56,790 bases of DNA from Alphaproteobacteria bacterium (GTDB lineage: Bacteria; Pseudomonadota; Alphaproteobacteria; Geminicoccales; Geminicoccaceae). The stretch covers positions 1 to 56,790 of the forward strand of contig JALUAG010000043.1 in assembly GCA_027045875.1 (NCBI GenBank), given 5' to 3'. The first letter of the stretch is position 1. Each line of letters opens with the position of its first letter. The notes under the pieces are model-generated. The model saw nothing but the letters and a program-made list of their open reading frames with translations, did not search any database and was not told the DNA's origin. Positions 1 to 56,790 of this stretch are shown in pieces. The position numbers were made by a program, and so were the translations under genes.

Positions 1-431
1 GCTTCCGGGCGGCCGTCGGGCCCGCGACCTGCCGCCCGATCCCGCCTGGTACGCCGACTGTCCGCGGTGCCGGCTCCCGAAGTCGCGCGAGCCGGCCGAG
101 GGCCGGGGGGTGAACCGTCGGCAGCCGTCGGCCGATCCCGCCGTCCGCGGATGAGCGCCGGCTCCCGGCCGGGTCCGCTATCGTGCGTACCGATGCGTGT
201 GCTCTTGTCGCAACCAGCCGGCGGCCGCTCGGGTCGGAGCACCATGAGAGCATGTGAGAATTGACGACCGCTACGTTGCGGGATGTCCGAGTGTCCCGAG
301 ACGGCAATCACCTGACAGTCTGGGCCGCGGGCCCGCGCCCCGTGAGGAGGCAGGCGGGCCGGCGGTGGCCGGGCCGCTCCCGGAGGGATGAAGGTGGTTC
401 TTGCGAAGCACCGACCTTTCGGGAGAACGAC
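1..431. other. Left-edge region, no confident gene
   Basis: No gene can be supported here. Plus-strand frame 2 is open from the window edge and stops at 151. Its translation contains WYADCPRCRLPKS and could be the last 50 or so residues of a gene entering from the left, but I recognise no family. From 152 to 431 I see only GC-rich sequence with short uninformative frames on both strands, just upstream of transposase debris. Confidence 0.3.
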
Positions 432-690
432 GTGACCACCGAGGACGAGCTAGCACGGAGGAAACCGAGTCTCCTACAGTTGGCGGCGGAGCTCGAGAAC
501 GTCTCCGGGGCGTGCCGGATCGTGGGGGCATTCGCGCCAGCAGTTCTACGCGATCCGCAGCAACGACCGGACCTGCGGCGTCGAGGGGCTGATCGACCGC
601 CTGCCCGGAGCCCGGGGGCCGCATCCCGATCGGGTGGCGAAGGAGGTCGAGGATGCGATCCTGTGCGGGTTCGCCATAAGGCTGTCGCGG
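432..690 (+). pseudogene. Broken IS481-like transposase, N-terminal fragment
   Basis: Starting at GTG 432 the translation reads TTEDELARRKPSLLQLAAEL and then ENVSGACRIVG. This is the helix-turn-helix start of an integrase-core transposase of the IS481 type. At about 530 the frame shifts, and the match continues in another frame as QQFYAIRSNDRTCGVEGLID, then RLPGARGPHPDRVAKEVEDA. The similarity then stops and the catalytic DDE domain is missing. The gene is dead through a frameshift and a 3' truncation. The assignment rests on recalled sequence patterns of this family. Confidence 0.65.
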
Positions 691-697
691 ATTCGCC

Positions 698-838
698 ATG
701 ACCGTGTCGCGCAACGTCAGAGAGCTCAAACACTACCGTACCATCGCCACCTGCCATCACAAGCTCGGCAGCAACTTCCTCGCCGCCATCGCTCTCGCCG
801 CAATCCGCCTCCGGATCGAACGTCATCATGAGTTCACG
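698..838 (+). pseudogene. IS5-like transposase C-terminal remnant
   Basis: This frame reads RNVRELKHYRTIATCHHKLG and then SNFLAAIALAAIRL, which matches the usual C-terminal tail of IS5-family transposases (R-x-K-x-x-R-x-IATRYDK-x-x-x-x-FLAA-x-x-LAA). Nothing upstream supplies the rest of the protein. The fragment abuts the IS481-like remnant, so the locus looks like a nest of decayed insertions. No terminal inverted repeats could be identified. Confidence 0.6.
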
Positions 839-1074
839 ACCTCGCCCGTCCAGGGACCGCGCTGCGTCGGGATCGCGGAACCACCCGGGGGTCTTGTGCC
901 TGGCCCATCGATCGACTTGCCCCGCCCGTTGCCGGGGGTGCGACCGGCTCCGAGCCCGCCGCGCCGGTGCGGGAGCAGCCGTCGCGGCGTGGGAAGGTGT
1001 TGTCGCGGGCCCGGGATGGTTGGTATCTGCTGCGAACGTCCCGAAGCGCGGCGAGACGGCCGGGGAGGAGGGCC

Positions 1075-1446
<372 letters not shown>

Positions 1447-1454
1447 GCCGTCCC

Positions 1455-3536
1455 GTGCGCCGCGCCCGGCTTCTCCTCTGGTCGGCCTTCCTGGGCACGG
1501 GCGGGGCGACGGCGCTGCTCGCCTGGTGGGCGGCGCAGCGGCTGATCGCGGCCGATCCCGGCGCGGCGCGACTGCTCGGTCTCGCCGGTCTGGGCGGCGT
1601 CCTGCTGACGGCGTTCCTGGCCTTTCTCCTCGATCGCCGCTTCCTGCTGCCGCCGCAGGTCCTCGCCCGCGATCTCGAATTGCGTCTCGAGAACCGGGGT
1701 CGCGGGCCGACGCTTCCCCCCGACTCCCTGCTCGCCCCGCTGCTGCCGGCCCTCTCCCGCCTGTTCGCCCGCCTCGCGGAGGTGGAGCGCCATCTCGAGG
1801 GGGCGCGCGCCGAGGCCACCCGGGCCCTCGAACGGGAGCGGCAGCGCCTCGCCGCCATCCTCCGCGATCTCGCCGAGGGTCTGATCTGCTGCGGGGCCGA
1901 CGGCAGGATCCAGCTCTACAACGACGCCGCCCGCGAGATCCTGGGCGCGCCGCCCGGGTTGGGGCTGGGGCGCCCCTATCATCTCGTGCTCGACCGGCTC
2001 GCCCTCGACCATCACCGGCGCCTGCTGCGCGACGCCGCCCGGGAGGGCGAGGTGCCGCCGGTGAGCCAGCCCTTCCTCTGCTCCACCGCCGAGGGGGATC
2101 GCGTCCTGCGCTGCCGGCTGAGCCTGCTTCAGGGCGAGGAGGAGGCCGGCGGGTTCGTGCTGGTGTTCGAGGACGCCTCGCGGCGGATCGCCGGCACCGA
2201 GACGGAACGCTTCCTCGAGGAGATGGACCGCGCCTGGCGCGGGCCGCTCGCGAGCCTGCGGGCGGCCAGCGAGATCCTCGCCGAGGCGCCGCGGGAGGGC
2301 AGCGAGCCCGCGACCTTCCTCCTCGTGGTGGAGGAGGAGACCGAGCGGCTCGAGCGCATCCTCGCCGATCTCTCCGAACGCGCGCGGCAGTTCGTGATCG
2401 CCCAGTGGCCGCTGTCCGATCTCGCCCTCGCCGATCTGGTCGTGCTGCTGCGCGAACGGCTGGCCGAGCGGGAAGTGCCGCTCGAACTGGTCGACCGGAC
2501 CGGCGAGATCTGGTGCAGCGGCGACAGCTTCCTGCTCGGGCAATGCCTGCTCGGCTTTCTGGAGGCCCTGGCGCGCGATTTCGGCGTACGCCGGGCCGAG
2601 CTCGGCGCGGCGGCGGCCGAGCGGGCGGTGGAGCTCGAACTCGCCTTCGCGGGCGCCACCCCGGACCGCGACTGGTTCCGCCGCTGGCGCGACGGCCCGC
2701 TGTTCGGCGCGCCCGGTGGCTTCACCCCCCGCGAGATCCTGCTCCGGCACGGTGCCCAGCCCTGGCTGGTGCCGGGCGAGGGGGGCGGCCGGCTGCATCT
2801 CGATCTGCCGCCGGCCACCGGCCTCCATCCCGTGGTGCGGCGCCGCGCGCTGCCGCCGCGACCGGAGTTCTACGATTTCGACCTGCCGGAGGTGGACCTC
2901 GAGGGACGGTTCGACCAGCCGCTGTCCCGCCTCGTCGCCGTCGCCTTCGATCTCGAGACCACCGGCCTCGATCCGGCCCGCGACGAGATCGTCCAGATCG
3001 GCGCCGTGCGCATCGTGGGCGGCCGCCTGCTCCGGGGCGAAAGCTTCGAGCAGCTGGTCGATCCGGGGCGCCCCGTTCCGCCCTCCTCGACCCGCTTCCA
3101 CGGTCTCACCGATGCGATGCTGGAGGGCGCGCCGCCGCCGGCGATCGCCCTCGCGCGCTTCAAAACCTTTCTCGGCGACGCCATACTGATCGCGCATAAC
3201 GCCGCTTTCGATGTCGCCTTTCTGCGACGCAAGAAGGAGCTGGCCGGCGTGCGCTTCGACAATCCGGTGCTGGACACGCTGCTGCTCTCGGCGCTGCTCG
3301 ACCCGGACACCGAGGACCACAGTCTGGACGCGGCGGCGGCCCGCCACGGCATCACCATCCGGGCACGCCACAGCGCCCTCGGCGATGCCATGGCCACCGC
3401 CGAGCTGTTCCTCGCCCTGGTGCCGCGGCTCGAGCGCCGGGGGATCGACAGTCTGGGCGCCGCGCTCGCCGCCTGCCGGCGGGAGGCGCGGCAGCGCCAG
3501 CGACTGATGGATGCCGCGGGGAGCGGCCATGACTGA
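1455..3536 (+). CDS. Membrane PAS/degenerate kinase-DnaQ exonuclease fusion
   Basis: The protein has 693 residues from GTG 1455. It has two N-terminal membrane segments (about 6-30 and 40-65), a charged helical linker, a PAS domain (about 130-240), and a HisKA-like helix pair reading DRAWRGPLASLRAASEIL. Where kinases have the phospho-histidine this protein has Ala-Trp, and the following ATPase-like region lacks a clear N box. The C-terminal third is a DEDDh 3'-5' exonuclease: FDLETTGLD at about 498, IAHNAAFDVAF, and RHSALGDAMATAEL near the end. DnaQ-like proteins with sensor-type N-termini are known beside symporter genes in proteobacteria. Their substrate is not settled. The longer upstream open frame is rejected because it runs through the receiver gene. 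Confidence 0.8.
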   Translation: MRRARLLLWSAFLGTGGATALLAWWAAQRLIAADPGAARLLGLAGLGGVLLTAFLAFLLDRRFLLPPQVLARDLELRLENRGRGPTLPPDSLLAPLLPALSRLFARLAEVERHLEGARAEATRALERERQRLAAILRDLAEGLICCGADGRIQLYNDAAREILGAPPGLGLGRPYHLVLDRLALDHHRRLLRDAAREGEVPPVSQPFLCSTAEGDRVLRCRLSLLQGEEEAGGFVLVFEDASRRIAGTETERFLEEMDRAWRGPLASLRAASEILAEAPREGSEPATFLLVVEEETERLERILADLSERARQFVIAQWPLSDLALADLVVLLRERLAEREVPLELVDRTGEIWCSGDSFLLGQCLLGFLEALARDFGVRRAELGAAAAERAVELELAFAGATPDRDWFRRWRDGPLFGAPGGFTPREILLRHGAQPWLVPGEGGGRLHLDLPPATGLHPVVRRRALPPRPEFYDFDLPEVDLEGRFDQPLSRLVAVAFDLETTGLDPARDEIVQIGAVRIVGGRLLRGESFEQLVDPGRPVPPSSTRFHGLTDAMLEGAPPPAIALARFKTFLGDAILIAHNAAFDVAFLRRKKELAGVRFDNPVLDTLLLSALLDPDTEDHSLDAAAARHGITIRARHSALGDAMATAELFLALVPRLERRGIDSLGAALAACRREARQRQRLMDAAGSGHD

Positions 3537-3732
3537 CGGCCGTGAGCGCATCCTCCTGGTGCTGGCGGTGCTGGCGAGTCTCGCCTTCGGCTATCCGGTG
3601 CTCGTGGTGGTGGACGCGCTCGCCGTCTGCTGCCTGCCGGGGCTGCTGCCGCTCTACCTGTTCCTGATCTGGGCACTGGTGATCGGGCTCGCGGCGCTCC
3701 TCGTCGTGCGGCGCCGGGAGGGGCGGCGGTGA
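3529..3732 (+). CDS. Small two-helix membrane protein
   Basis: This 67-residue protein has two hydrophobic stretches (about 8-33 and 38-60) and a basic tail, VVRRREGRR. Its ATG overlaps the preceding stop by 8 nt, and its own TGA overlaps the GTG of the symporter-kinase, so it is translationally coupled on both sides. Small membrane proteins are often found as partners of sodium/solute symporters, and position suggests a helper subunit here. I do not recognise a named family, so the function is inferred from context only. Confidence 0.7.
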   Translation: MTDGRERILLVLAVLASLAFGYPVLVVVDALAVCCLPGLLPLYLFLIWALVIGLAALLVVRRREGRR

Positions 3733-6443
3733 TCGGGACCCTCGTCGCCCTCCTCCTCTCCTTCGCCTATCTGGCACTGCTGTTCGGCATCGCCAACTAC
3801 GGCGATCGCAGCGCCGCCCGGGGCGACACCCTGATCGGCAGTCCCCTCGTCTACACGTTGAGTCTCGCCGTCTACTGCAGCGCCTGGACCTTCTTCGGCA
3901 GCGTCGGCCTCGCCGCCGAGGCCGGAGTGGCTTTCCTGCCCATCTATCTCGGTCCCACCGTGGTGGCGGTGCTGTTTCCCATCCTGCACGGCAAGATCCT
4001 CACCATCGCCAAGGCCTACGGCATCACCTCGATCGCCGATTTCATCGCCGCCCGCTACGGCAAGAGCAGTCTCCTGGGCGGCCTCGTGACCCTGGTCACC
4101 GTGCTCGGCACCATCCCCTACATCTCCCTGCAACTCAAGGCGGTGGCCAACAGCCTCGATACCATCTTCGCCGCCTCCTTGGACCAGCAGGCGAACGGGC
4201 CCGTTCCCGAGCCGGCGCTGATCGTCACCCTGGTGCTGGCGGCCTTCAGCATCCTGTTCGGCACCCGCCACATCGACGCCACCGAGCACCACGAGGGCAT
4301 GGTGCTGGCGATCGCCTTCGAGAGCCTCGTCAAGCTGGCCGCCTTCATCGCCGTCGGCCTGTTCGTGACCTACGGCATGTTCGACGGTTTCGGTGACATC
4401 TTCGGGCGGCTGGTCGAGGGTGGACGCGGCGAGCTGCTGACCTTCGGCGCCACCGGGCTCGGCTATGTCGACTGGGTGACCTACACCCTGCTCGCGGCGC
4501 TGGCCTTCCTCGCCCTGCCACGCCAGTTCCAGGTGGCGGTGATCGAGAACGTCGACAAGGACCATCTGCGCACCGCCACCTGGATGTTCCCCCTCTATCT
4601 GCTGGCGATCAACATCTTCGTCCTGCCGGTGGCGATGGCGGGGGCGGTGCTGGGCCGCGGCGGCGACACGCTGATGCTGGATCTGCCCCTGGCCGCGGGC
4701 AGCCAGACCTTCGCCCTCGTCGCTTACATCGGCGGGCTGTCGGCGGCCACGGCGATGGTCATCGTCGCCACCATCGCCGTCTCCACCATGATCTCGAACG
4801 ATCTCGTGATGCCGGCCCTGCTGCGGGTGGAACGGCTGCGCCTGGGCCAGCGTCACGATCTCTCGGCGCTGGTGCTGGCCATCCGCCGGGCCGCCATCTT
4901 CCTGCAGCTGCTGGCCGGCTACGCCTTCTTCCGGCTGGTCGCCGAGCGCATCGAGCTCGTCTCCATCGGCCTCATCTCCTTCGCCGCCATCGCCCAGCTC
5001 GCCCCCCTCATCCTGTTCGGCCTGTTCTGGCGCCAGGCCAGCCTAACGGGCGCCCTCTGGGGACTCACCGCCGGTTTCGCGGTCTGGTTCTTCACCCTCA
5101 TCCTGCCGGCGCTGGTGTTCGCCGGCTGGCTCGACCCGGCGATCCTGGAAGAGGGCCTCTTCGGCCTCTCGCTGCTGCGGCCCCAGGCGCTGTTCGGGCT
5201 CGAGGGTCTGACGCCGGTGACCCATGCGGTGCTGTGGAGCCTGGGTGCCAACACCCTGCTCATGGTGGTGGGCTCGCTGGCCACCCGGCCGAGCGATCTC
5301 GGCCGGCTGCAGGCGATCCTCTTCGTCGACGTCGAGCAGCGGCAGAGCTCGACCCGGCTGTGGCGGGGCGAGACCCGGGTGGCGGCGCTGCAGGATCTGC
5401 TCGTGCGTTTCCTCGGCCGCGAACGGGCGGTGCGCGTGTTCGCCCGGGAGGCGCTGCGGCGGGGCCGCTCGCTGCGGGCGGGGGATCGTGCCGACGCCGA
5501 ACTCGTCCAGCTCGCCGAGCGGCAGCTGGCGCGGGCCATCGGCGCCACTTCGGCACGTCTCATGGTAGCCTCCATCGTGCGCGGCGAGGTGATCGGTCCC
5601 GACGCCCTGCTCGAGATCCTCGACGAGACCTCCCAGGCGATCGAGTACAGCCAGAAGCTCGAGCAGAAGTCGCGCGAGCTCGAGCGCCTGACCGACGAGC
5701 TCCGGCGGGCCAACGAACGGCTGCGCCAGCTCGACCAGCTCAAGGACGATTTCATCGCCACCGTGAGCCACGAGCTCCGCACGCCCCTGACCTCGATCCG
5801 GTCCTTTTCCGAGATCCTGCTCGACAACCCCGAGCTGCCGGCCGAGCAGCAGCGCCATTTCGTCGACATCATCGCCCGCGAGAGCCAGCGGCTGACGCGC
5901 CTCATCGACGATGTGCTCGATCTCTCGAAGATCGAATCCGGCCGCATGGAATGGGAGGTGGCCGACCACGACCTGCGCCGCATCGTCGAGGAGGCGGTGG
6001 GCGCCTCCGAGGGGCTGATGCGCGAAAGCGGCATCCAGGTGACGGTGGAGTACGGGGTGCGGCGGGCGCCGGTGCGCTGCGACGGCGACCGCATCACCCA
6101 GGTGATGCTCAATCTGCTTTCCAATGCCGCCAAGTTCGTGCCCGTGCGGGGCGGGCGCATCCGGGTGGAGCTGCGGGGTCTCGGCAGCGAGTTCCTGGTG
6201 CGGGTGGAGGACAACGGTCCCGGCGTGCCGCCGCCGATGCGCGAGGCGATCTTCGAGAAGTTCCGCCAGATCGGCGGCTCGATGAAGGACAAGCCCCACG
6301 GCACCGGTCTCGGCCTCGCCATCTGCCGCGAGATCGTCCAGCATTTCGACGGCCGCATCTGGTGCGAGGAGGGACAGCTCGGCGGCGCCGCCATCTGCTT
6401 CACCCTGCCGGTGCGCGAGGCCGAGCTGCGGGCGGCGGAGTGA
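3729..6443 (+). CDS. Sodium/solute symporter-histidine kinase (CbrA-like)
   Basis: This 904-residue protein joins a transporter to a sensor kinase. Residues about 1-520 carry some 13 hydrophobic segments of the SLC5 sodium/solute symporter fold. A linker and a coiled coil (about 630-670) follow. The HisKA domain has SHELRTPLTSIRSFSE with the phospho-histidine at about 681. The HATPase domain shows NLLSNAAKF, VEDNGPGVP and GTGLGLAICREIV. There is no C-terminal receiver, so phosphate must go to a separate regulator, and the receiver encoded at the start of this operon is the obvious candidate. CbrA of Pseudomonas has this layout and responds to nutrient state. The substrate here is unknown. GTG 3729 overlaps the upstream stop. 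Confidence 0.88.
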   Translation: MIGTLVALLLSFAYLALLFGIANYGDRSAARGDTLIGSPLVYTLSLAVYCSAWTFFGSVGLAAEAGVAFLPIYLGPTVVAVLFPILHGKILTIAKAYGITSIADFIAARYGKSSLLGGLVTLVTVLGTIPYISLQLKAVANSLDTIFAASLDQQANGPVPEPALIVTLVLAAFSILFGTRHIDATEHHEGMVLAIAFESLVKLAAFIAVGLFVTYGMFDGFGDIFGRLVEGGRGELLTFGATGLGYVDWVTYTLLAALAFLALPRQFQVAVIENVDKDHLRTATWMFPLYLLAINIFVLPVAMAGAVLGRGGDTLMLDLPLAAGSQTFALVAYIGGLSAATAMVIVATIAVSTMISNDLVMPALLRVERLRLGQRHDLSALVLAIRRAAIFLQLLAGYAFFRLVAERIELVSIGLISFAAIAQLAPLILFGLFWRQASLTGALWGLTAGFAVWFFTLILPALVFAGWLDPAILEEGLFGLSLLRPQALFGLEGLTPVTHAVLWSLGANTLLMVVGSLATRPSDLGRLQAILFVDVEQRQSSTRLWRGETRVAALQDLLVRFLGRERAVRVFAREALRRGRSLRAGDRADAELVQLAERQLARAIGATSARLMVASIVRGEVIGPDALLEILDETSQAIEYSQKLEQKSRELERLTDELRRANERLRQLDQLKDDFIATVSHELRTPLTSIRSFSEILLDNPELPAEQQRHFVDIIARESQRLTRLIDDVLDLSKIESGRMEWEVADHDLRRIVEEAVGASEGLMRESGIQVTVEYGVRRAPVRCDGDRITQVMLNLLSNAAKFVPVRGGRIRVELRGLGSEFLVRVEDNGPGVPPPMREAIFEKFRQIGGSMKDKPHGTGLGLAICREIVQHFDGRIWCEEGQLGGAAICFTLPVREAELRAAE

Positions 6444-6445
6444 GA

Positions 6446-7465
6446 TCAGGCGGGCGGCGCCCGCCCCTCGAGGACGGCGGCGAACAGGGCGGGATCGACG
6501 TTGCCGCCCGACAGCACCACCACCGTGGTCCGCCCGCGGCCGTCGAAGCGCCCGGAAAGGACGGCCGCCAGCGCCACCGCGCCGCCCGGCTCGACCACGA
6601 TCTTGAGGGTCTCGAAGGCGAGGCGCATGGCCTCGGCCACCTCGGCGTCGGAGACCGCGAGCCCGCCGGCCAGGAGGCGGCGGTTGAGGGCGAAGGTGAG
6701 CGCGCCCGGGGTGGGCGCCAGGAGGGCGTCGCAGAGACTCTCCCCACCCGGCGGATTGGCCAGGCGCCGCCCGGCACGCAGCGAGCGGGCGGTATCGTCG
6801 AAGCCCTCGGGCTCGACGCTGTGGACGGCGATCCCGGGCAGGCAGGCGCGCAGCGCGAGGGCGCTGCCGCTCACGAGCCCGCCGCCGCCGCAGGGGAAGA
6901 GGGCGGCGTCGGGGAGGATGCCGCGGGCGAGGCACTGGCGGGCGATCTCGAGGCCGACCGTGCCCTGGCCGGCGATCACATGGGGGTCGTCGTAGGGGCG
7001 GACGAGGGTCGCACCGCGTTCGGCGGCGATCCGCTCGCCGATCTCCTCGCGCACCTCCCGGTCGCGGTCGTAGGTCACGACCCGGGCGCCCCAGGCCTCG
7101 GTGGCGGCGCGCTTGATGGCGGGCGCGTCCGCCGGCATGACGATACAGGCGGGAATGCCCAGGAGATGCGCCGCGCGGGCCACCCCCTGGGCGTGGTTGC
7201 CGGAGGAATAGGCAACGACGGCCGAGGCTGCGTGGCAGCGGAGCGCGTTGTAGGCGCCGCGGAACTTGAAGGAGCCCGTGTGCTGGAGCGGCTCCGGCTT
7301 GATCAGCAGCCGGCCGCCCACCCGCTCGTCGAGGCGCTCATGCGACAGGAGCGGCGTCCTGCGGGCGACACCGTGCAACCGCCGTGCGGCCGCCAGGACA
7401 TCGGCGAAGGTCGGGAGGGGAGCGTCCCCGCCATCCGTCGCCGCGGGCGCTCCGGCGGTGCTCAC
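6446..7465 (-). CDS. PLP-dependent threonine dehydratase/serine racemase-type enzyme
   Basis: This 339-residue fold-type II PLP enzyme has the Schiff-base lysine in TGSFKFRGAYNA, the substrate loop SSGNHAQGVA and the phosphate-binding loop CGGGGLVSG, with SGGN near the C-terminus. Family members deaminate threonine or serine, or racemise serine. There is no C-terminal ACT domain, so this is the catabolic or racemase form rather than the allosteric biosynthetic one. The GTG start (7465) overlaps the stop of the upstream hydrolase gene by 4 nt. A longer upstream open frame is rejected because it lies inside that gene. It ends 2 nt from the convergent kinase gene. Confidence 0.85.
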   Translation of the reverse strand: MSTAGAPAATDGGDAPLPTFADVLAAARRLHGVARRTPLLSHERLDERVGGRLLIKPEPLQHTGSFKFRGAYNALRCHAASAVVAYSSGNHAQGVARAAHLLGIPACIVMPADAPAIKRAATEAWGARVVTYDRDREVREEIGERIAAERGATLVRPYDDPHVIAGQGTVGLEIARQCLARGILPDAALFPCGGGGLVSGSALALRACLPGIAVHSVEPEGFDDTARSLRAGRRLANPPGGESLCDALLAPTPGALTFALNRRLLAGGLAVSDAEVAEAMRLAFETLKIVVEPGGAVALAAVLSGRFDGRGRTTVVVLSGGNVDPALFAAVLEGRAPPA

Positions 7466-8157
7466 GACGCCACCCCCAGCAGGGCAGGCAGCTCGGCGAG
7501 GCTCGGGATCTCGGCCGCGAACTCGCCCGGAAGCCGCTCGCACGGTGCTCCCGAGCGGTTGATCCATACTGCCCGAAACCCGAAGCTCGCGGCGCCATGG
7601 GCGTCCCAGGCGTTGGAGGAGAGGAAGGCGATCTCGCGGGCGGCGAGGCCGAGACTGCGGGTGGCCAGCATGTACACCTCGGGAGCGGGCTTGAACACGC
7701 CCACCTCCTCCACCGACAGCACCGCCTCCAGCCGGCCGCCGATGCCGGCACTGGCGACGCCGCTCGCCAGCATCTCCGGCGTGCCGTTGGACAGGATCGC
7801 GAGGCGGAGGCCGCCGGCCGCCAGCCGTTCGAGGGTAGCCGGCACTTCGGGATAGGGCGCGAGCCGGTCGTAGGCCGCGAGCAGACGGTCGCGCAGGCCC
7901 TCGTCGCCGATGCCGAGCGCTTCCATGGCATGGTCGAGGGCTTCCGCCGTGACGGTACGGAAATCGGCGTGCCGCCGCATCAGCGCCCGCAGCCAGGTGT
8001 ACTCGAGCTGCTTGCGCCGCCAGAGGGCGTCGAGGGCGTCCGCGCGCTCACCGAGGACCGCCTTCTCGCCGGCCACCGCCGAGGAGAAGTCGAGCAGGGT
8101 TCCGTAGGCGTCGAACACGCAGGCGCGGATCGGTTCGGGGTCGAGGGCGCGGCTCAC
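7462..8157 (-). CDS. Haloacid dehalogenase type II-like hydrolase
   Basis: This 231-residue HAD-superfamily enzyme has the nucleophile in VFDAYGTLLD, the second motif LSNGTPEML, and the type II signature FLSSNAWDAHGAASFGF followed by WINRSGAP. Known L-2-haloacid dehalogenases have this pattern and convert 2-haloacids to 2-hydroxyacids. Many related proteins act on phosphorylated or unknown substrates, so the substrate is not certain. It overlaps the transglycosylase gene upstream by 4 nt and the PLP enzyme gene downstream by 4 nt, so the three are probably co-transcribed. Confidence 0.85.
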   Translation of the reverse strand: MSRALDPEPIRACVFDAYGTLLDFSSAVAGEKAVLGERADALDALWRRKQLEYTWLRALMRRHADFRTVTAEALDHAMEALGIGDEGLRDRLLAAYDRLAPYPEVPATLERLAAGGLRLAILSNGTPEMLASGVASAGIGGRLEAVLSVEEVGVFKPAPEVYMLATRSLGLAAREIAFLSSNAWDAHGAASFGFRAVWINRSGAPCERLPGEFAAEIPSLAELPALLGVAS

Positions 8158-10202
8158 GAGGATCGTTCCGGTCTCCGGCGGGGCAGCGGCAGCGCCATTC
8201 TGCCCGCGGCCACGGGAACGCGCAAATCACGGGGGAGTTCCCGGCGGGCCAGCAGGCGGCCGTAGACGAATTGCCCTTCGAGTACGCGCTGGACGTAGTT
8301 GCGGGTCTCGGCGAAGGGCAGGCGTTCCACCCAGTCCACGAGGCGGTGGGTGTCTTCGGGCCGTGGCCTGCCGTAGGCGGCGAGCCAGTTCCGCACCCGG
8401 GAGGGACCAGCGTTGTAGGCGGCGATGGCGAGCGCCGGATGCCCCTCGAAGCGGGCCCGCAGCCGCGCGAGGTAGGAGGTCGCGAGATCGAACTGGTAGC
8501 CGGGATCCCCGAGCAGCCGCTGAAAGCTGAAGGGAAGGCCCTCGCGGGCGGCGAGCGGTCGGGCGGTCGCCGGCATCAGCTGCAGGAGACCGCGGGCGCC
8601 CGCCGGGCTGCGCGCGGCGAGCTCGAAATGGCTCTCCTGGCGGGCCATGGCCAGCAGCAGCGCCCTCTCGGCGGGATCCCCCTCGGGCATCACGGCGTCG
8701 CGGAAGCGGGGCAGGGGGAAGGTGTAGAGGCGATCGACGAGGCCGCGGCGCACCAGCCGCTTGGCGGCGGTCACGAACAGCTCGGGACGCTCGCAGTCGC
8801 GGGCGAGACGCAGCAGCAGCGTGCCCTCGGGCGGGCTCTCGGCGGCCGCCGCCAGCCGCAGCACGAAGGGGCGGGCGAAGGTGCCGGCGCTGGCCCGGCA
8901 CAGGGCGCGCACCACCCGCACCCGACCGTCCTCGTCGAAGCGGCGGCGCAGCGCCGCGGCGGGCTCGGGCAAAGGCGGGATCTCGAGTGCGGCCCGGGCG
9001 CCGAGTTCCTCGGCGGCACGCTGGCCGTAGAAGGTGGTGGGATGGGCGCGTGCCCGGTCGAACCAGCGGTGGGCCGCCTGCCGCCGGCCGAGGGCGGCGG
9101 CCGCCCGGCCCGCCCAATAGGCGGCGCGGGCACGGCTGACCGGGGTCTTCACCGCCTCGTAGAGCCGTTCGAAACGGGCCAGCGCCTCCCCGGGGCGCCG
9201 GACGAAACGCAGCGCGATCCAGCCGGCGAGCCATTCCGCCTCGGCATAGGCGAGCCCGCGCCGCTGGCGGTGCCCGCGGGCCAGCCGGTAGGCCCGCCCA
9301 TAGTCGCCCTCTTCGAGCAGACGGCGGATCTCCGCCCGGCGCGGTGGCCACCAGCGAACCGGGTCCACCAGCCGCTCCGGCGGCCGCATCAGGATCTCCC
9401 GCACGCCGGCGCGCCGGCCCTTGCGCGCCCGCCATTGCAGACGGTCGTGGAGGAGGCCGGGATCCCGCAGCAGCCGCCTCGGCACCCGCGCGATGTAGCC
9501 GTCCACCCCGGGCTTCGCGGTCTGCAGGGCGATACGGGCGAGGGCGAGGCGTCGATGGTCCCGTCCCACCCGCTCGAGCATGCGGCGGGCGGCGTCGAGC
9601 CTTCCCTGCCACAGCAGGCGATCGAGGCGCGCGACCTCGAGCCGGCGGTCGATCCAGTCGGCGAAGGCGCTGCGGAAGGCCGCCTCGTCGATCGGATCGA
9701 GTTCGGCCTCCGGCCATCCCCTGCGCACCAGTTCGGCGACCCGCGCGCGGTCGCCGCGGCGCAGCAGGGCGCGGGCGAGGAGCAGCCGCCCGCGACCGGT
9801 GAGCGGTGGATGGCGGCGGAAATGGGCGATCACCCGCTCCGGCTCGGTGGCGAGAGGCAGGCGCCGCTCCACGAGCCGCCGCAACGTACCCGCCGCGGGC
9901 CAGTGGGCCCGGCGGTCGAGGAAGGCGACGAGCCGGGCCACCGGCAGCTCCTCGCCGTTGTCGCGGATGTCGCGCCAGGTGAAATAGTCGCGCAGCACCG
10001 GATCACGCAGGCGCGCCGCGAGCTCGCGCACCCGCGGCCAGTCCTCGGCCCGCAGCGCACCCACGGCCCGCTCGAACGGCCGGTCGGTGGCCCCGCGGGC
10101 CACGTTCCCGGAGAACGGCGACGGAAGGAGAAGGAAGAGCAGGAGGGCCGTCCACAGGGCCACGAACAGGCTGTCGGTCGAACGCATCGGGGATCGCTTC
10201 AT
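8154..10202 (-). CDS. slt: Soluble lytic murein transglycosylase
   Basis: This 682-residue protein cleaves peptidoglycan glycan strands to give 1,6-anhydro-muropeptides in the periplasm. It starts with a hydrophobic export signal (about 10-38). A long Arg- and Ala-rich helical region typical of the Slt superhelix follows (about 45-500). The C-terminal SLT domain has MARQESHFELAARSPAG with the catalytic Glu at about 519, then GLLQLMPATA and AIAAYNAGPSRV. The ATG at 10202 or a second in-frame ATG at 10187 could be used. It is transcribed away from dapA, with which it shares a short divergent promoter region. Confidence 0.9.
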   Translation of the reverse strand: MKRSPMRSTDSLFVALWTALLLFLLLPSPFSGNVARGATDRPFERAVGALRAEDWPRVRELAARLRDPVLRDYFTWRDIRDNGEELPVARLVAFLDRRAHWPAAGTLRRLVERRLPLATEPERVIAHFRRHPPLTGRGRLLLARALLRRGDRARVAELVRRGWPEAELDPIDEAAFRSAFADWIDRRLEVARLDRLLWQGRLDAARRMLERVGRDHRRLALARIALQTAKPGVDGYIARVPRRLLRDPGLLHDRLQWRARKGRRAGVREILMRPPERLVDPVRWWPPRRAEIRRLLEEGDYGRAYRLARGHRQRRGLAYAEAEWLAGWIALRFVRRPGEALARFERLYEAVKTPVSRARAAYWAGRAAAALGRRQAAHRWFDRARAHPTTFYGQRAAEELGARAALEIPPLPEPAAALRRRFDEDGRVRVVRALCRASAGTFARPFVLRLAAAAESPPEGTLLLRLARDCERPELFVTAAKRLVRRGLVDRLYTFPLPRFRDAVMPEGDPAERALLLAMARQESHFELAARSPAGARGLLQLMPATARPLAAREGLPFSFQRLLGDPGYQFDLATSYLARLRARFEGHPALAIAAYNAGPSRVRNWLAAYGRPRPEDTHRLVDWVERLPFAETRNYVQRVLEGQFVYGRLLARRELPRDLRVPVAAGRMALPLPRRRPERSS

Positions 10203-10240
10203 CCGTACGCCGCCTCCGGCTGTCCGCCCCCCGGCCCCGC

Positions 10241-10269
10241 TTGCTGCTGCGTCTCCCTCCCTCTATGCT
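10241..10269 (+). promoter_or_regulatory. Candidate sigma70-type promoter for dapA
   Basis: The sequence shows TTGCTG at 10241-10246 and TATGCT at 10264-10269 with a 17-nt spacer, in the gap between the divergent slt and dapA genes. Transcription would start near 10276. That leaves only 13 nt before ATG 10289 but 34 nt before ATG 10310. Confidence 0.5.
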
Positions 10270-10309
10270 GCCCTTTGGTTAACGGGCGATGAACATCACG
10301 GGTCGAAAG

Positions 10310-11188
10310 ATGGCGTTCCACGGCTCGATTGTGGCGCTGATCACGCCGTTTCGCAACGGGGCGATCGACGTCCAGGCTTTCCGCGATCTGATCGAATGGC
10401 ACATCGCCGAGGGGACGCACGGTTTCGTGCCCGTGGGCACCACCGGCGAGAGCCCGACGCTGAGCCACGAGGAGCACGAGCGGGTGGTCGAGCTGTGCAT
10501 CGAGGCGGTGGCCGGACGGCGTCCCGTGATCGCCGGCACCGGGTCCAACTGCACGGAGGAGGCGATCCGGCTCACCCGCCACGCCGCACGGGCGGGGGCC
10601 GACGCCGCGCTGGTCGTCACCCCGTACTACAACAAGCCCACCCAGGAAGGTCTCTACGCCCACTACCGGGCGATCCACGACGCCGTCGATCTGCCCATCA
10701 TCGTCTACAATATTCCCGGCCGCAGCGTCGTCGACATGAGCCCCGAGACGATGGCGCGGCTCGCCGAGCTCCCCAACATCGTGGGCGTCAAGGACGCCAC
10801 CGGCGACATCGTGCGTCCGCTCGTGACCCGCGAGCTGTGCGGCGAGGATTTCTGCCAGCTCACGGGCGAGGACGCCAACACCCTGGCCTTCCTGGCCCAT
10901 GGCGGGCAGGGCTGCATCTCGGTCACCGCCAATGTGGCGCCCGGGCTCTGCGCCTCCCTCCACGAGGCCTGGCGTCGCGGTGACGCGGCGGAGGCGCTCG
11001 CGCTCCACCGGCGCCTGCTGCCCCTCCACCGCGCCCTCTTCCTGGAGACCAGCCCGGCGCCGGTGAAATACGCCGTGTCGCGGCTCGGCCGCTGCCAGGA
11101 GGAGCTGCGGCTGCCGCTGGTGCCGGTGGGCGAGGCCACCCGGCGGGCGGTGGAGGCGGCCATGCGCGGCCTCGGACTGCTCTCCTGA
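10310..11188 (+). CDS. dapA: 4-hydroxy-tetrahydrodipicolinate synthase
   Basis: This enzyme condenses pyruvate with aspartate semialdehyde in the lysine and diaminopimelate pathway in the cytoplasm. The TIM-barrel signatures are present: [10 protein letters not shown] at the start, [31 protein letters not shown] and GVKDATGD. Starting at ATG 10310 the protein has 292 residues and the Schiff-base lysine falls at residue 161, the same number as in E. coli DapA. This, together with the candidate promoter, is why I prefer it over ATG 10289, which would add 7 residues. smpB follows after 7 nt. Confidence 0.93.
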
Positions 11189-11195
11189 CCATGCG

Positions 11196-11672
11196 ATGAG
11201 CGCCGCCGACGGGGGTCGCCGCATCGTCGCCCGCAACCGGCGCGCCTTCCACGACTACCATATCGAGGAGCGGATCGAGGCGGGCATCGTGCTCACCGGC
11301 ACCGAGGTGAAGGCGCTGCGCCAGGGACGGGCCAGCATCGCCGAGGCCCATGCCGGCGAGATGCAGGGCGAGCTCTGGCTCTTCAACTGCAACATTCCCG
11401 AATACGGGCCGGCCAACCGCTTCAACCACGAGCCCACGCGTCCGCGCAAGCTGCTGCTGCACAAGCGGGAGATCGAGCGGCTGAGCGGCGCGGTGCGGCG
11501 CAAGGGCATGACCCTCGTGCCGCTCGCCCTCTATTTCGCCCCCAACGGCAGGGTCAAGGTCGAGCTGGGGCTCGCCCGCGGCAAGAAGCTCCACGACAAG
11601 CGGGCGGCGCTCAAGGAGCGGGACTGGCAGCGCGAGAAGGCGCGGCTCGTCCGTCAGCGCGCGACCGAGTGA
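11196..11672 (+). CDS. smpB: SsrA-binding protein
   Basis: This 158-residue protein binds tmRNA and brings it to stalled ribosomes during trans-translation. Characteristic stretches are [41 protein letters not shown], and the C-terminal basic tail with [20 protein letters not shown]. The length and the complete C-terminal tail match functional family members. It lies directly behind dapA, a common arrangement in Alphaproteobacteria, and is probably co-transcribed with it. Confidence 0.95.
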
Positions 11673-11693
11673 GGGCACAGGATCAAGACGCCG

Positions 11694-11708
11694 TTAACCT
11701 TTCCGTAA
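11694..11708 (+). promoter_or_regulatory. CtrA-like motif upstream of motA
   Basis: TTAA (11694-11697), a 7-nt spacer and GTAA (11705-11708) give a near match to the CtrA full-site pattern TTAA-N7-TTAA. It sits about 47 nt before the motA start, in the smpB-motA gap. CtrA controls flagellar and motility genes in many Alphaproteobacteria. One base of the second half-site deviates, so this is a candidate only. Confidence 0.35.
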
Positions 11709-11754
11709 GATCGGGGCTGTATTGCTTGGGCCGTCCGGAACACCGGAGCGGTCC

Positions 11755-12633
11755 ATGCTGGCAATCATCGGCATCGTCGTGGTCTTCGTCATGGTCTTCG
11801 GCGGCTTCGCGCTCGCCGGCGGCAAGTTCGGCGTCATCATCAAGGCCGCCCCGTTCGAGCTCATGATCATCGGCGGTGCGGCCATCGGCGCCTTCATGAT
11901 CGCCAACGGCGGCAGCGTCCTCAAGGGCACCCTCGCCGACATGAAGCTCATCTTTTCCGGACCCAAGTGGAAGAAGGAGGACTACCGCGACCTCCTTTCC
12001 CTCATGTACATGATCGTCAAACTGCTCAAGACGCGCGGTGTACTGGTCCTGGAGCCCCATGTCGACAAGCCGCACGAGAGCACGCTCTTCGGCAAGTTTC
12101 CCAAGATCCAGCACGACCATTTCGCTCTCGACTTCATCGCCGACACGCTGCGCATGATGACCATGAGCATGGACGATCCCTATCAGGTCGAGGACTGCAT
12201 GCAGCGCCAGCTCAAGAAACATCACGCCGAGGCCCATGCCCGGGCGGCCGCCCTGCAGACCATGGCCGACGGCATCCCCGCACTGGGCATCGTCGCCGCC
12301 GTGCTCGGTGTCATCAAGACCATGGCCTCGATCAACGAACCGGTGGAGGTGCTCGGGGCGATGATCGGCGGCGCCCTCGTAGGCACCTTCCTCGGCGTCT
12401 TCATGGCCTACGGCTTCGTCGGCCCGATGGCGGCGCGGCTCAACCAGATCTACGAGCAGGACGGGCAGTTCTACACCATCATCCGCGACGCGCTGGTGGC
12501 CTATCTCCAGGGGCATTCGGCGCCGGTGGCGGTGGAACTCGCGCGCGGCAACGTGCCGAGTGAGGTTCAGCCCAGCTTCCAGGAGATGGACGAGCACCTG
12601 AACAGCCTGCCCTCCGATCCGCTGGCCGCCTGA
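11755..12633 (+). CDS. motA: Flagellar motor stator protein MotA
   Basis: MotA is the proton-channel stator subunit that pushes on the flagellar rotor from the inner membrane. The 292-residue protein has two N-terminal membrane segments (about 2-20 and 30-50) and a charged cytoplasmic loop. The paired C-terminal segments are DGIPALGIVAAVLGVIKTMA and GALVGTFLGVFMAYGFVGPM. The start at 11755 (MLAIIGI) fits the MotA N-terminus; an upstream ATG at 11722 would add 11 unlikely residues. motB follows after 5 nt. Confidence 0.95.
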   Translation: MLAIIGIVVVFVMVFGGFALAGGKFGVIIKAAPFELMIIGGAAIGAFMIANGGSVLKGTLADMKLIFSGPKWKKEDYRDLLSLMYMIVKLLKTRGVLVLEPHVDKPHESTLFGKFPKIQHDHFALDFIADTLRMMTMSMDDPYQVEDCMQRQLKKHHAEAHARAAALQTMADGIPALGIVAAVLGVIKTMASINEPVEVLGAMIGGALVGTFLGVFMAYGFVGPMAARLNQIYEQDGQFYTIIRDALVAYLQGHSAPVAVELARGNVPSEVQPSFQEMDEHLNSLPSDPLAA

Positions 12634-12638
12634 CCGTC

Positions 12639-13649
12639 ATGGCTGATCCCAACCAGCCCATCGTCATCCGCAAGGTCGTCGAGGAGGGCGGCCACGGACA
12701 CCACGGCGGCGCCTGGAAGGTGGCCTACGCGGATTTCGTGACCGCCATGATGGCCTTCTTCCTGCTGCTGTGGCTGATCGCCTCGGCCAACAAGGCGACG
12801 CTCGAGGGACTGTCGCGCTACTTCAGCGAGAGCGACCTCAACGTGGGCACTCCCGGCGGCAGCGGAGGACTACTCGACGGCATCACGGTGACGCCGGAGC
12901 GGTCGGTCTCGCCGGCCCCGGTCACGCCCTTCGACATGTCGATGCGGGTGCCCACCACCGAGGAGGAAGAGCCGCCCGCCTTCGAGCTCGATCTGAGCGA
13001 CGCGGCAGCGGTCGAGGGGGAGGATTCCGGGGCCGACGACCCGCTGCTGGCCGCCGAGCGCGAACGGCGCGAGCAGGAGAGCTTCGACCGCGCCAAGGCG
13101 GCCATCCTGAACACCATCGCCAGCACCCCGGAGCTCGAGAAGTTCAAGAACCAGCTCCTCATCGACGAGACCCCGGAAGGGCTGCGCATCCAGCTCATCG
13201 ACCGCGAGCATTCGGCGATGTTCCCCGCCGGCGGCGCGCGCATGTATCCCCACACGCGCAAGCTCCTCGGCCTGGTGGTCGAGGCCATCAAGGGGCTGCC
13301 CAACAAGATCTCGATCCGCGGCCACACCGACGCCACGCCCTTCTCCGCCTCCTCGGGCTACGACAACTGGAAGCTCTCCTCCGACCGCGCCAACGCCACC
13401 CGCGAGGAACTGGTGGAGCTCGGCCTCGACCCGCAGCGGATCGCCGAGGTGGTGGGCAAGGCCGACACCGAACCCTTCGTCACCGAGGATCCGCGGGATC
13501 CGCGCAACCGCCGCATCTCCATCGTTCTCCTGCACGCGGGCAGGGCCGAACCTCCGAAGACGCTGCACGAGGGGGAGGAGGGATCGGCATCCGCCGGGAA
13601 CGCGGCGGTGCCCTTCGGCGCCGAGACCCCGGGCGAGCGCGGCAACTGA
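12639..13649 (+). CDS. motB: Flagellar motor stator protein MotB
   Basis: This 336-residue partner of MotA anchors the stator to peptidoglycan. The N-terminus has GGAWKVAYADFVTAMMAFFL, whose Asp is the conserved proton-binding residue, within a single membrane helix (about 28-48). A periplasmic linker (about 60-175) precedes the OmpA-like peptidoglycan-binding domain, with IRGHTDATPF, LSSDRANATREELVELG and DPRNRRISIVLL. The length is normal for alphaproteobacterial MotB. It forms an operon with motA. Confidence 0.95.
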   Translation: MADPNQPIVIRKVVEEGGHGHHGGAWKVAYADFVTAMMAFFLLLWLIASANKATLEGLSRYFSESDLNVGTPGGSGGLLDGITVTPERSVSPAPVTPFDMSMRVPTTEEEEPPAFELDLSDAAAVEGEDSGADDPLLAAERERREQESFDRAKAAILNTIASTPELEKFKNQLLIDETPEGLRIQLIDREHSAMFPAGGARMYPHTRKLLGLVVEAIKGLPNKISIRGHTDATPFSASSGYDNWKLSSDRANATREELVELGLDPQRIAEVVGKADTEPFVTEDPRDPRNRRISIVLLHAGRAEPPKTLHEGEEGSASAGNAAVPFGAETPGERGN

Positions 13650-13935
13650 GCCGCTCCGCCCCGCGCGGGAGACGGTCCGCCGGTGGGCACGATGCCGGCG
13701 CTTCCGTCGCCGCTTCCCCGCACGGTCGGGAGGGACGCGATGCGCGTCCGCCGCCTGCCCCTTTCCGAGCCGGGCCGCCGCCCGGCGGTGCGAGACGGCG
13801 GGCGGCCCGGCACCGCCGCGGCCGACCCGGGGACGGAGCGCGGGATCGGTGTCGGGGGCCGCCGGACGAGTCGAAGCGGGTGACGAGCGCCGAGCGTCTC
13901 TCTAAGATCCGCCGGTCAACCAGCGAGAGGCGGTG

Positions 13936-14505
13936 ATGGAGCGGAGCGCGGAGAGCGGAGCCGGCAGGCGGCGCGAGGCGGTGGCGGTGTTCGACGATGT
14001 CGCCGCCTTCGAAACGGCGGTCGAGGAACTGCTGGCCGCCGGTTTTTCGCGCGACGCCCTGAGCATGCTGGCCGGCGAGGAGACGGTGGAGAAGAAGCTC
14101 GGCCACCGCTACCGGCGGGTGGAGGAGCTGGAGGACGATCCCGAGGCGCCACGTACCGCCTTCGTCTCCCTTCGCGATCTCGCCGAGCGCGAGACCACGG
14201 TGTGGAACTCGGTGACCATCCTGCCGACCCTGATCGCCGCCGGTACCGTGGTGGCCACCGCCGGCCCGCTGGCGGCGGCCATCATCGGCGCCGCGGTGGG
14301 CGGAGCGGCACTGGCCACCGTGCTCGCCCACTGGATGGACGACCGGCACGCGCGCTGGCTCGAGGAGCAGCTCGAGCGGGGCGGGATCCTGCTCTGGGTG
14401 CGGATCGACGATCCCGAGCAGGAGCGACGGGCGCTCGCCATCCTCGCCCGCCACGCCGCCCAGGACGTGCATGTGCACGAGCTGCCCGAGGCGGGTCCCG
14501 GCTAG
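13936..14505 (+). CDS. Unknown protein with Gly/Ala-rich membrane hairpin
   Basis: This 189-residue protein has no family I can name with confidence. The N-terminal half (VAVFDDVAAFETAVEELLAA) resembles the small alpha/beta repeat seen in YflT- or stress-type proteins that pair a soluble domain with a glycine-rich hairpin. Residues about 90-135 form two hydrophobic stretches rich in Gly and Ala. The C-terminal part ends with an AxDVHVHEL strand, suggesting the soluble fold is closed by both ends. GTG 13933 and ATG 13936 are adjacent; ATG is chosen. It stands alone between motB and a convergent hydrolase gene. Confidence 0.75.
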   Translation: MERSAESGAGRRREAVAVFDDVAAFETAVEELLAAGFSRDALSMLAGEETVEKKLGHRYRRVEELEDDPEAPRTAFVSLRDLAERETTVWNSVTILPTLIAAGTVVATAGPLAAAIIGAAVGGAALATVLAHWMDDRHARWLEEQLERGGILLWVRIDDPEQERRALAILARHAAQDVHVHELPEAGPG

Positions 14506-14508
14506 CCG

Positions 14509-15495
14509 TCAGGCGGAATCGGGCAGGGCGAACTCGGCCACCAGCGGCGCGTGGCAGGATTCGCCGGTATCACGTCCCGGCCACGCCGCTTCCACCTCGT
14601 CGCCCAGGGTCTCGCTGTGCACCTCGATGTGGCGGAAGCCGGCCAGCAGCGGACGCGAGACCAGGATGTGGTCGAGCAGCACCCGCCGGCCGTGATGGAT
14701 CACCGAGAAGCGCCGGTCGCCGGGCAGCGACCGCTCGAGAGGTACCAGCGCACGGGGCGCGAGGGCGCCGTTGCCGGTATCGCCGGGCTCGGCCAGCAGG
14801 AGGCGGACCGGCACCTCGAAGGTCTCGGCGTTGAGGTCACCGACCACCGCGACCAGCGCCTCGGGGTCGGCGTCGAACAGGCGGTCCACCAAAAGGCGCG
14901 CCTCGAGCGCCTGGGCGCTCCGCTTGACCGCTGCCAGAAAGAAACCCTCTGCCCAGCCGGCGCAGCTGCGCCACACCGAAGCGCTTTCCTTCTGGCCCGC
15001 GACCGGTGCCGCGAGCGGCGCCCGCAGATGGAGGTTGAGGAGATGCAGGGCACGGCCACCGAGATCGAGCGTGACGTGGAGAAACGGGCGGTCGAAGCCG
15101 ATCGGCTGCGGCTCCCGGGGCGGCGGATCGGCGGTTCGCGGCCGGTAGAGGGGCGGCGGGACGAGGTCGTGGCGGACCTGCGCCCGTGCCGTCACGGGCA
15201 GACGCGAGAGCACCACCAGATTGTGGACGTCGGCCACCGCACCGGCGCTTCCCGGCAGATGGCTGACGACGCGGGCGAAGGCGGCATAGGGGGTATCGGC
15301 GAGCAGCCGGTCCAGGGCCGCGAGGCGCCGTTCGGAGGCACCCGCCGGCTTCTGGCCGTGGACCTCCTGCAGGCACAGAACGTCGGCCTCGAGCCGCAGC
15401 AGCTGCGGACGCAGGACGCGGATCCGCTGCTCGAGCGGCGGCCCGTCCCCGGCACCGAGGTTCTCGAGATTGAAGGTGGCGATGCGCAGCCGCAC
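14509..15495 (-). CDS. Endonuclease/exonuclease/phosphatase family hydrolase
   Basis: This 328-residue protein of the EEP superfamily shows TFNLENLG at the N-terminus, LCLQEVHGQ with the metal-binding Glu, VGDLNAE in the middle, and LLDHILVSR plus a C-terminal SCHAPLVAEF with the catalytic His. Members cleave phosphodiester bonds in nucleic acids, phospholipids or inositol phosphates. No signal peptide is seen, so the action is probably cytoplasmic. The substrate cannot be read from sequence. It lies 10 nt downstream of glpK and is likely co-transcribed with it. Confidence 0.85.
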   Translation of the reverse strand: MRLRIATFNLENLGAGDGPPLEQRIRVLRPQLLRLEADVLCLQEVHGQKPAGASERRLAALDRLLADTPYAAFARVVSHLPGSAGAVADVHNLVVLSRLPVTARAQVRHDLVPPPLYRPRTADPPPREPQPIGFDRPFLHVTLDLGGRALHLLNLHLRAPLAAPVAGQKESASVWRSCAGWAEGFFLAAVKRSAQALEARLLVDRLFDADPEALVAVVGDLNAETFEVPVRLLLAEPGDTGNGALAPRALVPLERSLPGDRRFSVIHHGRRVLLDHILVSRPLLAGFRHIEVHSETLGDEVEAAWPGRDTGESCHAPLVAEFALPDSA

Positions 15496-15505
15496 GGGTG
15501 ATCGT

Positions 15506-17017
<1,512 letters not shown>

Positions 17018-17047
17018 GCCCGTCCTCCTCCCCGTCGTTCGGAACCC

Positions 17048-17710
17048 TCAGGCCGCGGTCGGTGACACGAAGATCTCGACGCGGCGGTTGAGCTGGCGTC
17101 CGGCCTCGGTGGCGTTGCTCGCCCGCGGCTCGGCCTCGCCGCGGCCCTCGGCGCTCAGCCGTTCGGGCGGCACCCCGTATGCGATCAACGCATCGCGCAC
17201 CGCCTCGGCCCGGCGCAGCGACAGTTCGAGATTGTAGTCCTCGGCTCCCACCGAATCGGTATGGCCGACGATGCGGGCGCGGGAGCGGTCGTACTTGATC
17301 AGCACCTCGGCCAGGCGTTGCAGGGTGGGGCGGAAGGCGGGCTTGATCTCGGCGCTGTCGAAATCGAAGCTGACCTCGTTCGAGAGGGTGATGCGGAGCA
17401 GGTCCTCGCGCACCCGCTCGACCTCCGCCACCCGTCGCGCCCGTTCCGCCTCCAGCGCCTGTTCGAACGCCTTCTGCTGCTGGTCCATCATGTAGCCGAT
17501 ACCGCCGCCGATGGCGGCGCCGACGGCGGCGCCCACGGCCACCCCGCGGACGTCGTTCTTGTCGAGGATGGCGCCGGCCACGCCGCCGAGCACCGCACCC
17601 ACGGCGGCCCCGGTGGCGGTGCGCTGGCCGACCTCCGGCCGGCCTTCGGGACCGGTGGTGCAGGCGGCGAGGAACAGGGTCAGGGCGAGGGCGGGAACGG
17701 TGACGCGCAC
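17048..17710 (-). CDS. OmpA-family lipoprotein with glycine zipper
   Basis: This 220-residue envelope protein starts at GTG 17710. It has a lipoprotein signal ending LFLAACTTG, so the Cys is probably lipidated. It is followed by a glycine-zipper region (ATGAAVGAVLGGVAGAILD and a second similar block to about residue 80), a helical stretch, and an OmpA-like peptidoglycan-binding domain with FDFDSAEIKP, IVGHTDSVGAEDYN and LSAEGRGEAEP. Family members of the Pal/YiaD type tie the outer membrane to peptidoglycan. The longer frame to 17755 would place 15 non-signal residues ahead of the lipobox signal and is rejected. Confidence 0.88.
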   Translation of the reverse strand: MRVTVPALALTLFLAACTTGPEGRPEVGQRTATGAAVGAVLGGVAGAILDKNDVRGVAVGAAVGAAIGGGIGYMMDQQQKAFEQALEAERARRVAEVERVREDLLRITLSNEVSFDFDSAEIKPAFRPTLQRLAEVLIKYDRSRARIVGHTDSVGAEDYNLELSLRRAEAVRDALIAYGVPPERLSAEGRGEAEPRASNATEAGRQLNRRVEIFVSPTAA

Positions 17711-17770
17711 CTCAGGGTCCTCCGGTTCGTTGGCTCTCGGAGGCCGGTATATCACGGGGAACGGTCGGCG

Positions 17771-18586
17771 CTAGATGACGGCGTGGCGGATGCGGGCGCT
17801 GACCCACTCGCTGATCAGCACGGTGGCGAAGATCGCGAGCAGGATCACCGTCACCCGCGGCCAGGCCAGCACGTTGAGGGAGGCCTGGAGCTCGAGGCCG
17901 ATGCCGCCGGCTCCGACGAGGCCGAGCACCGTCGATTCGCGGATGTTGATGTCCCAGCGGAAGACCGAGATGCCGGCGAATGCGGGCATCACCTGGGGGA
18001 CGATGGCGTAGCTGATGATCTGACCCTCGCTGGCGCCGGTGGCGCGCACCGCCTCCACCTGCAGGGGGTCGATCTCCTCGATCGCCTCGTAGAGGAGCTT
18101 GGCCACGAAGCCGATCGACCGCAGCGCGATGGCGATGATGCCGGCGAACACGCCCGGGCCGGCGATGGCCACTAGCAGGAGGGCCCAGATGAGGGAGTTG
18201 ATGGAGCGCGAGGAGACGATGATCAGAAGCGCCAGCGGCCGCAGGAACAATACGCTCGGAGTGGTGTTGCGGGCGGCCATGAAGGCCACCGGTACCGCCA
18301 TCACGAGGGCCAGCAGGGTGCCCAGGGTGGCGATGTTGATGGTGTCCCACAGGGGCTTCCACAATGCCGGCAGATAGTCCCAGGCGGGGGGGACCATGCG
18401 CGAGCCGATATCGGCGGCGACGCGCGGCGAATCGCTGACGAAGAACCAGATCGTGTTCTCGGAAATGACCTGCCAGGACCAGACGAAGATCGCCGTGCCC
18501 ACGAGCCAGCCCGCCCAGACGGCGAGGTCCCGGCCGGTGGCGCGGCGGCGCCAGATCATGCGGTCGTCGCGGGTGATGAGCGGCAT
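17771..18586 (-). CDS. phnE: PhnE-type ABC transporter permease (second copy)
   Basis: This 271-residue inner-membrane permease has about six hydrophobic segments. The EAA loop reads VEAVRATGASEGQIISYAIV and contacts the ATPase. It is a paralogue of the gene just upstream, and the two probably form a heterodimeric channel for the PhnC/PhnD importer. It is the last gene of the five-gene run. The gap to its upstream partner is 1 nt. PhnE pairs are common in phosphonate- and phosphite-type importers, and the exact substrate cannot be read from the permease. Confidence 0.88.
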   Translation of the reverse strand: MPLITRDDRMIWRRRATGRDLAVWAGWLVGTAIFVWSWQVISENTIWFFVSDSPRVAADIGSRMVPPAWDYLPALWKPLWDTINIATLGTLLALVMAVPVAFMAARNTTPSVLFLRPLALLIIVSSRSINSLIWALLLVAIAGPGVFAGIIAIALRSIGFVAKLLYEAIEEIDPLQVEAVRATGASEGQIISYAIVPQVMPAFAGISVFRWDINIRESTVLGLVGAGGIGLELQASLNVLAWPRVTVILLAIFATVLISEWVSARIRHAVI

Positions 18587-18587
18587 C

Positions 18588-19397
18588 TCACTGTATCCGG
18601 GCGCGGATCATGCTGGAGCTGTATTCGGCGGCCATCACGATGCCGATGATGATCAGCAGGATGGCGGCGGCGGTGTCGAACTCGTAGCGGTCGAAGGCGG
18701 TGTTGAGGGTGGCGCCGATGCCGCCCGCGCCGACGATGCCGACCACTGCGCTCTCGCGGAAGTTGATGTCCAGACGGTAGAGGGAGAGACCGATCAGCCG
18801 CGGCATCACCTGTGGCTGGATGCCGTAGACCAGCCACTGCAGCCAGGAGGCGCCGGTGGCCCGCACCGCCTCCGCCTGGCCGCGCTCGATGTCCTCGATG
18901 TCCTCGGCCAGCAGCTTGGCGAGGAAGCCGATGGTGGCGAAGGACAGGGTGAGGAAGCCGGCGAAGGGACCGAAGCCGAACATGGCCACGAAGAAGATGG
19001 CGATGATCACCTCCTGGAAGCTGCGCGAGACGGCGACGATGCCGCGGCAGAGGAGGTAGATCGGCAGGGGCGCGAGATTGCGCGCCGCCCCCAGCGCGAT
19101 GGGGATGGAGATGGCGATGCCGACGACGGTGGAGACCACCGTCATCGTGAGGCTTTCGAGCAGCCCCTGGCTGATGTCGCGCCAGCGGCTCGTGAAGTCC
19201 GGCTCGGTGAAGGCGAGCACGAAGGCCCAGCCGCGGTCGAGCCCCTCCCATACCCGCGCCCAGTTGATCTCGAGGGTGCCCACGGCCACCGTCAGATAGA
19301 GCGCGAAGCCGAGGCCGATCCCCCAGCGCAGGAGCGGGCTCGTGACCAGTGGCGGTGGCCGCCAGGCGCGGGCGTCGAAGCCGATCGGCGTGGCCAT
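18588..19397 (-). CDS. phnE: PhnE-type ABC transporter permease (first copy)
   Basis: This 269-residue inner-membrane permease of the phosphonate/phosphite importer class has hydrophobic segments throughout. Its EAA loop reads QAEAVRATGASWLQWLVYGI and the C-terminal helices include AVVGIVGAGGIGATLN. The start at 19397 (MATPIGF) overlaps the phnC stop by 1 nt. The open frame continues upstream but that part lies inside phnC and is rejected. It works with the second permease, PhnC and the binding protein PhnD. Confidence 0.9.
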   Translation of the reverse strand: MATPIGFDARAWRPPPLVTSPLLRWGIGLGFALYLTVAVGTLEINWARVWEGLDRGWAFVLAFTEPDFTSRWRDISQGLLESLTMTVVSTVVGIAISIPIALGAARNLAPLPIYLLCRGIVAVSRSFQEVIIAIFFVAMFGFGPFAGFLTLSFATIGFLAKLLAEDIEDIERGQAEAVRATGASWLQWLVYGIQPQVMPRLIGLSLYRLDINFRESAVVGIVGAGGIGATLNTAFDRYEFDTAAAILLIIIGIVMAAEYSSSMIRARIQ

Positions 19398-20275
19398 CAG
19401 ACCATTCCCTCGAGCCGCTCCTCGTCGGTCCCCGGGCCGCCGGGATCGCGTCGGCGGGCCTCGGCCGAGGCGGTGGTGGTCCAGTCCTCCTCGCCGTAGA
19501 TGGTCGTCAGCACCTCGGGATCGAGCTCCGAGGGCGGACCGTCGTAGACGATGCGGCCGGCGCGCAGCCCGACGATGCGCTCGACGAACATCTGGGCCAG
19601 CATCACGTCGTGGATGTTGATGATGGTGGCGAGGCCGCGCTCCTCGCAGAGCTCGCAGAGAAGGCGCATGACCTGGCGGGAGGTCTTGGGATCGAGACTG
19701 GCGGTGGGCTCGTCCACGAGCAGCATCTCGGGATCCTGGACGAGCGCCCGGGCGATGCCCACCCGCTGGCGCTGACCGCCCGACAGCTCGTCGGCGCGCT
19801 TGTCGTAATATTCGGCGAGGCCCACCCGCTCGAGGAGATGATAGGCCTTCTCCACGTCCTCGGCCGGAAACCGACGCCACCAGCTCCTCCAGAAGCCGAC
19901 GTAGCCGAGCCGCCCGGAGAGCACGTTCTCCATCACCGTCAGCCGCTCGACGAGCGCGTATTCCTGGAAGATCATGCCGATGCGCCGGCGCATGCGCCTG
20001 AGCGCCCGCTGCCCCAGCCGGGTGATGCTCTCGCCCTTGAGGAAGACCTCGCCGGAGGTGGGTTCGACGAGGCGGTTGATGCAGCGGATGAGGGTGCTCT
20101 TGCCGGCGCCCGAGGGGCCGATCAGGGCCATCACCTGTCCCGCCGGCACCTCGAGATCGACGCCGTCGAGGGCCCGATCGCCGGTGGGATACTGTTTGAA
20201 CAGTTGCCGCAGTTCGAGCATGGGCGCACGACCGGCCACGCCGGGGGCGTGGCCGATCGCTCCTGTCTGGTTCAC
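19397..20275 (-). CDS. phnC: Phosphonate/phosphite-type ABC transporter ATPase
   Basis: This 292-residue ATPase powers the PhnE channel. It has a Walker A motif [10 protein letters not shown], a Q loop ([20 protein letters not shown]), the signature [13 protein letters not shown], Walker [13 protein letters not shown] and an H-loop (INIHDV). The translation contains the PhnC-typical [19 protein letters not shown] 20275 overlaps the phnD stop. An internal ATG at 20221 ([12 protein letters not shown]) is nearer to the usual family N-terminus and may be the true start. Confidence 0.92.
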
Positions 20276-21249
20276 TTGCAGGCGTAGGAGACGTTGTTGG
20301 CCTTGTCGATCTTGCGGATGACGGCCCAGAACTCCTTGTAGTTCATGGGGATGAACTGGGACTCGCCGGACTTGGAGAACTCCTCCTGCAGGGAGGTGCC
20401 CTCCCAGTCGAAGGTGAAGAAGGCCTCCTTGATCTTCTCCTGCAGCTCGGGCTTGAGGTTGTAGACCACGCCGAAGCCCGTGGTCGGGAAGGTCTGCGAC
20501 TTGTAGATGGTGATCACCTGCTCGGGCTTGATCACGCCGCGGCGGACCATGCGGTCGCGCACGGAATTGGCGATCGAGGCGGCGTCGTAGTCCTTGTTGG
20601 CGACGCCGAGGATCGAGTTGTCGTGCTTGCCCGAGAACACCGCCTTGAAGTCGCGGTCCGGGATCATGTCGAAATCGGCCTTGAGAATGGCGGACGGCGC
20701 CTTGAAGCCCGAATTCGAGGTCGGCGAGGTGAAGGCCAGGGTGCGGCCGCGGATGTCCTCCACCTTCTCGATTCCCGAACCGGGATAGGTGATGATCTCC
20801 ATCTCGTAGCCGAAGGACCCGTCGTCGCCGGCCATGATGGTGAAGGGACGGAAGCCGGCGCAGTTGACCGCCAGCGGATTGGAGCCGGTGTTGAAGCCGG
20901 CGATGTGGAGGCGGCCCGAACGCATGGCCTCGATCTGGGCGGCGTTCGATTCCACCGGGAAGAAGACCACCTTCTTGCCGGTCACCTGTTCGAGATAGTC
21001 GAGGAAATCGGACCAGGCCTCACGATAGACGGCGGGATCCTCGACCGGCGTGTAGGCGAAGATCAGCGTGTCGGGATCCACCCACTCGGACGGGTCGGTG
21101 GGAATGTCCGCGACCAGGTCGCCGTCGCGATCGCAGAAACGCTCGTCCAGATCCCCCCGTGGGCAATCCTCGGCGGCCCACACCGGCCCCGCGAGGGCCA
21201 GCGCCAGCGCGCCGAAAACGGTGCCCAGCACACGACGACGCAGGAACAT
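20272..21249 (-). CDS. phnD: Phosphonate/phosphite-type ABC substrate-binding protein
   Basis: This 325-residue periplasmic protein has a cleavable signal (about 1-25, ending VWAAED). The mature part opens with a cysteine-rich, acidic stretch, [20 protein letters not shown], that resembles a calcium-binding loop. The PhnD core follows: [37 protein letters not shown], and [13 protein letters not shown], which lines the ligand pocket in the family. The ligand could be phosphonate, phosphite or phosphate. No C-P lyase, phosphonatase or phosphite dehydrogenase gene is in the window to decide. It begins 3 nt after the Na/Pi cotransporter stop, so they share a transcript. Confidence 0.9.
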
Positions 21250-21252
21250 GTT

Positions 21253-23025
21253 CTACCTCCCTGTGGACTGTGGTGATCGCGGTTTCCCCTCCCCGACAGG
21301 CTGGCCCGACTGCGTCCCGGCGTCAAGGTTCGGCTGCTCCGTCACCTCGGCCGACGGTTCGGGCGGGGTGTCCGCGCGCGGCTCGATGAGGCGGGTCTCG
21401 CGCAGCTCGCCGGTGGCTTCCAGCAGCGGATAGGCGATCGCCGTCAGATGGCTGTTGATGCGCTTGAGATCGCGGATCACGTCGAGATGCAGGGCGCTGG
21501 TCTGCACGCTGTCGGCGACACGCCGCGAAAGCCGCTGCAGATGGTTCTCGTAGGCCTCGATCTCGAGATCCCGCACGATCTTCTTCTGGGCCACGAGCTG
21601 GCGGGCGAGGCGCGGGTCGCGGGTCATGAACACCCCGAGGGCGAGCTGCAGGTTCTCCATCACCTTGCCGTGGATGCGCCGCAGCTCCTCGTAACCCGGG
21701 GGGCTGAAGCGCAGCCGTTCCCTGGTCTTCTTCTCGGCGATCTCCATCAGGTTGAGATCGATGATGTCGCCGATGTGTTCCATGTTGGTGATGAAGGCGA
21801 AGATCTCCTGGTAGCGCCGGCTCTCCTCGCGGTCGAGCTCCTGCTGCGACAGGCGGGTGAGATAGAGTTTGATGGCCTCGTGCAGCCGGTCGAGCAGGTC
21901 GTCCTGGGCCTTGATCTGGTTGATGAGGGCCATGTCGTTGCCGTGGAGCGCATCGAGCGAGCGGGCGAGCATCGACTGCACCACATCGCCCATCCGGAGC
22001 GCCTCGCGGGCCGCGGCGGCGAGGGCCACCGGCGGGGTGTCGAGGGCCTCCCGGTCGAGATAGCGGGGGGCGCCCGGGTCGGTCTCCCGCGGCGGCGCCG
22101 GCAGCATCAGCGTGCACAGCCGGGCGATGCCGCCCAGAAGCGGCAGCATGACGACGGCGAGGGCGAGATTGAACAGGGTGTGGAAGTTCACCACCTGGCG
22201 CGCCGCGTCCGCCTCCAGCATGGCCACGTAGGGCGCCACGAGGGGCACCGTCGGCAGGGCGATGGCCACCCCGATGGCCCGCATCACGAGATTCCCCACC
22301 GGCGCGCGGCGTCCGGCGGGCGCGCTGCCGGCGGTGATCACGACGGGTGCGATGCCGCCGCCGAGATTGGCGCCGAGCACGAGGGCGAAGGCGGCCTCGG
22401 GGGCGATCACGCCGTGGCCGGCCAGCGACATCACCAGCAGCACGGTGGCGAGGCTCGAATGGGCGAGCCAGGTGATGACGGCGGCCAGCAGCACGGCGAT
22501 CAGCGGTTCGCCGGTGAGCGCCTGGATGACCGAGGCGAGGAGCGGGCTGTCGCGCAGGGGAGCGGTGGCCTCCAGCAGGATGCGCAGCGCGAGGAGCAGG
22601 AGGCCGAGGCCGATGCAGAAGCGGCCGACATGGCGGCGGACGCCCGATTCGGCGCTCATGAACAGTACCACGCCGAGGGTGATCAGGAGCGGCGACAGGG
22701 CGTGCGGCTTGAATGACAGGATCTGCGCCGCCACCGTGCTGCCGAGATCCGCCCCCAGCATCACGGCCAGCGCCCCCAGGGTGGCGAGCACGCCGCGGCT
22801 GGCGAGGGAGCTGACGATCAGCGCCGTGGCGGTGCTGCTCTGGAGGAAGGTGGTCACCGCCAGACCGGCCAGGAAGGCGCGGAAACGGTTGCCGGCACCC
22901 TGGGCGACGATGCTCCGGAGGCGGGCACCGAAAGCGCGGGTGATGCCGGTGCGGATCATGCGCACCGCCCACAGCAGCAGGGCGACGCTGCCGATGATGT
23001 GGAGAAGAGAAAGGGTGGCGTTCAT
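21253..23025 (-). CDS. Sodium/phosphate cotransporter with PhoU-like domain
   Basis: This 590-residue protein of the NptA/YjbB family has two inverted membrane repeats marked by LQSSTATALIVSSLASRG and HSSLATVLLVMSLAGHG. The C-terminal half (about 350-560) is helical and PhoU-like, with EALRMGDVVQSML and FAFITNMEHIGDIID. Such proteins move phosphate with sodium, usually outward in bacteria, with PhoU domains giving control. ATG 23025 is chosen because the membrane domain starts there; the frame to 23091 adds a non-family extension. It is the first gene of an operon with phnD, phnC and two phnE genes. Confidence 0.9.
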   Translation of the reverse strand: MNATLSLLHIIGSVALLLWAVRMIRTGITRAFGARLRSIVAQGAGNRFRAFLAGLAVTTFLQSSTATALIVSSLASRGVLATLGALAVMLGADLGSTVAAQILSFKPHALSPLLITLGVVLFMSAESGVRRHVGRFCIGLGLLLLALRILLEATAPLRDSPLLASVIQALTGEPLIAVLLAAVITWLAHSSLATVLLVMSLAGHGVIAPEAAFALVLGANLGGGIAPVVITAGSAPAGRRAPVGNLVMRAIGVAIALPTVPLVAPYVAMLEADAARQVVNFHTLFNLALAVVMLPLLGGIARLCTLMLPAPPRETDPGAPRYLDREALDTPPVALAAAAREALRMGDVVQSMLARSLDALHGNDMALINQIKAQDDLLDRLHEAIKLYLTRLSQQELDREESRRYQEIFAFITNMEHIGDIIDLNLMEIAEKKTRERLRFSPPGYEELRRIHGKVMENLQLALGVFMTRDPRLARQLVAQKKIVRDLEIEAYENHLQRLSRRVADSVQTSALHLDVIRDLKRINSHLTAIAYPLLEATGELRETRLIEPRADTPPEPSAEVTEQPNLDAGTQSGQPVGEGKPRSPQSTGR

Positions 23026-23150
23026 CGACTCCCCGATCCCGCCGGTCGCCGCCGGCGGCTCCGTGTAGGACAAAAGCGGGGCGAAATCCACATCCGCGGT
23101 GGCCGGCGGCGGTGCTGGAAGCCGGCCGCGGGCTGCGCTAGCTTGGCGGC

Positions 23151-25880
23151 ATGAACGCGAGCGCCGCCCCCCGTCTCCTGATCGTCGACGCCTCGGGCTA
23201 CATCTTCCGGGCGTTCTTCGCCCTGCCGCCGCTGACGCGCCCGGACGGCCTGCCGGTCAACGCCGTGTTCGGCTTCTGCAACATGTTGCTGAAGCTGATG
23301 CAGGAAAACCCCGAAGACGACATCGTGGTCGTGTTCGATACCGGAAAGCCGAGTTTCCGCAACGAGGTCTACACCGAATACAAGGCCAACCGCGAGGCCC
23401 CGCCCCGGGAAATGGAGGTGCAGTTCCCGCTCGTGCGCGAGGCGGCGAAGGCCTTCGACCTGCCGGTGCTCGAACTCGAGGGCTTCGAGGCCGACGACGT
23501 CATCGCCACCCTCGCGCGGCGCGCCCGCGAGGCGGGGCGGGAGGTGGTGATCGTCTCCTCCGACAAGGATCTCATGCAGCTCGTCGGTCCCGGCATCGCG
23601 ATGTGGGATCCGATGAAGAACCGCATGATCGGCCCGGAGGAGGTGGAGGAGCGCTTCGGCGTGCCGCCGGAGCGGGTGCGCGACGTGCTGGCGCTCGCCG
23701 GCGATCCCTCGGACAACGTGCCGGGGGTGCCGGGAATCGGCGTCAAGACCGCGGCCCAGCTGGTGCGGGAGTTCGGCTCGCTCGAGGCGCTGCTCAGCGG
23801 TCTCGAGCGGATCCGCCAGCCCAGGCGCCGCCGCACCCTTGAGGAGCACGCCGAGGACGCCCGACTGTCCTACGCGCTGGTCGGCCTCAGGGACGATGTG
23901 CCGCTGCCCTTCGACCTCGCGGAGTTCCGGCGCAGGGAGCCGGATCCCGCGAGGCTCCTCGCCTTCTTCCGCGAGAACGGCTTCAAGTCGCTGATCGCCC
24001 GCCTCGAACGGGTGGCCGAGGAGGCCGCCGCCGAACATGCCCGCGAGGCGGGCAGGGCGCAGGCGCCGCGCTTCTCGGCGATACGCGATCCGGCGGCCCT
24101 CGAGAGGGTGCTCGCGCGGGCGCGCGAGGTGGGACGGCTCGTGATCGACCTCGAGACCGATTCCCTGGCCGTCGACCGTGCCCGCATCGTCGGCATCTGC
24201 CTCGCGGTCGAGGCCGGCGAGGGCTTCTACCTGCCGCTCGGGCATGTCGACGATTTCGGGAACCGCGTCGAGGGGCAGCTCGCCTTCGCCGGGGTGGCGG
24301 AGCGACTGGCGCCGGTCCTGACCGATCCCGGCATCCTCAAGATCGGCCACAATCTCAAGTTCGACATGGCGATCCTCGGGCGCCACGGGCTCGCGGTGGC
24401 GCCGCAGGACGACACGCTGCTCGTCTCCTACGTGCTGAACGGCACCAGCCACGGCCACGGGCTCGACGAGCTCGCCAACCGCTATCTCGGCTACGAGACC
24501 ATGTCGTATGCCGCCCTGTGCGGCAAGGGCGCCTCGCAGATCACCTTCGACCGGGTGCCCGTGGAACGGGCGGTGGCCTACGGCGGCGAGGACGCCGAGG
24601 TCACGCTGCGGCTGTGGGAGGCCCTGCGCCCGCAGCTCGTCGAGGAGCGCATCACCCGCGTCTACGAGGGGCTCGATCGGCCGCTCGTTCCCATCGTGGC
24701 GGCGATGGAGCGGCTCGGCATCCGTGTCGACACGACGCGCCTGCGCGAGCTTTCCGACCGCTTCGGCGCCCGCATGGCGGAGCTCGAGGAGCGGGCCCAG
24801 GAGCTCGCCGGCCGGCCGTTCAACCCGGGCTCGCCCAAGCAGCTCGGTGAGGTGCTGTTCGACGAGCTCGGCCTCGACGGGGGCGGCAAGCGGACCCGCA
24901 CCGGGGCCTGGTCGACGAGCGCCGACATCCTCGAGGAACTCGCCGCCCAGGGGCACGAGCTGCCGCGGGTGGTCCTCGAATGGCGGCAGCTCCAGAAGCT
25001 GGTGCGCACCTATTGCGACGCCCTGATCGCGCAGGTGAACCCGGAGACCGGGCGGGTGCACACCTCCTACAACCTCGCCGCCACCTCGACGGGCCGGCTG
25101 AGCTCCAGCGACCCCAATCTCCAGAACATTCCCGTCCGCACCGAGGAGGGACGGGCGATCCGCGCCGCCTTCGTGCCCGAGGACGGCTATCTCCTGCTGT
25201 CGGCCGACTATTCCCAGATCGAGCTCCGGGTGGTGGCCCATATGGCCGAGGTGACGCCCCTCAGGGAGGCGCTCGCTCAGGGTCTCGACATCCACGCGGC
25301 GGCGGCGGCGCGCATGTTCGACGTGCCGCTGGATCGGGTGGACTACGAGCTGCGCCGCGCCGCCAAGGTCATCAACTACGGCATCATCTACGGCATCGGC
25401 GCCTGGGGGCTGGCGCAGCGCCTCGGCATCCCCCAGGAGCGGGCACGGGCCTACATCGAGGCCTATTTCGAGCGCTATCCCGAAGTCCGTAGATACATGG
25501 AGCGCGCCAAGGAGGAGGCGCGGCAGAAGGGCTTCGTGACCACCCTCTACGGCCGCCGCTGCTTCATCCCCGACATCAACCACCGGGTGCCCTCGCGGCG
25601 CAGCGCCGCCGAGCGCCAGGCCATCAACGCGCCCGTCCAGGGCACCGCCGCGGACATCATGAAGCGGGCCATGATCCGCGTCGCCCGCGAGCTCGAACGG
25701 GCGGGTTCGGGCGCCCGGATGCTGCTGCAGGTGCACGACGAGCTGGTGTTCGAGGTGCCGGAGGGCGAGGTGGAGGAGACCGCCTCGCTGGTGCGGCGGG
25801 TGATGGAGGGAGCGGCGCGGCTCGATGTCCCGCTCGTCGTGGATGTCGGCTGGGGACGCAACTGGGAGGAGGCCCACTGA
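23151..25880 (+). CDS. polA: DNA polymerase I
   Basis: This 909-residue repair and Okazaki-fragment polymerase has all three domains. The 5' nuclease domain (about 1-295) carries LLIVDASGYIFRAFFA, VVFDTGKPSFRNE and IVSSDKDLMQLV. The 3'-5' proofreading domain (about 310-500) keeps its acidic residues: IDLETDSLAVD near 333, IGHNLKFDMAIL and YGGEDAEV. The polymerase domain shows motif A SADYSQIELRVVAH (about 684), motif B RRAAKVINYGIIYG and motif C QVHDELVFEVP (about 860). The ATG start fits the family. Confidence 0.97.
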   Translation: MNASAAPRLLIVDASGYIFRAFFALPPLTRPDGLPVNAVFGFCNMLLKLMQENPEDDIVVVFDTGKPSFRNEVYTEYKANREAPPREMEVQFPLVREAAKAFDLPVLELEGFEADDVIATLARRAREAGREVVIVSSDKDLMQLVGPGIAMWDPMKNRMIGPEEVEERFGVPPERVRDVLALAGDPSDNVPGVPGIGVKTAAQLVREFGSLEALLSGLERIRQPRRRRTLEEHAEDARLSYALVGLRDDVPLPFDLAEFRRREPDPARLLAFFRENGFKSLIARLERVAEEAAAEHAREAGRAQAPRFSAIRDPAALERVLARAREVGRLVIDLETDSLAVDRARIVGICLAVEAGEGFYLPLGHVDDFGNRVEGQLAFAGVAERLAPVLTDPGILKIGHNLKFDMAILGRHGLAVAPQDDTLLVSYVLNGTSHGHGLDELANRYLGYETMSYAALCGKGASQITFDRVPVERAVAYGGEDAEVTLRLWEALRPQLVEERITRVYEGLDRPLVPIVAAMERLGIRVDTTRLRELSDRFGARMAELEERAQELAGRPFNPGSPKQLGEVLFDELGLDGGGKRTRTGAWSTSADILEELAAQGHELPRVVLEWRQLQKLVRTYCDALIAQVNPETGRVHTSYNLAATSTGRLSSSDPNLQNIPVRTEEGRAIRAAFVPEDGYLLLSADYSQIELRVVAHMAEVTPLREALAQGLDIHAAAAARMFDVPLDRVDYELRRAAKVINYGIIYGIGAWGLAQRLGIPQERARAYIEAYFERYPEVRRYMERAKEEARQKGFVTTLYGRRCFIPDINHRVPSRRSAAERQAINAPVQGTAADIMKRAMIRVARELERAGSGARMLLQVHDELVFEVPEGEVEETASLVRRVMEGAARLDVPLVVDVGWGRNWEEAH

Positions 25881-25898
25881 GGGCCGGCTGGCGGCCCG

Positions 25899-26546
25899 TC
25901 AGCGGCGCCGGCTGCGGCCGCCGCCCGGGGCCGTGCGCAGGAATGCGAACAGCCGGCCGGTGAGCCGACCGTAGCGCAGCACCTCGGCGATGCGGCGATC
26001 GAGGAAGGCCCAAGTCTCGCGGCAGCCCTCGGAATCGTCCTCGAGCCAGTAGAGCAGAGTGGCGACGAGGATGCCGGCCAGGAGCGACCGGCGGGTATAG
26101 TAGTCGAGATCGCGACGCTCGCCGGCCGGAAAGCCGGCCGCCTCCCAGATGCGGTCGACGGTGCGCCACAGGGCCGTGATTCCGCCCGGCAGATTGTGGG
26201 GCAGACCACGCGCCAGCACCGCCCGGCGCACCGCCTCGCGGTGCGGGGTGAGGGCTTCGAGGCGCGCCCGTACGAGACGGGCGATGCGGCGGCCGACCGG
26301 CAGCTTGTCGAGATCCTCGCCCGCCACCCGGGCGAGCATGCGCCGGTCCGCCCAGTCGTCGAGCCAGGCGAGGAGGCTGTCGCCGCCGCGCGGGAAGAGG
26401 CGTCTCGCGGTGGCCGGCTCGACACCGGCGTCGAGGGCGGCGTTGCGCAGCGTCTGCGTCCCCCAACCGTCGAAGGCGGCGTGCATCAGCGCCGCTTCGA
26501 GGATGCGGTCCTTGAGTGCCGTTCGCTCTTCGGCCGGGTCGCTCAC
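25899..26546 (-). CDS. COQ9-family ubiquinone biosynthesis protein
   Basis: This 215-residue helical protein starts like a TetR regulator (LKDRILEAALMHAAFDGWGT, then TLRNAALDAGV) and continues with the COQ9-specific region including MLARVAGEDLDKLPVGRRI, GLPHNLPGGITALWRTVDRI and DYYTRRSLLAGILVATLLYW. COQ9 proteins bind lipids and help ubiquinone synthesis. It has no downstream partner gene. It is divergent from rpsU, an arrangement common in Alphaproteobacteria. Confidence 0.88.
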   Translation of the reverse strand: MSDPAEERTALKDRILEAALMHAAFDGWGTQTLRNAALDAGVEPATARRLFPRGGDSLLAWLDDWADRRMLARVAGEDLDKLPVGRRIARLVRARLEALTPHREAVRRAVLARGLPHNLPGGITALWRTVDRIWEAAGFPAGERRDLDYYTRRSLLAGILVATLLYWLEDDSEGCRETWAFLDRRIAEVLRYGRLTGRLFAFLRTAPGGGRSRRR

Positions 26547-26698
26547 GCCGGTTCCCCCAGTGGCTCGCAGATGGGACGGATCCGCGTCCGCCGCCGCTCA
26601 CCTGCGAGATAGCGCAGATCCCGCGCCGGCAGCAAAAGGAGATTGGGCCGGGGCCGTCTTCCGGAGACCGCGACCGCAGCCCCGAACCCGCGGCCCTC

Positions 26699-26727
26699 TT
26701 GCGTCCGGGCGCGGAACGGATTATGTG
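26699..26727 (+). promoter_or_regulatory. Candidate rpsU promoter
   Basis: TTGCGT (26699-26704) and TATGTG (26722-26727) are separated by 17 nt, in the 250-nt gap between the divergent coq9-like gene and rpsU. The -10 box is weak (three of six bases). A start of transcription near 26734 would leave a leader of about 65 nt. Confidence 0.35.
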
Positions 26728-26733
26728 ACCAGC

Positions 26734-26749
26734 GCCCGCTCGCGCGGGC
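26734..26749 (+). promoter_or_regulatory. Hairpin in rpsU leader
   Basis: GCCCGC (26734-26739), loop TCGC and GCGGGC (26744-26749) form a 6-bp all-GC stem at the expected 5' end of the rpsU transcript. It has no T tract. It might protect the 5' end or take part in autoregulation, but it may be chance in GC-rich DNA. Confidence 0.25.
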
Positions 26750-26797
26750 AAGGGTGGGTGCGTCCCGAGTCCAACCGCCAGCGAAGGAGTTCGAGCC

Positions 26798-27004
26798 ATC
26801 ATCGAGGTCACCGTCCGCGACAACAACATCGACCAGGCGCTGCGCGCGCTCAAGAAGAAGATGCAGCGCGAAGGTCTCTACCGCGAAATGCGCATGCGGC
26901 GCTTCTACGAGAAACCCTCCGAACGGCGGGCCCGCGAGCGGGCCGAGGCCATCCGCCGCTACCGCAAGCTGATGAAGAAGCGGATGGAACGCGACGAGCT
27001 CTGA
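26798..27004 (+). CDS. rpsU: Ribosomal protein bS21, non-canonical ATC start
   Basis: The 68-residue product reads [20 protein letters not shown] followed by [19 protein letters not shown] and [16 protein letters not shown]. This is an unmistakable bS21 protein of the small ribosomal subunit. A good ribosome-binding site, AAGGAG (26784-26789), lies 8 nt before ATC 26798. From the in-frame stop at 26726 to this point there is no ATG, GTG, TTG or CTG; the only near-cognate starts are the two adjacent ATC codons. Initiation at ATC 26798 gives the expected family length. Either this is a true AUC start, possibly used to limit synthesis, or an original ATG appears as ATC through a one-base error. 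Confidence 0.9.
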
Positions 27005-27034
27005 ACCCCGCAGGAAGACGCGATCGGAATCGGG

Positions 27035-27054
27035 AGCCCGCCGTCAGGCGGGCT
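27035..27054 (+). terminator. Rho-independent terminator after rpsU
   Basis: AGCCCGCC, loop GTCA and GGCGGGCT form a perfect 8-bp stem ending at 27054, followed by TCGTCGTTTCG. It begins 31 nt after the rpsU stop. The T tract is weak, as often in GC-rich genomes. Confidence 0.65.
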
Positions 27055-27161
27055 TCGTCGTTTCGCCCCCGAGGTGCCGGTGCCGCGAGGAGCCGCGCCG
27101 CCGGCCGGCCGGGATGGCGGGCATCGAGGGGGCACCTTCCCCCGCGATCCTCCGCCGCGTT

Positions 27162-28619
27162 TCAGGGATCGAGCGCCCGCACCACCTCCTCGGTGATCTT
27201 CTTGGCGTCCCCGAACAGCATCATCGTGTTGTCCCGGTAGAAGAGCGGGTTGTCGATGCCGGCGTAGCCCGGTGCCAGGGACCGCTTGACGAAGAACACC
27301 GCCTTGGCCTTCTCGACGTCGAGGATCGGCATGCCGTAGATGGGCGAATCCGCATCCTCCTTGGCCGAGGGATTGGTGATGTCGTTGGCGCCGATCACGT
27401 AGGCGGCATCGGCGGTCTGGAACTCGTTGTTGATCTCCTCGAGCTCGAACACGACGTCGTAGGGGATGTTGGCCTCGGCCAGCAGCACGTTCATGTGCCC
27501 GGGCATGCGTCCGGCCACGGGATGGATGGCGAACTTGACCTCCACCCCCTTCTTGGTGAGGGCGTCGTAGAGCTCCCGCACCGCGTGCTGGGCCTGGGCC
27601 ACCGCCATGCCGTAGCCGGGAACGATGATCACCTTCTGGGCGTTCTCCATGATGAAGGCGGCATCCTCCGGCGAGCCCGCCTTGGCCACCTTCTCGCCCT
27701 CCTCGGCGGCGGCCGCGCCGGTCTCGCCGAAGCCGCCCAGGATCACCGAGACGAAGGAGCGGTTCATCGCCCTGCACATGATGTAGGAGAGGATGGCGCC
27801 CGAGGAGCCCACCAGCGCGCCGGTGATGATCAGCATCGGGTTGTTGAGGGTGAAGCCGATGCCGGCCGCCGCCCAGCCCGAGTAGCTGTTGAGCATCGAG
27901 ATCACCACCGGCATGTCGGCGCCGCCGATGGGGATGATCAGCAGCACGCCGAGGGCGAAGGCGAGGAGCGTCATCAGCAGGAAGACGAAGCCGCTCTCGG
28001 TGCCCATGAAGACGAGCAGCAGCAGGACGATGCCGGCGCCGATGGCGAGGTTGATGACGTGGCGCGCGGGCAGGAGGATGGGCTTGCTGCTCATGAACAG
28101 GCGGAAGACCGCGAGGACCGGCTCCGGGATCTTCTCCTCGATGTGCTTCGGGAAGCGCGCCTGCAGCTTGCCCCAGGCGATGACCGAGCCGGTGAAGGTG
28201 ACGGCGCCGATGATGGTGCCCAGCCCCATCTCGAGCAGCGAGGCGGTCTTGATGCTGCCGTTCTTGACGATGTGATAGGCCTCGGGATCGAGGAGGGCGG
28301 CGCTGGCCACGAATACCGCCGCGAGACCGACCAGCGAGTGGAAGGCGGCGACGAGCTGGGGCATCGCCGTCATCTGGATGCGCTGGGCGATCATGAAGCC
28401 GACCCCGCCGCCGGCGGCGATGCCGACCAGGATCAGCAGGTAGGTGCCGACCGAGGGCGCCGGCAGCACGAGCAGCGTCACGACGACGGCCAGTGCCATG
28501 CCGGCCATGCCGTAGACGTTGCCCTGGCGGGCGGTGCTCGGGTGCGACAGGCCGCGGAGTGCGAGAATGAAGCAGACGGCGGCGACCAGATAGCCGAGGG
28601 CGGCGAGATTGGCAGTCAT
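27162..28619 (-). CDS. pntB: NAD(P) transhydrogenase subunit beta
   Basis: This 485-residue inner-membrane subunit carries the proton channel and the NADP(H)-binding domain. The N-terminal two thirds are hydrophobic helices, including GGGVGFMIAQRIQMTAMPQL and GGADMPVVISMLNSYSGWAA. The C-terminal domain has VIIVPGYGMAVAQAQHAVRE, HPVAGRMPGHMNVLLAEAN and GANDITNPSA. Proton motive force drives hydride transfer from NADH to NADP+. It follows pntA2 by 13 nt in a three-gene transhydrogenase operon. Confidence 0.96.
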   Translation of the reverse strand: MTANLAALGYLVAAVCFILALRGLSHPSTARQGNVYGMAGMALAVVVTLLVLPAPSVGTYLLILVGIAAGGGVGFMIAQRIQMTAMPQLVAAFHSLVGLAAVFVASAALLDPEAYHIVKNGSIKTASLLEMGLGTIIGAVTFTGSVIAWGKLQARFPKHIEEKIPEPVLAVFRLFMSSKPILLPARHVINLAIGAGIVLLLLVFMGTESGFVFLLMTLLAFALGVLLIIPIGGADMPVVISMLNSYSGWAAAGIGFTLNNPMLIITGALVGSSGAILSYIMCRAMNRSFVSVILGGFGETGAAAAEEGEKVAKAGSPEDAAFIMENAQKVIIVPGYGMAVAQAQHAVRELYDALTKKGVEVKFAIHPVAGRMPGHMNVLLAEANIPYDVVFELEEINNEFQTADAAYVIGANDITNPSAKEDADSPIYGMPILDVEKAKAVFFVKRSLAPGYAGIDNPLFYRDNTMMLFGDAKKITEEVVRALDP

Positions 28620-28632
28620 CGTCGGCGCCCCC

Positions 28633-28923
28633 TCAGCCGCGCTTCTTGAACATGGCGAGCATGCGCTGGGTGACGGCGAAGCCGCCGAAGATGTTCACCG
28701 AGGCGAGGATCACGCCGAGAAAGCCGAACACCAGAGCCGCCCAGGAACCGCCGGCACCGGTGGCGATCAGGGCGCCGACCACGATCACGCTGGAGATGGC
28801 GTTGGTGACCGACATCAGCGGCGTGTGCAGGGCCGGGGTCACCGACCACACCACGTAATAGCCGACGAAGATGGCGAGTACGAAGATGATCAGATTGATG
28901 ACGCCGGGATCGACGGTTTCCAT
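28633..28923 (-). CDS. pntAB: NAD(P) transhydrogenase subunit alpha part 2
   Basis: This 96-residue membrane piece of the alpha subunit has three hydrophobic helices: [39 protein letters not shown] and [20 protein letters not shown]. It ends with [13 protein letters not shown]. In E. coli this segment is part of PntA. A separate gene is the form known from Rhodospirillum rubrum and many other Alphaproteobacteria. It lies 15 nt after the alpha-1 gene. Confidence 0.95.
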
Positions 28924-28938
28924 GGTTCCTTCTCCGGC

Positions 28939-30060
28939 TCAGCTCTGGAAGTTCGGGTGCACGATCCGGCCGTCGCGGGTCAGAAGCGTGCCCTGGATCA
29001 GCTCGTCTTCGAGATCGATCTCCACGCCTTCCGCATCCTTCTTCGCAACGAGCGCGAGGAAGTTGTTGAGATTGCGGGCATAGAGCAGCGAGGCCGTGGG
29101 TGCCACCCGCGACGGCACGTTGCGCGGGCCGAGGATCGTCACCCCGTCCGCCTCCACCGTCTCGCCGGGCCGGCTGCCCTCGATGTTGCCGCCGCTCTCT
29201 ACCGCCAGATCGAGGAGCACCGAGCCGGGCTTCATGGAGGCTACCATCGCCGCGGTGATGATGCGGGGCGCCTCGCGGCCCGGGATCTGGGCGGTGGTGA
29301 CGACGATGTCCTGGCCCTTGATGTGCTCGGCGACGATCTCCGCCTGCTTGGCCTGCTCCTCGGGGGTGAGGGGACGGGCGTAGCCGCCCGCCGTCGCCGC
29401 ATCCTCGGGAATGAAGCCGACGAACTTGGCGCCCAGGCTCTCGATCTCGTGGCGGGCGGCCGGCCGCACGTCGGTGGCGGTGACCACCGCCCCCATGCGC
29501 CGGGCGGTGGCGATGGCCTGCAGGCCGGCGACGCCGGCGCCGACCACGAACACCTTGGCCGGGGTCACGGTGCCGGCAGCGGTCATCATCATCGGCACCA
29601 CCCGCCGGTAGGCCTCCATCGCCTCCAGCATCGCCCGGTAGCCCGCGAGATTGGCCTGGCTCGACAGCACGTCCATGGCCTGGGCGCGGGTGGTGCGGGG
29701 CAGCAGTTCGAGGGCGAAGGCGATCACCCCCTTCTCGGCATAGGCCGCCACCTGTTCCCGGTTCATGTAGGGGTCGAGCATGCCCACCAGCACCTGCCCC
29801 TCGCGGAGCCGCGCCATCTCCTCCTCGAGGGGCCGCTGGACCTTGAGCAGGATGTCGGCGGCGGCGCAGATCTCGCCCGGATCGTCGAGCAGGGTGGCGC
29901 CGGCCGCCTCGAAGGCCGCGTCGGTGATCATCGAGCCGGCGCCGGCCCCGCGCTCCACCAGCACTTCGTGGCCGTCGCTCCGGTAGCGCCTGACGGTATC
30001 CGGCGAGGCGGCGACCCGATCCTCCGGCTCGCGCCGTTCCTTGAGCACACCGATCTTCAT
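28939..30060 (-). CDS. pntAA: NAD(P) transhydrogenase subunit alpha part 1
   Basis: This 373-residue soluble NAD(H)-binding part of the transhydrogenase opens with MKIGVLKERREPEDRVAASP and contains KVFVVGAGVAGLQAIATARR (Rossmann loop), VTATDVRPAARHEIESLGAK and VTTAQIPGREAP. It binds NADH at the membrane surface and passes hydride to the PntB domain. It is the first gene of the pnt operon. The gap upstream to the oxidoreductase gene is 111 nt and probably holds its promoter. Confidence 0.95.
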   Translation of the reverse strand: MKIGVLKERREPEDRVAASPDTVRRYRSDGHEVLVERGAGAGSMITDAAFEAAGATLLDDPGEICAAADILLKVQRPLEEEMARLREGQVLVGMLDPYMNREQVAAYAEKGVIAFALELLPRTTRAQAMDVLSSQANLAGYRAMLEAMEAYRRVVPMMMTAAGTVTPAKVFVVGAGVAGLQAIATARRMGAVVTATDVRPAARHEIESLGAKFVGFIPEDAATAGGYARPLTPEEQAKQAEIVAEHIKGQDIVVTTAQIPGREAPRIITAAMVASMKPGSVLLDLAVESGGNIEGSRPGETVEADGVTILGPRNVPSRVAPTASLLYARNLNNFLALVAKKDAEGVEIDLEDELIQGTLLTRDGRIVHPNFQS

Positions 30061-30171
30061 GGTTCGGGCGGACTCCCTCGTCTCGTGCCGATGCGGCGAC
30101 CCCGCCTCCGTTTAGGGAAAGTTCCGCGGCGGCGCAATGCGACGTTTAGGTAGGGATTCTCCGCCCGAGGA

Positions 30172-33100
30172 TCACTCGGCTGCCCGCAGTCCGGCCTCGC
30201 CGCCGCGCAACCGGGAGAGGAGCGCCTCCCGTTCGCGTTCGTACTCACGGATGGAGGCCTCCTTGACGTGGCCGAAGCCGCGGATGCGTTCCGGAAGCCG
30301 GGCGAGGTCCACCGCGAGGGGCAGGATCTCGCGGTCGAGCCGCGCCGACAGCTCCTCGAGCAGCGCCTCGTATTCCCGCAGGAGCGCCCGCTCCCGCCGC
30401 CGCTCGCGGGTGTGGCCGAAGGGATCGAAGGGGGTGCCCCGCAGCCCCCTGAGGCGCGCCAGCAGGCGGAAGGCGTGCATCACCCAGGGGCCGTAGCGCG
30501 CCTTCTGCAGCCGGCCGGTGCGCGGATCGCGGGAGGCCAGAAGCGGCGGCGCGAGATGGAACTCGAGCTTCTTCCAGCCCTCGAACTCCTCCTCGAGGCG
30601 GCGCAGGAAATCGCCCTCGGCATAGAGGCGCGCCACCTCGTACTCGTCCTTGTAGGCCATGAGCCGGTAGAGGCTGCGCGCCACCGCCTCGGCGAGCGCG
30701 GTGCTGCCGGGCGCCACCCGCTGCTCCCGCTCGCGCACGGCGGCGACGCGCGCCCGGTAGCGTTCGGCATAGGCGGCGTTCTGATAGGCCTCGAGGCGCC
30801 GCGCGCGATCGGCGATCAGGGAGTCGAGGTCGTGGGGCGGCGCTTCGCGCGCCGTCGCGCGGCCGAGCACCGCCTCCACCGCCTTCGGATCGTGGGCCGC
30901 ACGGCGCCCCCAGAGGAAGGCCTGGCGGTTGAATTCCACCGCGACCCCGTTGATCTCCACCGCCCGCAGGATGGCCTCGGCGGAGAGCGGCAGCAGCCCC
31001 TTCTGCCAGGCGTAGCCGACGAGGAACAGATTGGCGCCGATGGCATCGCCCAGGAGTGCGCGGGCGAGGCGCGTCGCCTCGACGAAGTCCACCGCCCCCT
31101 CGCCGGCGGCCTCGAGGAGGCTCGCGCGCAGCGCCGCACCCGGCAGGCGGAATTCGGGATCGCGGGTGAAGTCGCCGGTGATCACCTCCTCGGTGTTGAC
31201 CACGAGACGGGTCCGACCCCGGGCCACCGTCGGCAGCGCGACCCGGCCGGCGGCGACCACCATGTCGCAACCGAGCAGCAGGTCGGCGCCGCCCACCGCC
31301 ACCCGCGGTGCGCCGGTTTCCTCCGGGCGGCGGGCGATCTTGAGGAAGGAGACGACGGCGCCCCCCTTCTGGGCGAGACCGATCATGTCGAGGGCGGCCA
31401 CGCCCTTGCCTTCGAGATGCGCGGCCATGCCGAGAAGGGCGGCCACCGTGACCACGCCCGTGCCGCCGATGCCGGTGACGACGACGGCATAGGGCGAATC
31501 GAGCGACGGCAGCCTGGGCTCGGGCAGGGCCGGGAAGGGGAGCTCGCGGGTTCCCGAGGCGCGCCGTCGCGGCCGCCCGCCGCGGACGGTGACGAAGCTC
31601 GGGCAGAAACCCTCGATGCAGGAGAAGTCCTTGTTGCAGGCGCTCTGATCGATGCGCCGCTTGCGCCCGAGCGGGGTCTCGGAGGGCAGGATGGCGACGC
31701 AGTTGGACTGGACGCCGCAGTCGCCGCAGCCCTCGCACACCTCCTCGTTGATGAACACCCGCACCGGCGGATCGGGCATGAGGCCGCGCTTGCGGCGGCG
31801 ACGCTTCTCGGCGGCGCAGGTCTGGTCATAGATGATGGCAGTGACGCCCGGCACCTCGCGCAGCCGGCGCTGCACCTCGTCGAGCTCGTCGCGGTGATGA
31901 ACGCGGACGCCGCGGGGGAAATCGACGCCGATCGGATACTTCTCCGGCTCGTCGGTGACGACCGCGATCTCGGCCACCCCCTCGGCCTCGAGCAGCCGGG
32001 CGATGCGGGGCACGGTGAGGTTGCCGATCTCCATCTTCTGGCCGCCGGTCATCGCCACCGCGTCGTTGTAGAGGATCTTGAAGGTGATGTTGGCCCCCGC
32101 CGCCACCGCCGCCCGCACGGCGAGCGACCCCGAATGGTAGAAGGTGCCGTCGCCCACGTTCTGGAACACGTGCGGGCAGGTGGAGAAGGGGGCCTGACCC
32201 AGCCAGGAGGCGCCCTCGCCGCCCATCTGGGTGAAGGTGGCGGTATCGCGGTCCATCCACTGGACCATGAAGTGGCAGCCGATGCCGGCCACTGCCCGCG
32301 AGCCCTCGGGCACCTTCGTCGAACGGTTGTGCGGGCAGCCGGCACAGAAGTAGGGCAGGCGCACGGCCGGCGGCTGGCGCGTTGCGTGCTCCCGCTCGAT
32401 CCGGTCGAGCGCCTCCACCCGCGCCCGCAGCGCACGGTCGCCGCCGAGTTCGGCCAGCCGGCGGCCGAGCTCGCGGGCGATGAGGTTGATGGTGAGCGCC
32501 CCGTGGGAGGGGAACAGCGGCGCGCCGTGCTCGTCCCGCTTGCCGACGATCCGTGGCCGGTGCTCGCTGCCATAGAGCAGGGTCTTGATCTGGTCCTCGA
32601 CCAGCGGGCGCTTCTCCTCGATCACCATCACCCGCTCGACGCCGGTGAGCGCCCGCTCGAGCATCACCGGCTCCAGGGGGAAGGTCATGCCGACCTTGTA
32701 GATGCGCAGACCGAGCCCGGCCACACGCGCGGCATCCAGTCCGAGAAGGTCGAGGGCGGCCAGGAGGTCCATCCAGGACTTGCCGGTGGTGACCACCGCG
32801 AGCTTCGGATCCGGCGCGTCGATCACGATCCGGTCGATGCCGTTGGCGCGCGCGAAGGCGCGGGCGGCTTCCAGCTTGTGGAGGTGCAGCCGCGCCTCCT
32901 GCGCGAGCGCCATGCTGGGGCCGATGCCGTGGTCGGGCCAGCGGATGTGGAGCCCGTCGGGCGGCGGCGTGTAGTCGTCGGGAAGGCGGATCGCGGGGTG
33001 GTCCGGCGCCACCGCCACCGAGGCCGTGCTCTCCACCGTGTCGTGGACGCATTTGAGGGCCACCCAGGCGCCGGAGAAGCGGGACATCGCGATCCCGAGC

Positions 33101-33654
33101 AGCCCGTATTCGAGGATCTCGGCTACCCCCGAGGGATTGAGCACCGGCACCATGGCGTCCACCATGGCGTACTCGGACTGGTGCGCGGTGGTGCTGCTCT
33201 CGCAGAGGTGATCGTCACCGAGCAGCATCAGCACCCCGCCGAGGGGGGCGGTGCCGAAGAGATTGCCGTGGCGCACGGCGTCGCCCGAGCGGTCGACCCC
33301 CGGCCCCTTGGCGTACCAGATGGCGAACACACCATCGTAGCGGCTCTCGCCGAACAGCCCCACCTGCTGGGTCCCCTGGCAGGCGGTGGCGGCGAGATCC
33401 TCGTTGACGCCGGGACGATGGACGATCTCGTGCGCCTCGAGGAGCGCCTTCGCCCGCTGGAGCTCCTGGTCGTAGGCGCCGAGCGGCGATCCCCGGTATC
33501 CCGTGACGTAGCCGGCGGTGTTGTGGCCGGCGGCGAGGTCGCGACGCCGCTGTTCGAGCGGCAGGCGCACGAGGGCCTGCACCCCGGTCATGAAGACGCG
33601 ACCCCGCTCGAGGCGGTACTTGTCGTCGAGGGTCACATCCAGGAGGTCCGCCAC
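30172..33654 (-). CDS. Indolepyruvate:ferredoxin oxidoreductase, fused form
   Basis: This 1160-residue protein oxidatively decarboxylates aryl- or branched-chain 2-oxoacids to acyl-CoA with ferredoxin. It combines all parts in one chain. The N-terminal part has YVTGYRGSPLGAYDQEL and GVNEDLAATACQGTQQ. The thiamine-diphosphate part (about 440-560) has YFCAGCPHN and GIGCHFMVQWMDRDT. A ferredoxin-like segment (about 635-690) has CEGCGDCGVQSNCVA. The gamma-type domain (about 720-920) has VVTGIGGTGVVTVAALLGMA. The fused type is typical of aerobic Proteobacteria and differs from the two-gene archaeal IorAB. Confidence 0.9.
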   Translation of the reverse strand: MADLLDVTLDDKYRLERGRVFMTGVQALVRLPLEQRRRDLAAGHNTAGYVTGYRGSPLGAYDQELQRAKALLEAHEIVHRPGVNEDLAATACQGTQQVGLFGESRYDGVFAIWYAKGPGVDRSGDAVRHGNLFGTAPLGGVLMLLGDDHLCESSTTAHQSEYAMVDAMVPVLNPSGVAEILEYGLLGIAMSRFSGAWVALKCVHDTVESTASVAVAPDHPAIRLPDDYTPPPDGLHIRWPDHGIGPSMALAQEARLHLHKLEAARAFARANGIDRIVIDAPDPKLAVVTTGKSWMDLLAALDLLGLDAARVAGLGLRIYKVGMTFPLEPVMLERALTGVERVMVIEEKRPLVEDQIKTLLYGSEHRPRIVGKRDEHGAPLFPSHGALTINLIARELGRRLAELGGDRALRARVEALDRIEREHATRQPPAVRLPYFCAGCPHNRSTKVPEGSRAVAGIGCHFMVQWMDRDTATFTQMGGEGASWLGQAPFSTCPHVFQNVGDGTFYHSGSLAVRAAVAAGANITFKILYNDAVAMTGGQKMEIGNLTVPRIARLLEAEGVAEIAVVTDEPEKYPIGVDFPRGVRVHHRDELDEVQRRLREVPGVTAIIYDQTCAAEKRRRRKRGLMPDPPVRVFINEEVCEGCGDCGVQSNCVAILPSETPLGRKRRIDQSACNKDFSCIEGFCPSFVTVRGGRPRRRASGTRELPFPALPEPRLPSLDSPYAVVVTGIGGTGVVTVAALLGMAAHLEGKGVAALDMIGLAQKGGAVVSFLKIARRPEETGAPRVAVGGADLLLGCDMVVAAGRVALPTVARGRTRLVVNTEEVITGDFTRDPEFRLPGAALRASLLEAAGEGAVDFVEATRLARALLGDAIGANLFLVGYAWQKGLLPLSAEAILRAVEINGVAVEFNRQAFLWGRRAAHDPKAVEAVLGRATAREAPPHDLDSLIADRARRLEAYQNAAYAERYRARVAAVREREQRVAPGSTALAEAVARSLYRLMAYKDEYEVARLYAEGDFLRRLEEEFEGWKKLEFHLAPPLLASRDPRTGRLQKARYGPWVMHAFRLLARLRGLRGTPFDPFGHTRERRRERALLREYEALLEELSARLDREILPLAVDLARLPERIRGFGHVKEASIREYEREREALLSRLRGGEAGLRAAE

Positions 33655-33793
33655 CGCTTCCGCTCCCCGGCTCTCTTCGCGATGACCTAGCAGATGACGG
33701 CGGCGGCTGTCAGGTCAAGCGACCGTGCGCGGGCTTGAGGGGCGGGCGTCCCTCGCCTAGGAACGGCCCGCTCCGCCAGGGCAGGAGGAGGTG

Positions 33794-34669
33794 ATGGACG
33801 TACCGCGCGCGATCGGTGGTCTGCGGGAGATCGCGGACCGGTTCGAGGGCTACATCATCGACCAGTGGGGGGTGATGCACGACGGGCGGGCCCTGTTCCC
33901 CGGCGTGCGCGAGGTCTTCCGCGAGCTGAAGGCACGCGGCCGGCGGATCGTGCTGCTGTCGAACTCCGGCCGGCGGGCGGCCGTCAACGACGCGCGGCTC
34001 ATGGAGATGGGGCTGGATCCCGCCCTCGTCGACGGTTCGGTCACCTCCGGCGAGGTCACCTGGCAGGCGCTGGCGCGGCGGGCGGAGCCGCCCTTTTCCC
34101 GTCTCGGCCGCCGCTGCTTCCTGCTCACCCGTTTCGGGGACATGGCGGTGGTGGAGGGGCTCGATCTCGAGCTCGTCGAGGACGTGGCCGAAGCCGATTT
34201 CCTGCTGATCACCGGCGTCGACAGTCCCGACAGGACCCTCGAGGACTATCTGCCGATCGTCGAACGGGCGGCCGAGCGGCGGATCCCGGCCATCTGCTCC
34301 AACCCCGACATCGTGGCGCCGGTGGCGGGCCGGCTCGCCCTGGCGCCGGGCGCGGTGGCCCGGAAATACGAGGAACTCGGCGGGCCGGTGACCTACATCG
34401 GCAAGCCGAACCCCCGCATCTACCGGGCCTGCCTCGCCCTCCTCGACGGAATCCCGCGCGACCGCATCCTGGCGATCGGCGATTCCCTGGCCCACGACAT
34501 CCGCGGGGCGCACGATGCCGGCCTCGCCTCCTGCTTCGTCACATCGGGCGTGCACCGCGAGGAGCTGCCGGCGGATCTGCCGGAACCCGAGCTCCTCGCG
34601 CGGGTCCGGGAACTGGCCTCGGCCCACGGCGCGGTGCCGGAGTTCGTCATCCGCCGTCTGTGCTGGTGA
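33794..34669 (+). CDS. HAD class IIA hydrolase (TIGR01459 type)
   Basis: This 291-residue hydrolase has the variant first motif YIIDQWGVMHDGRALFPGV, the motif LLSNSGRRAAVN, the class IIA cap (about 80-190), and GKPNPRIYRACLALLDGIP followed by LAIGDSLAHDIRGAHDAGLA. Class IIA members include NagD and phosphoglycolate phosphatases, and the substrate of this subfamily is not established. The adjacent GTG 33791 is an alternative start; ATG 33794 follows GCAGGAGGAGG. It converges with the dehydrogenase gene, overlapping tail to tail by 23 nt. Confidence 0.88.
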   Translation: MDVPRAIGGLREIADRFEGYIIDQWGVMHDGRALFPGVREVFRELKARGRRIVLLSNSGRRAAVNDARLMEMGLDPALVDGSVTSGEVTWQALARRAEPPFSRLGRRCFLLTRFGDMAVVEGLDLELVEDVAEADFLLITGVDSPDRTLEDYLPIVERAAERRIPAICSNPDIVAPVAGRLALAPGAVARKYEELGGPVTYIGKPNPRIYRACLALLDGIPRDRILAIGDSLAHDIRGAHDAGLASCFVTSGVHREELPADLPEPELLARVRELASAHGAVPEFVIRRLCW

Positions 34670-35585
34670 GGACCTGCCTGACATTCGCCGCCGTCACGCG
34701 CGAGACCCGGAGGTTGCTCTCCTCGGTGATGCCGGCGATGTGCGGCGTGAGCAGCAGATTGGGGAGACCGCGGAACCGCGCCGCCGCCGCTGCCGAAAGC
34801 GGCTCCTCCTCGAACACGTCGAGCGCCGCCCCGGCGAGCCTTCCCTCCCGCAGGGCCGCCGCCAGCGCCGCCTCGTCCAGGATACCGCCGCGGGCGGCGT
34901 TGACGAGCACCGCCCCCCGCTTCATGCGCGCGATCCGGGAGGCGTCCATGAGACCGCGGGTTTCGGGGGTGAGGGGGAGGTGGAGGGAGAGCAGGTCGGC
35001 CTCCGCCAGGAGCGCCTCGAGGCTGCGTCGCCCCACGCCGCGCCAGGAGGGATCCGCCGGCGGCAGGTAGGGGTCGTGGGCGATCACCCGCATCTCGAAG
35101 GCGATCGCCCGGCGGGCCACCGCGCGGGCGGTCCGCCCGAACCCCAGGAGACCGAGCGCCTTTCCGGCGAGCTCGCGGCCGACGAACTCCGGTCGCGGCC
35201 ATTCCCCCGCCAGCATCCGCGTCGTGGCGGCGGTGAGATTGCGCAGCAGCAGGAGGGCAGTGCCGATCACGTATTCCGCCACCGCCACATCGTTGGCCCC
35301 GGTGGCCGGACGGACGGCGATCCCCCGCTCCCGGCAGGCCTCGAGATCGATGTTGTCGAGCCCGACGCCGAGCCGGCCGATCACCCGCAGCCGCGGTCCG
35401 GCGTCCAGGAGCGCCCGGTCGACGCGGGTGCGGTTGCGCACCACGAGCGCCCGGGCATCGCCGAGGGCGGCCGCGAGATCGGCGGGCCGGTGGGCGAGGC
35501 CGGGATCGTAGAGGACGGCGAAATCGGCGGCGAGTTCGGCCACCACGTCCTCGTCCATGAACTCGCTGATCACGATCTCGGCCAC
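34647..35585 (-). CDS. D-isomer-specific 2-hydroxyacid dehydrogenase
   Basis: This 312-residue NAD-dependent dehydrogenase has the nucleotide loop LGLLGFGRTARAVARRAI, the motif LHLPLTPETRGLMD, the catalytic Arg in NAARGGILDEAALA, Glu in LDVFEEEPL and His in LTPHIAGITEES. It reduces or oxidises a 2-hydroxyacid such as phosphoglycerate, glyoxylate or hydroxypyruvate. No ACT domain is present, so it is not a full-length SerA. GTG 35585 preceded by GGGAGGGA is chosen over a longer frame reaching 35777, which crosses a terminator-like hairpin. Confidence 0.88.
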   Translation of the reverse strand: MAEIVISEFMDEDVVAELAADFAVLYDPGLAHRPADLAAALGDARALVVRNRTRVDRALLDAGPRLRVIGRLGVGLDNIDLEACRERGIAVRPATGANDVAVAEYVIGTALLLLRNLTAATTRMLAGEWPRPEFVGRELAGKALGLLGFGRTARAVARRAIAFEMRVIAHDPYLPPADPSWRGVGRRSLEALLAEADLLSLHLPLTPETRGLMDASRIARMKRGAVLVNAARGGILDEAALAAALREGRLAGAALDVFEEEPLSAAAAARFRGLPNLLLTPHIAGITEESNLRVSRVTAANVRQVLTSTDGG

Positions 35586-35642
35586 GGCGTCCCTCCCGGT
35601 GCGCACCAGTGCAGCGGAAGGGTTCGGAGGACGCAAGGGAAA

Positions 35643-35666
35643 GGCGGCTTCCCGGAGGAAGCCGCC
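35643..35666 (-). terminator. Rho-independent terminator after the aminotransferase gene
   Basis: On the minus strand GGCGGCTTCC, loop TCCG and GGAAGCCGCC form a perfect 10-bp stem followed by TTTCCCTT. It lies about 170 nt beyond the aminotransferase stop and 57 nt before the dehydrogenase start, so it separates the two same-strand genes. Confidence 0.7.
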
Positions 35667-35834
35667 GTCACCATCGGCCAGGGAGGGAAGGGAAACTCGC
35701 TTCAGCCGGACGATGCTCGATCCGTCCTTGCTGCGCTGCAGAAAAGCTAGTCGGAAAGCGGGTCCCGGAGAAGCCACAGTTGCGGGAGGCAGCCATGCGC
35801 GGAACGCATGGCTGGCGGCGCCCGATCCGTTCCC

Positions 35835-37013
35835 TCAGAGGCGGTCGAGGAGAACCGACAGCCGGTCGAGGGCCGCCGTCAGCCGCTCGGTGGCGATCGC
35901 GAAACAGAGGCGGATGTGGTCCTCGTTGCCGGCGCCGAAGGTATAGCCGGCGGCGAGCCCCACCCGCGCCTCGCGCACCGCGCGGCGGCAGAAGGCGAGA
36001 CCGTCGCCGATGCCCTCGATGCGCGGAAAGGCGTAGAAGGCGCCCTCCGGCGGCAGCAAGGTGACGCGCGGATGGCCGCCCAGCCGCTCGACGACCAGAT
36101 CGCGGTTGCGCCGGCAGCGCTCGCGGAACGCGCGTACGAAGGGCTCGCCCTCGGTGAGGGCGGCGATGCCGCCGTACTGGGCGAAGGCGGTGGCGCCGGT
36201 GTTGTTGCATTCGGCCAGCACCGCCATGGGTTCGGCGAGGGATCTCGGCGTGATCATCCAGCCCAGCCGCCAGCCGGTCATCGCCCAGGCCTTGGAGAAG
36301 CCGTTGAGGACGAACACCGGCTCCTCCTCGTCGGCGAGCTCCAGGAACGAGGGTGCCGGGTCCTCGGGTCCGAAGAGGTTGCGGTGGTAGACCTCGTCGC
36401 TGATGAGCGCGAGGCCGTGGCGGCGGCAGAGGTCGAGCACCGCCGCCTGCTCCTCCCGGGACATCACCCAGCCGGTCGGGTTGGAGGGCGAGTTGACGTA
36501 GACGGCGCGCGTTTTCGGGCCGATGGCGGCGGCCAGCTTGCCGATGTCGAGCCGCCAGCGCTCCGGTCCCTCCTCGAGCCGCACCTCCACCGGAACCGCC
36601 CCCAGGATCTCCGCCACGGTGCGGATGTTGGGCCAGTAGGGAGAGACCAGCAGGATCTCGTCGCCCCGCTCGAGCACGCATTGTCCGGCGATCATCACCG
36701 ACAGCATGGTGGAACCGGGCACGGTGATGCGGTCCGGGTGGAGCTCGATGCCGTAGAGGCGGCGGTGATACGCCGCGAGCGCCTCGCGCAACGGCCGGTG
36801 GCCGCGGGAATAGGAGTAGAAGGTCCGGCCCGCGTCGAGCGCCCTTTTTGCCGCCTCGCGGATGAAGTCGGGCGTCACGATGTCGCTCTCGCCGAACCAC
36901 AGCGGCACCACCTCCGGATCGTCCAGCGCCTCGAGCGCCACCTTGGCGATGCCCGAGAGTTCGAGCGCCGCGATATCGGGGCGGATCGCGCCCCGCCGTC
37001 CGCCGTCCTTCAC
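35835..37013 (-). CDS. PLP-dependent class I aminotransferase
   Basis: This 392-residue fold-type I aminotransferase has YVNSPSNPTGWVMS, SDEVYHRNLF, the Schiff-base lysine in NGFSKAWAMTGWRLGWM (about 240) and a C-terminal FGAGNEDHIRLCFA with the carboxylate-binding Arg. It transfers an amino group between an amino acid and a 2-oxoacid. It resembles the aspartate/aromatic aminotransferase AspC/AatA group, but the substrate is uncertain. The GTG start at 37013 overlaps the stop of the TusA-like gene by 4 nt. Confidence 0.9.
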   Translation of the reverse strand: MKDGGRRGAIRPDIAALELSGIAKVALEALDDPEVVPLWFGESDIVTPDFIREAAKRALDAGRTFYSYSRGHRPLREALAAYHRRLYGIELHPDRITVPGSTMLSVMIAGQCVLERGDEILLVSPYWPNIRTVAEILGAVPVEVRLEEGPERWRLDIGKLAAAIGPKTRAVYVNSPSNPTGWVMSREEQAAVLDLCRRHGLALISDEVYHRNLFGPEDPAPSFLELADEEEPVFVLNGFSKAWAMTGWRLGWMITPRSLAEPMAVLAECNNTGATAFAQYGGIAALTEGEPFVRAFRERCRRNRDLVVERLGGHPRVTLLPPEGAFYAFPRIEGIGDGLAFCRRAVREARVGLAAGYTFGAGNEDHIRLCFAIATERLTAALDRLSVLLDRL

Positions 37014-37246
37014 CTTCCCGCGCCCGCCCGCTCGAGAAGGATGCGATAGATCCCCGCCTCCTCCTCGCTGCGCACCAGACGGTGGCCCGCGGTCTCGCAG
37101 AAATGGACGAAATCCCGGGGGGCCTTGGGGTCGGTGGCGAGCACCAGGAGCCGGCTTCCCGGTGCCATGTCCCGGAGCCGCTTGCGCGCCTTGAGCACCG
37201 GCAGCGGGCAGGACAGTCCGCGGGCGTCGAGCTCGACACACTCCAT
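37010..37246 (-). CDS. TusA/SirA-like sulfur-carrier protein
   Basis: This 78-residue protein has the family signature ELDARGLSCPLPVLKARKRL with the active cysteine at residue 13. TusA proteins carry persulfide sulfur to tRNA thiolation, molybdenum cofactor or other pathways. It is coupled to the aminotransferase gene downstream and lies back to back with mobB/moeA, so a role in sulfur supply for the molybdenum cofactor is possible (inference). ATG 37246 gives the normal length; the long frame beyond it is rejected. Confidence 0.9.
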   Translation of the reverse strand: MECVELDARGLSCPLPVLKARKRLRDMAPGSRLLVLATDPKAPRDFVHFCETAGHRLVRSEEEAGIYRILLERAGAGR

Positions 37247-37318
37247 ATTTGCGCCATCCTCCACGCGTGCTAGCAAGCGCCGGCAGGCTAACCGTCCTTT
37301 TCCGGGAAGGCGAGGGGG

Positions 37319-37843
37319 ATGCAGCGGGAGAACGCGGCCGCGGTGCCGGTGATCGGCGTGGTGGGCTGGAAGAACAACGGCAAGACCACGCTCGTGACCC
37401 GGCTGGTCGCCCATCTGGTGGCGCGGGGGCTCCGGGTGTCGACCGTCAAGCACGCCCATCACAGCGTCGATGTCGACCAGCCGGGCAAGGACAGCCACCG
37501 CCACCGGGAGGCCGGCGCCTCGGAGGTGGTGCTGGCGACCGCACGGCGCTGGGTGCTGATCCACGAGCTCAGGGACGAACCGGAACCGCCGCTCGAGGAG
37601 TTGCTGGCCAAGATGGCACCGGCGGATCTCGTCATCGTCGAGGGTTTCAAGCGCTTCCCCCATCCCAAGATCGAGGTCCATCGCAAGGCCCGCGGCACGC
37701 CGCTCATCGCCCGCGAGGATCCGAGCGTGCTGGCGGTGGCCTCCGACGAGCCGCTGCCGGATCTCGATCGGCCGGTGTTCCATCTCGACGCCATCGCCGA
37801 AATCGCCGATTTCATCCTCGCACGTACGGGACGGCGGCCATGA
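37319..37843 (+). CDS. mobB: Molybdopterin-guanine dinucleotide biosynthesis protein B
   Basis: This 174-residue P-loop GTPase has Walker A GWKNNGKTTL, the MobB motif KHAHHSVDVDQPGKDSHRHR with EAGASEV, and VIVEGFKRFPHPKIEVHR. It assists MobA in attaching GMP to molybdopterin. ATG 37319 directly precedes the P-loop strand. The stop overlaps the moeA start, and the two belong to the same pathway. Confidence 0.94.
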   Translation: MQRENAAAVPVIGVVGWKNNGKTTLVTRLVAHLVARGLRVSTVKHAHHSVDVDQPGKDSHRHREAGASEVVLATARRWVLIHELRDEPEPPLEELLAKMAPADLVIVEGFKRFPHPKIEVHRKARGTPLIAREDPSVLAVASDEPLPDLDRPVFHLDAIAEIADFILARTGRRP

Positions 37844-39105
37844 GCGGCGCTTGCGACTGCATGGAATACGACGCCGAGGGGCAGATCCCGGTCCGCGAGG
37901 CCCTGGACCGTCTGCGCGAAGTGGCGGCGCCGATGGTACAGGCGGAGACCGTGCCGCTGGCCGAGGCCGCCTACCGGGTGCTGGCCGAACCGCTGGTGGC
38001 GCCCCGAGACGTGCCCGCCTTCGACAACGTGGCCGTCGACGGCTACGCCTTCGCCGCGGCGGGCCTCGCCGAGAACCGCGAGACCCGCCTGCCGCTCGTG
38101 GAAGGACGGGCGGCCGCCGGCCATCCCTTTCCGGAAAGGGTGCCGCCCGGCACCGCCGTCCGGGTGCTCACCGGCGCCGTGCTGCCGGCGGGCACCGACA
38201 CGGTGGCGATGGAGGAGCAGGTCCGCATCGAGAACGGCCGGGTGGTGATCCCCGCCGGCTACCGGGCGGGGGCCAACGCCCGCAAGCGGGGGGAGGACGT
38301 CGCCGCGGGCGGTGTCCTGTTCGGGCCCGGCACGCGGCTTCTGCCCCAGCACCTCGGCGTCGCCGCCAGCCTCGGCCGGGGCGAGCTCACCGTCTACGCG
38401 CCCCTGCGGGTGGCGGTGTTCTCGAGCGGCGACGAGCTGCGCGAACCGGGACAGCCCTTCGCCGAAGGGACGGTCTACGATGCCAACCGGCAGATCCTGA
38501 AGGCGCTGCTGGCGCCGCTGCCGGTGCGGGTGACCGATCTCGGGATCCTGGCCGACCGGGAGGAGGTGGTGCGCGAGGCGCTGGCCGCCGCGGCCGAGCG
38601 CTTCGATGTGGTGGTCACCTCGGGCGGCGCCTCGCGGGGCGACGAGGATCACATGGTGCGCACGGTGGAGGCCCTGGGCCGCCTGCATTTCTGGCGCGTG
38701 CGCATGAAGCCCGGTCGGCCCATCGCCTTCGGCCGCATCGGCCGGGCCTTCTTCGTCGGCCTGCCGGGCAATCCGGTGGCGGCGGCGGTCTGTTTTCTCC
38801 TCTTCGCGCGGCCGCTCCTCCTGCGCCTCGGCGGTGCGAGCTGGCGCGAGCCGCCGCGTTTCCCGGTGCCGGCGGCCTTCTCGATGCGCAAGAAGACGGG
38901 CCGCACCGAATTCCTGCGCGCCATGCTGGTGCGGCGGGAGGACGGCTCCCTCGCCGCCCGGCGCATCGCGCGGCAGGGCTCCGGAATCCTCACCGGCATG
39001 ACCGAAGCCGACGGCATCGTCACCCTGGAGGAGCCGCTGGCCGAGGTTCGCGAAGGGGATCCCGTGCCCTTCACGAGCTTCGCCGAATTCGGCTATCCGG
39101 CATGA
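37840..39105 (+). CDS. moeA: Molybdopterin molybdenumtransferase
   Basis: This 421-residue protein inserts molybdate into adenylylated molybdopterin. Visible motifs are PAFDNVAVDGYAFA, VRVLTGAVLPAGTDTVAMEE, FSSGDELREPG, VVTSGGASRGDEDH and FFVGLPGNPVAAAVCFLLFA. The domain order matches MoeA: a linker domain, the MPT-binding MoaB-like domain (about 190-340) and a C-terminal beta domain. ATG overlaps the mobB stop (ATGA), and its own stop overlaps the next start. Confidence 0.95.
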   Translation: MSGACDCMEYDAEGQIPVREALDRLREVAAPMVQAETVPLAEAAYRVLAEPLVAPRDVPAFDNVAVDGYAFAAAGLAENRETRLPLVEGRAAAGHPFPERVPPGTAVRVLTGAVLPAGTDTVAMEEQVRIENGRVVIPAGYRAGANARKRGEDVAAGGVLFGPGTRLLPQHLGVAASLGRGELTVYAPLRVAVFSSGDELREPGQPFAEGTVYDANRQILKALLAPLPVRVTDLGILADREEVVREALAAAAERFDVVVTSGGASRGDEDHMVRTVEALGRLHFWRVRMKPGRPIAFGRIGRAFFVGLPGNPVAAAVCFLLFARPLLLRLGGASWREPPRFPVPAAFSMRKKTGRTEFLRAMLVRREDGSLAARRIARQGSGILTGMTEADGIVTLEEPLAEVREGDPVPFTSFAEFGYPA

Positions 39106-40241
39106 GCCCGGCGGCGGCCCGTACCGCCGATGTCGTCGTCATCGGCGCCGGCATCGCCGGCGCCTCGGCCGCCTTCGCCCTGGCGCGGGCGGGCCTGCGG
39201 GTGGTCCTGCTCGAGCGGGAGAGCCAGCCCGCCTACCACACCACGGGACGCTCGGCGGCGCTGTTCATCAAATGCTACGGCAACGCCACCGTCCGCCGGC
39301 TGACGGTGGATTCCGAGCCCTTCTACCGGGAGCCGCCGGCAGGCTTCGCCGAGGTGCCGCTGCTGACGCCGCGGGGCTTCATGTTCGTGGCCCGCGGCGA
39401 CCAGCTCGCCAAGCTCCATGAGGAGATCGCCTTCGCCCGCCGCTTCGTGCCCGCCGTCCGCCGGCTCGAGGCCGACGAGGCGCGGGCGCTCGTGCCGCTG
39501 CTGCGACCGGGATACGCGGCCGCGGCGATGCTGGACCCCGAGGCCCGCGATCTCGACGTCGCCGCCATCATGGGCGGCTACCTGCGGGGGCTGCGGGCCG
39601 CGGGGGGCGAACTCCTGTGCAACGCCGAGGTGACGGCGCTCCGCCGCGAGGAGCGGGGCTGGCGGGTGGCGAGCCGGGCGGGCGAGTTCGCGACACCGGT
39701 CGTGGTGGACGCCGCCGGCGCCTGGGCGGATGCGGTCGCGGGGCTCGCGGGCCTGTCGCCCCTGGGCCTCGTGCCCAGGCGGCGCACCGCCTTCCTCGTG
39801 GATCCCCCGGATGGGGTGGAGGTGGGGCGCTGGCCGCTCGTGGCCGACGTCGAGGAACAATTCTACATCAAGCCCGATGCCGGGCGCATCCTCTGCTCGC
39901 CCGCCGACGAGACGCCCTCGCCGCCCTGCGACGCGGCGCCCGAGGAGCTCGATGTGGCGATCGCCGTCGAGCGCATCCAGCGGGCCTTCGATCTGCCGGT
40001 CCGTCACATCCGCCACCGCTGGGCCGGCCTTCGCACCTTCGCCACGGACGACACTCCGGTGCTCGGCTTCGACCCCCGTGCGGAGGGGTTCTTCTGGCTC
40101 GCCGGCCAGGGCGGCTACGGCATCCAGACGGCACCGGCGATGGCGGCGCTGGCGGCGGCGGCGATCGCCGGCACGGGCGGGACGGCGGATGCCGGGCTCC
40201 TCGAGGCCCTCGATCCCGCGCGCCTCCTGCGGGACCGATGA
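39102..40241 (+). CDS. FAD-dependent amine/amino-acid oxidase (DAO family)
   Basis: This 379-residue flavoprotein has the dinucleotide loop DVVVIGAGIAGASAAFALAR, TTGRSAALFIKCYGN, VVDAAGAWADAVAGLAGL, and a C-terminal FAD-binding LAGQGGYGIQTAPAMA. DAO-family enzymes oxidise D-amino acids, glycine, sarcosine or 2-hydroxyacids. The substrate is not clear. ATG overlaps the moeA stop, and the end overlaps the transporter start, so oxidase and transporter may share a substrate (inference). Confidence 0.87.
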   Translation: MSPAAARTADVVVIGAGIAGASAAFALARAGLRVVLLERESQPAYHTTGRSAALFIKCYGNATVRRLTVDSEPFYREPPAGFAEVPLLTPRGFMFVARGDQLAKLHEEIAFARRFVPAVRRLEADEARALVPLLRPGYAAAAMLDPEARDLDVAAIMGGYLRGLRAAGGELLCNAEVTALRREERGWRVASRAGEFATPVVVDAAGAWADAVAGLAGLSPLGLVPRRRTAFLVDPPDGVEVGRWPLVADVEEQFYIKPDAGRILCSPADETPSPPCDAAPEELDVAIAVERIQRAFDLPVRHIRHRWAGLRTFATDDTPVLGFDPRAEGFFWLAGQGGYGIQTAPAMAALAAAAIAGTGGTADAGLLEALDPARLLRDR

Positions 40242-41440
40242 GCGGGGGGCTGCGGCTCACCCTCCTTCTCTGCGCCATGCAGGTGCTGGCCCTCGCCGGC
40301 TGGCTCAGCTTCCAGGCCCTCATCCCCATGTTCCGGGAGCTCTGGGACCTCACCAACGCCGAGGCCGGCTGGATCGCCGCCATTTCCTATCTCACCTACG
40401 CCACCTTCGCGCCGCTGCTGACCGCCCTCACCGACCGCGTCGACGCCCGCCGGGTGGTGATCGCCGCCTGCGGGGTGAGCTTCGTCGCCGCCGCCGGCTT
40501 CGGCCTCCTCGCCGACGGTTTCTGGAGCGCGGTGCTGTTCCGGGCGCTCACCGGCATCGGCGTCGCGGGCAGCTACATGCCCGGCCTCAAGGCCCTGAGC
40601 GACCGGCTGGAGCCTTCCGGACAGGGCCGTTTCCAGTCCTTCTACACGGCGAGCTTTTCCCTGGGTTCGGCGCTCTCCCTGTTCGCCACCGCCTATCTGG
40701 CCGATCTCCTCGGTTGGCGCGGCGCCTTTCTGGGGGTGGGGCTGCTCGCGCTGTCGGCCGGTCTCCTCGCGCTCCTTTCCCTGCGCCCCAAGGCGCCGCC
40801 GATGGCGCCGGGCGCGCGGCTCCTCTTCGATCCCCGCCCGGTGCTGCGGGACCGCCGGGCGCTCGCCTACATCCTGGCCTATGCCGGCCACGCCTTCGAG
40901 ATGGCCGCCTTCCGCACCTGGATCGTGGCCTTCCTGCTGTTCGCCGGCGCCGCCTCGGGCCGTCCCGTCGAGGCCGCGACCGCGGCCGCCATCGCCACCG
41001 CGCTGGTGATGATCGGCCTGCCCGCCAGCATCGCCGGCAACGAGCTCGCCTCCCGCCTGCCGCGGCCGCTGGTGCTGAGCGGGATCATGGGCGCTTCCGC
41101 CGCCTTCGCGCTGCTGCTGGGCTCGGCCGCCGGCCTGCCGTTCCCGCTGGTCGTGGCCATCGCCGCCGTCTATGCCTGTCTCGTGATGGCGGACAGCGCG
41201 GCGATCACCGTCGGCACCCTGGCCCAGGCGGCACCGGAGCGCCGCGGCACGGCGATCGCCACCCAGACGGCGCTGGCCTCGGTGATGGCCATGACGAGCC
41301 CGCTTCTCGTCGGCTACGCCCTCGACTGGGCGGGCGACGGCGAGGCCGCCGGCTGGGTGCTGGGCTTCGCCATCATGGGGCTCGGGGTGCTGGCGGGGCC
41401 GGCCGCCTTCCTCACACTGGCCCGCGGCGGAAGATCCTGA
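40238..41440 (+). CDS. MFS transporter
   Basis: This 400-residue inner-membrane protein has twelve hydrophobic segments in two halves. It carries an MFS-type loop between helices 2 and 3 (LTDRVDARRVVIAACG), GIGVAGSYMPGLKALSDRL and GQGRFQSFYTASFSLGSALS. The family resembles CynX/NimT-type or nitrate-type sugar-less MFS carriers. The substrate is unknown. It begins at the oxidase stop (ATGA overlap) and is followed 14 nt later by the peptidase gene. Confidence 0.88.
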   Translation: MSGGLRLTLLLCAMQVLALAGWLSFQALIPMFRELWDLTNAEAGWIAAISYLTYATFAPLLTALTDRVDARRVVIAACGVSFVAAAGFGLLADGFWSAVLFRALTGIGVAGSYMPGLKALSDRLEPSGQGRFQSFYTASFSLGSALSLFATAYLADLLGWRGAFLGVGLLALSAGLLALLSLRPKAPPMAPGARLLFDPRPVLRDRRALAYILAYAGHAFEMAAFRTWIVAFLLFAGAASGRPVEAATAAAIATALVMIGLPASIAGNELASRLPRPLVLSGIMGASAAFALLLGSAAGLPFPLVVAIAAVYACLVMADSAAITVGTLAQAAPERRGTAIATQTALASVMAMTSPLLVGYALDWAGDGEAAGWVLGFAIMGLGVLAGPAAFLTLARGGRS

Positions 41441-41454
41441 AGGGGGAGAGGTGG

Positions 41455-42573
41455 ATGTTCGATGCCGGAGAGATGCTGGAGGAGATCCGACGCTGGGTGG
41501 AGATCGAGACGCCGACGAGCGCGCCGGCGCAGATCGACCATCTGATGGAGATCGTGGAAAGCGAGTTCCGCGCCCTCGGCGCGCGCACGCGGCGCATTCC
41601 CGGCCGCGACGGCTACGCCGGCCATCTCGAGGTGGAGGCGCCCTGGGGCGGTGCGGAGGAGCCCGGGATCCTGATCCTCAGTCATCTCGATACCGTCCAC
41701 CCCCTGGGCACCCTCGATGGCGGTCTCGCCTTCCGTATCGAGGGCGACCGCGCCTACGGACCCGGCATCTACGACATGAAGGGGGGCGCCTATCTCGGTT
41801 TCGCCGCCTTCCGCGCCCTCGTGCTGCACGAACGCCGCACGCCGCTGCCGCTGCGCTGGATCTTCACCGGCGACGAGGAGGTGGGAAGTCCCACCTCCCG
41901 CGATCTGATCCGCGCCGCCGGACGGCGCGCGAAATACGTGCTGGTCACCGAACCCGCCCGCGACGGGGGCAAATGCGTCACCGCCCGCAAGGGAGTCGCC
42001 CGTTTCGTGATGCGCCTGCGCGGCCGGCCCTCGCATTCGGGCGCCCGCCACTGGGAGGGGCGCAGTGCCGTGCGCGAGCTCGCCCATCAGATCCTCGCTC
42101 TGGAGGCCTTCACCGACTACGCCCGGGACATCACCGTCAACGTCGGGGTGGTCTCCGGCGGCACGGCGGTCAACGTGGTGCCCGAGGAGGCGGAGGCGCT
42201 GATCGACCTCCGGGTGCCGAGGGTGGCCGATGCCGAGCGCCTGGTGCCGCGCTTTCTGGAGCGGGTGCCGGTCGATCCCGACGTCACCATCACCGTCGAA
42301 GGCGGCCTCGACCGACCGCCCTACGAGAAGACGGAGGCCACCGCCGCCCTCTTCGCGCACGCCCGGGAGCTGGCGCGGGAGATCGGCTTCGTGCTCGAGG
42401 ACGCCCCCTCGGGCGGCGGCAGCGACGGCAATTTCCTGGCCGACCGCCTGCCGGTTCTCGACGGTCTCGGGGTCGACGGCGCCGGCGCCCACACCAGGGA
42501 GGAGCATCTGCTGATCTCCTCGCTGGTCCCGCGGGCGACCCTCCTGATGCGCCTCTTCGAGACCCTGCGCTAA
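41455..42573 (+). CDS. M20-family metallopeptidase (carboxypeptidase G2-like)
   Basis: This 372-residue zinc hydrolase has the metal His in LSHLDTVHPLG, the bridging Asp in GIYDMKGGAY, the catalytic Glu pair in FTGDEEVGSP, and a late SGGGSDGNFLADR. A dimerisation domain (about 180-290) has RGRPSHSGARH. It hydrolyses N-acyl or peptide bonds of amino acids in the cytoplasm. ATG 41455 follows AAGGGGGAGAGG. It is the last gene of the mobB-moeA-oxidase-MFS run and converges with the next gene, overlapping by 4 nt. Confidence 0.88.
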   Translation: MFDAGEMLEEIRRWVEIETPTSAPAQIDHLMEIVESEFRALGARTRRIPGRDGYAGHLEVEAPWGGAEEPGILILSHLDTVHPLGTLDGGLAFRIEGDRAYGPGIYDMKGGAYLGFAAFRALVLHERRTPLPLRWIFTGDEEVGSPTSRDLIRAAGRRAKYVLVTEPARDGGKCVTARKGVARFVMRLRGRPSHSGARHWEGRSAVRELAHQILALEAFTDYARDITVNVGVVSGGTAVNVVPEEAEALIDLRVPRVADAERLVPRFLERVPVDPDVTITVEGGLDRPPYEKTEATAALFAHARELAREIGFVLEDAPSGGGSDGNFLADRLPVLDGLGVDGAGAHTREEHLLISSLVPRATLLMRLFETLR

Positions 42574-43685
42574 GAGCCGCCGCGCCGCGCGTCTTCGAGG
42601 GCGGCGCGCAGGGCGGCGAGCCCGAGGGAAAAGGCCCGCGGCGATGCGACCGAGAGATCGATCTCGAGGATGCCGCTCGATGCCCGGTCGTCGCGCAGCC
42701 GCACCGGCGGCCGGCCGGCGGCGAGGGCCGAGGCGATGTCGCCCGCGCCGCGTCCGAGGCGCGCGGTATCGACCGAGAACCGCACCCGCGTCTCTTCCGG
42801 CGCCGGCAGCAGCGCGATGCCGGGAAAGCGGCGCAGGAGCCGCAGCAGCCGCGCGCGGCGACGGGCGAGGCGCCGGTCCCGCAGACCGGCCTCCGCGGGA
42901 AAGGCATCGAGGGCCGCGAGGACGCCGGCCACCGCCTCCTTGGTCGGCTTCACCGGCCGACCGACACCCGCCATCTGTGCCCGGCAGGCGGTGATCAGAT
43001 CGGCGCGGCCGACGAGGATCCCGGCCGTCGGCCCGCCGAGCGCCTTCTGGGCGCTGAGCAGCACGAGATCGGCGCCGGCGTCGAGGAAGGGGACCGCGGA
43101 GGCGAGATGGGCGGCATCCACGATGGCGGGCACGCCGTGCCGCCGGCAGAGACGCAGGAACGGCGGGAGATCGGGGAGCCCGTCGGATTCGATCCCCGGC
43201 GAGACCACGAAGAGCGCGCCGGCGAGGCGGGGATCGGCCAGGGCGGCGTCGAGCTCCGCCTCGCTGCAGCGGTTGACGCCGCCGACCGCCAGGATCCCGG
43301 CACCGCTCGTGCGCAGGGCCTGCGAGACGAGGCCGCCGAAATCGACGTCGTGGCCCCGCATCAGGAGGATGCGGTCGCGGGCGAGGCCGCTCGTGTCCGG
43401 CAGCCGGCGGACGGCCGCCATGTCGGTGCCGGCGAGGCAGGCGGCGGCGGCCACCGTGAGGGATCCGGCGGTGCAGTGGGTGAGAAAGCCCGCCTCGGCC
43501 TCGTGGAACGCGGCGAGGCGCCGGCCCGCGAGGTCCAGGAGCCGCTCCATGTCGTAGCTGCCCCGGAGCGCCCGGGCGACCGCCGCCGCCACCCGCGGAG
43601 AGGTGGTCGCGGCGCCGAACACGGTCCGCGGCCCCGCGAGATTGACGATCTCCGCCCGTTCGAGAGCCTGCTCCGGCATCGTCAC
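42570..43685 (-). CDS. SelA-like PLP enzyme
   Basis: This 371-residue fold-type I PLP protein resembles the L-seryl-tRNA(Sec) selenium transferase-like and D-glucosaminate-6-phosphate ammonia-lyase group. Visible parts are GFLTHCTAGSLTVAAAACLA, PAIVDAAHLASAVPFLDAGA and the lysine motif LLSAQKALGGPTAGILVG. The N-terminus lacks the tRNA-binding extension of true SelA, so selenocysteine synthesis is unlikely. The substrate is unknown. It is monocistronic and convergent with the M20 peptidase. Confidence 0.82.
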   Translation of the reverse strand: MTMPEQALERAEIVNLAGPRTVFGAATTSPRVAAAVARALRGSYDMERLLDLAGRRLAAFHEAEAGFLTHCTAGSLTVAAAACLAGTDMAAVRRLPDTSGLARDRILLMRGHDVDFGGLVSQALRTSGAGILAVGGVNRCSEAELDAALADPRLAGALFVVSPGIESDGLPDLPPFLRLCRRHGVPAIVDAAHLASAVPFLDAGADLVLLSAQKALGGPTAGILVGRADLITACRAQMAGVGRPVKPTKEAVAGVLAALDAFPAEAGLRDRRLARRRARLLRLLRRFPGIALLPAPEETRVRFSVDTARLGRGAGDIASALAAGRPPVRLRDDRASSGILEIDLSVASPRAFSLGLAALRAALEDARRGGS

Positions 43686-43753
43686 CGTCCTTCCCCCGTG
43701 CTGCCGCTTCTATCGCGCGGCGGCGGGACGGCGGCAAGCACGGCGATGCGGGT

Positions 43754-44230
43754 TCAGGGGGCGGCGGCGCGGTCCGCGATCGCCGCCAGGATGCCGTCGA
43801 GCTCGGCGGCGAGGGCTTCGAGGGCCTCGCCGCCGTCCTCGAAATAGGGCCGGAAGACGACGCTCGGCAGCTTGTAGCTCAGGGTGGCGGTGCCGTCGGC
43901 ATTCTCGGTGAGATAGAGGCGCAGCGGCGCCTCGATGCCGGCGGCGATGCTGGTCTCCAGCATGCGCACCGCGAAACCGGGACCGTAGACGCCGACCACC
44001 ATGTTGCCGGGAATGCTCTTGCCCAGGCTCTTCGCGCCCATGGTCGCGCTCGCGCGGGTGACGACATTGACGGGGCTCGCCGCGACCGCCTCGTCGACGC
44101 GCGCAATCAGCGTCCGGTAGTCGTGGGGCGTGTGCAGGATGCGCCAGCCGGGGATCGCATCCGGCAGCGGACCGGCGAGGGCGGGCAGGGCGAGGAACAG
44201 GGTGGCGAACAGTAGAATCATGGCGCGCAT
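43754..44230 (-). CDS. Exported DUF302 protein
   Basis: This 158-residue protein has a clear signal peptide (MRAMILLFATLFLALPALAG). The DUF302-type domain follows: FAVRMLETSIAAGIEAPLRL, LYLTENADGTATLSYKLPS and VVFRPYFEDGG. DUF302 proteins are small beta-rich periplasmic or cytoplasmic proteins whose role is not known. It lies alone between the SelA-like gene and the divergent SHOCT gene. Confidence 0.85.
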   Translation of the reverse strand: MRAMILLFATLFLALPALAGPLPDAIPGWRILHTPHDYRTLIARVDEAVAASPVNVVTRASATMGAKSLGKSIPGNMVVGVYGPGFAVRMLETSIAAGIEAPLRLYLTENADGTATLSYKLPSVVFRPYFEDGGEALEALAAELDGILAAIADRAAAP

Positions 44231-44414
44231 GACCGGGATCTCCCTGTCGCGGGGGCGCGGAGGATGGGGCCCTCCGTAGGCGCTCCCCGGCGGGGACGGG
44301 ATGACAAGGCCGTGAGCGGGGCGCCGGCGGCCCGGAGGGAGGCGCTTGATTCGCCGCCGTCCCGGCCCACCTCACGGGCACCACCGTACCCGCCGGCCAT
44401 GACGGAGCTGCCCG

Positions 44415-44753
44415 ATGATTCCTCTGCGCGCCTCGATTCTCGCCTCGCCGTTCCTGCTCGCCGCCGCGCCGGCCCTCGCCGATCCGCAGGGCAACTGGGG
44501 CTACGGCCACCCGATGATGGGCTACGGCTGGTTCTTCGGTCCCCTCTTCATGATCCTGCTGATCGTGCTCGTCGTGGCCGCCGTGGTGCTCGTCCTGCGC
44601 TGGCTCGGCATCGGCGGGCCGGCCGCGTTCGGTGGCGGCACGACGGGCACCGCCGCGCGGCCCGATCCCCTGGAGATCCTGAAGGAGCGCCTCGCCCGCG
44701 GCGAGATCACGCCCGAGGAGTACGAGGAGCGCAAGCGGGTGCTGGAGAGCTGA
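44415..44753 (+). CDS. SHOCT-domain membrane protein
   Basis: This 112-residue protein has a signal-like N-terminus (about 1-22), a Gly/Tyr/Met-rich stretch (GYGHPMMGYGWFFGPL), one membrane helix (about 45-68), and a C-terminal SHOCT motif (ILKERLARGEITPEEYEERK). SHOCT segments are short oligomerisation motifs. Met- and His-rich ectodomains of this kind occur in metal-linked small proteins, but no function can be stated. Confidence 0.82.
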   Translation: MIPLRASILASPFLLAAAPALADPQGNWGYGHPMMGYGWFFGPLFMILLIVLVVAAVVLVLRWLGIGGPAAFGGGTTGTAARPDPLEILKERLARGEITPEEYEERKRVLES

Positions 44754-44759
44754 ACCCCG

Positions 44760-45302
44760 TCATTTGACGAGCCGGCTGATGGCCCGGAAGGTCTGGGTGC
44801 CGGCCCGTTCCAGCCACTCGAAGAGCACCATCTCGGCGTTCACCACCCGGGCGCCCTCCTGGCGCAGGCGGGCGAGCGCCAGCTCGTGGCTTTCCGGCCG
44901 TCGCGAGCCGCAGGCGTCGGCCACCGCGAACACCGCGAAGCCGCGGGCCAGCAGATCGAGGGCCGTCTGCAGTACGCAGACATGGCTCTCCATGCCGCAG
45001 AGCACGATCTGATCCCGCTCGCGGGCGGCGAGACGGTCGGTGAAGGCGGGCTCGCGCACCGCCGAGAAGGCGATCTTCTCGAACACCTCCGTGCCCGCCG
45101 GCCAGGGCAGGAGATCGGCCACCGTACGGCCGAGGCCCTTCGGGTACTGTTCGGTGGCCAGCACCGGCACCTCGAGGCGCCGCGCGCCTTCCAGCAGCAG
45201 GCGGGTGCGGGCGATGCGGGCGCCGCCCTCGGCGATGGCCGGAGCCAGCCGTTCCTGGACGTCGATCACCAGCAGCAGCGAGCGGGTACGGTCGAGCAGC
45301 AA
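44760..45302 (-). CDS. Isochorismatase-family hydrolase
   Basis: This 180-residue cysteine hydrolase has LLVIDVQERL with the catalytic Asp, the Lys in VFEKIAFSAV, and the Cys in IVLCGMESHVCVLQTALDLL. The VCVLQTA form is typical of the YcaC-like and N-carbamoylsarcosine-type branch. The substrate is an amide or ester of unknown identity. It is convergent with the SHOCT gene and divergent from the helicase gene. Confidence 0.88.
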   Translation of the reverse strand: MLLDRTRSLLLVIDVQERLAPAIAEGGARIARTRLLLEGARRLEVPVLATEQYPKGLGRTVADLLPWPAGTEVFEKIAFSAVREPAFTDRLAARERDQIVLCGMESHVCVLQTALDLLARGFAVFAVADACGSRRPESHELALARLRQEGARVVNAEMVLFEWLERAGTQTFRAISRLVK

Positions 45303-45368
45303 GGTCTTTCCTCCCTCGTCGAAGGGTCACGGGACGCCGCGGCAATAGCACAGTGCGGCCAGAGGGCA

Positions 45369-45396
45369 TTGACATTTGGCGAAATGGGTCCATATC
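45369..45396 (+). promoter_or_regulatory. Candidate promoter for the DEAD-box helicase
   Basis: TTGACA (45369-45374) is a perfect -35 element, and CATATC (45391-45396) at a 16-nt spacing matches three bases of the -10 consensus. The leader up to TTG 45441 is AT-richer than its surroundings and contains an A7 run. Confidence 0.5.
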
Positions 45397-45440
45397 CGCG
45401 GTGACCCGAAAAAAACGCGTTCAGCAGGCATACTCGTAGA

Positions 45441-46843
<1,403 letters not shown>

Positions 46844-46844
<1 letters not shown>

Positions 46845-47086
46845 TGCGCACCATTTTCGTGATGGTGAAATGCGAGCTGGGGCAGGCCTACGAGGTGGCC
46901 GACGCGGCCCTCGAGCGGATCGAGCAGGTCTCCGAGGTCTATTCCATCTCCGGCCAGTACGACCTCATCATGAAGTTCCATCTCGACGATGAGGTGGACA
47001 TCGGCCGCTTCGTCACCAGCCAGGTGCAGACCCTGCCCGGGGTCAAGGACACCTTCACCCTGATCACCTTCAAGGCCTTTTCCTGA
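46844..47086 (+). CDS. Stand-alone Lrp/AsnC ligand-binding (RAM) domain
   Basis: This 80-residue protein is only the C-terminal regulatory domain of Lrp/AsnC regulators, with FVMVKCELGQAYEVADAALE, VYSISGQYDLIMKFHLDDE and LPGVKDTFTLITFKAF. There is no helix-turn-helix. Free RAM domains of this size exist in many Proteobacteria and may bind amino acids or modulate true Lrp proteins. The start overlaps the helicase stop by 1 nt (TGATG). Confidence 0.87.
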
Positions 47087-47096
47087 GCCCCTGCGG

Positions 47097-47720
47097 ATGC
47101 CGAGGCGGCGCCATTTCGAGATCCTCGAACGCCGCCGGCACCACGACGGGTTCTTCAAGCTCGACCTCCTGCGCCTGCGCTTCGAGCGCTTCGCGGGCGG
47201 CTGGAGCGTGCCGCTTTCGCGCGAGCTGTTCGTCCAGCGCGAGGCGGTGGCGGCGCTGCCCTGGGATCCGCGCAGCGACCGGCTGGTGCTGATCGAGCAG
47301 TTCCGTGCCGGCGCCCTCGAGGCGCCGGAGGGCCCGTGGCTGATCGAGGCGGTGGCCGGGCTGCGGGAATCGGAGGAGGATCCGGAGGCGGTGGCACGGC
47401 GCGAGGTGGCCGAGGAGGCGGGTCTCCCGGTCCGCCGCCTGGAGCGGGCCGGCGCCTACCGGTCGAGCCCCGGCGCCACCAGCGAGCTGGTGCACGTCTA
47501 CATCGCCGAGGTGGAGGCGCCGGCCGAGGGCGGCATCTTCGGGCGCGCCGACGAGCACGAGGACATCCGTACCCTGGTGGTCACGAGGCACGAGGCCTTC
47601 GCCTGGCTGGATGCGGGCCGGATCACCGCCGCCACCGCGGTGTTCCCGCTCTTGTGGCTGCGCGCCCGGGGCGGGGAGCTGCGCCGGCGCTGGCTCGGGG
47701 GCGACGATGCCGCGTCTTGA
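47097..47720 (+). CDS. nudF: Nudix hydrolase, ADP-ribose pyrophosphatase type
   Basis: This 207-residue protein carries a full Nudix box, G-x5-E-x7-REVAEEAGL, in the stretch starting at AGLRESEEDPEAVARR. Flanking features (VLIEQFRAGALEAPEGPWLI, YRSSPGATSELVHVY) match ADP-ribose pyrophosphatase, which splits ADP-ribose to AMP and ribose 5-phosphate. It follows the RAM-domain gene after 10 nt. Confidence 0.9.
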   Translation: MPRRRHFEILERRRHHDGFFKLDLLRLRFERFAGGWSVPLSRELFVQREAVAALPWDPRSDRLVLIEQFRAGALEAPEGPWLIEAVAGLRESEEDPEAVARREVAEEAGLPVRRLERAGAYRSSPGATSELVHVYIAEVEAPAEGGIFGRADEHEDIRTLVVTRHEAFAWLDAGRITAATAVFPLLWLRARGGELRRRWLGGDDAAS

Positions 47721-47797
47721 AGCCGGACCGGCTTGCCGCTAGCTGTCGGCACGCCGGATCACGGAGGGTCCGGCGTCACCACGGAGACGGGACGGCC

Positions 47798-48085
47798 ATG
47801 CCAGCGCGCATCTACCAGCCAGCCAAGACCGCCACCTCCTCGGGCCGGGCCAAGACCCGCTGGTGGGTGGTGGAGTTCGAGCCCCGCGAGCGGCCGGAAG
47901 CGGAGCGGCTCGTCGGCTGGGTCGGCTCGGCGGACACCGAGCGGCAGCTGTTCCTGCGCTTTTCGAGCCGCGAGGCGGCGGTCCAGTACTGCGAGCGCCG
48001 CGGCATCGCCTACGAGATCGAGGAGCCCCATGCGCGGGCGATCCGCCCCAAATCCTACGCCGCCAACTTCCTGCGCCGGGTGTGA
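47798..48085 (+). CDS. Complex I accessory subunit, NDUFS4-like
   Basis: This 95-residue protein reads ARIYQPAKTATSSGRAKTRW, then WVVEFEPRERPEAERLVGW and ends PKSYAANFLRRV. It matches the 'ETC complex I subunit conserved region' family, homologous to mitochondrial NDUFS4 (18 kDa). The subunit sits at the hydrophilic arm of NADH:quinone oxidoreductase. It is found mainly in Alphaproteobacteria and mitochondria, which supports the taxonomic reading. It lies just before tRNA-Arg. Confidence 0.88.
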   Translation: MPARIYQPAKTATSSGRAKTRWWVVEFEPRERPEAERLVGWVGSADTERQLFLRFSSREAAVQYCERRGIAYEIEEPHARAIRPKSYAANFLRRV

Positions 48086-48092
48086 GGGGCGA

Positions 48093-48121
48093 TTGGCGCC
48101 GGCCGCCGCGACGGCTATCAT
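48093..48121 (+). promoter_or_regulatory. Candidate tRNA-Arg promoter
   Basis: TTGGCG (48093-48098) and TATCAT (48116-48121) are spaced by exactly 17 nt and end 8 nt before the first tRNA base. The -10 box matches five of six consensus positions. Confidence 0.6.
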
Positions 48122-48129
48122 TCCCGCGG

Positions 48130-48206
48130 GCGCCCTTAGCTCAGTCGGATAGAGCAGCTGCCTTCTAAGCAGCGGGTCGGGGGTTCGAGTCCCTCAGGGC
48201 GCGCCA
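48130..48206 (+). tRNA. tRNA-Arg (anticodon TCT)
   Basis: The 77-nt cloverleaf includes an encoded CCA. The acceptor GCGCCCT pairs with AGGGCGC, the D stem is GCTC/GAGC, and the anticodon stem GCTGC/GCAGC encloses CTTCTAA with TCT at 48164-48166. A GGGTC variable loop, T stem and G discriminator follow. It decodes AGA. Its 3' half serves as the integration target of the islands that follow, and the gene stays intact. Confidence 0.97.
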
Positions 48207-48207
48207 G
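48157..48207 (+). repeat. att-like direct repeat, copy 1 (tRNA 3' half)
   Basis: This 51-nt stretch from the first base of the anticodon stem to one base past CCA recurs identically at 53589-53639. Its 3' 41 nt (48168-48208) recur at 54652-54692. All copies point the same way. This is the classic footprint of tyrosine-integrase insertion into a tRNA 3' end. Confidence 0.92.
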
Positions 48208-48501
48208 CTACCGGCGTGTTTGACCCGAGACCGGCCGGGTGAGGGTGACGATGTAGCCTGTCATGCCTCAGCGAACTTGAAGCGAGCGTTTCGAAGAACG
48301 GCTCCGCGGGGCACGTTCGCAGCGTGAGATCTGCGGAAGCCGTTGTGCTTCCCGGTTTGGGCCGTAAGGACTTCGCCGATATGGCCCCAAATTCGCGATC
48401 CGACGTGGGATCACGCCTGGAGAGACCCGGTGTCGCGGCTTCGAGACTGGACTTTTGGGGCATAGCGGGGTTTAGAACCAGGAGGCGGGTGCCTATCGGT
48501 C
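48208..48501. other. Non-coding leader of island A
   Basis: This 294-nt stretch between the tRNA and the dndC-like gene has short open frames on both strands, but none matches a family I know. It probably holds the operon promoter and perhaps integrase-binding sequences. No clear -35/-10 pair could be chosen. Confidence 0.4.
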
Positions 48502-49668
48502 GTGGAGCGTAAGACGACAGTTGATCGTGGAGGCGTTTTGGTCGGTCTCGATCCCGAACTACAGCGCGTGATTGACGAAATTCGGCGAGACCTACGTCGT
48601 GAATACGGGCGGCCACATGGCCTCCCGTGGATCCTCGGGTTTTCGGGCGGCAAGGACAGCACGCTCATGGCACATCTCGTCTTCGAGATGCTGCTCGACC
48701 TTCGGCCCGATCAGCGCCGCCGTCCTGTGCACATCGTCGCAAATGACACATTGGTCGAAAGCCCACTCGTCATGGCCCATGTGCGCTCCGTACTTGGGGA
48801 AATGGGGCGAGCCGCGAATGCATGGAATTTGCCGTTGACGACGGTGATCACCTCACCGGCCCCGGATCAGACGTTCTGGGTCAATCTTATCGGACGCGGT
48901 TATCCATCTCCAAACCGGAACTTCCGCTGGTGTACCGATCGGCTCAAGATCCGACCAACAAGTCAGTACATCCGGGATCGGGTTGCGATCTCCGGTGAAG
49001 CGGTGTTGCTGTTGGGCGTGAGACGAAGCGAGAGTGCCGTCCGACGCCAGAATGCGCGACGCTATGACAATGGCGCACGCCTGAACCGCCACAACGATCT
49101 ACCCGGATGTTGGGTTTATCGACCAATCCTCGAACTTTCGACTGAAGACGTGTGGGAGTTCCTGGGATCCGTCGAGCCGCCTTGGGGCGGAACACATCGA
49201 CGTCTGATCCAGCTTTACCGCGACGCCGGTGGCGGCGAGTGTCCCGTAGTCATGACCACGGAAGATGCACCTTCGTGTGGTACACGTTCTTCGCGTTTCG
49301 GCTGCTGGACGTGCACGGTCGTGGAAAAGGATCGATCACTGACCGGGTTCGTGGATGCCGGTTTTACACGTTTCGAACCACTTCTGCGCTTTCGAGACTG
49401 GCTTTTGGAGATTCGCAATCAGCCGGATCGTCGCATGGCCCGACGGCGGGACGGACGTTTCATGGTGGCTGCGAACGGGGCCTTGGTACCGGGACCCTTT
49501 ACGCTTCAGACCCGGCTCGAAATTCTCGAGCGGCTTCTCGCACTTCAGAGTGAGCTGAGGGAACGTCTGATCTCCACGGAGGAGATTGCCCTGATACGAC
49601 GGATTTGGGCTGAGGACGCCCTTGCGGAAAGTGCTGAAGGGCGCTCGACTGTCGTATTGCAGAGGTGA
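48502..49668 (+). CDS. dndC: DndC-like phosphorothioation sulfurtransferase
   Basis: This 388-residue ATP-pyrophosphatase/PAPS-reductase-fold protein is predicted to activate the DNA backbone and insert sulfur. The PP-loop is GFSGGKDSTLMAHLV (SGGKDST at 48-54). DndC-type signatures are NDTLVESPLV, TFWVNLIGRGYPSPNRNFRW and CTDRLKIRP. Cysteines at 144, 247, 259, 268 and 271 (SRFGCWTCTVVEKD) include the set expected to hold an Fe-S cluster. It is shorter than canonical DndC (about 500 residues). The GTG 48502 start is uncertain; TTG 48538, behind GGAGG, is an alternative. It differs from CysH, which lacks these motifs. Confidence 0.88.
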   Translation: MERKTTVDRGGVLVGLDPELQRVIDEIRRDLRREYGRPHGLPWILGFSGGKDSTLMAHLVFEMLLDLRPDQRRRPVHIVANDTLVESPLVMAHVRSVLGEMGRAANAWNLPLTTVITSPAPDQTFWVNLIGRGYPSPNRNFRWCTDRLKIRPTSQYIRDRVAISGEAVLLLGVRRSESAVRRQNARRYDNGARLNRHNDLPGCWVYRPILELSTEDVWEFLGSVEPPWGGTHRRLIQLYRDAGGGECPVVMTTEDAPSCGTRSSRFGCWTCTVVEKDRSLTGFVDAGFTRFEPLLRFRDWLLEIRNQPDRRMARRRDGRFMVAANGALVPGPFTLQTRLEILERLLALQSELRERLISTEEIALIRRIWAEDALAESAEGRSTVVLQR

Positions 49669-49671
49669 GGT

Positions 49672-49899
49672 ATGCCGAGAAGTGCTGTAGTGTTATTCGA
49701 TGATCTCCAAGGCAAAAAATTGCTGGAGCGCTATTGCGAGCAGCTTCATCTGACGGTGGCGGATTTGGAGGAGCTCATCGAATTAGTGATCGACATGGAG
49801 TGGAAACAAAGACGTCGTGGACTATTCCAGGCATTCGATGAGATTCTCGATCGCACACTTGACCTTAAGGAAAACCTGGATGTATCTCCGTCGCATTGA
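49672..49899 (+). CDS. Small unknown protein between dndC and dndD
   Basis: This 75-residue, mostly helical, acidic protein contains KKLLERYCEQLHLTVADLEE, LIELVIDMEWKQRRRG and FQAFDEILDRTLDLK. It resembles no DndE that I know, and I cannot name a family. It starts 3 nt after the dndC-like stop and overlaps the dndD-like start by 20 nt, so translation of the three is probably coupled. An accessory subunit or adaptor of the sulfurtransferase-ATPase complex is the simplest guess (inference). Confidence 0.7.
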   Translation: MPRSAVVLFDDLQGKKLLERYCEQLHLTVADLEELIELVIDMEWKQRRRGLFQAFDEILDRTLDLKENLDVSPSH

Positions 49900-51952
49900 G
49901 CTTAGGGATTTCAAGGCGTATCAGCAAGCGGCTTTTGATTTCCCTGCGCCAAATTCAAGAGAGAACGTTGTTCTGATTGGAGGACTGAACGGCTTCGGGA
50001 AAACGAGCTTCTTCGAAGCGCTTGTTCTCGGCTTGTTCGGACGTGACGGCATCCAGCTCATCACACGCGCCCGGCCCGGCGCGGACGAGCAGGAACGCGG
50101 CCGCTCATACGCGCAGTTCATGCAGCGTGTACTGTTCGGCGGGGCGCCGCAGCAGGGACGCACGAGCTGCAGCGTGAAACTCGTTTTCGACGACGAAGGC
50201 GGGCGTCCTGTCGAACTCATCCGGAAATGGCACTATTCCGAGAAAGGGCGCTATCAGCCATCTCATGACGAACTTCAGATTTTCGAGGGTATGGAACGAA
50301 GGGTGGTGGAACCCGGCGAGGAGACCGCGGACCCCCATCGTTGGTACCGGGAGTGGATCTTCCGAAGGTTTCTCCCGGTTAATCAGATGAATTTCTTCTT
50401 CTTCGACGGGGAGGCGGCCGCCATATATGCCGAGCGCGACATGGCGCATCAAGTTCGGGAGAGCATCGAAGGGATGCTGGGGCTGAGCTGGCTGCGTAGG
50501 CTGGCGGAAACACTTCACGATTACGCCGCCAACAGACGCCAAGGCATCCCGGGTGCCAGCAGCGCCAAGCTCCGCGCTCTGGAAGGCGAAATAAGGGAGC
50601 TCGAACAGAAGCTTCGCAGCCAGCGCAGGGAGCTGGAGGAGATCGAGAGCGAACTCGCCACCCTCGCTTTGGAGCAGGATCAGCTGGTCCATGAACTCAC
50701 GGGACAGAGCCCGGCCACGCAAGCAGAGATGGGCGAGCTGCTCCAAAAGAAGAGTGATCTCGAAAAATCCATTGCAACGGCGGAAGAAAAGCTTGTAGGA
50801 TTAGTATCAGGTTCTCTGCCGTTCGCTTTGGTGGGAAGCGACCTTCGCAGGCGCGTGACAGAACGTCTTGGGCGTGAGCGGGCCCGCGCGCAATGGCTCG
50901 CCGCTAGGGAGCAGGGTCGCGAGCGCATAGACGCGGTCATCGAGGAACTGGAATCGGGTCTCGATGAGCTTGTGCCGCCATTGAACGAGGAACAGCGGCG
51001 GGTCTTGCAATGTCTGCTCCAGCGCGCTCTGGACCGGCTTTGGCATCCGCCGCCGCCCGAAGTGGCTGAGGACTTTAGGCATCCACACGCTGTCGGTCCG
51101 CTCGCAGAGCGAATCGTCGCCGTGCTGGAAGACGGCGAGCGGATACGGCAGCAGGAAATCGAAGGAACGCTGCGGACTTGGAAACGCGCCGCGGAGGATT
51201 TGCGTGAAACGCGGCGGGTAATCGAAGCAATCCAGCTCCAAGGGCCGGAGGTTCGCGAAAAAAGAGAACGCTTGCGCAAGGTTCAATCCAGGTTGCAGGA
51301 GCTGCAGCGTCGTCGCGGGGCTCTCGAAAATGTCGTGAAATCGCGTGAACCCGAACTGCAGCAGAAGCGAAAGGAGTATGCACGGGTCGCCGAGATGCTG
51401 GCTGGAAGCCGGCCAGTGTGGCGGCGCATCGCCCGGGCGCAGAAAATCGCAAATGCCCTGGCGGATCTCTCGACCGAGGCGTGGACACTCTGTGTGCGAG
51501 CGATCGCCGGGGCCATGAGCGACAGCATAAGGAGCATGGCACACCGAGACGATTACCTCCACCATGTGGACATCGCAGTCGACGGGACGGTGCGGCTTCT
51601 TTCTCGCGACGGAAGAGATCTTCAAGAATTCGACCTTTCGGCCGGCGAAAAACAGATATTCACACAAGCTCTCTTTGCGGCAGTCGCCAAGGTTTCGAGC
51701 AGAAAGTTTCCGCTGGTTGTGGATACCCCACTGGGAAGGCTGGATCAGCAACATCGTGTGAACGTCCTGCGGCACTTGGCGACAAGGGACACACAGGTGA
51801 TTCTGCTTTCCACCAACACCGAGGTAGTGGGCGAATATCTCGATGCTATTCGCCCCAGGATTTCAAAGGCCTATCGGCTAGAGAGCATTCAGATCGGTGA
51901 CCTAAGAGAGAGCTGGCCGGTCGAGGGATATTTTGAGGGGGAGGGATTGTGA
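49880..51952 (+). CDS. dndD: DndD-like SMC-type ATPase
   Basis: This 690-residue protein starts MYLRRIELRDFKAY and has Walker A GGLNGFGKTSF (about 34-44), the DndD-typical NQMNFFFFDGEAA, and long coiled coils (about 225-300 and 410-520). The C-terminal head has signature LSAGEKQIFTQALF (about 583), Walker B FPLVVDTPLGRLD and the switch VILLSTNTEV. In Dnd systems this ATPase partners DndC and is thought to handle DNA topology during sulfur insertion. ATG 49880 is preferred to 49817, which would add 21 residues read in the overlap with the small gene. Confidence 0.9.
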   Translation: MYLRRIELRDFKAYQQAAFDFPAPNSRENVVLIGGLNGFGKTSFFEALVLGLFGRDGIQLITRARPGADEQERGRSYAQFMQRVLFGGAPQQGRTSCSVKLVFDDEGGRPVELIRKWHYSEKGRYQPSHDELQIFEGMERRVVEPGEETADPHRWYREWIFRRFLPVNQMNFFFFDGEAAAIYAERDMAHQVRESIEGMLGLSWLRRLAETLHDYAANRRQGIPGASSAKLRALEGEIRELEQKLRSQRRELEEIESELATLALEQDQLVHELTGQSPATQAEMGELLQKKSDLEKSIATAEEKLVGLVSGSLPFALVGSDLRRRVTERLGRERARAQWLAAREQGRERIDAVIEELESGLDELVPPLNEEQRRVLQCLLQRALDRLWHPPPPEVAEDFRHPHAVGPLAERIVAVLEDGERIRQQEIEGTLRTWKRAAEDLRETRRVIEAIQLQGPEVREKRERLRKVQSRLQELQRRRGALENVVKSREPELQQKRKEYARVAEMLAGSRPVWRRIARAQKIANALADLSTEAWTLCVRAIAGAMSDSIRSMAHRDDYLHHVDIAVDGTVRLLSRDGRDLQEFDLSAGEKQIFTQALFAAVAKVSSRKFPLVVDTPLGRLDQQHRVNVLRHLATRDTQVILLSTNTEVVGEYLDAIRPRISKAYRLESIQIGDLRESWPVEGYFEGEGL

Positions 51953-53481
51953 GCACAGGAAACGAAGAAACCACGCAGCAGGGCGTGGATCTCGCGACCG
52001 TCTCCAGCGCATCGTTTCGCGCTACGCGTGAGGCCGACAGGATCGGGCAAGAGCTCAAGGACCGGTTCGGTTTGGCGGCGCATTACATGCCGGCGCGCCT
52101 CGCCATGGCTCTCTCACTGCGCATTCCGGAATTGCCGCGAACCGCAGCAGGCGAGGCCGGACGAGTGATCCGCGGCGAGAATCTTTTCGGTGCGCCGGAG
52201 TTTATGGCGACTTGGGTCTCGCTGTTCATCGAACATGAGGCGCGGCCCGTGTCCACCATCCAGGATCTGCAGCGGCGTGTTCGCGATCACTGGGTGCGCG
52301 GAGCGCGTCGGCTGCAGGAAATATTACGGGAGTCCGATAACAACGAGCTCGAATTTTGGAAGCGACTTGCACAGCTAACCTCTGCTGCCGGCGGTTCCGA
52401 ACCCCCTTCTTGCGTTCTGCAAGGTGAGCCGCTCTCGCGCAGTATCCCGCTCGGTCCCGAGGCGCGGGACGTCCGTACCGGTGAGCAGGTTGTCTTCTCC
52501 CCTTGCGCACGCGGCAATAGCCCGCATGTCGCAATGATGGGCGGTGTGGGAAGCGGCAAGACCCGCACCGCGATGTTTATGCTCTCAAGACTACGGGAAT
52601 ATGCCCAAGTGCCCCTTGTCGCATTCGACTTCAAGGGCGATCTTGCAGGAAGCGAGCTGGAGAGGACGTTCGGGGCGAAGGTTGTTGAAGTGCCGGAAGT
52701 GCCGATTCCGCTCGATGTCCTCGCGCTGGAGCAGTCTGACAAAACAAGCGTCGCACTTGCAGCGCAGCGCTTGCGAGATAGCTTGGCTACCCTCAGAGGA
52801 ACGCAGTTCGGCGCTCAGCAGCGTGATTTTTTAGCGACGGCGGCTGAACGCGCCTTGAAGCGCCACGTTCCGTGCCGCTTGTCGGACATATGCGATGCTC
52901 TTGTCGAACTTTACGACGAGCGGAATCGGCGTTACGATGGCGCTATTTCTACCCTCAATGACCTCTGCCGATTTCCGCTTTTTGTACCCACGCACTCACC
53001 AGCGGAATTCTTTCGTGAGTCATGGATCGTCCGGCTTCGGCAGGATCTTCCCGACCTCGTCCGCAGTGTCGTCGTGACGCTTCTAACGGATGCGCTCGAT
53101 CGATGGCTCAACAGTCTTCCCGACTCTGCGCTCGATGACGACGGGAACCGTGCCCTTCGCGCGGTGGCTTTGATCGATGAGGCACATCGCGTGCTGGGTT
53201 GTAAGCTGCCGGGCCTTTCGAATCTCGTTCGCCTTTCCCGCTCTAAGGGAGGAATGATCTTGCTGGTCAGCCAGTCACCCGACGATTTTCAGGGAGAAGA
53301 CGACGATTTCCTCGCTGAAATGGGACTCGTCATTGCGTTTGCCACCAATGCCAAGCCCGGGGCGACGAGGCGCGTCTTCGGACCGGAGTGCCGACTTGAG
53401 CGGCTGTCTACCGGCGAGGCTTGGGTGCGGATTCGTGGCGAGTCGGCGAGGAGAGTTCAGATCTGGCGACCAACACGTTGA
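51949..53481 (+). CDS. DndE-like domain fused to HerA/FtsK-type ATPase
   Basis: This 510-residue protein starts at GTG 51949, which overlaps the dndD-like stop. Residues about 20-130 (FRATREADRIGQELKDRFGL, ARLAMALSLRIPELP, NLFGAPEFM) look like the DndE family, which follows dndD in canonical operons. Residues about 180-500 are a HerA/FtsK-type motor: Walker A GGVGSGKTRTAMFML, LVAFDFKGDLAG, Walker B VALIDEAHRVLG, then LLVSQSPDDFQ. The DndE call rests on pattern similarity and gene order; the ATPase call is firm. DndH of the restriction module is also HerA-like, so this protein could join modification and DNA translocation. Confidence 0.8.
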   Translation: MSTGNEETTQQGVDLATVSSASFRATREADRIGQELKDRFGLAAHYMPARLAMALSLRIPELPRTAAGEAGRVIRGENLFGAPEFMATWVSLFIEHEARPVSTIQDLQRRVRDHWVRGARRLQEILRESDNNELEFWKRLAQLTSAAGGSEPPSCVLQGEPLSRSIPLGPEARDVRTGEQVVFSPCARGNSPHVAMMGGVGSGKTRTAMFMLSRLREYAQVPLVAFDFKGDLAGSELERTFGAKVVEVPEVPIPLDVLALEQSDKTSVALAAQRLRDSLATLRGTQFGAQQRDFLATAAERALKRHVPCRLSDICDALVELYDERNRRYDGAISTLNDLCRFPLFVPTHSPAEFFRESWIVRLRQDLPDLVRSVVVTLLTDALDRWLNSLPDSALDDDGNRALRAVALIDEAHRVLGCKLPGLSNLVRLSRSKGGMILLVSQSPDDFQGEDDDFLAEMGLVIAFATNAKPGATRRVFGPECRLERLSTGEAWVRIRGESARRVQIWRPTR

Positions 53482-53540
53482 GCTCAAGCAGCTTTTCGCG
53501 GCCGGCATCAATCGGCCGGGTGTTGTGAAAATGGCAGAGT

Positions 53541-53555
53541 GACGCAAAATGCGTC
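53541..53555. repeat. Short inverted repeat near island A right end
   Basis: GACGCA, loop AAA and TGCGTC form a perfect 6-bp palindrome 60 nt after the last island A stop and 33 nt before repeat copy 2. There is no T tract. It could be a weak terminator or a recombination accessory site. Confidence 0.35.
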
Positions 53556-53588
53556 CGTAGCCCGTGGAGAGTCAAGAAATCGGACGTT

Positions 53589-53639
53589 GCTGCCTTCTAA
53601 GCAGCGGGTCGGGGGTTCGAGTCCCTCAGGGCGCGCCAG
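53589..53639 (+). repeat. att-like direct repeat, copy 2
   Basis: These 51 nt are identical to 48157-48207 of tRNA-Arg, starting at the anticodon stem. The upstream half of the tRNA is missing, so it is not a functional tRNA gene. It marks the right end of island A and the left end of island B. Confidence 0.92.
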
Positions 53640-53844
53640 GAAAATCGAAGACCTGACCGAACCACCCGATCTCCGAGATCCCGACTTGTCGCCACCTCGT
53701 CGTCACGCCCGAGACGTAGTCGCCGGCTGTCCTGCAATGTCACACGGGGGATGCCGTCGAGAAATGCCGGTGGGGTGCAGGTCCTCCCGGCGTCGGGAGC
53801 CGTGCGCGATCGAAGGGGCGGACGGGCTCCGAACGCCGATCCGC

Positions 53845-54195
53845 TCACTCCCGGAAGTCGCCATGATCCAGCATCTGCTCGACGACTGCCTGCAGGGGCC
53901 GGAGATGGTGGCGCACCACGTCCCAGATGATCTCCGGGTCGACGCCGAAATACCCGTGGATCACGACGTCGCGCAGGCCGGCCATGTTCCGCCAGGGAAT
54001 CTCCGGGTGCCGCTGCCGCAACTCTTCGGGAAGGTGCTTGACCGCTTCCCCGATGATCTCGAGATTGCGCAGAACGGCGTCGAACGTTCGCTCGTCTTCG
54101 ACGAATTGCTCGAAGGTCAGGGTTTCGGTCCAGCGCCGGATCTTGATGCAGGCGTCGCGGACATCCTCGAGCCTGCCTTCGGGATCACGCGACAC
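53845..54195 (-). CDS. hepT: HepT-like HEPN toxin (DUF86)
   Basis: This 116-residue helical protein has the HEPN RNase motif R-x4-H in [14 protein letters not shown]. It also has the family stretch [20 protein letters not shown] followed by [13 protein letters not shown]. HepT toxins cleave RNA, and the tyrosine next to the His is the site that MntA modifies with AMP. The GTG start at 54195 overlaps the mntA stop by 11 nt, as is typical for mntA-hepT operons. Confidence 0.92.
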
Positions 54196-54490
54196 GGAGC
54201 GCCTCGCGCTCGATGCGCTGTCTGAGGCGGGGCTTGAGCGCCCCATGTGTGACGAGATCCACGCGTCGGCCCAGCGTTTCCTCGAGCAGATGCCTGAGTT
54301 CCATGAACCGGTCGAAACGGGTCGGCCCCTCGAACTCCACGAGAATGTCGACGTCGCTTTCGGGGGCGCCCTCGCCACGGGCGAAGGAACCGAAGAGTGC
54401 GAGCGCACGGACACCGAGCCTCGAAAGCTCGGGGGTGAGCCGTCGCAGTCGGCGCAAAGCCTCTTCGCGTGTACACACCGGCTGGACCAT
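54185..54490 (-). CDS. mntA: MntA-like nucleotidyltransferase antitoxin
   Basis: This 101-residue minimal nucleotidyltransferase has the motif [20 protein letters not shown] (GS-x10-D-x-D). In characterised MntA/HepT pairs the enzyme transfers AMP groups to the toxin and silences it. ATG 54490 is preceded by GGGAAGAGGG on the coding strand. The gene order, antitoxin first and overlapping hepT, matches known systems. Confidence 0.92.
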
Positions 54491-54651
54491 CGCCCTCTTC
54501 CCGTTCCTGTGCCGTCGATTATGGCGCGTCCGACCCTGCCACACCATCCCTTGCGGGCGAGACTGCCAGCCGGCCGCTGCTACCGCATGTGCGGACGTTC
54601 GCGAGCGGTGTGGTGCCGGGTGCCCTCGCATCGGGTGCGCCCGCACCTTCG

Positions 54652-54692
54652 AGCAGCGGGTCGGGGGTTCGAGTCCCTCAGGGCGCGCCAGC
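54652..54692 (+). repeat. att-like direct repeat, copy 3
   Basis: These 41 nt are identical to 48168-48208, from the end of the anticodon loop to two bases past CCA. The bases before it (CACCTTCG) no longer match the tRNA, so this copy is shorter or more diverged than copy 2. It marks the right limit of the island pair. Confidence 0.9.
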
Positions 54693-54733
54693 GATGCCGA
54701 TCGTGCCTGCCGCAATGCCGGAGAGGGGGGCGC

Positions 54734-55789
54734 TCAGTCGGCGACGAGCGCCCAGGAAAGGGGCGTGCCGCGCGGGATGTCGACCCGGGCGGTGCGGCCG
54801 AGAAGCTCCGGCAGATGCTTGGGCGGCAGGCCGTGGCCGGGACGGATGGAGCGGATGTTGGCCTCGGTGAACGGTTCGCCGGCGCGGATGTCGGCCACCG
54901 CATAGAGGGAGCGGCGGAACACCCGGCTCGCCTCCTCGCTCGCCGACAGACCCCGCTTGACCTCCCCGATGGCCGCGAATGCGTCCCGGCAGTCCCGGCA
55001 CAGGCGGGCGAATTCGTCGGGTTCGAGGGAAAACGCGGCGTCCGGCCCGCCGTCGGCGCGGGCCAGGGTGATGTGCTTCTCGATCACCACCGCCCCGAGC
55101 GCCACCGCCGCCACCGCCACCGCGGTCCCGAGGGTATGGTCGGAGAGCCCCACCGGGCAGCCGGTGATCGTCCGCAGATGGGCCATGGTGGCGAGGCGGC
55201 TGTCGCTCACCGGGGTGGGATAGCCGCTGTTGCAGTGGAGGACGACGATGTCGCGGGCGCCGGCGTCACGGGCCGCGGCCACCGCCTCCAGGATCTCCTC
55301 CTCGCTGGCCATCCCGGTAGACATGACGATCGGCTTGCCGGTGGCGGCGATCCGGCGCACCAGCGGCAGATCGACGATCTCGAAGGACGCGATCTTGAAG
55401 GCCGGCACCTCGAAGCCCTCGAGGAAATCGACGGCGGTGGGATCGAAGGGGGTGCTGAACACCGGCACCCCGAGCCGGCGGCCCTCCGCGAACAGGGCCT
55501 CGTGCCATTCCCAGGGAGTGCTGGCCTCGCCGTAGAGCTCGAACAGACGGCGGCCGGCCCAGGGGCCCTTCTCGATCAGGAACCCGGGGCCGTCGTGGTC
55601 GATGGTGATGGTGTCGGGCCGGTAGGTCTGGAGCTTGACGGCGTCGGCGCCCGCCTCCACCGCCGCCCGCAGCAGCCGGAGGGCGCGCTCCAGCGAGCCG
55701 TTGTGGTTGCCCGACAGCTCGGCGATGATGAAGGGCGGCTGGCCCGGTCCCACCGGCCGGCCGGCGATCGCGAACACCCCTTCGCTCAT
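54734..55789 (-). CDS. pseI: Pseudaminic acid synthase
   Basis: This 351-residue NeuB-family enzyme condenses a 6-carbon 2,4-diacetamido sugar with phosphoenolpyruvate to form pseudaminic acid. Motifs include IIAELSGNHNGSLERAL, DAVKLQTYRPDTITID, FSTPFDPTAVDFL, VLHCNSGYPTP, GLSDHTLGTAVAVAAVALGA, and a C-terminal SAF domain (about 290-350) ending RGTPLSWALVAD. The PseI call, rather than NeuB, rests on length and on the neighbours. The start overlaps the methylase stop by 4 nt. The product often decorates flagellin. Confidence 0.87.
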   Translation of the reverse strand: MSEGVFAIAGRPVGPGQPPFIIAELSGNHNGSLERALRLLRAAVEAGADAVKLQTYRPDTITIDHDGPGFLIEKGPWAGRRLFELYGEASTPWEWHEALFAEGRRLGVPVFSTPFDPTAVDFLEGFEVPAFKIASFEIVDLPLVRRIAATGKPIVMSTGMASEEEILEAVAAARDAGARDIVVLHCNSGYPTPVSDSRLATMAHLRTITGCPVGLSDHTLGTAVAVAAVALGAVVIEKHITLARADGGPDAAFSLEPDEFARLCRDCRDAFAAIGEVKRGLSASEEASRVFRRSLYAVADIRAGEPFTEANIRSIRPGHGLPPKHLPELLGRTARVDIPRGTPLSWALVAD

Positions 55790-56427
55790 GGCATCGATCC
55801 GTCGCGCTTCTCGAGAAGGAACCAGGTGAGATCGTCGAGCGGGAACACCGGATCGCGCCGCCACACGAAACCGTAGTCGACGAGGGCGAGATCGCCGAAG
55901 CGGTCCATCATCTCGCCGGCGAAATCCCGTTTGAACAGCAGTTCCCGCTCGCCCCGGTAGGGCACCTCGACCGGGGTCGGGTTGTAGTACTCGACCAGCA
56001 GCAGATAGCGGCAGCTGGCGCCGTGGAGACGCGCGTAGGCCTCCTCGAGCCGTTCGGGCGCGAGGTGGATGAGGACGCCGGCGGTGAAGGCGAGATCGAA
56101 GGGCGCCTCGGGCACGAAGTCGAACAGGCTCGCCAGATGCGCCTCGACACGGGGCAGCCGGGCGAGCTCGGCGTGGGCCTTGGGATTGATCTCGACCCCG
56201 GCCAGACGGGCGCCGGGCAGCAGTTCGCCGATGGCGACCAGATTGAGGCCGATGTTGGCGCCCAGCTCGAGCACGCTGCCGACGCCGCGGGTACGGGCGA
56301 GGATGCGGGCGAACAGATGGCGTTTGCCGGCGAGCTGGTCGAGGCGGCGGTTGCGGTCCACGTAGGCGTCGCCGAACTCGCCGGCCCACACCTGCTCTTG
56401 ACGCGTGATCTCGCGACGGGCGGTCAT
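55786..56427 (-). CDS. Pseudaminic acid biosynthesis-associated methylase
   Basis: This 213-residue SAM-dependent methyltransferase starts REITRQEQVWAGEFGDAYVD, matching the methylase family found in pseudaminic acid clusters (TIGR03587 type). The SAM loop is VLELGANIGLNLVAIGE, with EINPKAHAELARL and a C-terminal VWRRDPVFPLDDLTWFLLE. The target is unknown. It is coupled by 4-nt overlaps to both neighbours. Confidence 0.88.
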   Translation of the reverse strand: MTARREITRQEQVWAGEFGDAYVDRNRRLDQLAGKRHLFARILARTRGVGSVLELGANIGLNLVAIGELLPGARLAGVEINPKAHAELARLPRVEAHLASLFDFVPEAPFDLAFTAGVLIHLAPERLEEAYARLHGASCRYLLLVEYYNPTPVEVPYRGERELLFKRDFAGEMMDRFGDLALVDYGFVWRRDPVFPLDDLTWFLLEKRDGSMP

Positions 56428-56790
56428 CCCTGTCCTCCTTCCCCCTCTGCCGGATCGGGGCCCTTCTCGATCCGGACAATGTAGCGTTTCCCGCGATAAT
56501 CGAAGAACGCGGGATAGCGCAGATTGTCCACCACCCGGAGGAGATCGAACTGCTCGGCGAGGCTCATGTGCGGATCGAGCCGGCTGTCCTCCGGACGCCG
56601 GCGGCGGTAGTAGGTGGGGGTACCCCGCTGGACACGCCCTTCCGGCGGCCGTTCCTGCTCCAGGAACCAGCGGCACAGCTCGACGGTGGCCCGACCGAGC
56701 CTGTCGCGCAGTTCGTCCACCAGTTCGTGCCCCTCGAGCGGGATTTCGACGACACGGTACACGGGACCGGCGTCGATTTCGGAGACCGCC
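56424..56790 (-). CDS. Formyltransferase-like protein, C-terminal part (cut by window edge)
   Basis: The frame is open to the window end and contains SEIDAGPVYRVVEIPLEG, typical of formyl/hydroxymethyl transferases, then TYYRRRRPEDSRLDPHMSLA and EQFDLLRVVDNLRYPAFFDY, a C-terminal module seen in formyltransferases of nonulosonic acid clusters. At least 120 residues are present. The N-terminal catalytic part lies beyond position 56790. The gene probably modifies an amino sugar intermediate. Confidence 0.8.
   Translation of the reverse strand, partial: AVSEIDAGPVYRVVEIPLEGHELVDELRDRLGRATVELCRWFLEQERPPEGRVQRGTPTYYRRRRPEDSRLDPHMSLAEQFDLLRVVDNLRYPAFFDYRGKRYIVRIEKGPDPAEGEGGQG

Follow-up and report, generated by a model that had tools for sequence, protein, structure and literature searches.

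A near-cognate AUC codon as the probable start of rpsU in Geminicoccaceae, and probable near-cognate rpsU starts in other Alphaproteobacteria

Natural genes known to start with codons other than AUG, GUG and UUG are few. Several of the closest described systems concern start codons that are rejected by initiation factor IF3. Repression of such starts by IF3 is established as a means of control for infC and sigR (PMC5472188). The infC gene, encoding IF3 itself, starts with AUU, AUC or AUA in E. coli, Streptomyces and S. aureus (PMC5472188, PMC13009471). The sigR gene of Streptomyces starts with GTC in 32 of 34 cases and with GTT in the other two; mutation, Western blot and IF3 mutants served to prove the GUC start. 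For both sigR and infC, such starts are said to be prone to misplacement by gene finders (PMC5472188). In Staphylococcus aureus, conserved near-cognate starts with a supporting Shine-Dalgarno sequence (SD) were found by Ribo-Ret and reporters for ccpN (AUA) and cvfC1 (AUU), and the extended SD pairing that aids weak starts is presumed to be impeded by ribosomal protein bS21 (PMC13009471). Finally, 30S subunits of Flavobacterium johnsoniae carrying a C-terminally cut bS21 form complexes with rpsU mRNA independently of IF3 (PMC9976891). Here, we describe a probable near-cognate start of rpsU, the gene for bS21, in Geminicoccaceae. A full-text literature search of one library returned no report of a non-canonical rpsU start among the matches listed.

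The rpsU start in the window and its close relatives

The gene lies in the window, i.e. the whole stretch of 56,790 nt that was analyzed (Table 1). An earlier note, made from these letters alone, had described a conserved bS21 product preceded by a strong, correctly spaced AAGGAG and by ATC ATC in place of a usual start, in a frame free of ATG, GTG, TTG and CTG. The sequence bears this out. From the conserved core the frame stays open over 25 codons in the 5′ direction, with a stop 26 codons before the core, and back to that stop it contains none of these four codons. Between AAGGAG and ATC ATC GAG (GAG at 26804-26806) stands the spacer TTCGAGCC of 8 nt, and the SD duplex energy is −8.3 kcal/mol with the anti-SD ACCUCCUUA (all SD energies were computed with a 9-nt anti-SD in a fixed 16-nt window). 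The identity of the product was likewise confirmed: it matches Pfam Ribosomal_S21 with 73.1 bits (E = 1.5 × 10−20) as well as 34 distinct sequences of solved structures, which comprise bacterial bS21 and mitochondrial bS21m. The gene, whose stop codon is TGA (27002-27004), is the sole S21 match in this genome (99.93% complete). It is flanked by a COQ9 gene on the opposite strand, with polA beyond COQ9; downstream, also on the opposite strand, are ORFs which we take from their translations to be transhydrogenase-like.

Table 1. Features of the rpsU locus in the window
Feature	Position	Strand	Basis or remark
Possible −10 element, TATGTG	26722..26727	+	by eye; kept in both congeners
Inverted repeat GCCCGC-TCGC-GCGGGC in the rpsU leader	26734..26749	+	stem letters vary among relatives
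Shine-Dalgarno AAGGAG of rpsU, 8 nt 5′ of ATC	26784..26789	+	duplex energy
rpsU coding region, bS21, 68 aa + stop	26798..27004	+	Pfam and structure-sequence matches
ATC, inferred rpsU start codon (codon −2 relative to the conserved core E-V-x-V-R-D-N-N)	26798..26800	+	comparison
Second codon ATC (Ile)	26801..26803	+	GTC/GTT/GTA in 31 of the 47 non-canonical loci; hence not the conserved start

Both congeners compared carry ATC ATC at the same site, as do thus all three genomes of the genus. In the wider family sample (31 genomes, rpsU found in 28), codon −2 was near-cognate in 22 of the 28 genes (ATC 14, CTG 6, ATT 2), including a one-contig assembly with CTG. The remaining six displayed ATG one codon earlier (3) or, one codon later, GTG (2) or TTG (1). 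The earlier note had proposed to compare this codon in close relatives, with ATG in all of them speaking against an ATC start; ATG stands at codon −2 in none of the 28.

Upstream of the possible −10 element, CTTGC (26698-26702) is also kept in both congeners, again judged by eye; a consensus scan gave no sigma-70 match.

Start codons of rpsU across Alphaproteobacteria

Across the class, 251 alphaproteobacterial rpsU loci were read, of which 24 identical copies were dropped before counting, leaving 227 distinct loci. These are the loci that were fetched rather than a random sample. Nine of them were chosen for having a near-cognate relative, and all nine were near-cognate themselves, so that counts of families are safer than counts of loci. 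A canonical codon was found at codon −1 in most cases (GTG 103, TTG 32, ATG 27), at codon −2 in others (ATG 3, GTG 5, TTG 6), and as ATG at codon −3 in four. No ATG, GTG or TTG occurred at −1 to −3 in the remaining 47 loci, which we refer to as non-canonical. Codon −2 is ATC (29), CTG (8), ATA (6) or ATT (3) in 46 of them; the exception, L424, has ACG at −2 and ATT at −3. The same four codons occurred at −3, −4, −5, −6 and −7 in only 2, 5, 0, 0 and 2 of the 47 loci, respectively. Moreover, the open frame lacks any ATG, GTG or TTG in 12 of the 47 loci from eight families, the window included (11 loci in seven families when L424 is left aside). Examples are L190 (stop, six codons, ATC), L226 (ATT) and L228 (ATA, with a poor SD of −3.9 kcal/mol).

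Near-cognate codons at −2 were detected in 14 of the 90 alphaproteobacterial families sampled; the family table comprises 154 loci with family codes and leaves aside a set of named loci, so that two of the 47 non-canonical loci (L091, L107) are without a family. Six multi-sampled families were near-cognate in all members read, i.e. three members each in f15, f94 and f105 and two each in f22, f26 and f33, and an exchange between ATC and ATA was seen within f94. A fifteenth family, f84, is represented solely by the exceptional L424, next to a member with TTG. On a tree of infC and rpsO from 58 genomes, at least nine changes of the rpsU start state were counted, two of them forced by well-supported branches; the tree was built by a quick method and has many weak branches, so it points to a likely repeated change across lineages without fixing the number. 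Outside the class, all 29 rpsU loci read in other classes of the phylum started with ATG (the best-scoring loci, not an even sample).

We also noted that at codon −1, 135 of the 227 alphaproteobacterial rpsU genes carry GTG or TTG, mostly with the SD 10-11 nt away.

The boundary of coding constraint was located by substitution counts in 12 groups of close relatives (pairwise, hence not independent). Over the ten codons 5′ of codon −2, changes were spread evenly across the three codon positions (154/141/127), with 16 synonymous and 208 non-synonymous codons. Codons −2 and −1 displayed 0/0/11 changes, all at position 3 and all synonymous, and the first 20 codons of the core displayed 15/0/203. 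Since changes are even upstream and biased to position 3 from codon −2 on, this pattern argues that coding constraint begins at the ATC. The distance from the SD to codon −2 is 7-9 nt in 40 of the 47 non-canonical loci.

These data bear on two readings that would do away with an AUC start in the window. The earlier note had named a single G-to-C sequence error from ATG as its main alternative. Beyond general caution nothing favors such an error, and we give it practically no credence: it is ruled out by the separately assembled congeners, both with ATC ATC, and by the near-cognate codons in 22 of 28 Geminicoccaceae genes, the one-contig assembly among these. Alternatively, translation might start elsewhere, at the second ATC or at some upstream codon. 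The window does carry two adjacent ATC codons, several relatives have an in-frame GTG within or adjoining the SD or at a more 5′ position, and for 4 of 41 loci an upstream codon has the better SD (TTG −7 in L013, GTG −8 in L028, TTG −18 in L041 and GTG −5 in L163). The second codon, however, is GTC, GTT or GTA in 31 of the 47 non-canonical loci, which makes it an unlikely start, and an upstream start is unlikely given the lack of coding constraint 5′ of codon −2 and the 12 loci, the window's among them, whose frame holds no canonical codon. Together with the SD spacing to codon −2, this leaves a start elsewhere improbable. The ATC at 26798, which the earlier note had proposed as the start, is thus backed by the congeners, by the near-cognate codons of the family, by the coding boundary and by the SD spacing.

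Ribosome binding site, leader and control genes

Pairing of the SD was somewhat stronger in non-canonical than in canonical rpsU loci (medians −8.4 and −7.2 kcal/mol; Mann-Whitney p = 2 × 10−4, with loci that are non-independent), and the medians of the codon groups among the non-canonical loci ranged from −7.4 to −9.5 kcal/mol. For infC in Geminicoccaceae, the value was −9.8 kcal/mol. Predicted accessibility of the mRNA at the start did not differ (median 0.46 for 41 non-canonical versus 0.45 for 159 canonical loci), and the predicted fold of 26720-26860 is ordinary (z = 0.42). An Rfam scan of 26400-27200, including ribosomal-protein leaders, yielded nothing reaching the gathering score; sub-threshold matches to HDV_ribozyme (23.1 bits versus 50) and CRISPR-DR28 (21.6 versus 35) were judged to be due to chance.

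A short G+C-rich hairpin, in the window the inverted repeat at 26734-26749, was observed in many Geminicoccaceae rpsU leaders, often about 40-60 nt 5′ of the start, close to where the mRNA probably has its 5′ end, with differing stem letters. Leaders beat their shuffles (p ≤ 0.05) in 10 of 28 Geminicoccaceae, compared with 2 of 28 for either of the two control stretches. The consensus fold of 13 leaders chosen from the 28 comprised five pairs at −1.0 kcal/mol, and given this weak consensus we do not claim the hairpin as a conserved element.

Three control genes were read in Geminicoccaceae. The start was ATG in 30 of 30 rpsO loci and in all 27 genomes with infC found, that of the window included, and for rpsT it was GTG in 22, ATG in 6 and TTG in 2 of 30 loci. 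The near-cognate start in this family is therefore found on rpsU and is absent from rpsO, rpsT and infC. A match to rpsO was absent from the window's own genome and present in both congeners, probably owing to an assembly gap.

Judging from its ATG, infC in Geminicoccaceae seems to be without the classic IF3 start-codon feedback, which raises the question why it has an ordinary start there. Outside the family, infC and rpsO were compared in 30 other alphaproteobacterial genomes, picked so that 17 had a near-cognate and 13 a canonical rpsU start. Read by eye, infC started with ATA in 23, ATC in 5, ATT in 1 and ATG in 1, about eight of the 30 having an in-frame ATG a few codons downstream. An rpsO gene was found in 29 of these genomes: in 27 the aligned codon is ATG, in L336 the ATG lies one codon further on, and in L348 no call could be made. 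A mutual exclusion of weak rpsU and weak infC starts was considered and dropped, as 16 of the 17 genomes with near-cognate rpsU outside Geminicoccaceae also have a near-cognate infC start by eye.

Use of the AUC start and comparison with known systems

The AUC at 26798 is, on the comparative evidence, very probably the true start codon of rpsU. As the best overall explanation we favor, with moderate confidence, that it is a true start and most likely a weak one discriminated by IF3. The initiator fMet-tRNA would read AUC with a third-base mismatch, aided by a good SD at 8 nt, and in several alphaproteobacterial lineages the same start position would be AUC, AUU, AUA or CUG and seldom AUG. IF3-bound 30S subunits would reject AUC and keep bS21 output low, and output would rise once free 30S subunits exceed IF3; with AUC on rpsU, bS21 synthesis would therefore be weak and would respond to the IF3-to-30S ratio. 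That the start serves as such an IF3-sensitive control is suggested by analogy, and we lean slightly towards it.

A codon of the type ATH or CTG is kept at this position and ATG is seldom seen there (three loci, none from Geminicoccaceae). Methionine should be inserted by the initiator irrespective of the codon, and ATG is one mutation away, so this conservation suggests that selection acts on the strength of initiation and not on isoleucine. From it we infer a benefit of inefficient initiation: the weak start seems to be maintained for a purpose, probably that of setting the amount of bS21. Against this explanation stand the six of 28 Geminicoccaceae genes that start with ATG, GTG or TTG, so that the weak codon is not indispensable; likewise, with GTG or TTG at −1 in so many genes of the class, a milder weak start may perhaps be sufficient.

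Two other uses of a real AUC start have to be weighed. It might just hold bS21 synthesis at a low, constant rate, or be merely tolerated, with no feedback through IF3 or bS21. Such a role would fit the prevalence of GTG and TTG in rpsU of the class, which implies weak starts of several strengths, and the mostly GTG starts of rpsT in Geminicoccaceae (22 of 30); plain limitation is known from the AUU of pcnB in E. coli, going by the title of a reference in PMC13009471. Since IF3 discriminates generally against codons other than ATG, GTG and TTG (PMC5472188), some response to IF3 would be hard to avoid, however, and the six families that are near-cognate in all members read also argue against a constant rate, which we regard as possible and on the unlikely side. 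Still more doubtful is a control of bS21 by itself, in which the stringency of the start codon would let AUC sense 30S subunits without bS21: these might accept AUC because they hold the SD more firmly or evade inspection by IF3, while complete subunits would reject it. Such a loop, proposed by analogy, would be a second, independently evolved route to feedback of the Flavobacterium type, in which many alphaproteobacterial families would use AUC, AUU, AUA and CUG as interchangeable settings.

With AUC, AUU, AUA or CUG at the start position in 14 of 90 sampled alphaproteobacterial families, rpsU offers a directly testable case of start-codon choice controlling a protein of the 30S platform. Annotations of these genomes may miss rpsU or begin it wrongly.

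Among the known systems, that of PMC9976891 concerns the same gene, and control lies at translation initiation there as is proposed here. The means differ: in this Bacteroidota-type autoregulation the SD of rpsU is extreme (below −13 kcal/mol when paired with an extended anti-SD), the anti-SD is sequestered by bS21, bS18 and bS6, and 30S subunits lacking bS21 favor rpsU mRNA, whereas an ordinary SD is combined here with an odd start. We saw no Flavobacterium-like SD signal, with −8.3 kcal/mol at the window's rpsU and a median of −8.4 kcal/mol in non-canonical loci, values obtained with a shorter anti-SD than that of PMC9976891 and thus on a scale that is not identical. The ccpN and cvfC1 genes share with rpsU a near-cognate start with SD outside infC, but do not encode ribosomal proteins (PMC13009471). 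Like sigR (PMC5472188), rpsU has a conserved non-canonical start outside infC; codon and gene differ, and the case for rpsU is made by comparison alone. With infC, as described in PMC5472188 and PMC13009471, it has in common a near-cognate codon of the IF3-rejected set, an SD, conservation, and a product that is a component of initiation. It differs in that the gene is rpsU, that infC of Geminicoccaceae itself starts with ATG, and that the effect of IF3 is assigned by analogy. The earlier note had suggested a control similar to that of infC, an analogy that has to be modified: the gene under IF3 control in E. coli is that of IF3 itself; with the weak codon on rpsU, any loop in Geminicoccaceae would be one of IF3 on bS21 or of bS21 on itself. 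By what the comparison gives, i.e. a near-cognate start with a well-spaced SD, a non-canonical codon conserved in 22 of 28 genes and coding that begins there, rpsU is a new case among a known kind of gene, that whose start codon is discriminated by IF3.
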